DNA of 64,000 nt from Platycnemis pennipes (taxonomy: Eukaryota > Arthropoda > Insecta > Odonata > Platycnemididae), in NCBI GenBank assembly GCA_933228895.1, contig OW121848.1, positions 155,326,688 to 155,390,687 of the forward strand, read 5' to 3'. Made by a program: the position numbers and the translations under genes. This document shows, in pieces, positions 1 to 64,000 of the stretch (the first letter of the stretch is position 1; each line of letters starts with the position of its first letter). The notes under the pieces were generated by a model that saw only the letters and a list, made by a program, of their open reading frames with translations, was not told the DNA's origin and did no database searches.

Positions 1-364
1 TCTATGTTGTTCATTTCCGGTAACTTATTCTGAAGTTAGCCTAGTCACAGACTTATTGCCTTATAGGCTAACTCACTTCCCTGAACAGCAATAATAACAG
101 CATAAAAATATGTACGGAAGAAATAAAATTATTATTACTTATTATTAAGTCTCCCGCGGAAGGAGGGGCAATATCTTGTCATTCAAGTCCTCTAGAGTTA
201 CACAGGGGATAAAGATGACTTCATGGTCTGACGGAGGTGGGTGTACTTGGGCTAAAAATGCGTTTTCAGACATTCGGCTTTTCCTTCGTAGCGTCCGCTG
301 TTACAAAGATAAAAAGTTTCAATTTTCACCATCTGATGCAAGAAATATCCTGTTCTGTCGCAAT
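1..364. other. No gene recognised; AT-rich intronic/flanking DNA
   Basis: Only short ORFs without recognisable domains. The stretch would lie within or downstream of the next MOXD1-like intron on the minus strand. I see no further exon of that gene here. Confidence 0.5.
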
Positions 365-541
365 GAGGTCGTTTACCATTTTTTTATTACCGAATCTGAT
401 AGAGTATGTATAGTAAAAAGACCTGTATTTTTCCGTTTTCTGATCCGTCAATTATTTCCCGAGTAATAAGAGGCGAAAAACTGATGTTTTTAACCCTTTC
501 GGAAAAGTGGTGTGGTGCAACCTCTGACGTATATCGACTTC
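365..541 (+). repeat. R500 dispersed repeat, copy 1 (partial)
   Basis: This segment matches 2260-2440 closely in direct orientation. Both contain GTATTTTTCCGTTTT, a TTATTTCCCGAGT block, AACCCTTTCGGAAAAGTGG and TGCAACCTCTGACGTATATC. It carries no coding signal. A third, more diverged copy begins at about 1175. The repeat is unclassified. Confidence 0.7.
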
Positions 542-646
542 GTATTGGTATTTCGTATTCGTAGGTATTGACCAAAAATCCGATGCCTTGGAAAATCATT
601 TTTACTCAAGGTATCAATCCCCTTTGATTGGTAAAGCACTTGGGGG

Positions 647-776
647 GGGGGGGTGTGCTTGAATCGCTTGGGATTGATTCCGGTACGTAACTAAGGACTC
701 ACTCGTATGTTTTTACATTGTGTTCGGGATTATTCCGTACCGGAATCAATCTCGAACAATTCAAGCACACCCCCCC
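647..776. repeat. Inverted repeat with 41-bp arms (MITE-like)
   Basis: The left arm at 647-687 and right arm at 736-776 are reverse complements with about three mismatches. They are separated by 48 bp. Both outer ends are G/C homopolymers (poly-G left, poly-C right) followed by TGTGCTTGAAT. The structure suggests a small foldback or MITE. No target duplication was resolved because the ends lie in homopolymers. Confidence 0.6.
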
Positions 777-913
777 TGGACGGAAATTAGGGGGGGGATC
801 GGGTTCGAGTCCAGGTTAAGGTGGATTTTTTTTCTGTGGGAATTCAGCCATGACCTGAAATGATATCGATTAAGACGATGGAAATCACTCGTGACATGCG
901 TCAGTGATCTCAC

Positions 914-1060
914 CTCTATGATGTAGTCTTTCGCGTCGCAAGTGTCGAACTTCCGACTGAAGGCGAACTTGACGGAGTCGCCGTGCCGCTTGAACATGAA
1001 GTCCTCGCAGTCCTGGGATGCGTCCAACCTCAGCCGGCCGTCCTCGTCTGCCCACGTGTC
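914..1060 (-). CDS. MOXD1: MOXD1-like monooxygenase, exon 3 (end of DOMON domain)
   Basis: This 147-bp exon encodes 49 residues beginning DTWADEDGRL and ending KFDTCDAKDYIIE. Its acceptor is CCGTCCGCAG just before position 1060 and its donor is GAG|GTGAGA at 913-908; both boundaries are phase 0. The aspartate-rich start, the DASQDC segment and the R-K-F-D-T-C-D motif are typical of the last strands of the DOMON domain in MOXD1/dopamine-beta-hydroxylase-like proteins. In this family DOMON precedes the two copper-binding catalytic domains, which should be encoded further left, outside the window. The protein is expected to act in the secretory pathway. An insect tyramine beta-hydroxylase paralogue is the main alternative; the DTCD and CVLW wording favours the MOXD1-homolog branch. 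R500 repeat copies flank the exon on both sides. Confidence 0.85.
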
Positions 1061-1174
1061 CTGCGGACGGCAGATGCCAACAATGAGTGCTCTATAGGGA
1101 CACTGGGGGACAACATTGACTCTAGGGGCATCTTAAACCTATGTGGACGCAGCCTGCATCATCATTTGAATGTT

Positions 1175-1900
1175 ATATATAAAATTAAAGACCCGTATTT
1201 TTCCGTTCTTCGATCAGCCAATTGTTTCTTGAGTTATGGGCGGCGATTAAAAATTGTGTTTTCAACCATTTTTCGGAAAAGTGGGCGTGCGACAGACTCG
1301 TACGTCATCCGCTTCGTCCAATCGCAACTGTGACTGCTAAGATCCTTCGCCCAATCACAATGGGGGACACAGAGCTGATCCCGCCCATTGGGGTTAGACT
1401 CCTTGGACTCTTGGGTATTTCGAAAGACAATGCATACATTCGACTACATCGTAATTTGTGAAAAAGGATATAAACTTCAACACACATTTATTCATGTCAA
1501 AAAGTGTCTGGTGAATTTCGTTGTTAATTTATTTTCGGTTATTTACAGGATTCGCAGGAGTTTTGAACGCAGACCTCTCAACGCCACCTCCAGTTCTCCC
1601 GCCAAAACAGTCAAGCAGGGGAGGAGGTGGATGACGTAGAAGCTTTCGTGCAGCTCGTGAACGGGGGCGTCACCTGTTGCGTATTTTGATTCATGCGTCA
1701 ACGGCTCCAGGAAGAAGGTTAATTTTTTCAGTAAAATTCATTTTTCGTTTCTGTATAGCGATTATGTGTATAGACTATCTCTAGTTATAAGCTTAATTTT
1801 TTTATTCAAGTTCATTTTAAGTTTCGATCTAGCGATTTAATAATAAAATAATTTTAAATATATGAAATAACGATTTCAGTTCAGAGTAAACGCCCCAAAT
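1175..1900 (+). repeat. R500 dispersed repeat, copy 2 (diverged)
   Basis: It shares in order with copy 3 (2260-2795): CCCGTATTTTTCCGTT, TTCGGAAAAGTGGGCGTG, the CAATGGGGGACACAG block, a CAGTCAAG purine-rich block, GGGCGTCACCT, TTAATTTTTTC and AGAGTAAACGCCCC. No coding potential was recognised. It starts about 115 bp from exon 3 of the MOXD1-like gene. Confidence 0.6.
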
Positions 1901-2149
1901 TTGACTGTCGATGTAACTATATAATAAATAAATCAACTAAACATACCCGAAGGGTCAAGGTGAATTTTCACAGGTGAATATTTTTATTACTGATTAAAGA
2001 ACACAGCATCTATACATGGAAATGCCTAGAGAATAACAAGATTCACTCCAAAACGCGTGTCATCCCTGGTTTCTGTTAACTTTTAATGCCAACTACAATC
2101 GGTGGTGCAAGGAAACTCTTGATATTCATTTTATCCCATTGGGGTAAAG

Positions 2150-2250
2150 CACCGGCGATTCGCCGGTCAACCTTATTTTGCCTTAAGGTAAAGAGCCAGC
2201 GGTTTCTGTATAGCGAAAGAGATACAGAAAGAGCGATTCGCCGGTCACGT
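2150..2250 (+). repeat. Direct duplication of GCGATTCGCCGGTCA
   Basis: The motif GCGATTCGCCGGTCA occurs near 2155 and again near 2233, on either side of a segment that also contains a duplicated GATACAGAAAGAG-type block. It lies immediately before R500 copy 3, so it may be part of the 5' end of that repeat or a target-site scar. Confidence 0.45.
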
Positions 2251-2259
2251 GATGGAATG

Positions 2260-2795
2260 GGGTCGTTTACAATATTTTTTTATTGCCGAATATGATAGAG
2301 TTTGTAAAATAAAAAGACACGTATTTTTCCGTTTTTTGATCCGACAATTATTTCCCGAGTTATAAGCGGCGAAAAACTGATGTTTTTAACCCTTTCGGAA
2401 AAGTGGGCGTGGTGCAACCTCTGACGTATATCGACTTCGTCGAATCAGAACTGAGCCCGCGAAGCTACTTTGCCTTATCGCAATGGGGGGGGACACAGCT
2501 GACTCGGCCAATGGGAATGATTGCGACAGCATCTGTGCGAGCAGACCTTCCGAGAATCCCCCTCCACTCCCTTCCTCTCCCCTGAAAGCAGTCAAGGACG
2601 GGAGGAAAATTACGTCAATGTTATCACAGCAGCATTTTCGGTGGGCGTCACCTTTTGCTTATTTTAATTTTTGATTTATGAGTGAATGGTTGTGGTTAGA
2701 AGATTAATTTTTTCGCTAAAATTCTTTTTTCCTTTCCATCTAACGACCTCGCGTACAAAATTGCGATTTCGGTTCCGAGTAAACGCCCCCATACA
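2260..2795 (+). repeat. R500 dispersed repeat, copy 3
   Basis: This is the longest readable match to copies 1 and 2, same orientation. It ends near GTTCCGAGTAAACGCCCCC. The mixture of high local identity to copy 1 and low identity to copy 2 suggests independent insertions rather than a recent tandem array. Confidence 0.65.
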
Positions 2796-3865
2796 ATGTT
2801 CTAATGGTATTCTTTTTTCCCGATGATATGTACCACAAGTCTTTTTTTATTCAGTGCAAATAAGTTTTGAAACATTTATTGCATAATTAATTTCAATTTC
2901 CAAAAAAAATTCAAAAAGAAAATTTTCAGAATATTAAACAGAGTTTAAAGGGCAGAAAATCCATGGAAAATTAAGAGGCGAATTAGTTAATCTTGGAGAT
3001 TCATGAAGCATGGTGTTCAGCGCGGGATAACTTCATACTACATCAGTCCAGCCAATCAATGAGGTCTTCAAATTACTTTGGTGCTTTATAACAATACTGA
3101 ACAATGAATTGCCCACAAATAATCGAGGTATTTTTAATTAATCGACATAACTTTGACGAAAATACATTTCACGGTCGATTTAGGCGTTTAATTAGACCTT
3201 CATATGCCGCAGTGTGGTGGAGAGCGGTTTGTAAAACTGGATCAAGTAATATTAAAATTTCAATTATAGAATTCAATAAATAATTTGTACTTAAATTCAT
3301 ATTGATAATTGTAATTCAATAAATAATGATTAAAATTCATTAAAATAAAAAAATAATCCTGTCTATCATAATTGAAGATTGAATTCAAACGTTTTAACTA
3401 TTAATACTTTCTTTCAACGCTCTCGTTCCCATGTTGATAAAACCAAGAATCTAAAACTCTTCTGATTCATTTGTACTTTACGAGGCAAGGGAAGTATGTA
3501 CACTAGTTGAATTATGAATTGATTACATCTCAGTGAATATACAACCAGTTGTCATAAACAAATAAACGATTAACACGAAATATTGAGGCATTATTAATCC
3601 CTGATTTCCGCAACAATATGTTCGGTAGACCTTTTCAAGTTACATCTTGTAGGCCGTGGAATTCTTCGCCTGATGGACAAAGGTCTACTGTAAACATTGA
3701 TATGTTAAAGAAGCGGTTACAATCCTATCTTATACAATGTAAATAAAATAATCATGCATTGCAAAATGTAACGCTTATGCAATTTACAACTTATGGTTTC
3801 TTTGTGTTAAAATATTATTGTCGTTAAATTGGTTATTTTATATAAATTATTGTTCAACTATTGAC
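2796..3865. other. AT-rich intronic stretch, nothing recognised
   Basis: Many A/T runs, no long ORF, and no inverted or tandem repeat that stands out. Confidence 0.5.
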
Positions 3866-4014
3866 CCTTGTGTTAATCGTTTAGTCGATGTTTACACAAG
3901 AGCTCAATTGTAAAATTGTCACTAATGATACTGTGAGTTATTACGAATTGCTACCTGTAAATGTTCCAAGGGACATAATGTCCAAGAACAAATAAATATC
4001 TATCTCTCTACTTT
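3866..4014 (+). mobile_element. Probable LINE 3' end with AATAAA and TATC-type tail
   Basis: A segment ending TGTCCAAGAACAAATAAATATCTATCTCTC combines a polyadenylation signal with a short simple-sequence tail. This is the usual look of a 5'-truncated non-LTR retrotransposon 3' UTR. No coding remnant is attached, so the family cannot be named. Confidence 0.35.
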
Positions 4015-4375
4015 ATAGAAAGACGCGAAATGATACACAATGATGAAACGAGACCAGATCAGGCATAATAAAACTAAGACGGTAGAATATCGGTGCGAGG
4101 TAAAGAAGGTACAATGGTTGAATTATGAATGAATTTCATCTCAATGATTATCTTTCATCACACAGCACCAAGAGTTACCAGTACTAACAAGGAGACATCG
4201 CGAGACAGATTATCGGGATCGAAATGACACAATTATTTTCTGAAACTATGGAGGGAATACAGAGAAAAAGGTCATGGCTTTCTTCCATACAGGTCGGGGT
4301 TCACGAATAAAAACGCAACTATTGGATTTACCTTCCTATAAATCCTTTTTAGGGCAAACGTTCATTAACAATAGC

Positions 4376-4440
4376 CGGGGTCGAGTGGGTAAAGGCGCTG
4401 ATGAAGTTCCACCATTAAATGGTTCGAGTCCCAATTGGGG
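4376..4440 (+). repeat. tRNA-like fragment (SINE head candidate)
   Basis: It has an A-box-like GAGTGGGTAAAGGCGC and a B-box GGTTCGAGTCC at tRNA spacing. The flanking stems do not form a good cloverleaf, so I treat it as a tRNA-derived SINE head or tRNA pseudogene, not a functional tRNA. Confidence 0.35.
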
Positions 4441-4712
4441 CAAAATATTTCCTTTCGAATATTTTGGGGAATCACTGTTACCTACATGGCCAATCCCATA
4501 CATTTGCGGCATTATCAACAATATTTTTTTTTTCAAACTATTTGCTGGATTTTCGATCATCCCCCTTGGGAGACTTTCGAAGCACATTTCGGGATTCTAT
4601 GTGTGCCCGAAAAGAGGTTTATATACCGACAGGCCTAATATCTTTCGATTTTGAAAAATACAAGGATACTTCCGTGAATAGGATGGACTTTGATTGGTCG
4701 TGGGATTTGACT

Positions 4713-4756
4713 GTGACACGACCGTGACGCGACCGTGACGTGACCGTGACACGACC
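4713..4756 (+). repeat. 11-bp tandem repeat, four units
   Basis: There are four consecutive 11-mers of the form GTGACRYGACC, differing only at the two central positions. The array sits about 95 bp downstream of the exon 2 donor in intron 2 of the MOXD1-like gene. Confidence 0.85.
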
Positions 4757-4850
4757 AGTCTCCCGGTGTCTCCTTATAAGCGCAACTCCATTTACTTCGC
4801 CGAGGTCACCACAGTGCACGTAGGAGAGGTCACCACGCCCAAGAACTCAC

Positions 4851-5087
4851 GGAGAGCGTGACCCTGCCCTTCCAGTCACTCCAGAGGACGCAGTAGTCGG
4901 CAGGGGCGGGCTCCCCTCGGTCGGAGAATCCGACTGCGAACCAAGATGTGGGCTCCAGGGCCGGCACGTGAACCTCCGCGAGCACCTTGCCCCCGGCGGG
5001 ATACTCCACGCGCCAGAACAAGGTGGGGGTGGCGGCAGGGGTGGCTGTCATGCCGCCGTGCACTCCCAGGGCCGGCCCCAGTGGAAC
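4851..5087 (-). CDS. MOXD1: MOXD1-like monooxygenase, exon 2 (main DOMON exon)
   Basis: This 237-bp exon encodes 79 residues with phase-0 ends. The acceptor is a pyrimidine-rich tract ending CCACAG before GTT at 5087, and the donor is TCC|GTGAGT at 4850. The product contains LFWRVEYPAGGKV, then SWFAVGFSDRGE and ADYCVLWSDWKG. These are the core DOMON motifs of the DBH/TBH/MOXD1 family: a Trp-rich first strand, the GFSDRGE turn and the A-D-x-C-V-L-W strand. GC content and codon use are much higher than in the surrounding intron. It follows exon 1 (signal peptide, ending SPVFQ) and precedes exon 3 (starting DTWADEDG) without any frame problem. DOMON domains in this family are extracellular or lumenal and precede the catalytic copper domains. 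Confidence 0.9.
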
Positions 5088-5689
5088 CTGTGGTGCGGGA
5101 AGAGTAAAAACAAGAGGCGGCCATTACAGTGACGCGTCATCGTAGGAGACATCGTCCTTAGAGGCACTGACTGTTCATTGGAGAGGACCGGAAAGTAAGG
5201 GTCAGTCGCTTCGTTAAGAACTCTCGGGTAAGGATGAACATGCACTATTTTTATGACTCTTCGAGTGAGAAGTGTATTACCCAATTGACCACTTGCGATA
5301 TTTTTGCTGAGGAATTCAGTTGTGTTAGACAGATATTACTCTTTAAAAATTGTACCTTTTCGACAGATTAAGAAAAACGATGTCATCGCATGGAGTCACA
5401 GCACGGTATCACTATGTGTGCTGTTTATCTATTGTACGTGGGGTTTGAGTTGTTTAATGAATACTTGCGCAAAACGTAGATATTAATCTCATTTGTTTAT
5501 TGCAATAAAGTAATGTATTTCGTTATTTATATAATAGGTGACGAGCAAATCGTCCATAAATAATATCATGCCTGCATAGTACCCTGTTTGTTTTCACTCC
5601 CGGGATCTCCGCTACGACAAAGCAATCGCTGTTTTTTTCTAAAAGGATGCCACCGTAAGGGAGTCAGCCAAAGGCTAATTGTCGGATTC

Positions 5690-6010
5690 TGTATTTTAAG
5701 TCCGTTATCGGTCATTTTTTCGACCAACGGACGGCTAAAAACCTCAAAAACATATATTTAATTCGTTTTGTTCTAAAAATAAATGTCAATTTCCATAGCA
5801 ACATGGGACCTATACCGTGCAGTGACGTCATAAGGCTTTTCAAGTCACGTGACTTCCGTAAATTTTCGGCAACATTTTAATACAATTTAATAATCTTTGT
5901 GATTGGCAGAGAAAATTTTGGCTTATATAACTGAATTAGTGAGAAATTTTCGCATTAAGTACATCTTCAACACGCGAGAAACAAATTCCATGCATATTCC
6001 CTATTGGGTA
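5690..6010 (+). repeat. R320 dispersed repeat, left copy
   Basis: It is present again, inverted and diverged, at 63680-64000. Shared blocks include CCGTGCAGTGACGTCA, GTCACGTGACTTCCG (diverged), GAAATTTTCGCATTAAGTACATC and GAGAAACAAATTCCATGCATATTCCC. No coding capacity was recognised. The copy at the right end is cut by the window edge, so the true length may be longer. Confidence 0.75.
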
Positions 6011-6198
6011 GAGATAGGAATTTTCAAAGGATTGCAGGAATGTTGGAAAAGAAAATCGACGCCAACAGATTAGTCTAGCTTTCGCGAAAGGCGCACGGGG
6101 CCAACGATTTAATATCCCTCATGAAAAGGGCTGCAGGGGGTTCTCCTCCATGTTGGTTCGACACTTGGCGAATTCAGTGTCAGGTTTCCATCGATCCT

Positions 6199-6250
6199 GC
6201 TGGAGTCTTCAGGCCAGAAGCCACGTCACTTCTGGCCTGAAGACGCCAGC
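6199..6250. repeat. 22-bp-arm hairpin
   Basis: Arms 6199-6220 and 6229-6250 are reverse complements with one mismatch, separated by an 8-nt loop (CCACGTCA). A transcript could fold into a strong stem. Its role is unknown; it may be part of a foldback element or a small-RNA-like hairpin. Confidence 0.7.
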
Positions 6251-6309
6251 AGCATTGCTGGTCCGGCCACAGACGAACAAACGCGGAGGAACGTCTGAAA
6301 GCCCTTTTA

Positions 6310-6530
6310 ATCAATGATAAACCCCACGGAAACCTCAGATCTAATTTTGTTTAACCTTTTATTCCGTCCAACTGGAAAGAGTCCTAGAATCAATTATAGT
6401 GATTGGCACACAGATGGATCGTGTAGGGAAGGACAGTTACATTTCTGGAAAATCTCTTTCCCTGCCTGGATTCGAACACGGGCTCTCAGGATGGCATTCT
6501 AGTCACCACGCCCAGCCGTTCCCTAAACCA
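6310..6530 (-). repeat. tRNA-derived SINE-like segment, minus strand
   Basis: On the minus strand it reads GGCTGGGCGTGGTGACTAGA (A-box-like), then GTGTTCGAATCCAGGC (B box) at tRNA spacing. A non-tRNA body follows, with TGGAAAATCTC and a GGAATAAAAGG end. This resembles SINE-1 of this window in layout but is diverged. Confidence 0.45.
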
Positions 6531-6762
6531 CAGGTTTGCGGTCTTGACTGCATGTGGAGCATAAGTATTGTTAGTTTTTTGGGAAGTGAAACTTGTGTTG
6601 CGAAGAACGTTGTGAATTGGTATATTGGAACTATGGAAAAAAATAGGTGAAATATATGGTTTCTCATCGCTGGAATTCATTACGGTTTTGTTTCACACTT
6701 TCTAGCAAACTGCACACATGGGATCAATCAAGTGAAAACGGTGAGCTCTTACGGCTAACAGT

Positions 6763-6989
6763 ATCTATTGAAAAGAAATGTCTCCAAGCCGTAATGTGTG
6801 TCCTTTCGTATGTGGTATAAAGGGGGGAAAAAAAGGAACTTTTAGGAAGTGAACAACAGTACCTCAATGTTTCTTCTGGCTTGAGAAGGTCTTCCGGTCA
6901 GCGACCAGCTTCCAGGAGTCTGAAGAAGATCTTGTTAAAAAACACAACACTTCTAGAATTTCCACACTGGACACTGATGCACTTCCACA
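6763..6989. repeat. PLE-1 left terminal repeat
   Basis: 227 bp, the reverse complement of 8704-8930; I found no mismatch by eye, including the GGGGGGAAAAAAAGG run. The near-identity implies recent insertion or concerted correction of the two arms. Confidence 0.85.
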
Positions 6990-7034
6990 TGGTTAGTTTA
7001 CCAGCTTTCGAGTCTCCAGTTTCAATGCCCACAT

Positions 7035-8309
7035 TCGATTAAGAACAACACTGAGTTCATTGAAAGAACAAAAAATCACGTATTTTCTCAAGGCGAAATT
7101 ATGGTGTCATTTGATGTAACCAACCTTTTTCCAAGTGTACCTGTGGACATAGCTATCCAAGCATTAGAGAACTGGCTAAAATCACTTTCTCTGAATTCAC
7201 AAACAATAGATGAGTACATCCGCTTAACCAATTTAGTGATGAGTCAGAATTATTTTAAATGCCAAGGAAAATTTTTCAAATAAGAATTTGGAACAACTAT
7301 GGGTAACCCCCTTTCACCCTTCTTGGCAAATATTTTTATGACCCATTTTGAAAACCTCTTCAAAGAAAAATTTAGCTATTTTCCATCTGTTTATTTGCGC
7401 TATGTTGATGATATCTTCGCAGTTTTTGATACAACGAAATACAATCTCGACGATTTCGTTAACAACCTAAACAGTCTATTTCCCACCATAGGATTCACCT
7501 ATGAAAAAGAAAAAGAAAACATCCTTCCTTTTCTTGACCTTTCACTCAAGAGGTTGGGAAGTAAAATAACATATGACATATACCGTAAGCCAACACAAAC
7601 CATCAACTACACACACAATCATTCATTTGACCACCCGAACCACAAGTCAGCTGTCTTCCATTCCCTCGTACATAGATTAAATAACGTCCCTCTTGACAGA
7701 TCTGCTTATAACAAAGAATTGAATTACATCAAAAACGTTGCTAGACAGAATGGATTCCATGAATCACTAATAAACAACATAATTAAGAAGCACAAATTCA
7801 AGCGTCTAATCAATAGCTCCACTACACACAAAAAAGACTGCACAATGAAATATATAAAGTTACCCTTTTACCCGCAATTAACTAAGGGTATAGATAGAGT
7901 ATTCAAAACTATGAACACTAAAATATCCTACACCAATAATAATAAGCTTAAACACCTCTTGGGCAACACCAAAGATTAAATTCCCACGACTGAAAAATCT
8001 GGTATCTATAGAATCAATTGCGGCAACTGCCAAGCTTCCTATATCGGCCAAACACGTCGAGCTCTATCAACTAGGTACAAAGAACATTTGGCTCACTATA
8101 GACACAACAATCCCGACAAATCGAGCATAGCACAACATTTAATCAAGACGGAACACCAAATTACACAAGAAAATTTAAGTTTGATGAAACATTGCAGCAA
8201 TAACTTGTTAGACGCTTATGAGACCATTTTCATATCAACAAATAAAGGACAACTTTTGAACAGCGATTCAGGACCCATCACCCATTCCCCTTTGTTCACA
8301 CTTCTTTAG
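7035..8309 (+). pseudogene. Penelope-type reverse transcriptase with GIY-YIG domain, two stops
   Basis: One reading frame runs through the whole segment, broken only by TAA at 7281-7283 and TAA at 7977-7979. The first part has VSFDVTNLFPSVP, an RT finger/palm motif carrying a catalytic Asp. The second (from 7299) has GNPLSPFLANIF and the YVDD active-site box, followed by LPFLDLSL and the IYRKPT motif that is characteristic of Penelope RTs. After the second stop the frame gives SGIYRINCGNCQASYIGQTRR, the GIY-YIG nuclease signature with the downstream Arg, and ends with a conserved AYE helix (about 8215-8230). The protein would copy RNA into DNA primed at nicks made by the endonuclease. The N-terminus is absent, so this copy is not autonomous. 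Confidence 0.9.
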
Positions 8310-8703
8310 GTGAACTACATATCAGTCTAAATTTCCCTTCAACAGACCGTTATGCGGTATTTGTCATCTATGACTTACAACAAGGCCATTAAAATTTCCT
8401 CTTTTACCCTCCGGAGTGGCAGTCCCTTCGTTAATATGTTCTCCCCCCCCAAGGTCACCTTTGGCCGTCATAGTGAGTCCAGTTTTCCTCCCCTACACAC
8501 TCTTTTCAAATATATGTATAAGGTTTCGGATGCACCAATTCTTACTCAGTCAACTCCGTGTTGTCTCGAGGTATACACCTTCAGCACGCTGAAGAGGGCC
8601 ACTTTGTGGTTGAAATACGTATACGTTTTTACCTTTCGTTCCACCCTTTCTCCCCCCCTTTTTTACCTTCCCTTGACAAGTGGCACATGCCAACATCAGC
8701 GTT

Positions 8704-8930
8704 TGTGGAAGTGCATCAGTGTCCAGTGTGGAAATTCTAGAAGTGTTGTGTTTTTTAACAAGATCTTCTTCAGACTCCTGGAAGCTGGTCGCTGACCGGA
8801 AGACCTTCTCAAGCCAGAAGAAACATTGAGGTACTGTTGTTCACTTCCTAAAAGTTCCTTTTTTTCCCCCCTTTATACCACATACGAAAGGACACACATT
8901 ACGGCTTGGAGACATTTCTTTTCAATAGAT
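8704..8930. repeat. PLE-1 right terminal repeat
   Basis: Inverted 227-bp partner of 6763-6989. The 3' untranslated part between the GIY-YIG stop (8309) and this arm is pyrimidine-rich and has no ORF of interest. Confidence 0.85.
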
Positions 8931-9297
8931 GGGATCAATGTTGAAAAAATGTAACCAAAACCCGAAATATTCATTTTACATTTTAAAATTGTAATTTTAC
9001 ATGGATTAGTTTCAGCAAAATATTCTTGCTTTCTGGCTTAATTATCATCCATTGCACCCGCATGCGATCAAATCTAATAAGATACTGTTAAGGTACTGCA
9101 CTTTTCTCCGGGAACATCTAAGTTTTAGCTTATTCTGAACCTTCGGAGGAAAATTCGTGATATGAAAATGTATTTAAATTTGTTTAACCGTTTTTTTCTT
9201 TAATGCTAGCATTTCTTGTCTTCGTACAATATATTTGGCATAATTAAGATATTTGCTATTGCCACATTATAAAATGGTGGACCCTATTTCTGGTCAA

Positions 9298-9632
9298 GTT
9301 GGTTGGTTATTTAGGGGAGGCGACCGACAGCTGAGGTCATTTGCGCCATTTAGGATAGGTGGGTAATTGGGTAATGGTAGGAGTTTTCAGGGAACGGAGG
9401 AAGGGTGGAGAGAAACCCGGCGTCGGCATTAGCCTACTCTTAACAAAAGGCGCGAAGGGGACCACGGCTTAACGTCCCATCCGACGGACGGAGCACTGAA
9501 CTTGAAATACCCTCCACTAGGCACTCAAGTGGGGACCGGTTTTCCACTGAAAAATCCGCCACTGCCGGGAATCGAACCCGGGCCCGCGGGATGGGAGGCC
9601 AGTACTCTAGCCACCACACCAACCCGATCCCC
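9298..9632 (-). repeat. SINE-1 copy 1 (tRNA-derived)
   Basis: It is flanked by the perfect 10-bp duplication TTCTGGTCAA at 9288-9297 and 9633-9642. On the minus strand it starts GGGGATCGGGTTGGTGTGGTGG (A-box area), has B box GGGTTCGATTCC, then a body with GGAAAACCGGTCCCC and GAGTACG-like blocks, and ends CCTCCCCTAAATAACC. Two more copies with their own duplications lie at 14830 and 17889. It should be transcribed by RNA polymerase III and mobilised by a partner LINE. Confidence 0.9.
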
Positions 9633-9642
9633 TTCTGGTCAA

Positions 9643-10034
9643 TTTTTTTGCCTTTATGTAGTAAAATAGCTCATGGCAAATCCGGCGAATTCATATCGCG
9701 AGACTCTACATAAACCTCTCAATAAGTCGAATAGAAGGGAATACGTATTTGCGATCGATATCGACTGTAAAAAGAAAATAGTTTTCTCGAATGAACTTTA
9801 GAGTCTTGAGGCTCTGCTTGATGACCTGTGGGGATAATAATAGAAGCGCCATGGTTGTTTGTTGAGGTTTTCTCGGAAAGAATATATCCATGGATATTAT
9901 TGGGGAAGACATTTTCGGGAAGTTGTAATATTTATCGCAATATCGGTTCTGCAATGAAGGTTACCGACATCGCTATTACGAGGCGAGGCAATCGACTTTG
10001 CCTCTTCCGCCACGTCTATTTCATCTCCTTCGTT
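9643..10034. other. No gene recognised
   Basis: Short ORFs on both strands without family resemblance; no clear repeat structure. Confidence 0.4.
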
Positions 10035-10215
10035 GATTTTATTTACACATTTCATCCCAAATAAAATTCGAAGTCGATTGGGTTGCTGCGGTGGCCAATA
10101 GAGCCCCGCTGGACTCCCACGCCCAACTCCCGGTTTGAACCCAGGCAGGGGCCGAGGCATTTGATTCGCAAACCGGTCCCGTACTTCCGTGCTGTAAGGT
10201 CCATCCAATCCAAGT
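10035..10215 (-). repeat. SINE-3-like tRNA-derived element
   Basis: On the minus strand it carries GGGTTCAAACCGGG (B-box-like) about 50 nt after an A-box-like stretch. It then has CCGCAGCAACCCAATCGACT and the end GAATTTTATTTGGGATGAAA. The combination of a tRNA head and an A/T-rich end suggests a SINE, seen once here. Confidence 0.4.
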
Positions 10216-10700
10216 CCATCGGATTGGACTTCAAGGGCCATATTCGGAATAACGAATACGGTCTCGCTTCCACTGCATGCGTCCTGAAATCTCTTGGTAT
10301 GGTAATTGGTATGCAGATTCACCCGTTGCAACTATGATGTTACTTCTCAGCGACATACTGTTTTTCGCTTCGAACCAAATGGAGGATAATCTGTATGCCC
10401 TTTTGAACTCGTATTAGAGATGGTTTGAGTAGATGACCAGCGGTGGAATTGAGACTGTAGAAGAGATTCTGAGCCATATTCAGAATCTCCTTTCAGTTCT
10501 TAGCGTCTCACTGACAAGTAATACCACCTTTTCAGATGGAATCTGTACACCAATTTGACTCTTTCATGGGATTTTAGACGTAAGCAGTAGAACTGTAGTT
10601 GAGAGTTCTGATACATGGGATCATGTTCGGATATCCGGATTCGGATATATCAATGTGTAGTATCCCATCTGGACTGTAGTTGAGATTCTGAATATGAGCC
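10216..10700 (+). repeat. FB-1 foldback/MITE family, degraded copy
   Basis: It contains GGGCCATATTCGGAATA, ACGGTCTCGCTTCCACTGC, GCGTCCTGAAATC and later the inverted counterparts (GTAAGCAGTAGAACTGTAGTTGAGA). This is the same order as the better preserved copy at 30749-32112. The arms are diverged and rearranged. Confidence 0.6.
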
Positions 10701-10849
10701 TAAATCGTAAAGCAGGCTAATACTGATACCGGGTGTCTCTCAAGCCATCCTCCACTCCCTATGAATACTACTTACACCCTTTCGTGCAATTCTTATCGGA
10801 GCTAATGATCTCTGCTGTCTTCTTTCCTGAAACCGCAAGTAACTCCAAG

Positions 10850-10925
10850 TGAATTTCACACGCCATTGGCTTAGTACGGGGTGAGCTCTACTCTCACCTA
10901 TTAAAAACCAACCTTCGAGTTGAAT
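10850..10925 (+). repeat. SINE-2 3' fragment
   Basis: It matches the 3' part of the SINE-2 copy at 55.75-55.97 kb: AATTTCACACGC, TGGCTTAGT-CGGGGTGAGC, TCTACTCTCACCTAT and AAAACCAAC. The tRNA head is missing or very diverged. Confidence 0.65.
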
Positions 10926-11083
10926 CACTGCGTGAAGAGGGGAATACGAAAAAAAATTGTTTTAGGCCTGCCAACATTACCGTGAATGAAGCAAGCAGGG
11001 ATATAGCGTGCGAAGGGAATGACCTCCCCTTTTAACCACCGCATTGCTGCATGGGATTCTGTCGCGGAGTAGCCGGTCCCTAC

Positions 11084-11230
11084 CTGGAAGACGGGAGAGG
11101 TGGCGAAGAAGGAAGGCGCGGGGCGGCCCTGCGGCGCGAGCAGCAACAGCAGCAGCAGGGCCGGCGGGAAGGCGACGGAGGAGGACCGACGGCGGGCCAC
11201 CGGCCAGGAGCGAGCCTTTCCCAGCTCCAT
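11084..11230 (-). CDS. MOXD1: MOXD1-like monooxygenase, exon 1 (signal peptide)
   Basis: This 147-bp coding exon encodes 49 residues from the ATG at 11230-11228 to CAG|GTAGGG (donor at 11083). The product starts MELGKARSWP, has basic residues around 13-15 and a hydrophobic core FPPALLLLLLLAP at 21-33. It ends SFFATSPVFQ, a standard secretory signal with a plausible cleavage site after the core. Phase 0 at the donor matches the phase-0 acceptor of exon 2, about 6 kb away. I chose this Met because it is the first ATG in this frame that places a short n-region before the leucine core; upstream in-frame codons lack ATG. The leucines are written with CTG repeats, so the antisense strand shows a glutamine-rich shadow ORF. 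GC content is very high. Confidence 0.8.
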
Positions 11231-11440
11231 CAGGGCAGAAGGCGGCGGCGGCTGCTCTTGGGTGCAGAGGCGTCGGCGGTGTGGCAATGCGTGAGAGCGG
11301 GCCCTGGAGAGAGACCCTTTTCAGGGAAGACGCGTGAGCATGCGCGGAGGACCCTTGGGAAGAGGGAACTGGGGTGGTTGATTTAGATGGGGGGGAGGGG
11401 TTATATCCTTATTGAGGGAGGAGGAGGAGAGGGGAGTGGT
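11231..11440 (-). promoter_or_regulatory. CpG-rich 5' UTR and probable promoter of the MOXD1-like gene
   Basis: The block from about 11080 to 11350 is strongly GC- and CpG-rich in an AT-rich setting. It is followed upstream by purine/pyrimidine-asymmetric DNA. On the minus strand GGATATAACCCC lies at about 11408-11397 and could act as a weak TATA element, with initiation some 30 bp downstream. The start site is inferred, not seen. Confidence 0.4.
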
Positions 11441-11602
11441 TGTGGGGAAGGGTTTGGGAATGCGAAGAGTGTTGAGCGCAAAAAAATGGACAGGGCATCA
11501 TTCAACCCTTTGGAAGGAAATCATGCCAAGACCTAATTCAAGTCATTGAATCTATTTTTTGCTATTTTTTTTATTATTTTGGCAGTCGTTATTATTTGAT
11601 GT

Positions 11603-12606
11603 TTTTACGTTTATCAAAAGAAGAATGTACTTGCAGCTGGAAATTCAAGCATAGATGTAAAGAAACAAATCATCGGAACGTACATCTGGAGCCAGGCACG
11701 TAGCCATGGCTTCTGGTGCTTCAGCCCCCCCCCCCCCCCCCCTCCGAAATTTTTTCCCAATAATTTTGTTGTTCTGATTTTAGCAGTGAACTCTACTAGT
11801 GAGAAGAGATGTGTATGGGCACTGTAAAAGTAAATTCCAAGCGCTGAAAACTAAGGGAAGAGATTTGTAACATGTAGGCACCGAATGGGCAAGGCTGATT
11901 TGTTTCAAGTGACGCAAGACTTAGCCCCCATCCCGAAGCAAATTTCTGGCTACGTGCCTGTCTGGAGCGTGTATCTTTACAGCAGTGGACATGGACGATG
12001 ACATCGGAGAAGTCAACACTGGAAGCATTCGAAATGTGGTACGGTAGAAGAATGATGAACATAAAATGGACCGACCGAGAGAAAAATGAAGTTTTAAGAA
12101 GAGAGGGCATTCTATCAAAAGAAGAATCTACTTACAGTTGGAAATACAAGCTTGGAAGTAAGGAAGCAATTCATCAAAACGTATATATGAAGCATGTTTC
12201 TTTACGGCAGTGAGGCATGGACGATAACGGCATCGGAGAAGTCAACACTGGAAGCATTCGAAATGTGGTGCTATAGAAGAATGATGAAGATAAAATGGAC
12301 CGACCGAGTGAGTAACGAGGAAATTCTAAGAATAGTGGGAGAAAACAGAAGTCTGCTGAAACTAAAGAGAAGTTGGGAAAACTTGATCGGCCACATCTTG
12401 AGACACAATGGCCTGATGAAGACAATCGTCGAGGGAAAAGTGAACGGGAAGATTGGGAAAGGCCGGCCTCGTATGAGTTACATGGAACAGGTTGTGAAGG
12501 ATGTAAAAAAGAGGAATTATGTTAATATGAAGAGGTTGGCCGATAGAAGAATCGAGTGGATGGCTGCGTCAAACTAATGCTGGGATTGTTGACCGATGAT
12601 GATGGT
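11603..12606 (+). mobile_element. LINE-B copy, 5'-truncated, with internal duplication
   Basis: The segment encodes the C-terminal part of an endonuclease-reverse transcriptase ORF2. Motifs include LEAFEMWCYRRMMKIKWTD, NLIGHILRHNGLMKTIVEGK and GKGRPRMSYMEQVVKDV. It ends GGATTGTTGACCGATGATGATGG, the GAT-repeat tail of this family. A hAT MITE interrupts it at 11693-11960. The stretch with KSTLEAFEMWYGRRMMNIKWTD is present twice (about 11995-12100 and 12225-12305), so the copy contains a tandem duplication of roughly 225 bp. The fragment is not functional. Confidence 0.85.
11693..11960. mobile_element. hAT-type MITE (CAGGCACGTAGCCA ends), copy 1
   Basis: The termini CAGGCACGTAGCCA and TGGCTACGTGCCTG are perfect inverted repeats. 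They are flanked by the 8-bp duplication TCTGGAGC at 11685-11692 and 11961-11968. The element lies inside LINE-B; removing it with one duplication restores the LINE-B sequence. It contains an 18-base C run. The 8-bp duplication and CAG end indicate a hAT-family non-autonomous element. Confidence 0.9.
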
Positions 12607-12974
12607 AGGTTTTCGCAGAAGTACACCTTTACCAATAAATTGCTATTTTACCGTCAATAGTTGGTTCCGATGCAGTACATCTACTTTGGTTTACTTTTAA
12701 CTTCTTACCCATTGAATGTTTCATTCCCTAAATTATTTATATCCTTGAATTAGCATTTTTTCTACATTATTTTGTTCCGTCAAAAGTTCCCATTCATTTT
12801 CTCAGAATTCTTCTTTTTCTTTAATTCTTCCTTTCCCAACCACGTCCGCAATCCCATCGCCCCTTATTACTCGCTTCGTCCACTTGCTCCGCATTCTCCT
12901 TATTCGGAAAATTCTTTTCTTTCCTACCCTCTTCAGAACTTCCTCGCTTCCTCTTTGCCATCTATTACTAAAAA
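12607..12974. other. No gene recognised
   Basis: An AT-rich linker with a pyrimidine-rich stretch near 12.8-12.95 kb, between LINE-B and LINE-A. Confidence 0.4.
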
Positions 12975-14495
12975 ACATTAGCCCGAATAAGTCCTCAGGT
13001 CCTGAGGAAATTCCAGCTCATGTGTATAAAGAATTAGCTCTTTAAATGGCTCTGTATCTTAAAGTAATATTTAACAAATCCCTTGAAGAACATGCGGTTC
13101 CCAAAGATTGGAAGATAGGAAACGTGATCCCAATTTTTAAAAGTGGCGATAGGGAAGAGCCATGTAATTATAGACCAATATCGTTAACGTCACTATCATG
13201 TAAAACTACTATCATGTAAATATAATAATTACATCAATAATTGGACACCTCGCTAACCAGGATTTATTGATAACAAACCAGCATGGGTTCAGAAATAGTC
13301 TGTCTTGTGAAACTCAATTAGGTCCTTTTGTTCATGATATTTTAGTTTCCGGAGAAGGAAACGTACAGGTAGATGCAGTGTTTCTCGACTTTAAAAAAGT
13401 GTTTGAACAAGGTTCCCCACTGTATGTAACTCGCGAAGTTAGAATCATAAGGGATAGACAGTAATATAGTAGGATGGATAGGAGACTTCTTACACGAACG
13501 CGTTCAAAGGGTGGCATTAGATGGTATCAGTTCAGACGAAGTAAAAGTTATATCGGGTGTTCCCCAGGGAAGCGTGATAGACCCAATTTTATTTCTTTTC
13601 TACGAAAATGACTTAAATACAGCAGTTAAAAATAGCAAGATCCGTCTTTTTACCGATGATGCAGTAGTGTGTAAGGAAATTAAAAATTAAGAGAATGAAG
13701 AGGACAGTCAGTCTTTAGCTAAGGATTTAGATGCGATTGAAGATTGGTGTGATAGTTGGCAGCTAGAATTAAATTTGAAGAAATGCGCGAAAATTAACTT
13801 TTGGGAAAAGAATAGCTTTCCCCGGAACAATTGTTGCATCAAAGAAAAGGAAATATCTAACGTAGATTCTATCAAATACTTAGGCGTCACCATCACTGAA
13901 GACATGTCATGGGGGAGAAAGGTATGATAAAAGAATTAGAGCGTGTGCAAAGGAGATCCGCAAAATTTGTTAAACGCCGTTATGAGAATTGTATAGGTGT
14001 TACGAGATTAATAGAAGAACTAGAATGGGAATTACTATCAGAACGCAGGTTAAAATTTAGGTTAAACCTTTTAAGTAAATTCTAAACCAATTTGTTCACA
14101 GATGACGTTAGATATATATTAAGATCATCTGCGTATTATGCTAGGTTTGATCAGATTAACAAGATTAAAGAGCTAAATTGTCTTACTAATAGATTTAAAA
14201 TGTCATTTTTCCCGCGTACCATAAGACAGAACAATAGGCAGCGTAACAAAAGGATAGGTAGGTGAAATATTGTGAGAGTAGTCTGTAGGGCATGACGCAT
14301 GTAATAACTGCCAATAATCCCTTTCTTACTATATAGACACTAACCATATAACTGCATGTGACCCTATTATGTAGCATTTCTCCAGTAAATATCCTAGTTT
14401 CATGTCAACAGTGCATGTTTGGTGATCTTCACCCCCTGCCACACACCCTCATGGTGGCTCGCAAGGTATTACCTAGACCTAGGCGTATTAGGATC
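12975..14495 (+). pseudogene. LINE-A reverse transcriptase, 5'-truncated and frameshifted
   Basis: This is the most complete LINE-A copy. It reads, with several stops and shifts, through RT blocks: WKIGNVIPIFKSGD and NYRPISLTS, then QHGFRNSLSCETQL, FLDFKK, VISGVPQGSV, an F-T-D-D box in place of the usual F-A-D-D, WQLELNLKKC and IKYLGVTITEDMSW. The post-RT segment ERVQRRSAKFVKRRY and RFKMSFFPRTIRQNN follows. The 3' UTR carries GTGCATGTTTGGTGATCTTC, CCCCTGCCACACACC and TGGCTCGCAAGGTATTA. This domain set is that of jockey/CR1-group non-LTR retrotransposons. An internal ACTATCATGTAAA repeat near 13.19-13.22 kb marks a small duplication. Confidence 0.9.
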
Positions 14496-14829
14496 ACCAA
14501 TCCCTATATATCTTACCCTAGGACACGAATATAACACTAAAATTTGCGGCTCAAATATAATGAGAAATTATGTCAAGTGAGCGGTGACAAATTTATAAGT
14601 TAAAATTTCAGCATTCGCATTAATATCACCTGGTCCATGCGCATTAGCAGTCGCAGACACCACGAATTGTATTAAAACTTCGCAGCCTGAGGCATCGTCA
14701 AATCGTTGAAATTCCCTATGGTGGAATAGAATTGGGAATTCGTCGTCAATAATGGATCTGGGAACTTTCCCTCGATTACAATTTCAGTTCAGTGCCCCTG
14801 ACTACACAATGGTAAATATAATGACGTGC
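14496..14829. other. No gene recognised
   Basis: AT-rich spacer between LINE-A and SINE-1 copy 2; no repeats detected by eye. Confidence 0.4.
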
Positions 14830-15152
14830 GGGGGATCGGGTTGGTGTGGTGGCTGGAGTACTGGCCTCCCATCCCGAGGGCCCGGGTTCGATACTCGGAT
14901 TTTTCAGTGGAAAACCGGTCCCTACTTGAGTGCCTAGTGGAGGACATTTCAAGTTCAGTATTCCGTCTGTCGGATGGGACGTTGAGCTGTGGTCCCCTTG
15001 GCGCCTTTCGTTAAGAGTACGCTAATGCCGACGCCGGGTTTCTCTCCACCCTTCCTCCGTTCCCTGAAAACTCCTATCAATACCCAATTATCCACCTATC
15101 CTATATGGCGCAAATGACCTCAGATGTCGGTCTCCTCCCCTGAATATCAAAC
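14830..15152 (+). repeat. SINE-1 copy 2
   Basis: It has the same head (GGGGATCGGGTTGGTGTGG), B box GGGTTCGATAC, and the body and end blocks of copies 1 and 3. The flanks AATGACGTGC and AATGAAGTGC are an imperfect target duplication (about 14815-14829 and 15154-15167). It lacks the GGCAGTGGCGG-type block right after the B box, so it differs by a small deletion. Confidence 0.85.
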
Positions 15153-15169
15153 TAAATAATGAAGTGCAA

Positions 15170-15658
15170 CGATTCAAAATGAAACCAACGTGCAGTAAGA
15201 AAGGAAGTGTTGGGAGTGGGGTAAGCACCGATTGATTCGGATCTCAAAACTAAACAGAAAACATCCCTTCCTCGTCCTATGTTTTCCATGCAGGTTGCCC
15301 TCGAGTGGAAATCGATATAATTTATCTCTTGAGATGCTATGGAATTCAATTGCGGTTGTACTGAGGAGCACAAAAAAAGCCTTTTTGCGATGCGGTTTGG
15401 GAGGCTTGTCGCGCACGGGACACCCAAGGATTCAATAATGGAGTGCGGGCAGTCGGAATTTGATTTGGGAAAAAAATAATATCCCCGCGATGAAAAAGCG
15501 CCGCCGCATTTCGTCCGGCCGCCCTCAACGATTCTTTCGGGGCCAAATACTCTCCTGTTGAAAGGGATGGCTCGGTCACGTCCCGTGCCGGGAGCCGGAA
15601 AAATATTGGCGAGACGGCGGCATTGAGCTCACCGCCTGAGAATGGGACTCTTTAATGA
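15170..15658. other. No gene recognised; moderately GC-rich unique DNA
   Basis: No exon signals or repeats that I can support. Short ORFs lie on both strands. Confidence 0.4.
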
Positions 15659-15666
15659 GTCGAGAC

Positions 15667-16428
15667 TAGGCTTGTGCGATGAGTCGATTAATCGAAGTCA
15701 TCGACCGTCGACTGCGATGAGTCGATGAGCATCATCGATGCCGATGAGTCGATGAGTTGATGCGAATCATTGATGTCGATGAGTCGTGATGTGCTTCTGA
15801 TACGAGAAACGCTACCTCTGCTGACTACATCTCTTCCCGGCCTAGCTCCACAAGTACGAGGAGGTCCCAGCTTTATCCAAATCTACGGACGTCCTACATT
15901 GGTATAGGGTCAGGAAGGATGTGTTTCCCCGCCTTCAGAAGTACGCGAGGAAATACCTCTGTATTCCTGCCACTTCAACGTCGTCAGAGCGGTTCTTCAG
16001 CGATGCAGGAAACGTTGTGTTGGACGAACGACATCTACTCGTCGATGGAAATGCGGAAATGAGAATTGTATTATACCACAACAAAGAGTCGTTGCTTAAT
16101 TTCTAACTTGGTGCTTGCTTCGCTCTTTAATAAGTAGGCCTTGTCCTTATCAATTACGTTTCATCCAATTCAATCTTCACTTAATAACCACACCAAACTG
16201 CCAACCGAGACATCTGCACCGATCATCGATAGTCATCGATCAACGTAATTCATCGATCATCGACAGTCATCGATCATCGATATTCATCGATCATCGATAT
16301 TCATCGATAGTCATCAATCATCGTGTACACTCTATTCGATGATCGATGACAGCCATCGTCATCGAATCATTTCGATGAAATTTTTTCATCGAAAATCGAT
16401 GACCAAAATCGATCATCGCACAAGCCTA
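15667..16428 (+). mobile_element. hAT element, internally deleted, with transposase C-terminus
   Basis: Perfect 16-bp terminal inverted repeats TAGGCTTGTGCGATGA are flanked by the 8-bp duplication GTCGAGAC (15659-15666 and 16429-16436). Both subterminal regions are packed with short CATCGAT/GATGAGTCGATGA motifs. The centre keeps the end of a hAT transposase gene. The length (762 bp) shows it is a deletion derivative of a full hAT element. Confidence 0.95.
15849..16106 (+). pseudogene. hAT transposase C-terminal dimerisation domain, fragment
   Basis: The frame reads YEEVPALSKSTDVLHWYRVR, then FPRLQKYARKYLCIPATSTS followed by SERFFSDAGNVV and an ending HNKESLLNF with a proper stop. This is the classic hAT C-terminal dimerisation motif (W-x-P-x-L-A-x-x-Y-L-x-I-P-A-T-S-x-x-S-E-R-x-F-S-x-A-G). 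The N-terminal zinc finger and DDE catalytic core are missing, so the fragment cannot transpose DNA by itself. It resembles the ZBED/Tol2-like branch. Confidence 0.9.
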
Positions 16429-16713
16429 GTCGAGACAGTCAGCGGCGGACGGCGTCCATTCCTCCTGTGAAGTCGAAGGAAATTCGGCTCATATGGAGAG
16501 CTTTGGCTGGCTGGCGAGAACGAATCGCGCGACCCATCGTTCACCGCCGGAGGAGCATGAAAGGATTGATCATTAGCTAGAATTAAGTGCGTTCTCACCA
16601 ATTGCATTCCGCGTGAGGAAGATCAACACTTCGACTGCTACCGTCGCAGCTACGACAGCCGTCCATCATGATCGCGACGCTTGCTCGCCAGCAAATGTAG
16701 CTGCATAGGTAGC

Positions 16714-16869
16714 CATAGGCGTATCCAGGAGGAGGGGGGGGGGTTGGGGGTTGTAACCCCCCTCATTGGTAAAAAGTATACATATATATTTAAAAAATTT
16801 CCGGACCCCCGTTTACATGGGGGTTTCGGTGGTGACCTCCCCCTTCAGACGCTTGTAGAAACGCTAGTA
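16714..16869. mobile_element. Small hAT-like MITE within LINE-A sequence
   Basis: It is flanked by TAGGTAGC at 16706-16713 and 16870-16877 (8-bp duplication). The ends CATAGGCGTATCC and the reverse of GAAACGCTAGTA are imperfect inverted repeats. The interior has G-rich (GGAGGAGGGGGGGGG) and C-rich tracts that can pair. Confidence 0.6.
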
Positions 16870-17122
16870 TAGGTAGCCGCATATCTTGCTAGCATAGGTA
16901 GCTGCATGTTGGTATAAAGAGTTATACGTAACTCAACTAACAGCATAATTTTGCATGCATGCTTTACTATTTTTATCTTTTTTAAAGTGAAGTTTAGACT
17001 AGTATATTAATACTAATCCTTTTTTATGCATGATATGTAGTGCATGTTTGGTGAGAATTCACCCCCTGCCACACACCTTTACGGTGGATTGCAGGGTATT
17101 ATGTGGATGTAGATGTGTGGTA
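16870..17122 (+). mobile_element. LINE-A 3' end
   Basis: It contains TAGCTGCATGTTGGTATAA, CAACTAACAGCATAA, ATGATATGTAGTGCATGTTTGG, CACCCCCTGCCACACACC and the tail GTATTATGTGGATGTAGATG. It matches the 3' UTRs at 26.8-27.03 kb and 55.1-55.33 kb. No coding part remains. Confidence 0.85.
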
Positions 17123-17425
17123 ACCGATTATGACCGAAATGATCCGACTCCGGGAGTGGTCGTGACTACGTAAAGGTATGTTAAGGATATTGTTCAACTT
17201 ATGATTCACACCGAAGTGATTCCGTTGCCAAATGTCAAAACGAATTATTAACCTGCGAATGCTACAGTGTAGCGAAACTAGCCGTGATCTATAAATATCT
17301 TTTTCAAACAGTGGAATCGCGAAGTATTTGTTCACCTACTTCAGCATGGATTTCCAGGAAGTATCGGCCTCTTCCATCAACTAACGTCTAAACGACACTT
17401 ACTCAAAGTTTTGATTGAAGACTGC
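17123..17425. other. No gene recognised
   Basis: Unique-looking DNA between LINE-A and LINE-B fragments. Confidence 0.4.
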
Positions 17426-17429
17426 AGTA

Positions 17430-18735
17430 GTTGAAGATTCGATTAGAGATTTTGAGAATGGTAATGGCCGGATATCACTCAAAAATTAATAAGAAGAAAA
17501 CTCAAGCATTTGTATGCAGTAGGAGAGGAAAGACCAAAAACAATGGTACTCTAGATAAACAAAAGCTTGAAGAGGAGGTAGAGTATTGTTATCTATGTTG
17601 CCAAGTGACCAGCCATGTACAAAGCTAGAAATAAACAGCCAGAAGAATGTCCCAGATGAAGACGGTGGCAAAACATCTCATTCGCGGTGTAAACAAAAAA
17701 AAACTTTAATTCGCGACGTAAACAACCCGAGAATGGGAGAAACATAGTGAGAAGTGGTCACTAAGGATTCAGTCGGGAAGAAACAAACAAGAAGAGGAAG
17801 GCGAGGGACGCGGACGGAGGAGAACAATCAAGAAAAGTGGAGACGGGGGACGCGGAAGTACACCGAAGAAAGAAGGAGGAAGAAGTGTTGTTTGGTTATT
17901 TAGGGGAGGCGACCGACAGCTGAGGTCATTTGCGCCATCTAGGAATTTTTGGGTAATTGGGTAATGGTAGATAGGAGTTTTCAGGGAACGGATGAAGGGT
18001 GGAGAGAAACCCGGCGTCGGCATTAGCCTACTTTTAACAAAAGGCGGCAAGGGGACCACGGCTTAAGGTCCCATCCGACGGAAGAAGTACTCCCTGCCCT
18101 CCACTAGGCACTCAAGTGGGGACCGGTTTTCCACAGAAAAATCCGCCACTGCCGGGAATCGAAACCGGTCCCTCGGGATGGGAAGCCAGTACTCTAGCCA
18201 CCACACCAACCCGATCCCCAGGAAGAAGTGTATTTTCAAGACTGTGACCCGGAGCAGAGGTTACAACGGAATTCTACCGAAAGAAGAATTGACTTATAGC
18301 TTGAAATACAAGCGAGGATGTAACGAAACAACTCATTAGAACATACATGCATCTGCAGCATGCTTCTTTATCTCAGTGAAGCATGGAAGATACAAGCAGC
18401 AGAGACGTCAAGGCTGGAATCATTTGAAATGTGGTGCTAGAGAAGAATGACGGAGATAAAATGGATCGACCAATTGACTAAAGAAGATATCTTAAGAAGA
18501 GTGAGATAAAAGAGAAGTATTCTGAAAAACTTTGAAGAGAAGACGGAAAAATCTACTCGGCCATACCTTGATGCATGGTGAAGATAATCATCGAGGTACA
18601 AATGAACCGGAATCATGAAAAAAGCAGGCCTAGCATGAGATATACGAAGCAGGTAGTGGAGGACGCGAAAGAGATGAATTGAGCGAATATGATGAGGTCA
18701 GCCGAGAGGAGTAGAATCGATTGGAGTGCGGTGTC
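17430..18735 (+). mobile_element. LINE-B copy, heavily decayed, split by SINE-1
   Basis: The left part encodes MAGYHSKINKKKTQAFVCS and KQKLEEEVEYCYL, matching the copy at 31.3 kb. After SINE-1 copy 3 the right part continues with FYRKKN-like, CYLSEAWK-like and FEMWC-like codons, interrupted by many stops, to about 18735. The region 17680-17870 contains purine-rich sequence not seen in other copies. Confidence 0.7.
17889..18219 (-). repeat. SINE-1 copy 3, inserted in LINE-B
   Basis: A perfect 12-bp duplication AGGAAGAAGTGT lies at 17877-17888 and 18220-18231. The body is as in copy 1, with B box diverged (GGTTTCGATTCC). Removal with one duplication joins the two LINE-B halves, so the SINE is younger than that LINE insertion. 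Confidence 0.9.
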
Positions 18736-19060
18736 TTAAGGTGCGTTCACACTTAGCAGTTGACTGTAATAGCAGTTGACTGCTATTACAGTCAACTGCT
18801 AACAACTATTAAGCCCCACTCGCATGTGTAAATAGCAACTGCGATGCGAGTTCAGGTCGATACTGGACACATGTCGAACACTATCGATCCACGTTCGAGC
18901 TATTAAGGTGCGTTTACACTTAGCAGTTGACTGCTATGATAGTCAACTGCTAACAACTATTAAACTCCACTCGCATGTGTCAATAGCAACTGCGATGCGA
19001 GATCAGATCGATAGTGGACACATGTCGAACACTATTGATCCTAGTTCGAGCTATTAGCAA
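18735..19060 (+). repeat. Tandem duplication of the MITE 5' end (about 165 bp)
   Basis: 18735-18904 and 18905-19060 share AAGGTGCGTT-ACACTTAGC, the AGTCAACTGCTAACAACTATTAA block, CACTCGCATGTGT and GGACACATGTCGAACACTAT. Confidence 0.85.
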
Positions 19061-19429
19061 AGTTGAAGCCCGTCTACTTTCCAGCGGAAATGTATGCAGC
19101 ACAATCGAAACAATCGCCAACGGAATGCAATACATGACGGAATTTAGATGTAGTAACAAGGATATCCCTCCCCAAAGAGGAGATTCTACTGTTTAAAGAA
19201 TGGGAACAAAAGATAATCGGCAAAGGAATCTATTGTTTGTAGAATTACGTGAAAATTTAAGCATCAATCACTATTGAAATAAAGCGCTTTTTATTTGTTG
19301 TGGCAACGCCTAAATAGCGGCTTTAAGCTGCATAGAAGTTAACGCAGACGCATCATAGCAGTAGCGATATAGATACATCGCGCATCTCGCGACTGTCATA
19401 GCAGTCAACTGATACGTGTAAACGCTGCT
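18740..19429. mobile_element. MITE with TTAA borders and GTTTACAC-type ends
   Basis: Both ends abut TTAA (18736-18739 and 19430-19433). The ends GGTGCGTTCACACTTAGCAG and the reverse of CTGATACGTGTAAACGCTGC are imperfect inverted repeats. Internally the first about 165 bp are duplicated in tandem, and each copy has a palindrome built on GCAGTTGACTG. The TTAA target resembles piggyBac-type elements, but no transposase is present. Confidence 0.7.
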
Positions 19430-19435
19430 TTAAAC

Positions 19436-20465
19436 CAATTATAGGATTGTCGACTGATCATGGTGATGTGGATGCACCCAAAACATTTGATTCGGTCGCA
19501 TCAGTTTCGAATTCTTCATTTCCTTCTTGCACGATCCTTGAGACGCGTCACGTTGCGAAAACATTTTTTCCTTAAATAAACAAAAAGAGGACAGCTTCCT
19601 GCAATTAATGGCGCATGAAATGTTTACACACTTTGATTAATTGTTGCGGTATCTAACATCAATCGAATTGAAATTTGACGCCGAAAAGCACGCTGCAAAG
19701 GCAGCCGAGCGTACTCAAGGTTTGAGACATCATTACGAAGAGAATCAACAGGTAAAAGTAATGAAAACTAAACGCAGGTGATAGTCTGGTCTTAGTTAAT
19801 TGTGTTGGAGTGCAAAAATAGCCAAAATATTCATATCGGAAAAGACACTTTTTTCCCAATTTTTTTCGATTTCAGACCACTGTGCGACGGGGGGAGAGAG
19901 GATGATCTTTAAGGAGGAGAGTAAGAGGAAAGGGAAAATGGCAGGGAGAATGAGAGAGTGGGATTAATAATCATGTCGCCATTCACGACTCTGAATGCGG
20001 CGCCGAGGGCGTGACACCGACCAACACCCCCCCTCACACCACTAGCAGGACAAGCGCACCCGCCCCCAACCACCACCATGAGCACCCGAAGCGGCTGAAA
20101 TCAGCGGCCACGCACTCTCCGGTGGTGGTGCAGGGGGAGTCTCCCCTCCTGTCAAAAGCAAGGGGGGCTCTCTCTTCGCCCCTCTCCCCCAGTCGTCATC
20201 ATCGCTAGTTCCCGCCCCCACTCCCGCTCCATTTGAAGCCTCCCGCAAGTGAGTAGACATCGGTGTAAATCGGTCCACGTCGGAAAATATATACAGTGAA
20301 ATAATATGCATGCGAAGTGAGACATGGACATTGACTGCCAAATCTGCTGAAAGAAGTCCCGAGTCCAGAAAGAAGAATACCGAGGAGAATCTTTAGGCCA
20401 GTAAACAGTGAAGAGATATGGAGAATTTGTTGGAGCCATGAAATATATGAACTGTACAGTCACTT
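19436..20465. other. No gene identified; GC-rich block at about 19.98-20.24 kb
   Basis: The GC-rich block has short open frames on both strands (Pro/His/Ser-rich on plus). I cannot place splice sites or a domain, so an unknown exon or promoter cannot be excluded. Confidence 0.35.
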
Positions 20466-20697
20466 CCAGAAAAAGTGAACACTTCAGAGCCGAAATTTTT
20501 CTAAGTCCCGAGTTGACGGTGATTTGACAACGCTGGGTCACGGCTTCCCTCTGGCGGAGCCTCGCGGAGTTCTAACCGAAAACAACCCCCTTCCCTCCTC
20601 CCCCGTCCTGACGCAGCCATGACGCAGCATTTCCAAATCACCGTCAAAAAGGGACTTAGAAAAATTTCGGCTCTGAAGTGTTAACTTTTTTTGGAAC
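20466..20697. mobile_element. MITE with about 60-bp inverted ends
   Basis: The left arm (from TTCCAGAAAAAGTGAACACT through GAGCCGAAATTTTTCTAAGTC to GGTGATTTG) is inverted at about 20636-20697. The unpaired centre is about 100 bp with CCTCGCGGAGTTC. The borders were not resolved to the base; TTCC/GGAA mark the outer limits. Confidence 0.75.
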
Positions 20698-21430
20698 CTA
20701 AAATCTCCTCACACATTAAGGAGGTTGGCTCGCTACTGCTTGAGTCAAGTTGTCTAAGGAATCTTATTAATTTATGTACGAGTATATGTCTGCTAAGTGA
20801 TCCTTGCTTTACAAAGAAGATTACCTAAGCTATTGAAAGTCTTAAGTATTACAAGAAATACGACGGAAAATCGAAGCATTTATTTTTTATGATAATTTCA
20901 ATCAGCTCGACGATGGAGTCATTCAGCATTTACGTTACAGAAATATATTCATGTACTCAATGAATTTACTAATGTGTAACACCAGAATATTACTATCAAT
21001 CGTTAGGTTATGATATTTTTGAAATATTCCTTAATATCTCTTTAGTTATGATATTATTCATACGCCAACCATTTTGGCAACAGTGACCGCATGGCGAATT
21101 GTAGTCAACTAACGCATTTCGTCTGCTATAAGCGCAGAAATTGGTGAATTTAGAGAAAAATACGGTAGGCTGGTGCCTTTTTTTCGTGTCATTTTATTCA
21201 TTGTGAAATTACGCATTAAATATCAGTTTTTTGCAAAAATGACATGTCACTATAGTATTTTTAAACGTTATATTCCCATGTGACGGGCATTATCGCCGTT
21301 AATCGTATGTAATTTGAAATGCAATTTGTGGAAAAAGGAGCAAGGGTTGGTATAATTATCTTTACTTTATCAGATAGAGACATTTTAGTTCTATAAGTGC
21401 TGAAAATATAAAAAAATGACATGAATTTCA
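20698..21430. other. No gene recognised
   Basis: AT-rich DNA without repeats I can define. Confidence 0.4.
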
Positions 21431-21439
21431 CTTTTCGGA

Positions 21440-21715
21440 TCAACCTCCTTAATTTAATGAGGCTCCGGTGGGCAGGACATGTCCAGCGGATGCCAGAGAT
21501 GAGGGTGACAAAAAAGTCTTCACTGAGAGTATGGGAGGAAAGAGACCAGCGGGCAAGATGGGGGGATAACGTAAATAAGGATGCAAGAGACCTACTAGGA
21601 ATTGGGAACTGGAGAGAACAGTCAATAGACCGAGATAGATGAAGACGAGAAATTGACGAGGCCAAGGCTCGCCTAGGGCTGTAGCGCCATTGGAGAAAGG
21701 GAGCGAATTGATGAC
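21440..21715 (+). pseudogene. LINE-C 3' end of ORF2 (RT C-terminal tail)
   Basis: The frame reads LRWAGHVQRMPEMRVTKKS and NWREQSIDRDR, a stop (TGA, where relatives have Trp), then RREIDEAKARLGL and the natural stop. LRWAGHV-R-M and NWRE-A-DR-RWR are the hallmark of the C-terminus of many arthropod non-LTR retrotransposons. The copy is strongly 5'-truncated. Confidence 0.8.
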
Positions 21716-21719
21716 GACA

Positions 21720-22718
21720 GACCTTGATTACCTCTTCTTACTCCTCTACATTCACAAATGATTGCCTTTTATTTGAGATAAACTTTAAATTTTTGAAATA
21801 AATGAATAAGAAATAACGAAATAAATGAAATAAATGAAATAAAAATTGGTAAATTACTTGGATGACCGAAGAGCACATTGTCATCGACCTCTTCAAGTAT
21901 ATACAGAAATAAATGAGGAAAACAAAAGATGAGGCGAGCGTGACATGGGAAAATGGGACCGTGTAATATTTTGCTCCCCGCGGGAGACATCTTTGCTCGC
22001 CACCCAACTGACAGTGTGATTCCTGCAGAGAACAGACCCATTTCCTCGTCCAGATTTGTGAGTGGAACTCCGTCGAGGGTTGTAAACGCATCGTCGTCAT
22101 GGGAGCGGTCCGAATGCGATTACGTCTCGATTTTGATTGGCCCACTGAAGAACGCAATGTGCGACCGTTCACGTGATGGGCAAGTGCCGCTCGATTTGCG
22201 CGGAAGAGCAGAGAGGTGGGGGGGGGGGGGGAGGAGGGTGGAAGGGGAGGGAAAAGGCGTGAAAATGATGGGGGGGGAGGGGGGAAACTATGCGAGAAAG
22301 CTCAAAATCCCCGTTTATTGGATTCCCGGCGAAATTCCTCTCCTCGGGATGGAGAGCGAACTTCTCTCAATAAGAGCGCTTGGCGACTGGCAATTGTTTT
22401 ATTATTCTCGCGCATCCGACGGTTATCGTGCGTCGAAAAAGAAATGGATTAAGTTGCTTCGTGTACACGATTATCGATCGCCGCGACTTCAAGGGCTCCC
22501 TCAAAGAGCACAAAGGGCATGGTGGGAAGTTTATCCCGGACTGCGTCGATTTTCCGAGACGCAAACTAGTACGTAAAACACTTTCTTCGTGAAAAGTTAC
22601 ATTAAGATCCTCGAATTCGCTTATTGCTGGTTCCATTTTGAGGATCATTCTTGCTGCTCCTCACGGATCATCAACGAGAATAAATATCAAGTATTTTTTT
22701 TTGTTCACAGCATATCAA
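21720..22718. other. No gene recognised; poly-purine/G-rich tract at 22.21-22.29 kb
   Basis: An ORF on the plus strand at 21953-22576 crosses the G-rich tract but has no recognisable domain. AT-rich AAATGAAATA repeats are at about 21.79-21.85 kb. Confidence 0.4.
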
Positions 22719-22720
22719 TA

Positions 22721-23211
22721 CAGGGTTATTCAAAAAGAAAGAGCAGAAAAAATGCAAACATTTATTTATTCCAAACTCTAAATGATAGAAACATAATTCC
22801 AACGCTTCTGGACAGAGAAAAGTTCAAAATTTGAGTCAATTGTTCAATATTTGAACAGTCCGGGTAGAAGTTCCAGTTAAGGCCGCAGTGACACTGTTGC
22901 TTAAGCAACAGTGTCACTGCGGCAGACAATTGTCTGTAGAAAAATAGCGGCGACACCACTGGAACAATCACTTGTGTGCTGCAATTAGCAAAATTAGAGC
23001 CCATTGTTGAAGTGCAACGTGCATTTCACCGCCAGTTTAACAAACAACCGCCTCGTAACATATGGTAACACAGTGTAACACATGGTGCTCATATTAAGTG
23101 CATAAAAAATTGAACTTTTCTCTGTCCAGGAATGTTGGAATTATGTTTCTATCTTTTATAGTTTGGAAGAAATTAATGTTTAAATCCTCTCCGTCTTTTT
23201 GAATAACCCTG
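22721..23211. mobile_element. Mariner-type MITE with central perfect palindrome
   Basis: The terminal repeats CAGGGTTATTCAAAAAGA are flanked by TA on both sides (22719-22720 and 23212-23213). The inverted arms extend about 110 bp (AACATAATTCCAACG, CTGGACAGAGAAAAGTTCAA and their complements at 23.1 kb). 22883-22922 is a perfect 40-bp palindrome centred on CTTAAG. A TA duplication and CAGGG ends fit Tc1/mariner-type non-autonomous elements. Confidence 0.85.
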
Positions 23212-23317
23212 TATTTTGCAATCGGCAAAATAGGCCACAGTCTGGGATCTTTTGCTGATGTGGTGTGGTGGATGATGTCCCTACTCGTCGATGCACTCAA
23301 TAAAATTGATTCTACCA

Positions 23318-23930
23318 CTACATCATCTACACCTACGCAATTCTCTGAGAGCCCTCGCGAAAGTGTGTGGCAGGGGTGGTGACGGGCACGTAGCCAGGGG
23401 GGGGCCTCTGGGGCCCCGAAATTTTTACGAAATAATTTTGTTGTTCTGATTTTAACTGGGCATGATAATCCGAATCACACTGCGTATAATTCAATTTCAA
23501 GTTGGACTAGTTTGATGCACATGTATGGTTAATAATTGTCCTGTTCAATCCGATATGCTATGTACGCGTTGAACTTCTGTTCTCTGACCGGTCAAATTAA
23601 CTGCTTTTTAACAAGGTAAGCAGTGAACATTACGAGTGAGAAGAGATAGGAATGGGCACTGCAAAACTAAGGACTGAAAATTAAGGGAAGAGATTTGTAA
23701 CATTTCTGGAACCGAACGGGCAAAGCTGATTTGTTTCAGGTTAAGCCCCCCCGAAGCAAATTTCTGGCTACGTGCCTGGCTGGTGAAGACCACCAAATAT
23801 GCACTACTGACTACTAAGAGCTACAATGTTATCAATGCATGGGAACGTATTAGATGATAAAGTCAGGTAATACTATAGATGGTTAGTATCTACATAGCAA
23901 TAAAGGTATTTTTGGTCATAATGGTATTTC
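23318..23930 (-). mobile_element. LINE-A 3' end, split by a hAT MITE
   Basis: The minus-strand LINE-A tail (CTACATCATCTACACCTACG on plus) and 3' UTR begin at about 23318 and stop at 23382. After the MITE it resumes at 23787 with GACCACCAAATATGCAC and continues to about 23.93 kb. Confidence 0.75.
23383..23778. mobile_element. hAT-type MITE (CAGGCACGTAGCCA ends), copy 2
   Basis: The right end TGGCTACGTGCCTG is intact; the left end CGGGCACGTAGCCA has one change. Flanks GGTGGTGA and GCTGGTGA form an 8-bp duplication with one mismatch. It shares with copy 1 ATTTTGTTGTTCTGATTTTA, AAGGGAAGAGATTTGTAACAT and CCGAAGCAAATTTCTGG. It is about 130 bp longer than copy 1. Confidence 0.85.
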
Positions 23931-24559
23931 TCTACATATATTTATCTTCGTTTCCCCAGCACGCATGGTTTAGTACTCTTAAAACGTGCAACGCGCACTG
24001 CAGTCTACTCAAGTAAGATTTAACCTAAATGTCCCTTCCATATGCTGTCTTTTATGCCAAACTGCGTGCCAACATCATCATGAATTTGTAACTTTTTCTT
24101 CATTGAACGTTGAACCTAAGTCAAACGGTAGTGTGAACATTATTTCCTATAAAAACGTTGAAAATACGGAAACTATTGACTATGACATATGAAAGGGTAT
24201 ACAAATTGGCTTATTATATATTTCTGTCAATGATTTTTAGAGAGACATCCTTCTATGATGGAGCAATGTAAGTTGCGTGTGTGTGAGTTCTAAGCAAGGT
24301 CGGCTTGCAATGTAGAAGAATTCATGGAAAATCTTCAATTGATGACATTCGCGTTAAAGTATTTCCTCCTCTGAGATGAAGATGGTTCACGCGAGGAATA
24401 TCAGAAAGAATATGTTCGATTCTAGGGAGTGAATGTGTTCACAAGGATTCTTTCCTCCGGGCACGAGGTTTTAATGTCCCTACTATAGAGCAATTGCAGC
24501 ACATTTCAGGGAATATCTGATTTGAGATACAAGAACGCATTGCTCACTCTCGGTTTGAA
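23931..24559. other. No gene recognised
   Basis: Unique AT-rich DNA with short ORFs lacking family resemblance. Confidence 0.35.
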
Positions 24560-24830
24560 TTGCGAGCCACAAGAAGTCATTTTACACAGTAGCAGTATTT
24601 CACCAGAGAAAAAACCCACCATGACCGGTATTCAAACGCGGAACAACTTGATTTCCGGCCGGGGTTGTTTGTATGTGAAACTGTCGGGATTATCTCGAAT
24701 AGGTAACCAAGGAGTCACATGGTATAAACACGAAATTAAAACCGCTTATTACAACCTCATTCATTGTTTACACTTGTATTTTATCTCGACTGTGGGCTCT
24801 ATAGTCGAGACAGATGAGTAAAACTCAAGT
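24560..24830 (+). repeat. SINE-4-like dispersed repeat, copy 1
   Basis: It shares GGATTATCTCGAATAGGTAACC, AGGAGTCAC-TGGTA-AAACAC and the AACTC end region with 48.59-48.98 kb, and a shorter inverted match near 51.22-51.31 kb. Confidence 0.65.
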
Positions 24831-25535
24831 GAAAGCAATTAATGGTATGGTGACGAGCGATTTATACTTAGCCAATTGAGTTACCGAAGCTTCCTTTCCC
24901 CCATTTGAAACTAGAGGCCTTAAAGGGCAAAAATGTTACCGGCATACCGTGAATATAATTTAACACAATTGCACATCCTCGTTGGGCAATTCAGCAATCA
25001 CCACTAGTTAGTTGTGAGAAAGACTTGAGAGAAAGCCGTACTTTAATTCATGTGAGGTAGCTGTTTCTTTCCCTGATCCCATATCCCCATCGTGCACCGT
25101 GATCATGGATTATCCTTTTGCACTCTCTCCATATAGATTACTCACCGATTAAATTCCACATTGGCAATTTCAAGGGATGGTGATTTAACCTAGACCCATT
25201 CAAGCAGAATAAGCCTGGGGCCTGCACGTGCTATTCACTAAATCTTCAGGAAGCCTTGTTTTTAAGTAATAGGTAATACTTCTATCTATTAGATTCAACA
25301 ATGCGTTAAAATGAATGACTACAGCTCCAATTGTCCTTAATGGTCAGTGGGATCGGTGTAAAGGCAGCTTCAACGGGGTGTTTCAACGTAAAAATCTATT
25401 TTAATTTTCTTATTCAAAATTCTACGCTCACAATTTCTTCCTAGTATAAAAGAGAATACGAGAATAAACAACCTTCCACTCCACCTTTAATCTAACAGCC
25501 CAGGAACTGAAGTCCTCATTTATGCACTAATGCAC
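24831..25535. other. No gene recognised
   Basis: AT-rich unique-looking DNA. Confidence 0.35.
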
Positions 25536-25537
25536 TA

Positions 25538-26168
25538 ATGCAAGCCACCGTGAGGGTGTGTGACAGGGGGTGAAGACCACCAAGCATGCACCGACACCGA
25601 CATGCAAAGAAGCAACTATAGGGTCTCATGAAACTAGATTGTTAGTAACTATAGTATTTAAGGGATTAATACATGCATCATGCACTACAGACCACTCCAA
25701 AACATTTCACCTACCTATCACTCTGCTATGCTGCCTATTCTGTTCTATTATAGTAATGAGATATAGAAAAATGCCATTTTGAATCTATCAGTACGACAAC
25801 CTATCTCTCTAATCTTATTTATCTGGTCGAATCTAGCATAATACGCTGGTGTTTTTAATATGTGCCTAACCTCTTCAGTGAAGCAACCCGATTGAAATTT
25901 CTCTAATAGATTTAATCTGTATTTTACCTTCGCTCTGATAGTGATTCCCACCCTAATTCCTGTATTAATTATGAAACACTACTCAACCTATCGTAACACC
26001 TTTTGACGAACCTAGCTGCTCTACGCTGCACACTGTCTAGTTCTCTGATCAAACCTAATTCATTCGGATCCCATACACTGGCTGCATACTCAAGGTGGGG
26101 CCTAACTAGTGAAAAGTAACATCGCTCTTTTGTCCTCTCATCACATTTCCCAAGTACTCTTTTCATAA
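25538..26168 (-). pseudogene. LINE-A 3' part (post-RT region and 3' UTR), minus strand
   Basis: The minus strand encodes CYFSLVRPHLEYAASVWDP and SVQRRAARFVKRCYDRLSS, then stops. A second part, RVGITIRAKVKYRLNLLEKF and RFKMAFF, is followed by the LINE-A 3' UTR (AAGCATGC, CACCCCCTGTC). It is close to the copy at 39.66-40.41 kb and must derive from a recent master element. Confidence 0.9.
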
Positions 26169-26179
26169 TTTATCAAAGG

Positions 26180-26583
26180 GATTGAAGTAGCGGTCGAGTT
26201 GGGGGGGGAGATGGATTTATATGGTGGTTCATGGAGGGAAAAGGATGGGAAGAGGAGGAGTGGAAGGAGTAGTCATTGAATTTTTATTTAGGTTCAAAGC
26301 AGGGTCCCACGTGTGGCTGATTTTGAGGCCACAGTCCCTATTGTAATTTTGCTTCCGTTTTCTAATTTCCAATGCTTCGCGGATCAGCCGGGGCTTGAAA
26401 TTTTTCACCATCGCGATTATCTTTGCTTCTTTGAGGTCAATCGCGTGTCCCGAGGCTGCATGCTACGCTACCGCTGACTTTAAGGGTTTTCCTAGTCGAA
26501 TAGCCCGCTGATGTTCTAAACGCGTTATAACGGAGTGTCCGGTTTCGCTGATATATTTCTTCTCACAAGTTTCACATGAAATT
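26180..26583 (-). pseudogene. PLE-2 GIY-YIG endonuclease domain, broken
   Basis: The minus strand reads CETCEKKYISETGHSVITRL, the strand/turn part of a GIY-YIG domain with Y, G and the following Arg positions. It then reads HQRAIRLGKPLKSAVA, HAASGHAIDLKEAKIIA, and FKPRLIREALEIRKRKQN, which is the conserved C-terminal helix of Penelope endonucleases. The beginning of the domain lies on the other side of the LINE-A insertion at 26584. Stops are present. Confidence 0.8.
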
Positions 26584-27026
26584 TAGACTTAATCTCTTAA
26601 ACAAAAATCCAAGACCATATTTTCAGTGATGATGTTAAAAATATTTTGCGAACCCCAACTTACTATGGTAGACTGGACCATAATCACAAAATTAGAGAAA
26701 TTGATTGCCGAACTGACAGATTCAAAATGTCCTTTTTTCCTCGTACTATAAGGGATTAGAATAACGGTAAATATATCCAATACGAGTTTAGCAATGGATA
26801 ACATTGGTAGCTGCATGTTGGTTTAAGGACTTGAAGCTAACCCAACTAACAGCATGCTTTTGCATGTTTGCTTTGCTTCTTTTATCTTTTTTTAAATAGT
26901 GAAGTTTAGAACAGTATATAAATACTAATCATTTTTTATGTATGATATGTAGTGCATGTTTGGTGAGAATTCACCCCCTGCCACACGCAACTTTATGGTG
27001 GCTTGCAGGGTATTATGTAGATGTAT
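26584..27026 (+). mobile_element. LINE-A 3' end inserted in the PLE-2 GIY-YIG gene
   Basis: It starts in the post-RT coding tail (FRLNLLNKN-like, then NFVIMV region with RFKMSFFPRTIRD) and ends with the 3' UTR and tail TATTATGTAGATGTAT. On its right, the PLE minus strand resumes with codons for GVYEI; on its left it continues at CETCEKK. The LINE therefore separates the two halves of the nuclease motif. Confidence 0.85.
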
Positions 27027-27560
27027 CTCATACACTCCTTCCTCTTGAAATGGTGTTGCATCCTTCTCACTCCGCTGGCAATTTCAAATATTTAAATGTG
27101 GTTTGAAAACAGTTTTTATTTCATACCTGTGGAGGATGTTTCCTATTCTATCTGTTACGCCTCGGACGTAAGGAACGAAGGCTTTCTTTGGTGCAAGACT
27201 ATCTGCGTCCAAATACCCAGTTTCTTCTTCTTTTGGGCCGTCCCTATCCTTAGTCCCGATTTTATAAACATGTTTTGGAGATGGCTTTCTTGTCATGTCC
27301 GTTCAGAATGGCTTCCACTTTCTGTCCTTCGGCCGGGAAGGTGGTCTCGTCGCTAACTCTGCAGGAACGCTGGATTATGGTGTTGAGTACCGCATTTAGC
27401 TGTGGAGGATGATGGTGTGAATTTACATTGAGGTACCGATTGGTGGAAGAGGGTTTTCTATACACCGCACGTCCCAGGGTTCCATCATATTTCCTTCGCA
27501 CCAAAACGTCCAAAAAGGGAATTTTTCCATCTCTTCCTTTGCTCTCCTCTTTGCCTTTAA
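27027..27560 (-). pseudogene. PLE-2 reverse transcriptase C-terminal part
   Basis: The minus strand carries IPFLDVLVRRKYDGTLGRAV, YRKPSSTNRYL and NVNSHHHPPQLNAVLNTI. This is the Penelope RT block after the catalytic palm (compare IYRKPT in PLE-1). After a frame change it has [19 protein letters not shown], the linker before the endonuclease. N-terminal RT parts are absent. Confidence 0.85.
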
Positions 27561-27940
27561 TTCACGGTGAATCTCCATTGGGCTCACACACACCCTTGCA
27601 CGCGCATACGGTTCCTTCGTGAATACGTGCCATCTTTATCTCCCTCGGCTGGCCTTGTGTCTTCAATGATATGCCGCCCTCCACCCACACAAAATCACCA
27701 CCGGGCGAAGACAGATTTCTACGTTACTTCTCCTTCTTGCAACGCCTAAACTTACGAATGCGCTATCGTAACTCTTTGTGTTGTAGATTCCTAAGGGTTC
27801 GCCCAGCTATCGAAGTATGACATGGCTTCAAGCGACTTCGCCGTGGTCCCGATGTATACACACTCACGTTTTTTTTGTTAATTTTCCTTTCTGTGATGAA
27901 AATGATTCCTTTGTAGCAATCACAGAAATCCACGCAGATT
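27561..27940. other. No gene recognised
   Basis: This may be further decayed PLE-2, but no motif is visible. Confidence 0.35.
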
Positions 27941-28416
27941 GTAGCTGTAGCTCAACGGCATAAATCTGCAGAAAGATACATTATTTAACACTATACATCA
28001 ATGTCATCAAATGATTCTGTGGAGAGGATATTCTCCAAAGAAAAAAGATTGCTTTGCCACACGAGGAGTAAAATATCACACTCATATTACGAGGCATAAT
28101 CGATCGATGAAAACTAAAATATTTATTACAGGATCGGCTCTATAAAAATTAGAATAAAATTGTTTTCTCGAACTTAAAAAGGGTATAACTTAGCTAAACT
28201 CATTCATTTAAGGATTAATTCAAACTGCACTCTTTCAGAATGTAATTGAAAGGTAGCTGAAAGCAGTTGACAGCTACTTTTTATGAGTAGCTGGAGTGTA
28301 TTCGCAGCATTTTTTCAATTTGTAGCTATTGAGAGTAGCTGTTACTATTTTGACAAAACAGCTGAAGTGTAGCTGGCTACAAATTATCTGTGACTTTTCC
28401 CTGGCAATGTTACGTG
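27941..28416 (+). mobile_element. Degraded hAT element with GTAGCTG subterminal motifs
   Basis: The right end reads ACAGATAATTTGTAGCC on minus after CAGGGAAAAGT, a typical CAGGG hAT start. TGTAGCTG-type motifs recur on both sides (27.94 kb and 28.25-28.38 kb). Near 28.0 kb a frame reads SSNDSVERIFSKEKRLLCHT, which resembles the SER-x-FS motif of hAT C-termini. No target duplication was found and the left boundary is unsure. Confidence 0.5.
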
Positions 28417-29097
28417 ATTTCTAAGCCGGGAAATAGATCACAACAGTGGGTTAGTGAACTGCCCCTATTGGTGCAGAGTAGATCGCAATGGGACTGCGGT
28501 TTGGGTCTCACCTCAAGCACCTCTGACAATAGATGAAAGGCCCCTCAAAACAATTCCACTTTTAATTTTTATCGTGACAAAGAATTCCCTTCTTAAAATG
28601 AGCAAACAAACACTTTCCATCGATATTTGAAAGGAATTACGTATTGGATCGATTTGACGGCCGAAGAAATTAATGTTGTTAGGCTTATTCGATACAAATT
28701 AATCATATAAAAAAGTATTCAGACTATGGCGGTATATTTCTCACTTTTTTGCTCTCAATTGACTTCATTAATAAATAATCAACTGTACTGATTTGAAATG
28801 TAAATTATGCTTTGTTTTCTTTTTATTTAGTATAAGTATTGGTCTTCCTTGTATTTTTTATGAAACCTTTATGTATGTACCTTTCATTCGTGATTTTCTC
28901 TTATTTTGGTGATTTGATAAATGGAAGCGTGTTCAAATTTTGCTAAATACTGATTGCAAAATGTTAACCTTAAATGTTATTCAATATTTGCGCTTTCGGC
29001 GCCGATTTGAAGCAGACATGTTCTATGAGACTATACTTTAACGGCACTTGAAATGTAGAATGCGACACCGTGACACATGCAATGAGAAACTTAAACG
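28417..29097. other. No gene recognised
   Basis: AT-rich DNA. Confidence 0.4.
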
Positions 29098-29690
29098 TTT
29101 AGGATACCGATTGAAAATGGTCAACATAAAGGCATAGAATATAATTAACATTTACCTATGAAAGTTAAAGGAGATATTAGCCCATTTCCATCCAAATCAT
29201 TAGCAAAGACAAGAAAATTGCCGCATTTCTAAGAACAGCAGGCAATTGCTTAGTTTAAAACTCAACATTTCCATGGAAGATGCAGTTCAGCAATTCTAAA
29301 AGAAGAGACCTTGATCAGTACTTTGTTACGGCATGCAACTTTCAAAATGCCAATAAATTTCTTATAAATTATGGATTTTTGAAACCACCTACCATAAGCC
29401 ACTTAAGCAGTTGGGATTCCGATTAAAATGGCCAACGTAAAGACTTACATAATTTACATTTACCTCTGAAAGTTATCGGAAATATTTTAGTCTATTTCTA
29501 CGGGAATCATTAGCAATTATAGAATATTGCCACGTTTCCTGCAGTAACAGATGATTACTTCCTTAAAGCATTCTTTAAACATGCGATGGAAAACGTAGAT
29601 CAGCACTTCTAAAAGGAGAACCTTCTTTACACTGACGCGGCATGCAAGTTTCAAAATGCTAATAAATTTCTTACCGAATTATAGATTCTC
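29098..29690 (+). repeat. Two tandem units of about 310 bp
   Basis: Unit 1 (about 29098-29385) and unit 2 (about 29408-29690) share in order ACCGATTGAAAATGG/TCCGATTAAAATGG, ACATTTACCT-TGAAAGTTA, ATCATTAGCAA, the ATGGAAGATGCAG/ATGGAAAACGTAG block, CTAAAAG-AGA, GGCATGCAA-TTTCAAAATGC and AATAAATTTCTTA. They are diverged by perhaps a fifth, so the duplication is old. Confidence 0.8.
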
Positions 29691-30495
29691 TAAGGAATTC
29701 ATCTTTTTTTCAGTCGTCTTTTTTATTTCATTTGAAATAATTATTTACCGTGATACCTGGATTAGAAGTTCAAGTTGGAAAAAACCGTGTGCGTACTTTA
29801 GGCGTGATTGGTCGTCCTTAACAATGAAGTGGCGATTCGCTGCCATCTGCGGTGAAGAGTTGAAATCGCTCCATCATACGCCGCTGCCGCCGCCGGCAGA
29901 TGGCAGCCACGTGCGCCCCCTCCCTCCCTTTCTGTCTCTGCCTTTCGGCTGGCAGGGGGGGAGGCTGCCCTGGAACGCAATAAGCGCGGAATGCAGAGGC
30001 GCCGTGGAATGCCGGCCCTGCTCCTCCATATATTGCGGTGCTCCCAAATGACACCCGATGAGCCGGGATATTCAAATCCCCCACCCTTAACCCTTCCCCC
30101 CCCCCGATTCCCCACCACTCCCTTGCAAGGGGTCAGGTCACTCATTCCGTCGGCATTCGCAATCAACTCGAGATTGAGTAACGTGTGACTTGTGGACCGA
30201 ATCGTGCGACCTGGGCCTCCATTGACTTCATTCATAGAACTTTCCCGTGTCGTATTCCGATCAATTCTTTGCTTCCTTCTCGATGCGATGGAACCTCAAT
30301 CGTGTTCCCCTAAGCCCCAGTTTATTTTCACACTCCTTTTCTCGAAGTCCAGGTATTGGCACCTTATTTGGCACCCCTACACAGCACGCTCTTCATCAGT
30401 TTCTTCTCGACGTCCAACTTTATTTTTTTCTACCTAATTTCACATTCACATCTGCTTTCTTGTGCATGGAAAATCTCGATTCTTTACGGCTGACA
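29691..30495. other. No gene identified; GC-rich island at 29.83-30.13 kb
   Basis: Contains CTGCCATCTGCGG and its near complement GGCAGATGGCAG around 29.84-29.91 kb, plus purine/pyrimidine tracts. This could be a promoter or an unrecognised 5' exon; nothing decisive is visible. Confidence 0.35.
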
Positions 30496-30497
30496 TT

Positions 30498-30617
30498 CTG
30501 AATGATTTAGCGAGACCGCCCTATCGCGCTATAAGCTGATATAACGAAGCGCCATTGGCCGAAATCCGGCCAGAGTTGCTATCATGGCTTATATAGTGTG
30601 GTCGCCAAATCATTCTG
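30498..30617. mobile_element. Short MITE (about 120 bp)
   Basis: The ends GAATGATTTAGCGAGACC and GGTCGCCAAATCATTC are imperfect inverted repeats. The target duplication was not resolved. Confidence 0.55.
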
Positions 30618-30748
30618 GTTTATTCTAGTTGACGAATAATTTCAGTCCCATTTGGAGGCGACGCATCTATCATCATTCACCATTTCTTACCTGACTGGCT
30701 AGCTAGCGCAGCATATCTCTATGTGTCTGTGTGCGCAGAGTATACTTG

Positions 30749-32112
30749 GGGTCATATTCGGAATCTCAACTACAGTCTCGCTTCCACTGCTTGCGTCATG
30801 AAATCACTACTCCGATTCAAATTGGAGTAGAGATTCACCCTGCAAAGTTGTTATCACCTCATGGCGCCACGCTGTATACCGCTTTGAACCATATCGAGGA
30901 GACTTTATGTACTGTAAAATAGAAATTTGTACTGTATTACGTACTGTTTATCGTAAAAAAGAGATTTTATGACGCAAGCAGTATAAGTGAGACTGTAGTT
31001 GATATTCTGAAGGTGGCCCATCCATGTTCATAATGTCAACCCTTTCTTCAGCATCTCAGTGAGACTGAGTTGCGATTCTGAATACGTCCAGTTGAATCTC
31101 AACTACACTCTCACCTTTACTGCTTACATCATAAAATCCGTAATACGAAATCAACAAGTTTCGCAGATTCTCCTCGATGTGATTCAGAGTGGTATTCAGT
31201 TTGGCGCTATGAGGTAATACCAACTTTGTAGGGTGAATCTGCACTCCAATTTCACTTGGAGTAGTGATTTCATACATAGCTCTCATAGCAGAGACAGAGA
31301 AGGAGCTGAATAAGATGCTAACAACCACGGAAAGGACAATGGCAAGTTATCGGCTGAAGATCAATAAGAAGAAAACTAAGATATTGGTGTGCATCAAGGA
31401 AGAAGAGGCCAAAACCAATGTCAAACTAGGAAAACAAAAACTTGAAGAGGTGAAGGAGTTCTGTTGCCGGGGAAGCAGAGTAACCAACGACGGACGAAGC
31501 AAGAAAGAAATAGTTAGTAGAATAGCCCAGGCAAAGAGGGCATTCTATCAAAAGAAGAATCTAATTACAGCAGGAAATAAAAGCATGGAAGTTAGGAAAC
31601 AGTTCATCAGAACATACATCTGGAGCATGTTTCTTACGGCAGTGAATCATGGACGATGACAGCAGCGGAGAAGAAAAGGGTAGACGCATTTGAAATGTGG
31701 TGCTACAGAAGAATACTGAAGATTAAATGCATCGACCGAGTTAGTAACGCGGAAGTCCTAACAAGAGTAGGAAAAAAGATAAATCTGCTGAAAACTCTAA
31801 AAAGAAGAAGAGACAACTTAATCGGCCATATCTTGAGACATGATGGCCTGATGAAGACTATCGTCGAGGTAAAAATGAACGGGAAGATTGGAAAAGGCAT
31901 GCCTCATATGAGATACATGGAACAGGTTGTGAAGGATGTAAAAGAGAAGAATTACGTCACATTGTAAAGGTTGGCCGATAGAAGAATCGAGTGGAAAGCT
32001 GCCTCAAACCAATCCTAGGATTGTTGACCAATGATGATGATGATGATGTTGATAGTGATTTCAAGACGCAAGCAGTGGAAGCGAGACTGCAGTTGAGATT
32101 CAGAGCATGGCC
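30749..32112. mobile_element. FB-1 foldback element, interrupted by LINE-B
   Basis: The outer ends GGTCATATTCGGAATCTCAAC and the reverse of GTTGAGATTCAGAGCATGGCC match. The arms (about 30755-30940 versus 31100-31272 plus 32053-32112) run through ACAGTCTCGCTTCCACTGC, AAATTGGAGT, GATTCACCCT and CATCGAGGAGA. Without the 780-bp LINE-B insertion and one duplication the element is about 570 bp. No coding sequence of its own was found. A degraded relative lies at 10.2-10.7 kb. Confidence 0.8.
31273..32052 (+). mobile_element. LINE-B 3' copy with exact target duplication
   Basis: The 11-bp duplication TAGTGATTTCA lies at 31262-31272 and 32053-32063. The insert encodes YRLKINKKKTKILVC, KQKLEEVKEFCCRGSRVTN, QAKRAFYQKKNLI and RKQFIRTYIWSMFL. 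After one frameshift near 31.64 kb it continues with KRVDAFEMWCYRRILKIKC, NLIGHILRHDGLMKTIV and YMEQVVKDVKEKNYV. It ends TTGACCAATGATGATGATGATGATGTTGA, a GAT-repeat tail. This copy defines the 3' terminus of the family. The clade is uncertain; it resembles arthropod endonuclease-RT (RTE/jockey-like) proteins. Confidence 0.92.
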
Positions 32113-32189
32113 CTTAGAATCAATGATGCTCCGACCACTAAGGCCATCAGGAGACACCTGACCCTGGCCAAAGGTATATATATATATAT

Positions 32190-33130
32190 GGGTCATTCCA
32201 CCCAAGTTCGACCAGATATTTGGCAAAATTGACCCTTGGGGTAATCGATTTCGACCAAATTTGGCAGATCGTCTTCATTTGATTACAAAACAAAAACCCC
32301 AAAGCCATTTTGTAATACATGCAACGGTTTACGAGATATTACAATGTTGTAAAACTAGAATTTTACAAAAGCGTCTTCGCGTTTGACGGCATATCTCCGG
32401 AAATAAGGAAGATAAAAATACATGCAATGACTCATTTTGAAGGTCTTGAATTGAAAAAGATAATTATTAGATTCTTTTATAAAATTTAAACAATTAAATA
32501 AAGTTTATAACAAATTCAATTTTTCAAATCGATTTTTGACGATGTAGTTATGCCTTCGATTTTCCTCATTTTTTTATATGTTGTAGATACAACCCTTCTC
32601 TACAAGCTTAAAAAATTTGGTAGGGGTAATATTTCATTTAAGAAAGAAAAAAAAAATTGAGTGAAGGCGTAACGCTGGCCTCCCGCCGCGGCGGCGTCCG
32701 GCTCTCGCGCCGAACTTTCAGTAGTCGGTTCTCCAGATCTCATCAGCGCGCTTCCTTTGCTATCCTCTTTTCGCCAATTTTAACTGCATACCGACCCCTT
32801 GATTCTCTTTACCCTTGTCATTCGCCATTTGCTTCCCACTGAAGTGACCGCCGCTTTAGAATCCAGGATTAGCGACAACATGCTTAACAGCGGGGGCGAC
32901 CATGGGCCCACCAGCGGCCGTGCTCGGAGGACAATAGACAAACCTCGCTCCGTCTTAGACCTCCAATGCTACTTTCCTCTCTTCCCCTATCCCATTTTCC
33001 TCGCATACCCTTTATTATGTTCTGAGAAACATCTTTGTAAGTATTGCTCCCAGTAGCCGTCGCCCACCCTCACACATTCACATATTAACCCCTGGTAAAA
33101 AACAACGGTAAAGGCGGGTAGCCACCCATG
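32190..33130. repeat. Left long terminal inverted repeat of the 5.18-kb transposon
   Basis: The outer half is AT-rich with TTTTACAAAAGCGTCTTCGC. The inner half has a GC-rich island (CCCGCCGCGGCGGCGTCC) and ends at GGGTAGCCACCCATG. The same 85-residue and 61-residue shadow ORFs occur in both repeats and are a consequence of duplication, not genes. Confidence 0.92.
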
Positions 33131-33790
33131 CTTGCCATTCAGCGGAATATTTGTTTCCTTTAAGAAACGATTGCCTTTCTGGACTCTTTTGCCCTCAGTC
33201 ATCACCACGTTTTCCCCTCTCTCCTGAAGTATTGAACTGTAAACTCTATTACTATAATGCATGAAAAACGTTTCCTCACGTGAGTGGGAACAAACGTGTA
33301 TTTTCTCAATTTTCTGAAACAATAGTTTATGGTTGGCATGAAGTTGAACTTTTTCAAATCAACATTTCTTTATTTCAAATTAATTTTATAAATCTCTATA
33401 TTTTTTTTTTAAATGTCACATTAAAATTAAATTTTGTATCTAAATAACCATAGTTACTGATTTTTCCTTTAAATTAAATTAAATTTTAATTGAAATTGAA
33501 AGTAAGCATACATTATTTAAGTTAGAGTATTTAGCTTGTATGCATATCGTTCCATCATTTTTCCCTTTAGTTATTTAAAGCAAGTGCTTAGAAAACAATT
33601 GCAGGATTAATTAGAGCTGCTTAAATGGCCGGAAACTCATGTATCCTTTTGTTTTCTCTGATGAAACATTGCTGTGCTGGCTGTTTAAATCACCGAGGGT
33701 GATTTCTTCTTAGCTGCAGACCTAAAAGATGAAAGTTAGATTTAGCCATGGAATTAATATTGCCTAGTCAATTCCGGGTGCGAAATGTAC
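33131..33790. other. AT-rich 3' flank of the transposase gene
   Basis: A/T runs and no ORF. It probably holds the transcript end of the minus-strand gene, with AATAAA-like hexamers available on the minus strand. No second gene is visible. Confidence 0.45.
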
Positions 33791-36289
33791 TCACCTTCTC
33801 ACTGGACCTTGTAAAACATCTGTACTCTCCTCCAAACACACCAAATCAGCATCAGAGAAGTGGAAAGTAATTCCCTCGGATGCTTGGGAGAGACTTTTCA
33901 ATAATAAGTCTTTTCTGGATTGTGGAATAGCCGCATGGAAAGATCGTATACCTTCCACAGCAGGTGCCTCCCGGAATCTTCTCACCAGCTTCTTCTTTTC
34001 CTCGTTCACTTGCTCGTTGGTTACAAACTCAAAGTCCATCCCTTTCACGTTTGATTTTGCCCATTTGTATAGCTCCTCAGGAGTCTGTATGTGTTCACCA
34101 TACGGGCGCTGCAGACTGGCACGTGTTGCTAATCGTTTCAGCGTCCCTCCTAGTCCGTCACTCGGGCCCTTTCCGTGCGATGTTGCATAGAAATGCCATT
34201 CAGCATCAACTCCGAAATCCTCTTGGTGATGTAATAGATTCAGCATGCTGTAGCGGTTCTTATATTGAGCCACAGCACCGTCGGAAAAGTAAATTATTTT
34301 ACTTAGATATTGATCCCTTCTTCGAAGAAAAGTTATCAATTTCCCTTGAAACGTATAGAATGCACTCACGTTATGTTCCATACAGTCTGAAATAATAACC
34401 AAACTGAAAGGTGTGACTTCATCGCTGGTATTTCTGCTGTAACATGCAAATGGATGTACTGTAGCCTGATCGTTACACCAATGGACCCCTTGCACTGCAT
34501 CTTGGTGAAGAAATGAAAAATTCTCGGAAAAATCGGCCACAACGACAACTTCTCGCAATTTCAGATTGTCTCTGACTTTCAAATAAAATGCAGTTTGCAT
34601 GCGAGCGATGTAGTCATGCCTTCTTACTTTGGTGGTATTCTCAGCGAAAGCCTCACAAAAACTATCTACGTCCTTGACCTGTGTAGTTAATGTAAAACGA
34701 TTTTCATGAGTCCATTGCTTGAAACGAACTTCATCCATACAGTTTTCCCTGAAGTACTCTGAAATAATTGTTGTCATACTGTCTGTACTCCCACATTTTC
34801 TGACGACGTCATCACCGTTTTCGTCCTCTTCTCGCGGTAGTGTATCTGAGCACTCACCCATAACGCACATTTCTGACGGAGGGCGACAGAGTGAGAATTT
34901 CAGGCAATCCCGATAGGTTTTGAACAATTTTTCTCCGTTATCCGATTTTATTTGCTCTAATCCAGCCCCGAGGTATTGCAACTTGTAATTCTGGTGGATC
35001 ATGCAGACGCATGTGGTGTGAGTGCCAGGTTTACCAGCCAACACGCACTCAGGAGGCCTCAAAACCGCAAATTTGGAGAAACCAATCTTTAAATAAGGAT
35101 TTTTCTCTTTAAAAGCTTCATAGGCTTCCCTCAAATTACAAAGAATTAACCTTTTCTGCTTAACTACACGCAAATTTCCCTCCTTCACACTCTTACACTC
35201 TTTTTTACCCGCCATTTCTCTACTAATATCTGGTTCACGGTAGAACTCTATCACCTTCAGTTTAGTATCATTTGAGAGGTATTTGCTTCGTCTCGCGTTC
35301 GCAGAACATAGAATTCCTTGCTCATATACGTATTTTTTCATCTTTTTAACCAAATACGTCGATGTGTGAAACTCCTGCTTTATCTTTGAAACACTCCAAG
35401 ATTTAGGTAGGACAGATAAGATTAAAATTTTGTCACTAATTTTCGTAGCGTTGAGGAACTTATTCTTCAGCTGCATAATCATTTCCTTGCCAGCTTGGTG
35501 GAAGTGATCTTCTTGTTCAGGGATATCTTCTTGAATGTCCACCATCCCACCAGTAACCCTTTGAAGAGATAATCTCAAAGCAGAGGTGGCTACTTTTAAT
35601 TTCTTCGCCGGATATTTTCTTGATCTGTGCAATTTTTTCGTTGTTATAGGTGTTTGATCCAGGGATTTTAAGGTCTCGTTCAGTTTTCCCAAGCGAATTT
35701 CTTTTCCTGGAGTGTACTGACTTCCATTTGTTTCATCAGTCCCGCTATCTTTCATGGAACTAACTGATGACTCTGACTGAGAACCTTGAGATTTAATGGT
35801 GAATGTAGCACTGGTTGAAGGTCCTGCTGCACCATAAACCCTACTCAGATAATCGTCATTTGTCGCTTGCTCAGACTGACTTTCTGGCTCATGTTGAGAG
35901 CAACCTGAACTGTTCTTTTCGGCAACATTTTCTGGCTTGATCAATTTTTTCACACCCACTTTACATTGAACACAGAGTTTTCTACCCTCTATTACAACAG
36001 GCACTAAGTCATGATAGGAATCTTGTAACTCCCTTGTAATTGTCCACAATTTAATCGAGCGAATGTTTCTGTGCAAATTCAAGGGATTGCAGCACTGCTT
36101 TTGACGAACCTCGTAGAACAGTAAATAATCCTTACAATGACGGTTGCACACACTGAGGACAGCATCCACACCACTTCTCAATTTGATTAACTCAATTTCA
36201 CGAGTAGAATAGCTGCGAAAACTTCTCAATACTGTATCACTCGAACATTTCTCGTTTAACGCATCACCAACGGAACACTTCATAATCAA
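33791..36289 (-). CDS. Putative DDD/E-type transposase, intact, 832 aa
   Basis: A single uninterrupted frame from ATG at 36289. Residues about 40-115 are Cys/His-rich (C48, H51, C52, C66, C67, H73, C106, C109), which suggests a zinc-binding DNA-recognition region. Residues 120-260 are Ser/Gln-rich and then Lys/Arg-rich, probably disordered. A further Cys-rich segment is at 416-480 (CVLAGKPGTHTTCVCMIHQN). The C-terminal third has three conserved-looking acidic blocks: VVVVADFSENFSF (D586), IIYFSDGAVAQYKNR (D670) and YATSHGKGPSDGLGG (H705, D711). Their order and predicted strand context fit an RNase-H-fold nuclease. I recognise the FSDG-x-x-x-QYKN and SHGKG-x-x-DG-x-GG wording from many uncharacterised animal proteins, but not a named superfamily with certainty; Sola-like is a possibility. 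It would bind the long inverted repeats and cut and paste the element. Confidence 0.8.
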   Translation of the reverse strand: MIMKCSVGDALNEKCSSDTVLRSFRSYSTREIELIKLRSGVDAVLSVCNRHCKDYLLFYEVRQKQCCNPLNLHRNIRSIKLWTITRELQDSYHDLVPVVIEGRKLCVQCKVGVKKLIKPENVAEKNSSGCSQHEPESQSEQATNDDYLSRVYGAAGPSTSATFTIKSQGSQSESSVSSMKDSGTDETNGSQYTPGKEIRLGKLNETLKSLDQTPITTKKLHRSRKYPAKKLKVATSALRLSLQRVTGGMVDIQEDIPEQEDHFHQAGKEMIMQLKNKFLNATKISDKILILSVLPKSWSVSKIKQEFHTSTYLVKKMKKYVYEQGILCSANARRSKYLSNDTKLKVIEFYREPDISREMAGKKECKSVKEGNLRVVKQKRLILCNLREAYEAFKEKNPYLKIGFSKFAVLRPPECVLAGKPGTHTTCVCMIHQNYKLQYLGAGLEQIKSDNGEKLFKTYRDCLKFSLCRPPSEMCVMGECSDTLPREEDENGDDVVRKCGSTDSMTTIISEYFRENCMDEVRFKQWTHENRFTLTTQVKDVDSFCEAFAENTTKVRRHDYIARMQTAFYLKVRDNLKLREVVVVADFSENFSFLHQDAVQGVHWCNDQATVHPFACYSRNTSDEVTPFSLVIISDCMEHNVSAFYTFQGKLITFLRRRDQYLSKIIYFSDGAVAQYKNRYSMLNLLHHQEDFGVDAEWHFYATSHGKGPSDGLGGTLKRLATRASLQRPYGEHIQTPEELYKWAKSNVKGMDFEFVTNEQVNEEKKKLVRRFREAPAVEGIRSFHAAIPQSRKDLLLKSLSQASEGITFHFSDADLVCLEESTDVLQGPVRR

Positions 36290-36440
36290 CGGCTACAGTC
36301 CGAAGAACATTTACTCGCACTGAAACGCGCGCACTTGAAAAGCGAGACCAAGGAGTGTTTTGTAATGTAACTGACGGAGGACAGGCGACAACTGACGAAT
36401 TGCTTGCAAATGAGATAGGTTGTGAGGGAAAAAACATTTT
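36290..36440 (-). promoter_or_regulatory. Short 5' flank of the transposase gene
   Basis: Only 151 bp separate the start codon from the right inverted repeat, so the promoter probably lies partly within that repeat. The segment has no obvious TATA box next to the start. Confidence 0.4.
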
Positions 36441-37371
36441 CATGGGTGGCTACCCGTATTTACCGTTGTTTTTTACCAGGGGTTAATATGTGAATGTGTG
36501 AGGGTGGGCGACGGCTACTGGGAGCAATACTTACAAAGATGTTTCTCAGAACATAATAAAGGGTATGCGAGGAAAATGGGATAGGGGAAGAGAGGAAAGT
36601 AGCATTGGAGGTCTAAGACGGAGCGAGGTTTGTCTATTGTCCTCCGAGCACGGCCGCTGGTGGGCCCATGGTCGCCCCCGCTGTTAAGCATGTTGTCGCT
36701 AATCCTGGATTCTAAAGCGGCGGTCACTTCAGTGGGAAGCAAATGGCGAATGACAAGGGTAAAGAGAATCAAGGGGTCGGTATGCAGTTAAAATTGGCGA
36801 AAAGAGGATAGCAAAGGAAGCGCGCTGATGAGATCTGGAGAACCGACTACTGAAAGTTCGGCGCGAGAGCCGGACGCCGCCGCGGCGGGAGGCCAGCGTT
36901 ACGCCTTCACTCAATTTTTTTTTTCTTTCTTAAATGAAATATTACCCCTACCAAATTTTTTAAGCTTGTAGAGAAGGGTTGTATCTACAACATATAAAAA
37001 AATGAGGAAAATCGAAGGCATAGCTACATCGTCAAAAATCGATTTGAAAAATTGAATTTGTTATAAACTTTATTTAATTGTTTAAATTTTATAAAAGAAT
37101 CTAATAATTATCTTTTTCAATTCAAGACCTTCAAAATGAGTCATTGCATGTATTTTTATCTTCCTTATTTCCGGAGATATGCCGTCAAACGCGAAGACGC
37201 TTTTGTAAAATTCTAGTTTTACAACATTGTAATATCTCGTAAACCGTTGCATGTATTACAAAATGGCTTTGGGGTTTTTGTTTTGTAATCAAATGAAGAC
37301 GATCTGCCAAATTTGGTCGAAATCGATTACCCCAAGGGCAATCACCTGGTCGAATTTGGGTGGAATGACCC
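36441..37371. repeat. Right long terminal inverted repeat of the 5.18-kb transposon
   Basis: Reverse complement of 32190-33130. It is 10 bp shorter, because of a deletion near the tip (CAATCACCTGG versus the longer left version). It also carries the upstream region of the transposase gene. Confidence 0.92.
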
Positions 37372-37381
37372 ATATATATTA

Positions 37382-37560
37382 CGGCAATAATGAAAAATCC
37401 GGCACTCAGAAGCCCTGAGGATGAAAAGCGAGTCGCTTTTTGAAACGTTGGTAGAAATGGAGCCTATTAACCGGTGGAAAGCCCGAGAAACATTCATTAA
37501 TAATATGAGTGGTATCTCCCTACCTCATTTGGTACATTCGAAGTTAACATGATAATATTT
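37382..37560 (+). ncRNA. Hammerhead-like ribozyme core at a PLE end
   Basis: 37415-37421 is CTGAGGA. It is followed by a stem-loop AAAAGCGA-GTC-GCTTTTT (37424-37441) and then GAAAC at 37442. This is the CUGANGA / stem II / GAAA core of hammerhead ribozymes, which are known in Penelope-like elements. A stem I hairpin GGC-ACTCAGAA-GCC directly precedes the core. Stem III would be very short. The rest (to about 37.56 kb) is typical of a PLE-associated 3' region. Confidence 0.5.
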
Positions 37561-37659
37561 GAAATAGATGCTTATGATAATTAAATTTTTAAAATTGCGT
37601 TTAGTCGATGGCATAGCAGTCATTTACCCTAACAAAGAAAGAGATATAAATAAAACTAG

Positions 37660-38461
37660 TATATATGGAAAGGAAAATGGCCAGATATTACCTTAAGATC
37701 AATAAAGAGATAACTAGGTATTAATATGCAGCAGAAGAGAAGAAGCCAAGGATAATGTTAAACTAAGAAAACAAGATTAAAATCACTTATTAAAATAAAA
37801 GCATTAAAATAAAAAAAAGAATAAGAAGACCTAAATAAGGAATCAAGCTCGAAGAGGTGAAAGAGTATTGTAATTACAGGAACCTATAGTGATGGATGAA
37901 GGCAGAATGAAATTAAAAGTGAAATGTCCCAGGTAAAGGAAGCATTCTACCGAAAGAAGAATCTCCTGGCAGAAGAAACTACAAGTAGAAAACACTTAAC
38001 AACTTACACTTAAAGCATGCTTTTGTAAGTGAGGCAATGACGACAATTGAAGTAGAGAAGACAAGACTACAACTTTTTTGAAGTATGGGAAACAACTCCA
38101 GCGATCGTGATTTTGATACTCGCCATAGGGCGAGGAGGAGATATTAAAATATTCGAAAAGTAGCGTCAACTCCATTGCTGGCAGGAAAGCGAATAAATCC
38201 GTTTATTCAGGAAGGATACACACATGCAATTGAGGGCTGTTCCGTCACAGACAATTGAAACACAGATAACAGTGTGGCGCATTCATAAACGTTTAATTGT
38301 CAAAACCGGCACCATAATTTGAGAGGTGGTGTTATAAAATAAAGGCGGAGATGCAATGGATTTACCGAATAGAAAACGAAGAAATCTTGTGATGTGAGTG
38401 GAAAAAAGTCTGATGAAAACTTTAAGGAGAAGCGGGAACGACTTAGTTGGCCATATTTTGA
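37660..38461 (+). mobile_element. LINE-B copy, highly decayed
   Basis: It contains MARYYLKINKEIT-like codons, KREAFYRKKN-like codons near 37.93 kb, and after a gap the NDLVGHILRH-like region (38.43-38.46 kb). Many stops. It is ended abruptly by the tail of a LINE-A copy in opposite orientation. Confidence 0.6.
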
Positions 38462-38910
38462 GACATCTACATCTACGTAATACCCTGCGAGCCACCACGA
38501 GGGTGTGTGGCAGGGGGTGAAAGATCACCAAACATGCGCTATTGACATGCAACTAGAATATTTAATGGAGACATGCTAAATAATAGGGTGACATGCAGCT
38601 AGATGGTTAGTATCTACATAATGAGAAAGGGATTATTTTTACGTATTGGTACGTAATTGGTTGTTACGTATTACATGCATCATGCACTACAGACTACTCT
38701 GACCATGTTTCACCTACCTATCCCTTTGCTACGCTGCCTATTGTTCTCTCTTATGGCACGCGGGAAAAATTATATTTTATATCTATAGGTACGAAATCTA
38801 TCTCTCTAATCTTGTTAATCTGATCAAACCTAGCATAATACGCTGGTGTTATTAATATATATCAAACATCATCTGTGAACAAATCGGTTTCGAATTTACT
38901 TAAAAGGTTT
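38462..38910 (-). mobile_element. LINE-A 3' part, minus strand
   Basis: The plus strand begins CTACATCTACGTAATACCCTGCGAGCC (tail and 3' UTR in reverse). It continues into the post-RT coding region near 38.76-38.91 kb (RTIREN- and SKFETDLFTDDV-like on minus). Confidence 0.85.
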
Positions 38911-38990
38911 GGGTTGACCTATGTTTGGTGATCTTCACCCCTTGCCACACACCCTCGTAGTGGCTCGCAGGGTATTAGGTAGATGTAGAT
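38911..38990 (+). mobile_element. Second LINE-A 3' end, opposite orientation
   Basis: TATGTTTGGTGATCTTCACC, TGCCACACACCCTCG, GTATTAGGTAGATGTAGATG. It directly abuts the coding end of the minus-strand copy, so two LINE-A 3' ends face outward. Confidence 0.85.
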
Positions 38991-39650
38991 GTAGAGTTCC
39001 GTACCCCTCTTTCTCAACTTTCTCATACCCCATTACTACAAGATGTTTGTTTTCTTGGCTTTATCAAGTAATTCTTCCAGCTATTCATATATCCCACCAA
39101 CTTCTTTTTACTTATCGACCTATGTCAACATGCACAACTGAAGGACAACTAGGTTCTTCATTTTTACTTCAAGCATTTCATTGCTGAAATACGCTCCCCT
39201 ACCAACTCTACTCCGTACTCCACCCAACTTCTTAATGTTGTATTTTACTACGGCTACCCCACGCTATTTCTCTTCCACTCTATGAATTACTTGGTATCTA
39301 TATGTTCCATTTTTCCATTCTACCTACCTCGATCGTAAATGTTAAATATCTATATTTTATATCTCAATTATCATCTTTCTAGCACTTAGCATCGTTACAA
39401 GTTCGTATTATAACAGTTATGCAGCGTTTTCTTCTCAGATGCTGCTGTTATTCCTAGTTCCGCGTAAGAATTTCGTGAGATGAGGACTGCAGGGGTCTTT
39501 CCTCCCTGCTACTGAGCACGATTCCCGTTCTAGTTACCTGGGGCTGGGCATAGCAGTTGCCATGATTCAGTTATCTATTTTTCAAGTCCATCCTTGTCAT
39601 GGCAACGTTAAATGGAGGTTGTTTTCCGTTGCCTGACTCATTAGAAGGTC
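38991..39650. other. No gene recognised
   Basis: Pyrimidine-rich, then AT-rich DNA; no exon signals that convince. Confidence 0.35.
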
Positions 39651-39654
39651 GAAA

Positions 39655-40407
39655 ACGTTGAAACCATAAGATATTTAGGTGTAACAATCACTAAAGATTT
39701 ATCGTGGGGAAGACACATAAGGGAAATATGCGGCCGAGCGAAGAGAAAGCTAGGATTTATAAAAAGGGTACTTAGGAAATGTATTGAGAAGACAAAAGAG
39801 CGATGTTACTTTTCACTAGTTAGGCCCCACCTTGAATATGCAGCCAGTGTATGGGATCCTAATGAATTAAGTTTTATCAGAGAACTACACAGTGTGCAGC
39901 GTAGAGCAGCTAGGTTCGTTAAAAGGTGTTACGATAGGTTAAGTAGCGTTTCATAATTAATAAAAGAATTAGGGTGAGAATCATTATCAGATCGAAGATT
40001 AATGTATAGATTATCTCTATTGGAGATATTTCAATCGGATAGCTTTACTGAAGATGTTAGGCACATATTAAAAAAACCAGCGTATTATGCTAGATTCGAC
40101 CAGATAAATAAGATTAGAGAGATACATTGTCGTACTGATAGATTCAAATGGCAGTCTTCCCCCGTACTATAAGAAAACAACATAGGCAGCATAGCAAAGG
40201 GATAGGTAGGGGATATATTTTAGAGTAGTCTGTAGTGCATGATGCATGTATTAATCCCTTAAATACTATAGATACTAATAATCTAGTTGCACGAGACCCT
40301 ATAGTTGCTTGTTTGCATGTTAGTAGTGCATGCTTGGTGATCTTCACTCCCTGCCACACACCCTCGCGGTGGCTCGCAGGGTATCGTGTAGATGTAGATG
40401 TAGATTA
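39655..40407 (+). pseudogene. LINE-A post-RT region and 3' UTR
   Basis: Reads RYLGVTITKDLSWGRHI, CYFSLVRPHLEYAASVWDP, SVQRRAARFVKRCYDRLSS, with a stop before ELG-ESLSD-like codons, then YYARFDQINKIREIHC and FPRTIRKQHRQHSKG. The 3' UTR is CCCTGCCACACACCC and the tail is GTAGATGTAGATGTAGA. Well preserved and very similar to the copy at 25.54-26.17 kb. Confidence 0.92.
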
Positions 40408-41819
40408 GTATATTAACCTGAAACCATCCATTGATAGGCTTCCCCACTGTGGTCATATGCCTTTTCGCAGTCAACTCTCTGAGAACAGACTCTTTGTGAA
40501 CTATCTTTTACGTTACTCCTTACATTTGGTGTCACCAGGATTCTCATCTCTTTGAGTCACGGTAACGAGCAAGCCTATCTTAGATCGTCAAAGCCGAGGT
40601 CCCTGGTAGGCTGAGCTACGATAACTCGAGATAACTCTGAGTATGATAAGAATGCATTGCACCGTTAACACAAACTTTCATATCAACTCCTCACCGCCTT
40701 GATAAAACTATAGTTATTGTGTGGGTAAACATTAAAATTCCATTAAGGCAAGTACACGGTTGCGACATTTCCAAGTTATCACCTGTTAAATTGATGCAAG
40801 AATTTAAGATAGGTGGCACATGTAAAGGGAACCAATATGAAAAACACATGTTATCAGATGAACAGAATCGAGTTGTGCTAGATTTATTCAAGTAAAACTG
40901 GTCTTATTCCAAAAAGCTCTTCGCTGTCTCCAAGAACCTTCTATTTATGATACTAAGGGAAAACCTTAGACGCGTAAGAAGTTCGGTTCTCGTTACTGGG
41001 TCTTCCTCATCTTGTTTGGCATACTATTGTTGTTTGACGTTTGCTTTTCTGTCGGTAGGGGTCGGATAATTCACAGAAAACGATGTATATGATGCCTGAG
41101 TAATAAGGAATAAGTAATCATGTTGCGAAGGAGTACAGGGGAATTGTTGAAGGTCCCAGGGTGAATCTCAGGGTAACGATTTTGTCGATGACAATGGTAC
41201 AACCACCCTCACTCGGGCATTTAATGGCTTGCATCAATGGCTGATTCCCCTGCAGGGATATCGATTCGAAGAACCAGATTTGGGATCCTTAGTCACAGCC
41301 GTCGAAAAGCAGTTCAAAATATTTATCGCATTGTTAATTGAATAGAGCCAAGGCCCAAGCAGGCAGCATAGAATTCACATCGGGCATGAACCACACTGGT
41401 TATCTCCATATTTCCGACTACTCTATTCCATTTTGTTGCGACTTAGCCTGGATACGCGAATAGAGTAGATTCCTTCATCAAAGAAAACAGACTTCATTAC
41501 TTGCGATTCGTGCCCTGCCATAAATGTATTTATTTTACGCAATAATTTTGGACTTAGAAATCCCAGTTTACAAGAGAATTAAATGTCAATGTCAAGATCG
41601 TTTGAAAAAGTTCTGAAATGGCGGGGTGCGCTGCCTTCTTGCTGACGTAACAGGTAGGTAGTTTACGTTGCGAGGCATAGGAAAATTCGTCTCCTGAACT
41701 TACCATTGAATTCCAGGGCCTCTCAGCTCTAATGAATATTTATTAGTATTAGCCTGTGAAAACTATCAAAGTTCGAAAAGTCTTCTCAGTTAAACATGGT
41801 ATTATTAGTCATTTTATAG
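40408..41819. other. No gene recognised
   Basis: Unique-looking DNA; no repeats or coding signals that I can support. Confidence 0.35.
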
Positions 41820-41901
41820 GCTCAAGGACGTCCTGCTCGTGGTGTCTTCTGCTACGACGGAGCATGGCGTGAAGGTCGTGCGGCGATGGGCGAACTACAT
41901 G
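41820..41901 (+). CDS. Candidate exon of an unidentified gene
   Basis: An 82-bp GC-richer segment is preceded by TTAGTCATTTTATAG and followed by ATG|GTATGC. The open frame from 41821 reads LKDVLLVVSSATTEHGVKVV and RRWANYM, which looks like protein (alternating hydrophobic strand, then a basic helix). It would start with one base of a split codon and end in phase 0. No ATG start and no domain was recognised. Chance occurrence is possible in 64 kb. Confidence 0.35.
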
Positions 41902-43519
41902 GTATGCTTGTGAAAGGGAAACTAACTGATTTTAAATGAATCAACTGCATAAGTAATATTAAATAAATAAATGAAAGTTAATTATGATAAATTCACGGAA
42001 TAAATATGCCTCCAATACTTGTTCATAAGCTTTAACGGAGTGCAGCGTCTACTTGGAAGCGTCCGCAGCACTACCTGGTGGCAGTTAGAGGAAATAGTTT
42101 GACGTCACACGCAGGATTAACTGGCATGCAATAGTTTGCCGTCGCGTTTTCGCTCCATTGATTTTTTTCACTTTTTAATTAATGAGGAAAAATACTTGTC
42201 ATTTATGTTCAATACTTTCATTATGTAATTTAAAAATAGAACGGCTTAGAATACGTACTCCAGAGGTAATATACTTTCGATCACGACAATGAAAAAATAA
42301 TCGGAAACTACCCCATTGCAGGAACAGTTCGAGGCTTTTCCTACGGCATCATTAAGTCGTTCCATCGCTAATCATCGGATACCCTTGAGTGACACCCAGG
42401 GCCGGCCTAATTAGCTCCAATTAGAGCTTATTAGAGTTGAAATAAGTTGTGAATCCCCGAATAAAAAAAAGCTGGCCAAAATACTAAAAATGTTTTTTTT
42501 TCAGATTTGAAGATATAACTTTGCATGGTTGTTCTACTTTTATTGGTGCATTCATTTTTCATAATAATTGAGCATCTACAATATGCGAGGGCTTGAAGTT
42601 GAACAAAACATTAAAAAATCCGGAATTCAGTTTTCGCTGAAAATCTCCGAAATGAAGAGGTTGCAGAACCTTTTGTGGCAGACGCACGGGAAAACAGGTG
42701 ACAGGTTGTCACAGAACAAACATTAGTCTCTGACATATCGTATTTTAGTTGATTGCACAGATAGTGTGTCCTGTGAATAGGACAAAATTTTCTAGACCCT
42801 ATTTTCCAGCAATTTTTTGCTCTTTGGCAGAAAATTAGTTAATTTGTTCTCGAAAGTTTCGTAAGAAACTTATATAAAAAGATTCAATGAAGCTTCGGAA
42901 ATTCCATTCCGTTGAAAAACTCTGTTAATCTGCGACGTCGGGTATATTCTCGATGTTTCGATCGCGCGGCGGAGTCCAGCCTTGCGCGCCAGCCAATGGG
43001 AATACAGTGACGCGGCGAGTGTTATCATACACTGTGTATCCATGAACTAACTTATGTCGTTTTTCTAACAGTATGTATTGCAAATGACCGACACAGGTGC
43101 TATGATAGTTGTTTGAGAGGAAAATCCATTCTCTTTGTCGTTGTCCGATAGACCCAGTTGTCATATCTTCGGATACATTCAAGGACCAAACCCTGGGATT
43201 ACGCGTTAACATTTAAGTCTGCGGAAGGATATGTTTAGCTTCTGTGGGCAACAAGCGTTATTCTTCATTCAAGCGTCATTCACGCCTTCAGAAGAGCACG
43301 GTCCATACATTCTCATTTTCACGGCTGCAATTCGACTTCTAGACTACTTTTGTCACTGGCTCCTTTTGAGAATGGAGAATGGAATCACGGTTTAATAAAT
43401 CACATTGCTTCACGATAATAGAGCCTAAGCATGGGCGAGCCTCAGGTAAAATCAAAGAATGAAACGGATATTTTCATTCTACGACAGTGATTCCCTAACG
43501 GTATGCCGCGTTGCTTCAG
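41902..43519. other. No gene recognised
   Basis: AT-rich. A short minus-strand ORF at 42.93-43.21 kb has no family resemblance. Confidence 0.35.
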
Positions 43520-43639
43520 GGTTCCGGGAAAACAGTAACAGGGGTGGCGCGAGATTATTGCAGGAAAAATAAAAATGTTCAGCAGGACCTATTTTTAATT
43601 GGTTTCTCTCACGTCAGCCAGATGTTGAAATTAATGGAG
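43520..43639 (+). CDS. Candidate exon with P-loop-like GSGKT
   Basis: Between GCGTTGCTTCAG and GAG|GTACAT lies a 120-bp phase-0 frame reading GSGKTVTGVARDYCRKNKN and continuing to MLKLME. GSGKT-T is a Walker A pattern as in helicases, but no other helicase motif is nearby, so the match may be accidental. Confidence 0.25.
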
Positions 43640-45305
43640 GTACATACGTTCGCCAACCTAAGGTATAATTACTGTAAAGCTCTCCTCATCCTTGGTAGTG
43701 GAGAGGGAAGCCCAATTGGATGAATAAAATAATCTAAGAATGGCTAAGGCTAGGAATCACTGTTTAAAGGTACAAAACATAATGTTATTTATAACTTAAA
43801 TAGCAATACTTTAGCTTGATTAGTTATGAGAAACTTATCAATAATACTAGGTTGCATTCCGGTGGGAAGGTAAATTCGCAATATCAGTTCCTCCAAAGAT
43901 CTTAATATTCTTTGATATATGTGAGAAGGAGGCATTGACGGACATATCTTCAAGTCAAAGTGAGGGTATTTGGAATGGGGCCAATGATCATCACCCAGTA
44001 TGCATTAAAACCAACAACTCAAATCCTAATAAGGGGTCCTAATCCTAATAAGTCAATTACTAAATAAGGGGTTTTTTTGTTAGTCTCTAAGCCTAAAATA
44101 AAAGAATTCACCCCTAGGAAAAAGTTCCTGCTTTTAATGAGAATCCATCGACTTCTAGCATAAACTTATACAAATATGTGGCATTTCTTGACAGTCTGGC
44201 AAATAAATCAAATCATTAACGTTTTTTTTCATGGAGGCAGGCAAAAATAAGGCGAAAATATTTAGAATATTTACCTCCCTGTTGTACTACCTATCCCCCT
44301 GATTTAATGGCATACTGTACCGTGTACGCTGAAGTTTTGAAAATATATTAAAAATCTTCAGAGAAACGTCCAATCTTAAATTTATACTCAAGATTTATTC
44401 GGTATTTAAATACACGCTCCAATAGTGATTTCCAACCCAATTATTCTAACTCTATATAACACTACTAACTTACCTTATCATATTTAAAAAATCTTGCTAC
44501 TCTTAGAGACTTATTGTCTAATTCTGAGATCAAACCTATTTCATCCGGATCTCATTAACTTGTTCATATGATGGAACTAGCTAACGTAATGAGTAAAATG
44601 TACGTTAATGTATAAAGAGTGATTCACAGAGTACCTTTTCCTTACCACCACTACAATTATTTCATTCTATTGAAGGAAGATTAAGTACTCTCCCCTATCT
44701 TTGCTCCGAGAATGAAGTGTACTTATCGCTGAATCAAGTTTCATTAATGAGTTGGCGTTGGTGTCCGGTGGTCTCTAATTTGCATCTACGTGATTCATCT
44801 TCTCTAAATTATTTTTTTTAAAGGAACGCCAAATGCTTTCTAATTTCTACGTGCCATGGGAAATGAATCATCTTCCGCTGACGCATAGAATCTTACAGTT
44901 GTGAATCCCTCCTCCGTTTCTAATGACTCCATCCTTTTTTTTACATAATTTATACGACTTTGAGAATACCTCTTTATCTAATATACCTTGCGAATGCCAG
45001 CTTTCTGCCCCTATATCCGCATCTCTTCTCTGAGCGAAGCAGTAAACTTCACAACATTAATTTTTTTTTAACTGCGGTAATTAAATACGGCGTGGTAGGA
45101 AACACTTTGTGGCTGTGGCGTGTGCAAGGTGTCTGTAAACTCTTAAAGAAATTTCATTTTCGAAAGATATTGAGGAAGACAGAGTCCGTTTGCTCAAGAA
45201 AATGGCGTGAATCGCATTTCCAAGGCCTGGAAAGAAGCACCTAATAAATAAATAACCATAGCTGATAACTTCAGGCTTGACTATGTGATACCTTGCCATA
45301 ATTTG
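43640..45305. other. Mostly unrecognised; LINE-A-like trace near 44.38-44.57 kb
   Basis: On the minus strand 44.4-44.57 kb resembles LINE-A post-RT codons (a RDPDEIGLISELD-like stretch and ARFFKYDK-like), badly decayed. The remainder shows nothing. Confidence 0.4.
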
Positions 45306-45436
45306 AAATAAAAGAATGAAACTTTGTTAGCTTCACTTTATATTTAAATAAAGTTACAGATGTAACTATGCTATGAAACCTGGGTCGTGCTTATTTAAAT
45401 ATAAAGTGAACCTAACAAAGTTTCATTCTTTTATTT
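45306..45436. mobile_element. MITE/foldback with 46-bp arms
   Basis: Arms 45306-45351 and 45391-45436 are reverse complements with one mismatch (GAATGAAACTTTGTTAG and complement). The spacer is 39 bp. No internal coding. Confidence 0.85.
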
Positions 45437-45576
45437 TCCAAATAAATAACTCGTGGCTCTTCATATGGGAATAACTCGTCATGAGTTTGAGCATAATATG
45501 TCATGAATCACTTTTCCGCAGATGCAATCCAACTCTGCATCAGCAGACCAATTCAAGATATAATGCATCGTCTCAG

Positions 45577-45907
45577 CAAAATACAGAACAGAGAGGATTG
45601 ACAGGAAGAGGAGCGGAGAGCAAGAAGTCCTTCCCGTCATCTGGGGCGATAACCTCCTCTCAGCCTTAGCGAAGGTGTCGTTTGACACAGATAACGATGA
45701 GAAGTTTTCGACTCCTGCATTTATCTGGCTGATGGAATTGGAGGGAGAGTGGAAACAGGTGAACGTCGATAGTGGCGATTCAATCTCGCCCCCACACAGA
45801 TAAAGAAAGCACCGCCGCAGTTGCTCAGCCGGGAGGTGACAGACGCCTCTTCTTCCTCTGCGGAACCTACCACGGCACCACTCTGGCCATTCTCCCTTCA
45901 ACTGCAG
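45577..45907 (+). CDS. Candidate exon(s) of an unidentified gene
   Basis: From the acceptor-like CATCGTCTCAG the frame reads KYRTERIDRKRSGEQEVLPV, IWGDNLLSALAKVSFDTD, then FSTPAFIWLMELEGEWKQ up to a donor-like CAG|GTGAAC at 45758. A second segment 45800-45907, after CGCCCCCACACAG and before CAG|GTAAAT, continues in phase (IKKAPPQLLSREVTDAS and a Ser/Pro-rich end). The gap between them is only 41 bp, short for an intron, so it may instead be an indel in a pseudogene. No domain recognised. Confidence 0.3.
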
Positions 45908-47485
45908 GTAAATGCTCTTATCTATTCATGGCAAATGCTGAGGCATCTCTATCGCCTATGTATACTTACTATGTACTTCTGTATATCCTGTACTAGCTGA
46001 ATTAATCGAATTCATCAATTTTGACCGGTCGGATCACTAAATCTTGGATTACTTGCCCGATTTTCACGCTGGCTTCTTAAATTCTCACATAGCCATTTTA
46101 CTAATTCGGACAACTTACTAATCGTCAGCATCAATTTAGCCCCACTCAAAGGCTTGTGTCACAGATAATGTTACCGCTGCAAAAATAATATTATGATGCA
46201 GACGTGCCTAGGAAAAAAACTTGAAAAAATGGTTAGCTAACTTTATGGATAGTATTGAGCCTTTGTATTTTATTGGACATGGATTTTTTTGCATGGGAAG
46301 AATTAATTCATGAGTATTTCCCTTTCACTGTTCATCAAAAGCCGATGCTTTGGTCTGATTTACGTAGTACTTGGTGTTATGGTAGGAGGCCTGCGGTGTC
46401 AGCAGCAAACTCGGGCAAATTTAATGCAATTAAAATATGGTGTGCAACCGTTTCTTCTTCGATTTGTCAAACAGGTCCTTCCAATAGCCAACACGTGCTT
46501 TCTGTACGTCTGTAAGATTCATCGCAAAAAAAGTGTCGCTTTTCTTTACATATCATTCGGCTTTCAGGTCTAACCTTTCTCTAGTTGTGTCCAATTTACT
46601 CGATACACCTTGCAGGCCACCTTACCGGAGGGAAATTGTTTCACACATTTACTTTTCCGATGGAGCACCCACCCACGATCTTTTTATTTCGCCACTATAA
46701 GGGATAAGTGCTTCATTTGTTTTCTGGCCCAGCCACTCGTGATGCGACTGACGCCGAATTTAAGTCGAAGCGTCTTCACCGTCGTGAATTTCGTCGTCGT
46801 GAAAAGTTTGTGAATAACGTATTTGACCATCGCCAGGCCATAGGTATCAATAATTTGTTGCAGTATCTTGTGCCCTTTTTTTTAAGTAGAGTGACAATCA
46901 CTAACGTGATACCAACTAGATGAAATCTTGAAAATATTGTACATATGTATTCATTCTCAGTTATCCCAGTCGATGTCATGGTATTGAAGAGTAAGTGCTT
47001 CAATTTGATTAGCACCAAAATATTTGGGAAAACATTTTGGGTACTAGGAAAGTATTGGTCGTGCTGTAAGTAGCTCAATGGAGGTTTTCCTTGCAAGATT
47101 GTGTGCGGGGAGTAAGGGGGATGGTGAGGAGAGGTTCTTTGGTAAAGGAATTGCCAGCAGATGGGAATGGTTCTCAGAAAGTTGTTCATTTGACAGGAGG
47201 TTGCTGTCATTGTGGACGATTACCAATGCGTCCAATCTCGGTCCTTTTCTCCCGATGTTTTGAATTACCGATTGGAAAAGGTAGTGATGTGATGTCTCGT
47301 TGAAATCATTAACCAGCTAACACAATGACATGTTACTATTTTTCACGCACCTACACTGTTACTGGACAGTGGGAGTGAATTAAAATATATGTGACTTCAA
47401 TAACATCATCATTTCGGCATAGAATTTGGGATAAAATGATGGAGTAAGAAGAAGTATTTTTATGTATCCCTGATTATCCATTTGT
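45908..47485. other. No gene recognised
   Basis: Several short ORFs; none with a recognisable domain or splice context. Confidence 0.35.
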
Positions 47486-47489
47486 GAAA

Positions 47490-48090
47490 ATTCCGAAAGA
47501 AGAACAAAGAATGGTGAACATAAAATGGATCAACCGAGTGACTAAGGAAGCCTTATGAAGAGCGGTAAAAAAGGAATTCTGTTGAAGCCTTTGAGAAGAA
47601 GACGGGACAAATTACTCCGCCAAATCTTGAGACACGCTGAATGAAGTTAATTATGGAAGTGAGTGGAGTGGAAGGAAAAGGCAGGAGAAGTGTAGCGCAG
47701 GTAGTGAATGATGTGAATGAGAAGGAGAATTACATAATTGTAAAGATGCTAGTGGATAAGAGCTGAGTAAAACCTATCAGAGGATTTTTGATATTAGCAA
47801 TTTTGCTTAAATTTACCCGAAACACTCCTTAGGACAGAGCTATTTTTTGGATAAATCACGCACATAAAGTCTCAAGTAAATCTGATGAGGACAGTCATCG
47901 AATGAAAATTGAATGGGAAGAATTGAGAAGGAAAGCCTTGTATGAGAATTATGGTGGGTGCAAGTTGTTATGGACGTGAAAAGGAAGAATCATGTAAATG
48001 CGAGGAGGTTAGTTGATTTGGGAGAATCCAGTGGAGAGTTTCGTGAAACAATTCTTAAGATTGGTGACTAATGATGACGATACACCCATG
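47490..48090 (+). mobile_element. Two LINE-B 3' fragments in a row
   Basis: First fragment 47.49-47.80 kb (codons for RMVNIKWINRVT, LRRRRDKLLRQIL and KGRRSVAQVVNDVNEK). Second 47.85-48.09 kb begins again near LMRTVIE- and ends GATTGGTGACTAATGATGACG. The order suggests a tandem or nested arrangement of two truncated copies. Confidence 0.65.
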
Positions 48091-48587
48091 GACATTTTTC
48101 TATTTATTTCGGGCAACAGGCCACCTTAAATGGGTAAAATACTAATATTCTTTTTCTTGTACAATTTCGGGAAAATCACTTAATTCCGTAATGGCCTACT
48201 TAAGTGGGTTTTTGCGTGGTATTTTGTGATCATTATCTTGGTATCTTGCGTTCACGATATCTTCCAAGGACGACTTCAGTCGAGTGCTTTTGCCTTTTCC
48301 TTCCACGCGCTCTCTTTGTGCACTCCCTTCCCTCTTACCCCCTTCCTCTCAACCCTCCCTCGTTTCCTACGTACTAACTCCCACTAAAGGATAATTTATG
48401 AGTACCTAATGATGGCTTCCATAGCTGAAACACATGTCGTGCAGTGTAAAAATATTTTCTCTGTGGAAAAGTGCTACTGTTTTATTTGACTATCATGTAT
48501 CACTTCCACTTCGTGAAGTTTGACCTATATGCAATCAGTGGTTAGTTTCCCCAATGAGTTATTCGTAGAGAAAGTCTAGCAATCCTG
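48091..48587. other. PLE/LINE 3'-like region with degraded hammerhead-like core
   Basis: 48.41-48.45 kb reads CTAATGATGGCTTCCATAGCTGAAACAC: a CUGANGA-like box, a short stem and GAAAC. One core base is changed. It is preceded by pyrimidine-rich sequence similar in style to 50.85-51.05 kb. Confidence 0.35.
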
Positions 48588-48985
48588 ACAGCCCAAGTGG
48601 TAAAGCATAGACAAGGAGAGTAAAGAGTTCTCTACTCTCCTGGAGCATAGAGATACTGCCGGAAGGACCCGGGTGGAGAATCCCTAGGACATGTGTGGTT
48701 GGAATCAAGCTGCATCAATCCCTGGATACCAGTTCTTTCTGGGAAACGATAGGCGGCACTGGAATAGTATCTGTCCCCCAATACCTTCCTCTGGAGGGTG
48801 AGTTTGAAATCCTCGAGATTATCTCGAATAGGTAACCTAGGAGTCACGTGGTACAAACACAAACAGTTCGCAAATTTGGTGCATGTTAATCGCTCGTTAC
48901 AATCGTATTCATTGTTTTTACTTGAGTTTTCCTCATCCATTATATGCATAGAGTCCCCTGATGAAATAAAACTCTTGTGGAAAGG
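48588..48985 (+). repeat. SINE-4-like dispersed repeat, copy 2
   Basis: Starts with CAGCCCAAGTGGTAAAGCAT (A-box-like), has GGGTGGAGAATCCC in B-box position (degenerate), then the shared block GATTATCTCGAATAGGTAACC. Compare 24.56-24.83 kb. Confidence 0.55.
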
Positions 48986-49010
48986 ATGAAAAATATTGCA
49001 ATGGGTTTGT

Positions 49011-49195
49011 TCATAATGAAACACAATGGTTATACTCCACACTTAATTTTAATAGCCGACCCGGGTTTCGGCAACTCATTGACAGTGCCATTTTCTAGGT
49101 ACAGAGTCCTGTGGCGGTTGGGTATTTATAGGTTAAAAGGTGGTAGGGGTAGGAGATAAAAGAGTGAGAGAAAAGGGAGGTGGGGGCGATAGCGT
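49011..49195 (-). repeat. PLE-3 terminal repeat, inverted copy
   Basis: Reverse complement of 50995-51154 with moderate divergence: AATGGTAATACTCCACACTT-type, CGGGTTTCGGCAACTCA, AGTGCCATTTTC and ACAGAGTCCTGTGGCGGTTGGG. It carries on the minus strand the same ribozyme-like core (49064-49098). Confidence 0.8.
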
Positions 49196-49449
49196 AAAGA
49201 AATGGTATTCATTGCTTTTTTCCAAGGTACGGCACACAAACTCGAGAATCTTATTTTCGACGAAACACGAAGTGTCATTTTATAATTTAGGCACTCTGGA
49301 GAAAATCCTTTTTAACTCTAAAGACGGATATGCGAAGTAAGATCAAAGTGGAGCGTATAAACTAAAGTGCGAGGACTGAGGCATTTGTTATAATGGCCAA
49401 ACTTGACGGAAATTCAGGGACCGAGTGAAAGAACATAGAAGCTCCTATA

Positions 49450-49515
49450 TCTCTATCTACGACATACCCTGTAAGCCACCTCGAGGGTGTGCGGCAGGGG
49501 GTGCATCCGCACCAG
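49450..49515 (-). mobile_element. LINE-A 3' terminal fragment, minus strand
   Basis: TATCTCTATCTACGACATACCCTGTAAGCCACC, TGTGCGGCAGGGGGTG: tail and 3' UTR only. Confidence 0.75.
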
Positions 49516-50044
49516 GAACAATGTCACAACAAACAAAAATGAACATTACAAAGCAAACACTACACCTTTAAAAGTAATTGGGGAAAAAATAAGAAAAACT
49601 ACCAAATCCCAATCATGTAGGACACACCCATGAATACCATGCATACCTTGAAACCCGACACCAATTCATAGTGCAAACGAGATTATTAACCACTTAAGAC
49701 AATCGCCAAAGAACTATTTCCGATCTGATGAATCAGCTGAAAAAAGAATAGCGTTTATGCGCTAATCCACTCACTCAAACTAGAGGACTATCAAGAGCAA
49801 AGGACGGGGATTCACTCTCTCAAGGAAAACATGACAGATCAGGAGAATAGACGCTCTAAAAGTTTTATGGCAGTGGTCCAATCAGTGGCGACCTAATTAA
49901 ACGGGAATAGCAGATGGTATGAAGTCAATGGAATTACGCAGTAATTATTTTCTTCGTGAAGAAAACTTGCCAAGACACCTGGGTATGATATTCTCCTACA
50001 TATCCCTCTTTTTCATTAAACGTTGAGGCTAAAATTTCCACCAT

Positions 50045-50455
50045 GGCTTCTAAATCCTTACATTTACAACTACATAATACACTGAAAGCCACCACAAAGG
50101 TGTGTGGCAGAGGGTGAATTCTCACCAAACTTGCTTTACATAACAAGTATAAAAAGGATTAGTAATAATATATTAGTCTAAACTACAATTTTTAAAATAG
50201 ATAAAAATAGCAAAGCAAGCATGCAAGTTAGCTAATAGGCCTAATACCAACATGAAACTACCTATGCTATCCATTGATACACTCGTATTGGATATATTTA
50301 TCGTTATTCATATCCCTAATTGCACGAGGAAAAAATGACATTTTTTGAATCTGTCAGTTCGCGAATCAGTTTCTCTAATTTTGTGATTATGTCCAGTTGA
50401 TATTATTATGATATTGTCCAGTCTACCATAGTAAGTTGGGGTTCTAAGTCCTTAT
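50045..50455 (-). mobile_element. LINE-A 3' part, minus strand
   Basis: From AACTACATAATACACTGAAAGCCACC (degraded tail) through the 3' UTR (CACCAAACTTGC, CATGAAACTACCTATGCTATCC) to post-RT codons near 50.33-50.44 kb. Confidence 0.85.
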
Positions 50456-50639
50456 GAAGTCGATAAGATACCAACAAGATTTAGATTATCTATATAATTA
50501 TTTATATAAAAATGCCTAACTAAAAGTAAATATAACATTACGTTGTATTAACTAACAATTTAGTGTCATGTATCATTTCTCGTGTCTCGCAACTGCATTC
50601 TCAATATTTTCCTCATGGTGGTAGGATTCATCTACATCT

Positions 50640-50830
50640 ACATCTATATCTCCTGTGTAAATAGAAATGTTAACCCAAAATTTGCAGAACGTTTATGTTT
50701 TAACAACCATTCTAGCCATTTTAAATACGAAATTTTACTTACTGCTATTGACGAAGACTCTAAGCTGGATTTTTTAGAGCAGTTTTAAATTGTTAATTCT
50801 AAAAATATTTTATGCAATGACCATGTAACT
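50640..50830 (+). pseudogene. PLE-3 GIY-YIG domain, C-terminal end
   Basis: Reads NVNPKFAERLCFNNHSSHF, YEILLTAIDEDSKLDFLEQF, stop, then IVNSKNILCNDHV. The H-x-x-x...LD-LE-x-F pattern is the C-terminal helix of Penelope GIY-YIG endonucleases (PLE-1 has the equivalent AYE segment). The catalytic GIY-YIG half is missing; a LINE-A-like CTACATCTACATCTA stretch abuts the break at about 50.63 kb. Confidence 0.65.
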
Positions 50831-50994
50831 TTCTCCACCCATTCACCTCTCCTAAAAATCACTGCTCCTCCTTCCCACGACCTTCGGCCCTCCAGCTGTT
50901 TTCCTTACCCTGGCTGCTCATACTCCTCCACAAAAACAGCCTCACAATGAGTCACCTTCCACTCCCCTGTTTCACCCCAACCCAAACCACCCCC

Positions 50995-51154
50995 TCTTTT
51001 TCTCTCACTCTTTCATCTCCTCCCCCTACCACCTTTTAACTTATATATACCCAACCGCCACAGGACTCTGTGCCTGGAAAATGGCACTGAGTTGCCGAAA
51101 CCCGGATCGGCTATTAAAATTAAGTGTGGAGTATTACCATTGTGTTTCATTATG
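50995..51154 (+). repeat. PLE-3 terminal repeat with ribozyme-like core
   Basis: Contains CCTGGAAAATGGCACTGAGTTGCCGAAACCC (51073-51103 region): a box, a GGCA/TGCC stem and GAAAC. It ends CATTGTGTTTCATTATGAA. Inverted partner at 49011-49195. Confidence 0.75.
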
Positions 51155-51214
51155 AATATCGCAAACTTCCACAAAGTCACGCCTGAAACGATTTCTTATA
51201 TTACAATGGGTGAT

Positions 51215-51310
51215 TCAAAAAAACCAAATTTGCCGACCATTCGTGTTTGCACCACGTGACTGCTTGGTTTACCTTTTGGAGATAATCCCGAGGATTTCAA
51301 ACAGAGCTAA
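51215..51310 (-). repeat. SINE-4-like fragment, inverted
   Basis: The minus strand reads CCTCGGGATTATCTCCAAAAGG and CACGTGGTGCAAACACGAA, matching copies 1 and 2. Directly follows PLE-3. Confidence 0.6.
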
Positions 51311-53060
51311 AATATAGGCGCACAATATATAATGTCATTTTATAGGATAGAAGTTCCATCAGGGTGATAATATCACACATTTACATCAACTTAAAGCGAC
51401 AATATTCGTGAGGGAAGAGAGATTATTGGTGTTGTTGTGTTGTGTCTGATTTGATTTAAGAAGTGGCTGAAAATAAAAGGAAGTGTGAAAGTGTATGGCC
51501 TGTTAAGTGCGAGCCTGAAGAAAAGTGCATATTTTTGTTGGTGTTTGATTAATTTTTAAGTGCATTTCGTGAGGGAAATTTCTTATGTTGTGCTCCTTTT
51601 GTGTAATAAATGTGTGTGATATATACATAAGGAATATATTACAATATGATGGGAGCAAAGAAACAAATGAACATGTATTAAAAGGCTTACAGAAAATTTA
51701 ATACTTAGTTTTTTGCACCAAATGCTAAATATGTATTTGATTCAATATGTTGAAAAAGATTGCGCAACAACTAGTGGGTAGAAATTAAAATTCGACTCCA
51801 ATATCTCATTTTAGTCCGAAAATCTGACGAGAAGAAACAAAATGGATCAAAAAGCATAAACAAGCAGAGTGTTAAGGAATGTTGAGCCCTCGAACCCCCT
51901 TCAGTGGACTTTGTGGTGAACATAACGTAGTTTTAGTTACCTTTAATCGGAAATCGCTGTCTGAATGTATCTTAAAGGTTAAATTCATTGACCAATCTGA
52001 TTTATTAAAAAATACGATTTTCCTTCTCCCTATCGTGCACTCCATATACTTAGCAGATTATAGATTTCTTCAGAATCTTTATTTATTCATTTTTTTCCTG
52101 CAAAGTACGATTAAAGATCAATTAGTTTGGTAACCCCAGTTGCAGAACACTGATTGTGAGTGACAGGATATCAGGCCAAGCTTGAAGATGTATCCTGTCA
52201 GTGCTAAGATTTATTAGAGGGAAAATATTTGGTAATTCGAAACATCATCTTCAAATTTGAGTACATACTGATTATGCGTACTTCACGATCCACAAATGGG
52301 ATACTACCAATTAATTTTAGTGAAAACAAAGGTTTTTCCTCCTCCGCGATTTCTTATCAATATAATTAAAATACTTCACAGATTAAGTCAACTATCTTAA
52401 ATAGATTCCCATCACTGCTTTGTGACAATTTTATAAGCATTGTCTGCTTGATCGTGATGTGTGGTGATCGTTGATGTCTGGGTGATCGTTTACATTAGTA
52501 TCTTCGGAAATAATTATTTTTTTTGTTTCCGTATCGCTCAAAAAGAAAAATCATTTCATGAAGCGGGAGTTGAACAGACGAAATAAAGACCTGGTTGGTC
52601 ACATCGGTACACAATTTACTTAGCGTACTAACGAAGGCAGCATAAAAAATGTTTCTTAGATAAAAAAATAACCCACTTATTTAAAAAAAAGCAAAGTAGT
52701 TTCATTTGTGGTTGTACAGTGATACACCTAGTTGTTCTTTTACGTAGGAACTACTATCTTTTAGTTTTAAACGCTCATTAAAAATATGTATCAATCAAAG
52801 TATGTATAATGGTCTGCGCTTTGCTTGTTACCACAAATATCAATATTATTTCTATAGATAATTCCATTTTGGCTCACTCCTGTATAACAGTTAACAGGCA
52901 AAGGCAGTGTTACCTACCATGTGAGCACATCACTAGGATAATTAATAAACTTATACATTTAATTGCCGAAAAATTATCAAATACTCATAGTTTTAACGGA
53001 AAGAAAATAAACGAATAACTTTCTGAATTTCACTCAAAGATTAATTTTACGCTCAACCAA
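51311..53060. other. No gene recognised
   Basis: AT-rich DNA; ORFs up to 84 codons without recognisable motifs. Confidence 0.35.
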
Positions 53061-53088
53061 GGTTTCGGCACCTTGTGCCATTTTCAGG
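53061..53088 (-). ncRNA. Hammerhead-like core, minus strand
   Basis: Minus strand: CCTGAAAATGGCACAAGGTG then CCGAAACC. The box CTGAAAA differs from CUGANGA at one core base; stem GGCAC/GTGCC; GAAAC follows. Probably the end of another PLE; inferred from similarity to PLE-3 ends. Confidence 0.35.
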
Positions 53089-53237
53089 TACCAAAACTTA
53101 GGCTAAGCATAAGATATTATTCCACATAGCGTAGCCTGAGACCATTCGATTCGTTTGTAATCCTTTATTCACAGCTTATTATAAATGCCGTCTATGTGCG
53201 CTATCCAATTAAAAATAAAACCAATATTTTGGCATGC

Positions 53238-53345
53238 AGTAATAATAATAATAATAACAGGTCTTTATTGGGGCGAGATTGAGACAAAACTGTCCCTTCT
53301 GCCATCTAACCCCTCGTTAAAATAAATATAAAATCAAATAGTGGT
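53238..53345 (-). mobile_element. LINE-D 3' end with TTA-repeat tail
   Basis: The minus strand reads GGGACAGTTTTGTCTCAATC, CGCCCCAATAAAGACCTG and then TTATTATTATTA. A polyadenylation-like AATAAA and a trinucleotide tail suggest a non-LTR element 3' UTR. Confidence 0.5.
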
Positions 53346-53654
53346 CAATACCTAAAACAATAACAATCTGAGGTCAAAAAAAATAAGTAAAGAATACACT
53401 TATAGGAACTAAAGAATGATAAATTAATACAAAAGAAATATATATACACAATATATCAATATTACATATCTAATATTGTGTGAAAGAATGTACAATGTGG
53501 GAAAAACGTGAGGATTATTATGCTTACATCCTGTACGCAAAAACCCACTGCAGGAAAACACCCACACAAGAAGGGGGGTGTGAAAAACCTGCGAAATCCT
53601 ACTGACAGTAAAGCTAGTGTTTAAGAATAACTCAAATATAATAGCATGTGCATA

Positions 53655-54298
53655 GGTAAATTAGTAGATTATAGGAGTAGGAGATTATGCAGTGGGAGAA
53701 AATAAGCCAAAACCAAAGTTAAATTAGGAAAATAAAAACTTGAAGAGGCGAGGGAGTTCTGTTACCTGGGAATCCGAGTAATCAATATTGGACGAAGCAA
53801 GAAATAAATAGTCAGTAGAATAGCCTAGGATTATCTACTTACAGTTGTAAATGCAAGCGTGAGTGTGCGGAAAGGTTTCATTAGAACCTAAATTTGGAGC
53901 ATGCTACATGGACGATAGCAGCAGCGGAGAAGTCAAGACTGAAAGCATTCGAAATGTGGTGCCACAGAAGAAAGATGAAGTTTAAATGGATCAACCGAGT
54001 AAGTAACGAGGTCTAAGAAGAGTGGGAGAAAAGAAAAGTCTTCTGAATACCCTAAGCAGAAGACGGGACAGCTTAATCGGCCATAATATGAAAGACGATG
54101 CCCTGATGAAGACATTCGTCGAGCAAAAAGTGAACGGGAAAACCGAAAAAGGCAGGCCTTGTATGAAATGTATGGAACAGGTTGTGAAGGATGTGAAAGA
54201 GAAGATTTATGTCTATGTGAACAGGTTGGCCGATAGAAAAATCAAGTGAAGGGCTGCGTCAACCCAATCCTAGGTTGGTGACCCATGATGATGATGAT
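53655..54298 (+). mobile_element. LINE-B copy, decayed
   Basis: Codons for KTKVKLGK-like, KLEEAREFCYLGIRVIN, KAFEMWCHRRKMKFKWINR, RRRDSLIGHNMKDDALMKT and GRPCMKCMEQVVKDV, with stops and indels. The 3' end is AATCCTAGGTTGGTGACCCATGATGATGATGAT. Confidence 0.85.
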
Positions 54299-54699
54299 CC
54301 TGCGAATACCGGACATAACCACAAGAAACAAAATAACATTAAGAATCTAATTATAATCTTTAAATATAAATTTATGTTTTAAAGCATGAAATAATCCATA
54401 TGTACTGACATTTGGTCAAATTTTGTGGTTTTGAGAAACTTCTTGAAATCTTGTCGACCAAATGCATTGTTAAAGTTTACTCTCATAAGAATTCTTGGGG
54501 ATGATAGGCCTATATACGGAAGTTACATGGTACTTGAGGCAGCATCACCACTGATTCGTGAAATGAGCTAACATGCATATGCCCTCTCCTGTGCCTTCTA
54601 ACCTCATTGGGCCAATGAGAAATCGATGGGAAAAAACATATCCAGAAACGCCAAAAGAAAATTATTGATAAGCATTGAAAATTATAAAATATTTCCCCT

Positions 54700-55335
54700 T
54701 GTTCGTATTTCCCTTGGAATACGCTGCCATTATATTGGATCCTTACGATATAGGCTTAAATTATGAACTAAGGCATGTGTAGTGAAGATCGGCAAGATTT
54801 GTAAAGGGACGGTATGTTAGTATAGATGAACTAAAATAGGAATTATTGTCAGACCGTAGGTTGAAATTTAGGCTTCACCTCTTAAATAAATTTCAAGATA
54901 ATGTTTTCACTGATGAAGTTAAAAATATTTTACGAACTCCAACTTACTGTGAAAGGCTGAAGCACATTCATAAAGTTAGAGAAATTGATTGCACTGAGAG
55001 ATCCAAAACGTCCTTCTTCCCTCGTACAATTGGGGATCTGAATAGCTGTAAATATATTCATTAGTGTAAATTCTAGTGTATCAACGGATAGCATAGGTTT
55101 ACTTTTACTTTTAGCCTCAACGTGCAACTGCATGTTGGTATAAGGATTTTAAGCTACCCCAACTAAAAGCATGTCTGTGTATCCTTGCTTTGCTATTTTA
55201 ATTTTTTTAAATTTTGAAGTTTAGGCTAGAATATAAATACTAACCCCTTTAATGCAAGATATGTTATGCATGTTTGGTGTGATTTTGTCCCTGTCACACA
55301 CAATTATGATGGTTTTCAGTGTATTATGTATATGT
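54700..55335 (+). mobile_element. LINE-A copy, decayed
   Basis: Starts near codons for LEYAAIILDPYDIGLNYEL, continues RRLKFRLHLLNKFQDNVFTD, VREIDC and TSFFPRTI, then the 3' UTR (CAACTGCATGTTGGTATAAGG, TATGCATGTTTGGTGTGAT) and the TATTATGTATATG tail. Confidence 0.85.
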
Positions 55336-55746
55336 TTATAAACAATACAGCAATTTGATGGCAGTTTGCGTACCGAAGATCATTTGCCAAGGCCAGTGCG
55401 TCCGATTGCGTCCGATGAACTATCGCTTGCCTTTTTATATGCCCAGCATTCTCCGAGTGAGTAAAAACTCTAAGCCTTACTGGTGTGTGATCACTATCTC
55501 CACTTTAATGCTGATAACGATAAGGAATTCCTTCGATAAAAAAGGTCCCTCGTATCAAAAATATGACAACTTTATCGAAAATCGTCTCAGAAGTCCTGAT
55601 TTATTTTTGGAGCGAAGACAAGTACCCTACCCTCACTGACGTACACCATACTCAGAGGCCTTCTTAGCTATCGTGTTACTGCTAAGTATGTACTTATCTC
55701 CTTTGCTTGAGGGATTACTGTGGTGGGAATATGCTTGCTTCTAATG

Positions 55747-55965
55747 ACTTAGGGAGCGTGGTGGCCTAGTGGGTAGAGCGCTTGGCTACTGATCGAAGGG
55801 TCCCGGGTTCAAATCCGGGTGAAGCCTTTGGACGCCCCCGAACGAAAAATCCTCGGAGTGCGAGGTGGCCCAGGGAAAGGAACTGGCCCCCATGTGTGAA
55901 ATTCACACGCATGTGGCTTAGTCCGGGGTGAGCTCTACTCTCACCTATCAAAACCAACATTCACT
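55747..55965 (+). repeat. SINE-2 (tRNA-derived), near full length
   Basis: The head GGGAGCGTGGTGGCCTAGTG and GGTAGAGCGCTTGGC gives a good A box. B box GGTTCAAATCC. A 130-bp body follows (CCCGAACGAAAAATCCTCGG, GGAACTGGCCCCC), ending CTCTACTCTCACCTATCAAA. The tRNA-like part lacks a consistent acceptor stem, so it is a SINE rather than a tRNA gene. Confidence 0.75.
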
Positions 55966-56639
55966 GAGTGAGTTATACTTATGACATGCTCCTCTCTTCA
56001 TTTTTGGTGTTTGTAGTAAATATTGTAAAAAATACTTATTTTTTTCTCCAAATGTTAATTTATCGAGCCACTCCACCTCAATATCTTTGCGACACTATAA
56101 TACCACTTCTATTTATTCTCTGGGACTTGATTTTTGATAGTTTAATGCGCAGAATGTCTAATCTAATGCTGTAAAACATCTAGTATATCTCATTTACGAT
56201 ATGCATGGCTAATATTTCGGAAAGTTGTGCTTTGGTCACTTCATACTGCTTGCCTACGGTTACTTAGCATCGCACAATCCCTGTGCCTTCATTTGATAAT
56301 GCACATAATTATTAATGTTTAATGATTATACTTATCATCAATGGAGTGAAAACTTCCTACATTTAAGGGAATTCGTCATCCCTTTCCATCAGCCATCGCC
56401 TGCTTTCAATAAAGTTTTGATGTAATCAAGATTACGTAAACAGAACGGTTCAACTACGACGAAAAAAAAAATGTATTCTTGCTGAAAATCTACCCATGAT
56501 TGCAGTGGAAAAAGGGAAATGACCAGTTCCTCATCCACTAAGTTTATGAATTTCGCACATATTTGCAATCTGCATGCTCATCTCTCTGTGCCATCAGGGT
56601 ATAAATTGGTATGATTGCAAAGTGCTCAAAATGAGGGTT
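55966..56639. other. No gene recognised
   Basis: AT-rich DNA. Confidence 0.35.
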
Positions 56640-57175
56640 ACAAATGATATTACTGGCGAATGTTTCCACGGCGTTCTGATGACACAGGCAGGCTTCAGGC
56701 GTTGTCATTGTTGGTGACGACGTTTCACCCACTATGCTTCAGGCCTCCTTTAGGCCAGGCTGATAGTGAAGATTGCTTCGAAAACGGCCCTTTTTTATAC
56801 ACTGTTTCCGAGGAGGCCATGCGGCATTAGGCTGCTGCTCCCTAATTGGCTGTTGGTATTACTGGTGTGGGATATCCGTTTCCAAGTGTTGGAAAGGGTG
56901 TATCGGCCCTCTCTATTCATTTTATTCGGTCTCTTGAAAATTTCGACTGCTTCTCTGATTATTCTAGGGAAATAGCGTTTTTATTTTGCGAGGATTTACG
57001 GTTCCATAAAGTTCACGTGATAGTTAGGCTCGGCCAAAACGAGTTCTGCAATGGCCGATTTCCTGCCGAATGGTCGAAGCAATCAATCTTCACTTCAACC
57101 TGGCCTGAGGACGTATGCAGCAAAGAGGGTCCCTATCAATAATGACAATGCGGGAGACTCCCGGAAGCCTGCTTG
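56640..57175. repeat. Inverted PLE-end-like pair with ribozyme-like motifs
   Basis: The left part (about 56660-56830) and right part (about 57040-57175) are diverged inverted copies (CAGGCAGGCTTCAGGCGTTGTCATTG against CAATAATGACAATGCG...GGAAGCCTGCTTG). The left minus strand has GGCCTGAAGCATAGTGGGTG then AAACGTCG; the right has GGCCTGAGGACGTATGC. These are reminiscent of PLE ends with hammerhead-like cores. Confidence 0.5.
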
Positions 57176-57299
57176 TGTTACAAGTGATATATTTACGTCA
57201 CAGTCGAAGAAAATAGTTCATTTTTTACAACTGATATATTTACGTCATAGTCGAAGAAAAGAGTTCTTTTATTTCATAAAACACATTTCTTTAATTCGC

Positions 57300-57850
57300 T
57301 CATCATCATCACCATTCTTCAGTAGATTGCTTTGATACAGCTCTTATTTCAAGTAGCTGACCTCTTCCACATTCACGCAATCTTTCCTTTTTAAAACCCT
57401 TAACCACTAACATCTTACGAGTCTTTCCTTTCACAAGCACCTTTCCCTCGATGATAAACCTCATCAGTTGATCGTGTATCGTGCTATGGCCGATTAAGCT
57501 GTCCCATCCCCTTTTCAAAGTTTTAATTAGGCTTTATTTCCTCAGACATACTTAGGAGTCTGGGAGAAAAGTAAAAGATAAAAACTAGACTAAGACTAAA
57601 AACTTGGAAAAGAAAACGAAACCACTACATCCAGCATATTTGAGAAATGATGGCCTGATGAAGACAACCCTTTAAGCCAAGAAAAAAGAATTGGAGGAAT
57701 GGAAAAGGAAGGCCTTGTATGAGATGTATAGGGAAAGGTGTGAAGTGAAGGAGAATGTGAAAGAGAAGAAATTGTTACGCAAATATAAAGAGGTCAGCTG
57801 ATTAGAGACTCCGCGTCTTTAATCAATATTAGGATTGCTGACTTGTGATC
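57300..57850. mobile_element. LINE-B fragments, minus then plus
   Basis: The minus strand of 57.30-57.53 kb encodes KRGWDSLIGHSTIHDQLMRF and EGKVLVKGKTRK. The plus strand of 57.54-57.85 kb has a HILRNDGLMKT-like stretch and GRPCMRCIGKGVK-like codons, ending TAGGATTGCTGACTTGTGAT. The two face each other. Confidence 0.65.
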
Positions 57851-57998
57851 TATTTTCACTCTTTTAAGCGCTTCATCGGTTTTTTTCCCTCTTTTTCTAT
57901 CCATTTTCTTCATCGTTCTTTTGTAAGACCTCGTCTCAAACGTCTCACTGCCACTATGGAGTCAGAAACCCCAGGTATAAGTTCTAATGTGTTGTTTC

Positions 57999-58443
57999 TA
58001 GAGATGTGCGAATACTCGAATACAAGAAAGTATTCGATATTCGGGATCTCGAATACAAATGCTAATTAAGATATATTTGGCATGTTGACGTACTACATCG
58101 AATTAATTCAAAACTGGACAGAACGTGAAAGTGTATTAATACTTTCTGCTAACTTATTTAAGGCTAATAAAAGTAATATATTAAACAGTTCATAATTGGT
58201 AGGAAAAATATGTTATTATATAGGTATTTGATATTTTAAAATCAGAATTAATTTTTTACTTTAATCAACATATAGATTTTTACTTCTATAGGAAATAAAT
58301 TAATTTTAGAATAACAATTATCTTTTCAATTGCATTGCTAGTATTCGAGGCATTCGAAATTCGAGATAGGTATTCGAGATTCATGATTTAATGATTCGAG
58401 ATTCGACTCGAATTCGAGAACTCTGCCATTCGACTCATCTCTA
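57999..58443. mobile_element. hAT-type MITE with ATTCGAG subterminal arrays
   Basis: Terminal TAGAGATG-G-CGAAT inverted repeats are flanked by GTTGTTTC (57991-57998) and GTTGTTCC (58444-58451), an 8-bp duplication with one mismatch. Both ends are crowded with CGAAT/ATTCG motifs (GAATACTCGAATAC, TATTCGATATTCG, GATTCGACTCGAATTCGAG). The centre is AT-rich and non-coding. Confidence 0.9.
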
Positions 58444-58639
58444 GTTGTTCCCTAACTTCCAAGCTGGCATTCCAGCCTCATGGAGATTCCTCTCTCTTTC
58501 GAGTGTCCTCTTCATCTGGATCACTCGACGCGTTAGATCCTGCGCGTTCAGGTGCACAGGTGACGATAATGTCGATGGAGGTTTGACTAATTGGCTAATG
58601 ACTTTCCCATCGGCACTATTGATAAGATGACTGCGAAGG

Positions 58640-58987
58640 AAGAGAAGAAGCACAAAGAACTTTCCCTATAAGGGACGGTCGGAAAAACAGAGCCAGAGAT
58701 GGAGGAGAAGAAAAGCTCCATTTGTGCTTTTATTCCCTATGTGGCCGGGACATCGGGAAAAGTCGCGAGAGTTCTCTCGAAACACAATATAGTGACACGC
58801 TTTAACTGTGTCACGAAGACAGCCGACCTCCTATGTAAGACCAAGGACCGCGTGCCCAGGGTGATACAAAGCGGAATGTATGTACGAAGTCAAGTGCCGT
58901 TGTGGAGACTCGTAGATCGGCCAAACTTCAATAGGCCATGAAATGCAGAATGAAGGAACACCAAAGGGCCACTAGCAAAAGGCCGTA
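58640..58987 (+). pseudogene. PLE-4 linker and GIY-YIG start, decayed
   Basis: Reads CAFIPYVAGTSGKVARVLSK and HNIVTRFNCVTK (the conserved RT-to-endonuclease linker also seen in PLE-2). Then, after a frame change, it has a YEVKCRCGD start of GIY-YIG with a stop where the domain should read YIGQT. It ends at the border of a MITE. Confidence 0.75.
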
Positions 58988-59721
58988 AAGGCCGTTTTAC
59001 ACGGTCATTGATACTGCGTAGGCTGTTGCGAGAACACTTGCGCAAGAAATATTTCACCGTGTAAAGCGACGACTTACAAGGACAGGCAGCGCCACTGAGC
59101 GAACGCTTGCGAGCAAATTAGAACATGTTCTAATCTGCTACATGTGTTCGCGCAAGTTTGAAGATTATTTCTCTCACTAGATGGTGCAGATGTAGCGGCA
59201 GTTCGTCTGGGGAAATCTAGCAATTAATTAGGTTGTTGACAATTGAGTTGGGTGTTTTTGTTTGCACTCAACTCCTTGGGTAGTGAATAAACTGCAATAA
59301 TGATGAGCTGGGCGATTAATCACGTGGAAGCTTAAATTTCGCGCGTGAAGGATGAACCTGTTACCTTGGCCCAAATCCGTTCGTTCGTGCCGCAAATTTT
59401 GGGCTAAATATACGGAACTAGAGTCTCCACTATTATTTTTACTCTATGGCTTAAAACATATTTTAAAGTGGTGGTAATTTATCGCATCTTTCATGTGCAA
59501 ACAATTGCTACTTAGCAGATCTTGACGTTATGCGATATATTGACGGTATTATCGCTACTGAATGGTATATTGTCACTGACATAATGCACCGACGATTGCA
59601 CCGTGTAAAGCTGTCAAGCAAGCGTCCTCGAAATTTTCTACGTCACGGACTTTCACAGACGACTGCTCAAACGGAATCAACATCAATTTGCGCTGTTCCA
59701 ATGACCGTGTAAAACAGCCTT
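58988..59721. mobile_element. MITE inserted in PLE-4
   Basis: The ends AAGGCCGTTTTACACGGTCA and its near-perfect complement TGACCGTGTAAAACAGCCTT are inverted repeats. ACCGTGTAAA recurs internally (59.06 and 59.60 kb). PLE-4 coding resumes immediately to the right. No target duplication could be identified at the edges. Confidence 0.8.
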
Positions 59722-59995
59722 GAGAATAGACAGTTCCGCTTATCCGCCATCGACGAACACGTATGGGAAGGGCCAACGCACGATGTGGACTTCGAAAATG
59801 TAAGACTCATCGCTAGAGAGAAGAATCACTATCCCCGACTCATACGAGAGGCTATCAGAGAAACAGCCAAAACAGGGAGGACAGCTATTCACTCTCCAAC
59901 GCCTGGAAGAGACTTCCACAAACCGACTAATCAGGACGCTCCTGGGCCAAAGCAAGGGCGGGCAAAAAACTTGCATCCGACACTTCAAACTTGAA
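59722..59995 (+). pseudogene. PLE-4 endonuclease C-terminus
   Basis: Frame: RLSAIDEHVWEGPTHDVDF, ENVRLIAREKNHYPRLIREA and a low-complexity end. The RLIREA helix is as in PLE-2 (FKPRLIREALEIRK). It is the continuation of 58640-58987. Confidence 0.75.
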
Positions 59996-60837
59996 GATGC
60001 CTGTTACAACGATGGCGAAACTGGTGTCTCGAAGATGAATCGACGCGGGGGACAACCCGAAAACCTAGCTGCGCCTAGGTGACGTTAATATTTTGCCTAA
60101 TTTCTCTATTTACATCTTTTGTTCGTGAGTTAGTCCTGCTCTTCGCTCTTCCGCAGTATTCTATCGCTTATTTTGTTTTTGTTAACTTTTGGAGTGATAT
60201 GTTTTGTCAAAGCTTTTTAAATGAAAACTAGAGTCAGTATCCTGTTATTAAAATAAAAAACATTTAACATTCTTTAAAATTATTTAAAAAATTCCAAAAC
60301 TCAGTGGTGACCTTTAACGTATTATGATAAATCAATTCTTTCGCATTCGAATGTGGAAACATAAAGTCACCCGGCGTTCAATAAGTTTTTTATACACCTT
60401 TCATTCCTAACTTAATCTTATCTTAGAAATTTTACAGTCCTGGCAAAGTATGATAGCTGCTTCTTTTCCTCCTCCTCATTCTCCCCTTAAATGAGTGATA
60501 ATGGAGATAATACACATTTGGACTCTTTAAACCTCCCAATCCTCCGTGGGCCCAATGTGGCCCGATTACCACCCCTACGTTCCCCCTTCTCATCCCTCGC
60601 CCCTCCCCTCTATGGGCCATTTCCCCCAGAAGTTCCTTTCTCGCCCAAACCAAGGAGGCCACCAATCAACCTGCGTGTTCCCTCTTTACGCATTCTATCG
60701 CCTGCGGCACAAGAGCACACTCCACCATACCTGAGAATACATTCGAGACTCTTCGATCGGTGAAGAACTTGCAAGCACAAATAAATCATACTAATATGAT
60801 AATAAATGAAGTGGTGTCTGTCTGTCTGCCAGTTTTA
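59996..60837. other. No gene recognised
   Basis: Pyrimidine-rich near 60.46-60.72 kb; could be PLE-4 3' region. Confidence 0.35.
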
Positions 60838-60975
60838 TGTTACGTATCTCATCAAAAACTAATGAACCGATGGAGCTGAAATTTTATAGGATTCTAGCAT
60901 ATACACTAAAGGTGCTGCAGGCTATATAAAAAAGGGTCAGGGCCCGGGTTCGATTCCTGGCGCCAATTATGTATT
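60838..60975 (+). repeat. Retroelement-like 3' segment with B-box-like motif
   Basis: CTCATCAAAAACTAATGAACC and GGAGCTGAAATTTTATAGG followed by GGGCCCGGGTTCGATTCCTGG. The second part looks like a pol III B box. The family is not clear. Confidence 0.35.
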
Positions 60976-60990
60976 TACATTGGTTTAAAT

Positions 60991-61553
60991 TAGGGATGGG
61001 TTGGTTCCACTTTTTTTCGGTTCCGGTTCGTGTTCGGTTCTTAACTTCGGTTCTCGGTTCCGGTTCTCGGTTCTGGTTCTTAATTTACCACTTACTTTGC
61101 ATTGCTTAGTAGTAAGATAAGATGATCAATAATCATTTTCAGAGGCATACTGCTCGAAAAAGAATACCTACTTCATTGTATTTTTTGTAATAGTATACAC
61201 TATATTATGATATACAGGTTATCCAATGTAGGTGGACGTAACACATACCTATCAATCAGAATATCCTTATTGCGGCGGTATTTCATCATTTATTAGAATT
61301 GGATGTGATAAAATAAATCGTATAGTCATTTTAACGACTGAATTGGAATAATTCGCGGCAACTGTGAAGCATCTAAGTACACTATTTCACCAGGTTTAAC
61401 GCCTGTGAAGACTCCACTTTCAGAGTGTGAGCAGGTTTCAAACTGGTTTTCGCGCCAATTATTTCGGTACCGATTATTTTTGGCCTCGGTTTCGGTTCTA
61501 AGCCCAAGAACCGGCGGAACCGAGAACCGAAGAACCGAACCGACCCATCCCTA
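60991..61553. mobile_element. hAT-type MITE with GGTTC subterminal arrays
   Basis: The perfect 8-bp duplication GTTTAAAT at 60983-60990 and 61554-61561. Ends TAGGGATGGGT-GGTTC. Both ends hold arrays of CGGTTC/GGTTCCGGTTC (left) and GAACCGA (right). The centre is AT-rich and has no ORF. Confidence 0.95.
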
Positions 61554-61799
61554 GTTTAAATTGACTTTTTCAATTTATGGTAGCGCAAGAGTTTTTTCTT
61601 TCGCTCAGTTTAAAAACTATATATGAATCGATTTCTTTCATTCTTTCTGTATTTAACGGGAAAATATTTAAAATTTCTTATTCTCTTATCCGATTTACAC
61701 TTTGTTTTCGAGATTTCTGGGCAATGTGTAATTTACGTTGAAATTTGCTGTTTTTTTCGGTTCTTTTCCGAGCGATGCTAAGGCCTTTGCCATTGTCGT

Positions 61800-62910
61800 C
61801 CCCGAAATGAAAACAACGTTGATGCTTAAACAGTTCGTCATAGAGGGATGCCGTAAATGGAATCGTGCTTTTCGCGAGGATTTAGGAAGGTACTGAAGGC
61901 ATTGTAGGCTATTCGTGAAGCGAGGTCAGCCATATTTTTCCGCACAAAGATACGTGCTGACTGCTAGCGCTACTCACAGATTAAGAACGTTTGCATTCGG
62001 TTAAAATTAGGAGTATTTAAATGAATGCTTCAGCAGTGTTCAAATTTTTTAATGTTTTTTTATTTATTTACGGGTTTGTGCATTTGAACCAACCTGGGAC
62101 ATGAAGAGAAGAGATGGAACTCTTTTGGAATCGTCGTCCATGAAGATAGCTTGAGATAGTTTAACAAAAACCAAGGAATAAAGTTCAAATCCCAATGGAG
62201 CATAGTTCTCATTACGTATCCTTGGGATGTTCATTGTAGCCAGTGCAATGGTGCTAAAAAAATTCATCCAAAAGCGATGCCGTAAACAGCATTGTTCTTT
62301 TCGAGAAGATATTGAACGGTACAAAAAGAGGTATCGCAGTTAATTCTTGGATCTAGTTCGGCCATTTCATTCGGAAAAATCATACGGACTTACTTTTTGC
62401 GTTACTTCCAGATCAAATAGGTTTGATTTCGGTAAAACTAAAATTATTTTAATGAAAGTTTTTTCGGGGTTCAAAAGGTTAATATTTTATTGACTTATGC
62501 CATATTTCGAAGTGAACCGCTTTCAAAATTGTTGTCTTTTGAGACGCAAGAAAATGATAAAAAAAACTTAAATGAAGTCTAATCAAGAATAAGAGTAGCA
62601 AGATGAAAAAATATAGTTTTAAGTCAAATATACAGTAGAAGGTGTGAATATACGCAACCGAGCGGCAAGTGCCTGGTTTAATTGAAAGGTAGGTACTAAA
62701 AGAAGTATTGCAACTAATTCTTTCGTTCTAATCTAGATCGTCCATTTCTTTCGGAAAATCATACCGGGCTTACTTTTCGCGATACTCCCAGATCAAGTAG
62801 GTTTGCATTCGGAAAAACTAAAAGTGTATTGTATAATAGTTATACGTCAAATATACAGTAGAAGATTTAAATATATGCAACCGAGTGGCAAGTACCCGGT
62901 TTAAGTAGGC
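61800..62910 (+). repeat. Three diverged tandem units of about 420 bp
   Basis: Shared landmarks are GGATGCCGTAAA...TTTTCGNGA (61.85 and 62.28 kb), GGCCATTTC-TTCGGAAAA-TCATACGG (62.36, 62.75 kb; diverged at 61.93 kb), TCC-AGATCAA-TAGGTTTG (62.41, 62.79 kb) and GTCAAATATACAGTAGAAG (62.62, 62.86 kb). Confidence 0.75.
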
Positions 62911-63679
62911 TAAACCTTTGCTAGGTAATAAGAATAGAATTTACTCTAATTGGAATAAAATGCCTTAATACGTATCCGTAGCGAATTTATTGACGCCATT
63001 GTCATGAAGTTGGAGAATTGAGACCAGCATAGCATACATAAAAGGCCAGAGAAAAACGTTTTTGCCGAAAACCCGAATCTGGCCTCATTGTCAACAATAG
63101 ACATACAGACATTTGTATGCACCCTCCCTTCTAACCTACTTTGTATCTTCTGACCTGGAAGTTTTTAGAAAATATTCTTATTTTTGTAAAGGTCCAGGTG
63201 AGTCCGGGAAGTAATTATATTTTTAAATTGGTTTAAATTATATTTTTGGTTCCGAAAGTGACTTGGAGCCACAGCTATCTCCATAACACAAGTAGGTTAA
63301 AATTTCTTAACAAAATTTGTAATTATTGTATTTCTATCTCCCTTTGAATTTCAACGGGCACCTTCAGCTAATTAGTAGTAATTATCAAAACAAATAAAGA
63401 AAACTCAATAGTTCTGGTCGACCAGCCTTGGTTGATGACCGCCCTCATCTGTAGGGCGCTAAGGACCTTCGAGTATGCGGAAGGAAGGCTTAAGTATAGC
63501 GATAGCAGGTCGAATGGCAGATTTCTCGGGTTCGAATATTAAATCGTGACTTGAATATCTCGGATACTAGAATGCATCGAATATTAGAATTGCACATGGT
63601 ATGCTGTATTAGCTTCGTTGTAGTGTCAGACTTCTGAGGAGATACGGCATCCTTATCGAATTTCCTCGTTCAGCTGCTT
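62911..63679. other. No gene recognised
   Basis: AT-rich; a tRNA-like GGGTTCGAATATT at 63.53 kb is isolated. Confidence 0.35.
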
Positions 63680-64000
63680 CAATAAGGGGGAATATGCATG
63701 AAATTTGTTTCTCAAAGATTAATGATGTACTTAATGCGAAATTTTCTCACCAATTTAAATGTATAAGCCAAATTTTTCTACGCCCACCACAAAGATTATT
63801 AAATGAATTTAAAATGTTCCCGGAAGTTGACGAAAGTCACGTGACCTAAAACGCCTTCTGACGTCACTGCACGGTATACGTTCCATATTGCTACGGAGAT
63901 AGACATTTATTTTTAACAGAAAACGAAGTGAATATATTGTTTTGAGGTTTTTAGCCGCTTCTCGAACCAACGATGACTGAAAAAATACTTTAAAAAAGCA
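63680..64000 (-). repeat. R320 dispersed repeat, right copy (cut by window end)
   Basis: Inverted relative to 5690-6010: GGGAATATGCATGAAATTTGTTTCTC, GATGTACTTAATGCGAAATTTTCTC, AGTCACGTGACC, TGACGTCACTGCACGGTAT, TAGACATTTATTTTTAACAG. Confidence 0.8.

Follow-up and report, generated by a model that had tools for sequence, protein, structure and literature searches.

The described systems nearest to the element reported here are cut-and-paste DNA transposons, most likely those of the Sola superfamily. Sola2 elements make 4-bp AT-rich target duplications given as AWWT (ATAT, AAAT and ATTT), have inverted repeats of 12-21 bp in the examples presented, and in one family encode a transposase of 888 aa (PMC3627910). 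A mean length of 5445 bp is given for Sola1 elements of bivalves (PMC10294476), and Sola2 elements are described as abundant in the wasp Cotesia congregata (PMC7822920). Kolobok and piggyBac are characterized by a TTAA-specific duplication, and hAT, MuDR, P, Kolobok and Dada form a group with a C/DxxH motif between the second Asp and the last acidic residue (PMC9587614). The Platycnemis pennipes element is likewise a DNA transposon with 4-bp AT-rich duplications, but its inverted repeats exceed 930 bp.

In the 64-kb window, that is, the whole stretch of DNA analysed, the transposon covers positions 32190-37371 (5182 bp) and carries one long gene between arms of 941 and 931 bp (Table 1). Nearly identical inverted ends of about 935 bp had been announced in the original prediction, together with their tips, GGGTCATTCCACCC, and flanking AT repeats, all of which are found in the window sequence. 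Alignment of the two arms reports 926 identical columns out of 942 (98.2% identity by blastn), with 3 substitutions between left and right over the ~896 nt of the interior, and 2 substitutions and ~10 nt of gaps within the outermost ~45 bp. A repeat search returned no direct repeats in the left arm, and blastn no second copy of the element within the window. A repeat to the left of the element (31264-31967), presumably non-LTR retrotransposon-like, has many matches in the window, the longest three (12102-12604, 18268-18680 and 53706-54298) at 73-84% identity. The transposase ORF (33791-36289, minus strand) is the longest of three ORFs of at least 180 aa in the window. The next one, of 226 aa (7299-7979, plus strand), resembles part of a reverse transcriptase, which we take to be Penelope-like from its YVDD motif.

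Table 1. Features of the transposon, in window positions.
Feature	Position	Strand	Basis
Left TIR, 941 bp, L-type tip (G at base 17)	32190..33130	+	arm alignment, blastn, copies
Right TIR, 931 bp, R-type tip (A at base 17; ~10 nt shorter near tip)	36441..37371	-	arm alignment, blastn, copies
Target duplication, left 4-bp copy, ATAT	32186..32189	.	flank sequence; length 4 set by other copies
Target duplication, right 4-bp copy, ATAT	37372..37375	.	flank sequence
Transposase exon 1, ATG at 36283	33795..36283	-	ORF, splice reading
Putative catalytic codons	D586 34534-34532; D670 34282-34280; D711 34159-34157; H705 34177-34175	-	832-codon numbering
Predicted 73-nt intron: donor AG/GTGAGT, branch-like CTAAC, acceptor TTTTAG; in-frame TGA inside	33722..33794	-	sequence signals
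Predicted exon 2: encodes (R)SAAKKKSPSVI, a basic tail, then a stop; 841 aa after splicing	33685..33721	-	sequence signals

The target duplication of the window copy is ambiguous because it lies inside an AT repeat, and the genome-wide copies, proposed earlier as the means of fixing its length, give 4 bp. The 1.79-Gb assembly (88 contigs) was searched, 40 arm matches being scored out of 2312 candidates. The exact 26-base tip pattern matches the genome 70 times and a control 0 times; these matches are made up of 33 pairs, a single tip of L043, which carries mutations at its opposite tip, and 3 unpaired tips (C3:62387223, C10:25438249 and C11:73447093). Counting L043, there are 34 two-ended elements, and 29 of them are bordered by identical 4-bp flanks, an identity expected by chance at ~0.7% per site from base composition, although AT repeats, a microsatellite string of which is found at 10 of the 29 sites, inflate this figure. 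ATAT accounts for 11 duplications, and the other 18 are spread over 17 words. The five elements devoid of identical flanks are L042 and C5_0.57 (AT repeats), L043 (AT-rich), L050 (internally deleted) and L062 (one mismatch). When 23 joined flank pairs were compared with the window and the fetched loci, one match was returned: the joined flanks of L040 align across the junction with a paralogous repeat in L078 (76% over 575 nt), which has one TAGT where the insertion has two, and this paralogous empty site confirms the element ends. Six two-ended elements measure 5.9-9.7 kb as compared with 5.2 kb (C2:61834776-61843310, C3:13592335-13599747, C3:114188087-114197757, C3:118060661-118067070, C4:78215342-78221214 and C10:20117068-20125515) and perhaps carry later insertions or other cargo. 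At L045, a truncated left piece (301-1657) and a full copy (1896-7076) point the same way ~240 bp apart, each preceded by AT repeats.

The insertion sites follow a two-fold symmetric preference of about ATGY-N4-RYAT. At the 19 sites without an AT string, the third base to the right of the duplication is A in 19 (P 9e-10), the third base to the left is T in 15 (1e-4) and the second base to the left is G in 11 (6e-5), these P values being per single position against flank composition with 24 positions scanned. The mirror position of this G is C in 7 sites and T in 9, and T and A stand together at both mirror positions in 24 of all 29 duplication sites. The T and A of the motif, though not the whole of it, are matched by AT repeats, and this probably explains the AT flanks noted around the window copy.

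Pairwise divergence among 18 copies amounts to 0.08-0.41% (median 0.25%), and it is on this copy-to-copy divergence that the youth of the family rests; since the fetched copies are the best arm matches, the sample may contain too few older ones. In 21 of 23 copies exon 1 reads through without interruption, 20 of them at 830 codons and one at 829, the broken ones being L042 (stop at codon 507) and L050 (without a start). Variants relative to the majority in 16 copies are 16 nonsynonymous to 10 synonymous against a neutral expectation of 2.9:1, which is not significant (P ~0.11), so selection on the transposase frame is not shown within the family. The suggestion of a young element is upheld by the divergence between copies, whereas the near-identity of its arms, also offered in its favour, does not on its own serve as evidence of youth because the arms appear to convert each other. 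The copies, the 4-bp duplications, the empty site, the intact frames and the predicted RNase H-like fold bear out a DNA transposon with a DDD transposase, and we hold it to be, very probably, an autonomous cut-and-paste element. To judge from these sequences, it represents a new family that has recently multiplied and is probably active. A recently silenced burst, in which the family expanded not long ago and has since stopped moving, is a real possibility that we do not favour: for it speak the broken copies, L042 and the deleted L050, and the later insertions that the six longer elements may carry, and against it the 21 open frames out of 23 and a divergence going down to 0.08%.

The residues D586, D670 and D711, predicted as the acidic triad, are present and invariant in 25 of 25 aligned proteins, window protein included, together with H705, H424, C427, C429, H432, C468, C475, C480 and C499. 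In a wider set of proteins with letters at the site, D586 is Asp in 22 of 23 (Asn in one relative), and D670, H705 and D711 show no change in 21 of 21. The His of SHGKG preceding the third Asp had been called unusual; it is indeed there, but, being kept in 25 of 25 and 21 of 21 aligned proteins, H705 reads as a family trait and not as a peculiarity of this copy, and we assume that it sits where integrases have their flexible active-site loop. Structure prediction, advised as a check of the fold, yields an RNase H-like catalytic-domain model that matches integrase cores (ASV, RSV, HIV and PFV) and Mos1, with the three Asp at the expected elements. Compared with the retroviral integrases, the model has the same RNase H-like core and its first Asp apparently at the same place, but identity to the best of them is ~9%, the N- and C-terminal parts differ, the third acid of integrases is Glu instead of Asp, and those enzymes belong to retroviruses, not to a DNA transposon. 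As compared with the Mos1 mariner transposase, the window protein is much longer and has extra Cys-rich regions, and the duplication is of 4 bp here and TA in mariner.

Sequence searches with the window protein return no Pfam family at E <= 1, no NCBIfam match at E <= 0.1 and no PDB sequence at E <= 1, and Pfam analysis across 25 family members reports scattered weak hits only. With either model, Foldseek against the PDB gives no match at E < 0.001, only a weak mix of RNase H-like and unrelated hits; against a viral library it gives one unnamed protein, A0A1C9LVY4, at E 4e-5, the rest being above 0.001. Protein relatives number 471 at E <= 0.001 (5951 candidates), and the identities and sources given here are drawn mainly from 120 of them. 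Among the matches listed, the best relative shows 54% identity over 98% of the query part, and the named sources include thrips, beetle, wasp, hagfish, sea spider and rotifer; P0117 (EukProt) is presumably from a sponge, going by its label. In a tree of 121 proteins, the window protein groups with P0001 (0.933) within a clade of 13 (0.988) whose members include proteins from thrips, beetle and wasp. Two members of this clade, Thrips palmi LOC117648108 and Microctonus PV328_012113, share 49-50% identity over 95-97% of a 563-residue query part; they are annotated only as hypothetical or uncharacterised and are compared here at the protein level. Many relatives (P0015, P0020, P0041, P0087 and others) end in a Trp-containing domain (WWLACVL...LHPxGPS...GR), which a rough pattern detects in 76 of 121 and which is not seen by eye in the reverse frames of window positions 32900-33830. 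The short tail of the window clade, as against the Trp domain elsewhere, perhaps reflects a swap of C-terminal modules within the family.

Beyond eukaryotes, tblastn matched no relative in phages, and 0 of 28 stretches in the viral contigs searched were confirmed. One of 121 stretches from prokaryote genome contigs is a relative, L001 (1381-2694), at 30% identity; it carries SHGKGIIDGLGGTVKR, and its contig, labelled as a bacterial MAG, probably represents eukaryotic DNA contaminating a bacterial bin. The 15-base tip word occurs in 27 viral contigs, which we discard as chance matches because none of these contigs shows the 11-base tip in forward and reverse orientation together (0 of 27). In the literature, the tip word led to no paper on transposons by title among the matches listed, and the name Cc8L18.2-like, borne by relative P0126, to no paper.

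Terminal inverted repeats, a duplication of fixed length (29 of 34) and an RNase H-like core model place the element among DDE/D cut-and-paste transposons, and it most likely belongs to a superfamily already named. This superfamily is probably Sola, an assignment resting on duplication length and on exclusion: the duplication, present at 29 of 34 elements, is 4-bp and AT-rich, a Sola2 feature, and is not TTAA-specific. TTAA occurs once among the 29 duplications, which sets aside Kolobok and piggyBac, and the window protein lacks, from D670 to D711, the [CD]xxH of hAT, MuDR, P, Kolobok and Dada. Ginger, Chapaev, Academ, Kolobok and piggyBac, whose duplications are also close to 4 bp, have other tips, other lengths or a strict TTAA. 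Microctonus is a braconid, as is Cotesia congregata, and the relative found in the former alongside the Sola2 elements of the latter is only a lead toward Sola. Membership in another superfamily, or in one without a name so far, is unlikely. It would agree with the absence of Pfam and NCBIfam matches to the window protein, the scattered weak Pfam hits over 25 members, the lack of a clear Foldseek match and the papers containing the word SHGKG, none of which is on transposons by title; against it stand the fit of the duplications to Sola2, the differences of the alternatives just listed, and a length of 5182 bp near the Sola1 mean in bivalves.

The arms were compared in 21 copies (L050 and L052, which have arm deletions, were left out) at six inner sites that tell left from right arms. 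The arms differ in 84 of the 126 site-by-copy states and agree in the rest, 30 times as left-type and 12 times as right-type; shared states occur in 15 of 21 copies, often as contiguous runs, and the two arms of the window copy carry the left-type state at every one of the six sites. Column shuffles that treat the copies as unrelated give on average 7.5 adjacent shared pairs against 22 observed, and 0 of 5000 reach that number. The two innermost sites are unlike in 21 of 21 copies, and every two-ended element (34 of 34) has one L and one R tip. This patchy sharing is best read as gene conversion between the arms of one copy, the tips being kept apart by selection or by a tip indel that may hinder conversion, and arm identity is a poor clock for the age of the element. 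Recombination between copies, inheritance of older mosaics or assembly error could also be invoked, considering that the copies are nearly identical and could exchange, that there are six inner diagnostic sites only, that some patches are single sites and that two patterns occur in two copies each; we find this rather improbable, as the same state appears on both arms of one copy, in contiguous patches and in both directions, while the two innermost sites still differ everywhere. A bolder proposal, that of an unnamed animal DDD superfamily (DFSEN ... SDG..QYKN ... SHGKGxxDGxGGTxKR, with insertion at palindromic ATGY-N4-RYAT sites) whose kilobase arms would be homogenised by ongoing within-element conversion and whose L and R tips would be kept distinct by selection, seems to us doubtful.

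Concerning the gene, the claim of one uninterrupted 832-codon frame holds for the long open frame but not for its limits: the 832 codons start from TTG, the first ATG (residue 3) gives 830 aa, and the TGA stop falls within AGAAG/GTGAGT, a consensus splice donor, with a T-rich stretch before the acceptor TTTTAG. A short second exon is likely; the putative intron would probably add a basic tail and extend the protein to the predicted length. The stop context GAAGGTGAGT is common to 21 of 23 copies, the exact donor and acceptor strings are found in 15 of 16 copies having the ATG word (L041 being the exception), and the predicted spliced frame is of 841 aa in 13 copies and 840 in L046, L042 stopping earlier. 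That translation simply ends at the plain stop at 33791, the donor-like GTGAGT being coincidental, is improbable in view of a donor, a branch-like sequence and an acceptor spaced as in a short intron, a frame open after splicing and a basic tail resembling those into which P0002, P0011 and P0012 continue past the matching point. It does draw on the 8 of 163 retrieved relatives whose last residues are [STK]R (P0003 ends in KSR, P0004 in QTR, P0005 in KTR and P0018 in ETR), since several of the 8 stop at the matching point, possibly a real C-terminus, and on the tails of P0001 and P0007, which continue beyond that point without clear basic character. Lastly, inverted arms produced by an assembly inversion are very unlikely because the same structure recurs at 34 differently flanked places, 29 with identical 4-bp flanks.

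Transposition may proceed as follows. The 841-aa spliced transposase (830-codon exon 1 and basic tail) would use its N-terminal regions, one Cys/His and one helix-turn-helix-like, to bind both ends and would cut at the GGGTCATTCCACCC tips, catalysis being performed by D586, D670 and D711 on the predicted RNase H-like core. The ends would be joined 4 bp apart at the symmetric target, and unlike tips, one L and one R, may be needed. Conversion between arms could arise from repair templated on the other arm.

Among candidates for transposons that are active in nature, the element is a strong one, with no solved relative by PDB sequence and no clear one by Foldseek. Its arms look like long-inverted-repeat conversion caught in progress, which indicates that arm identity is unfit for dating such elements, and its ends, gene and target motif are defined well enough for a mobilisation assay.
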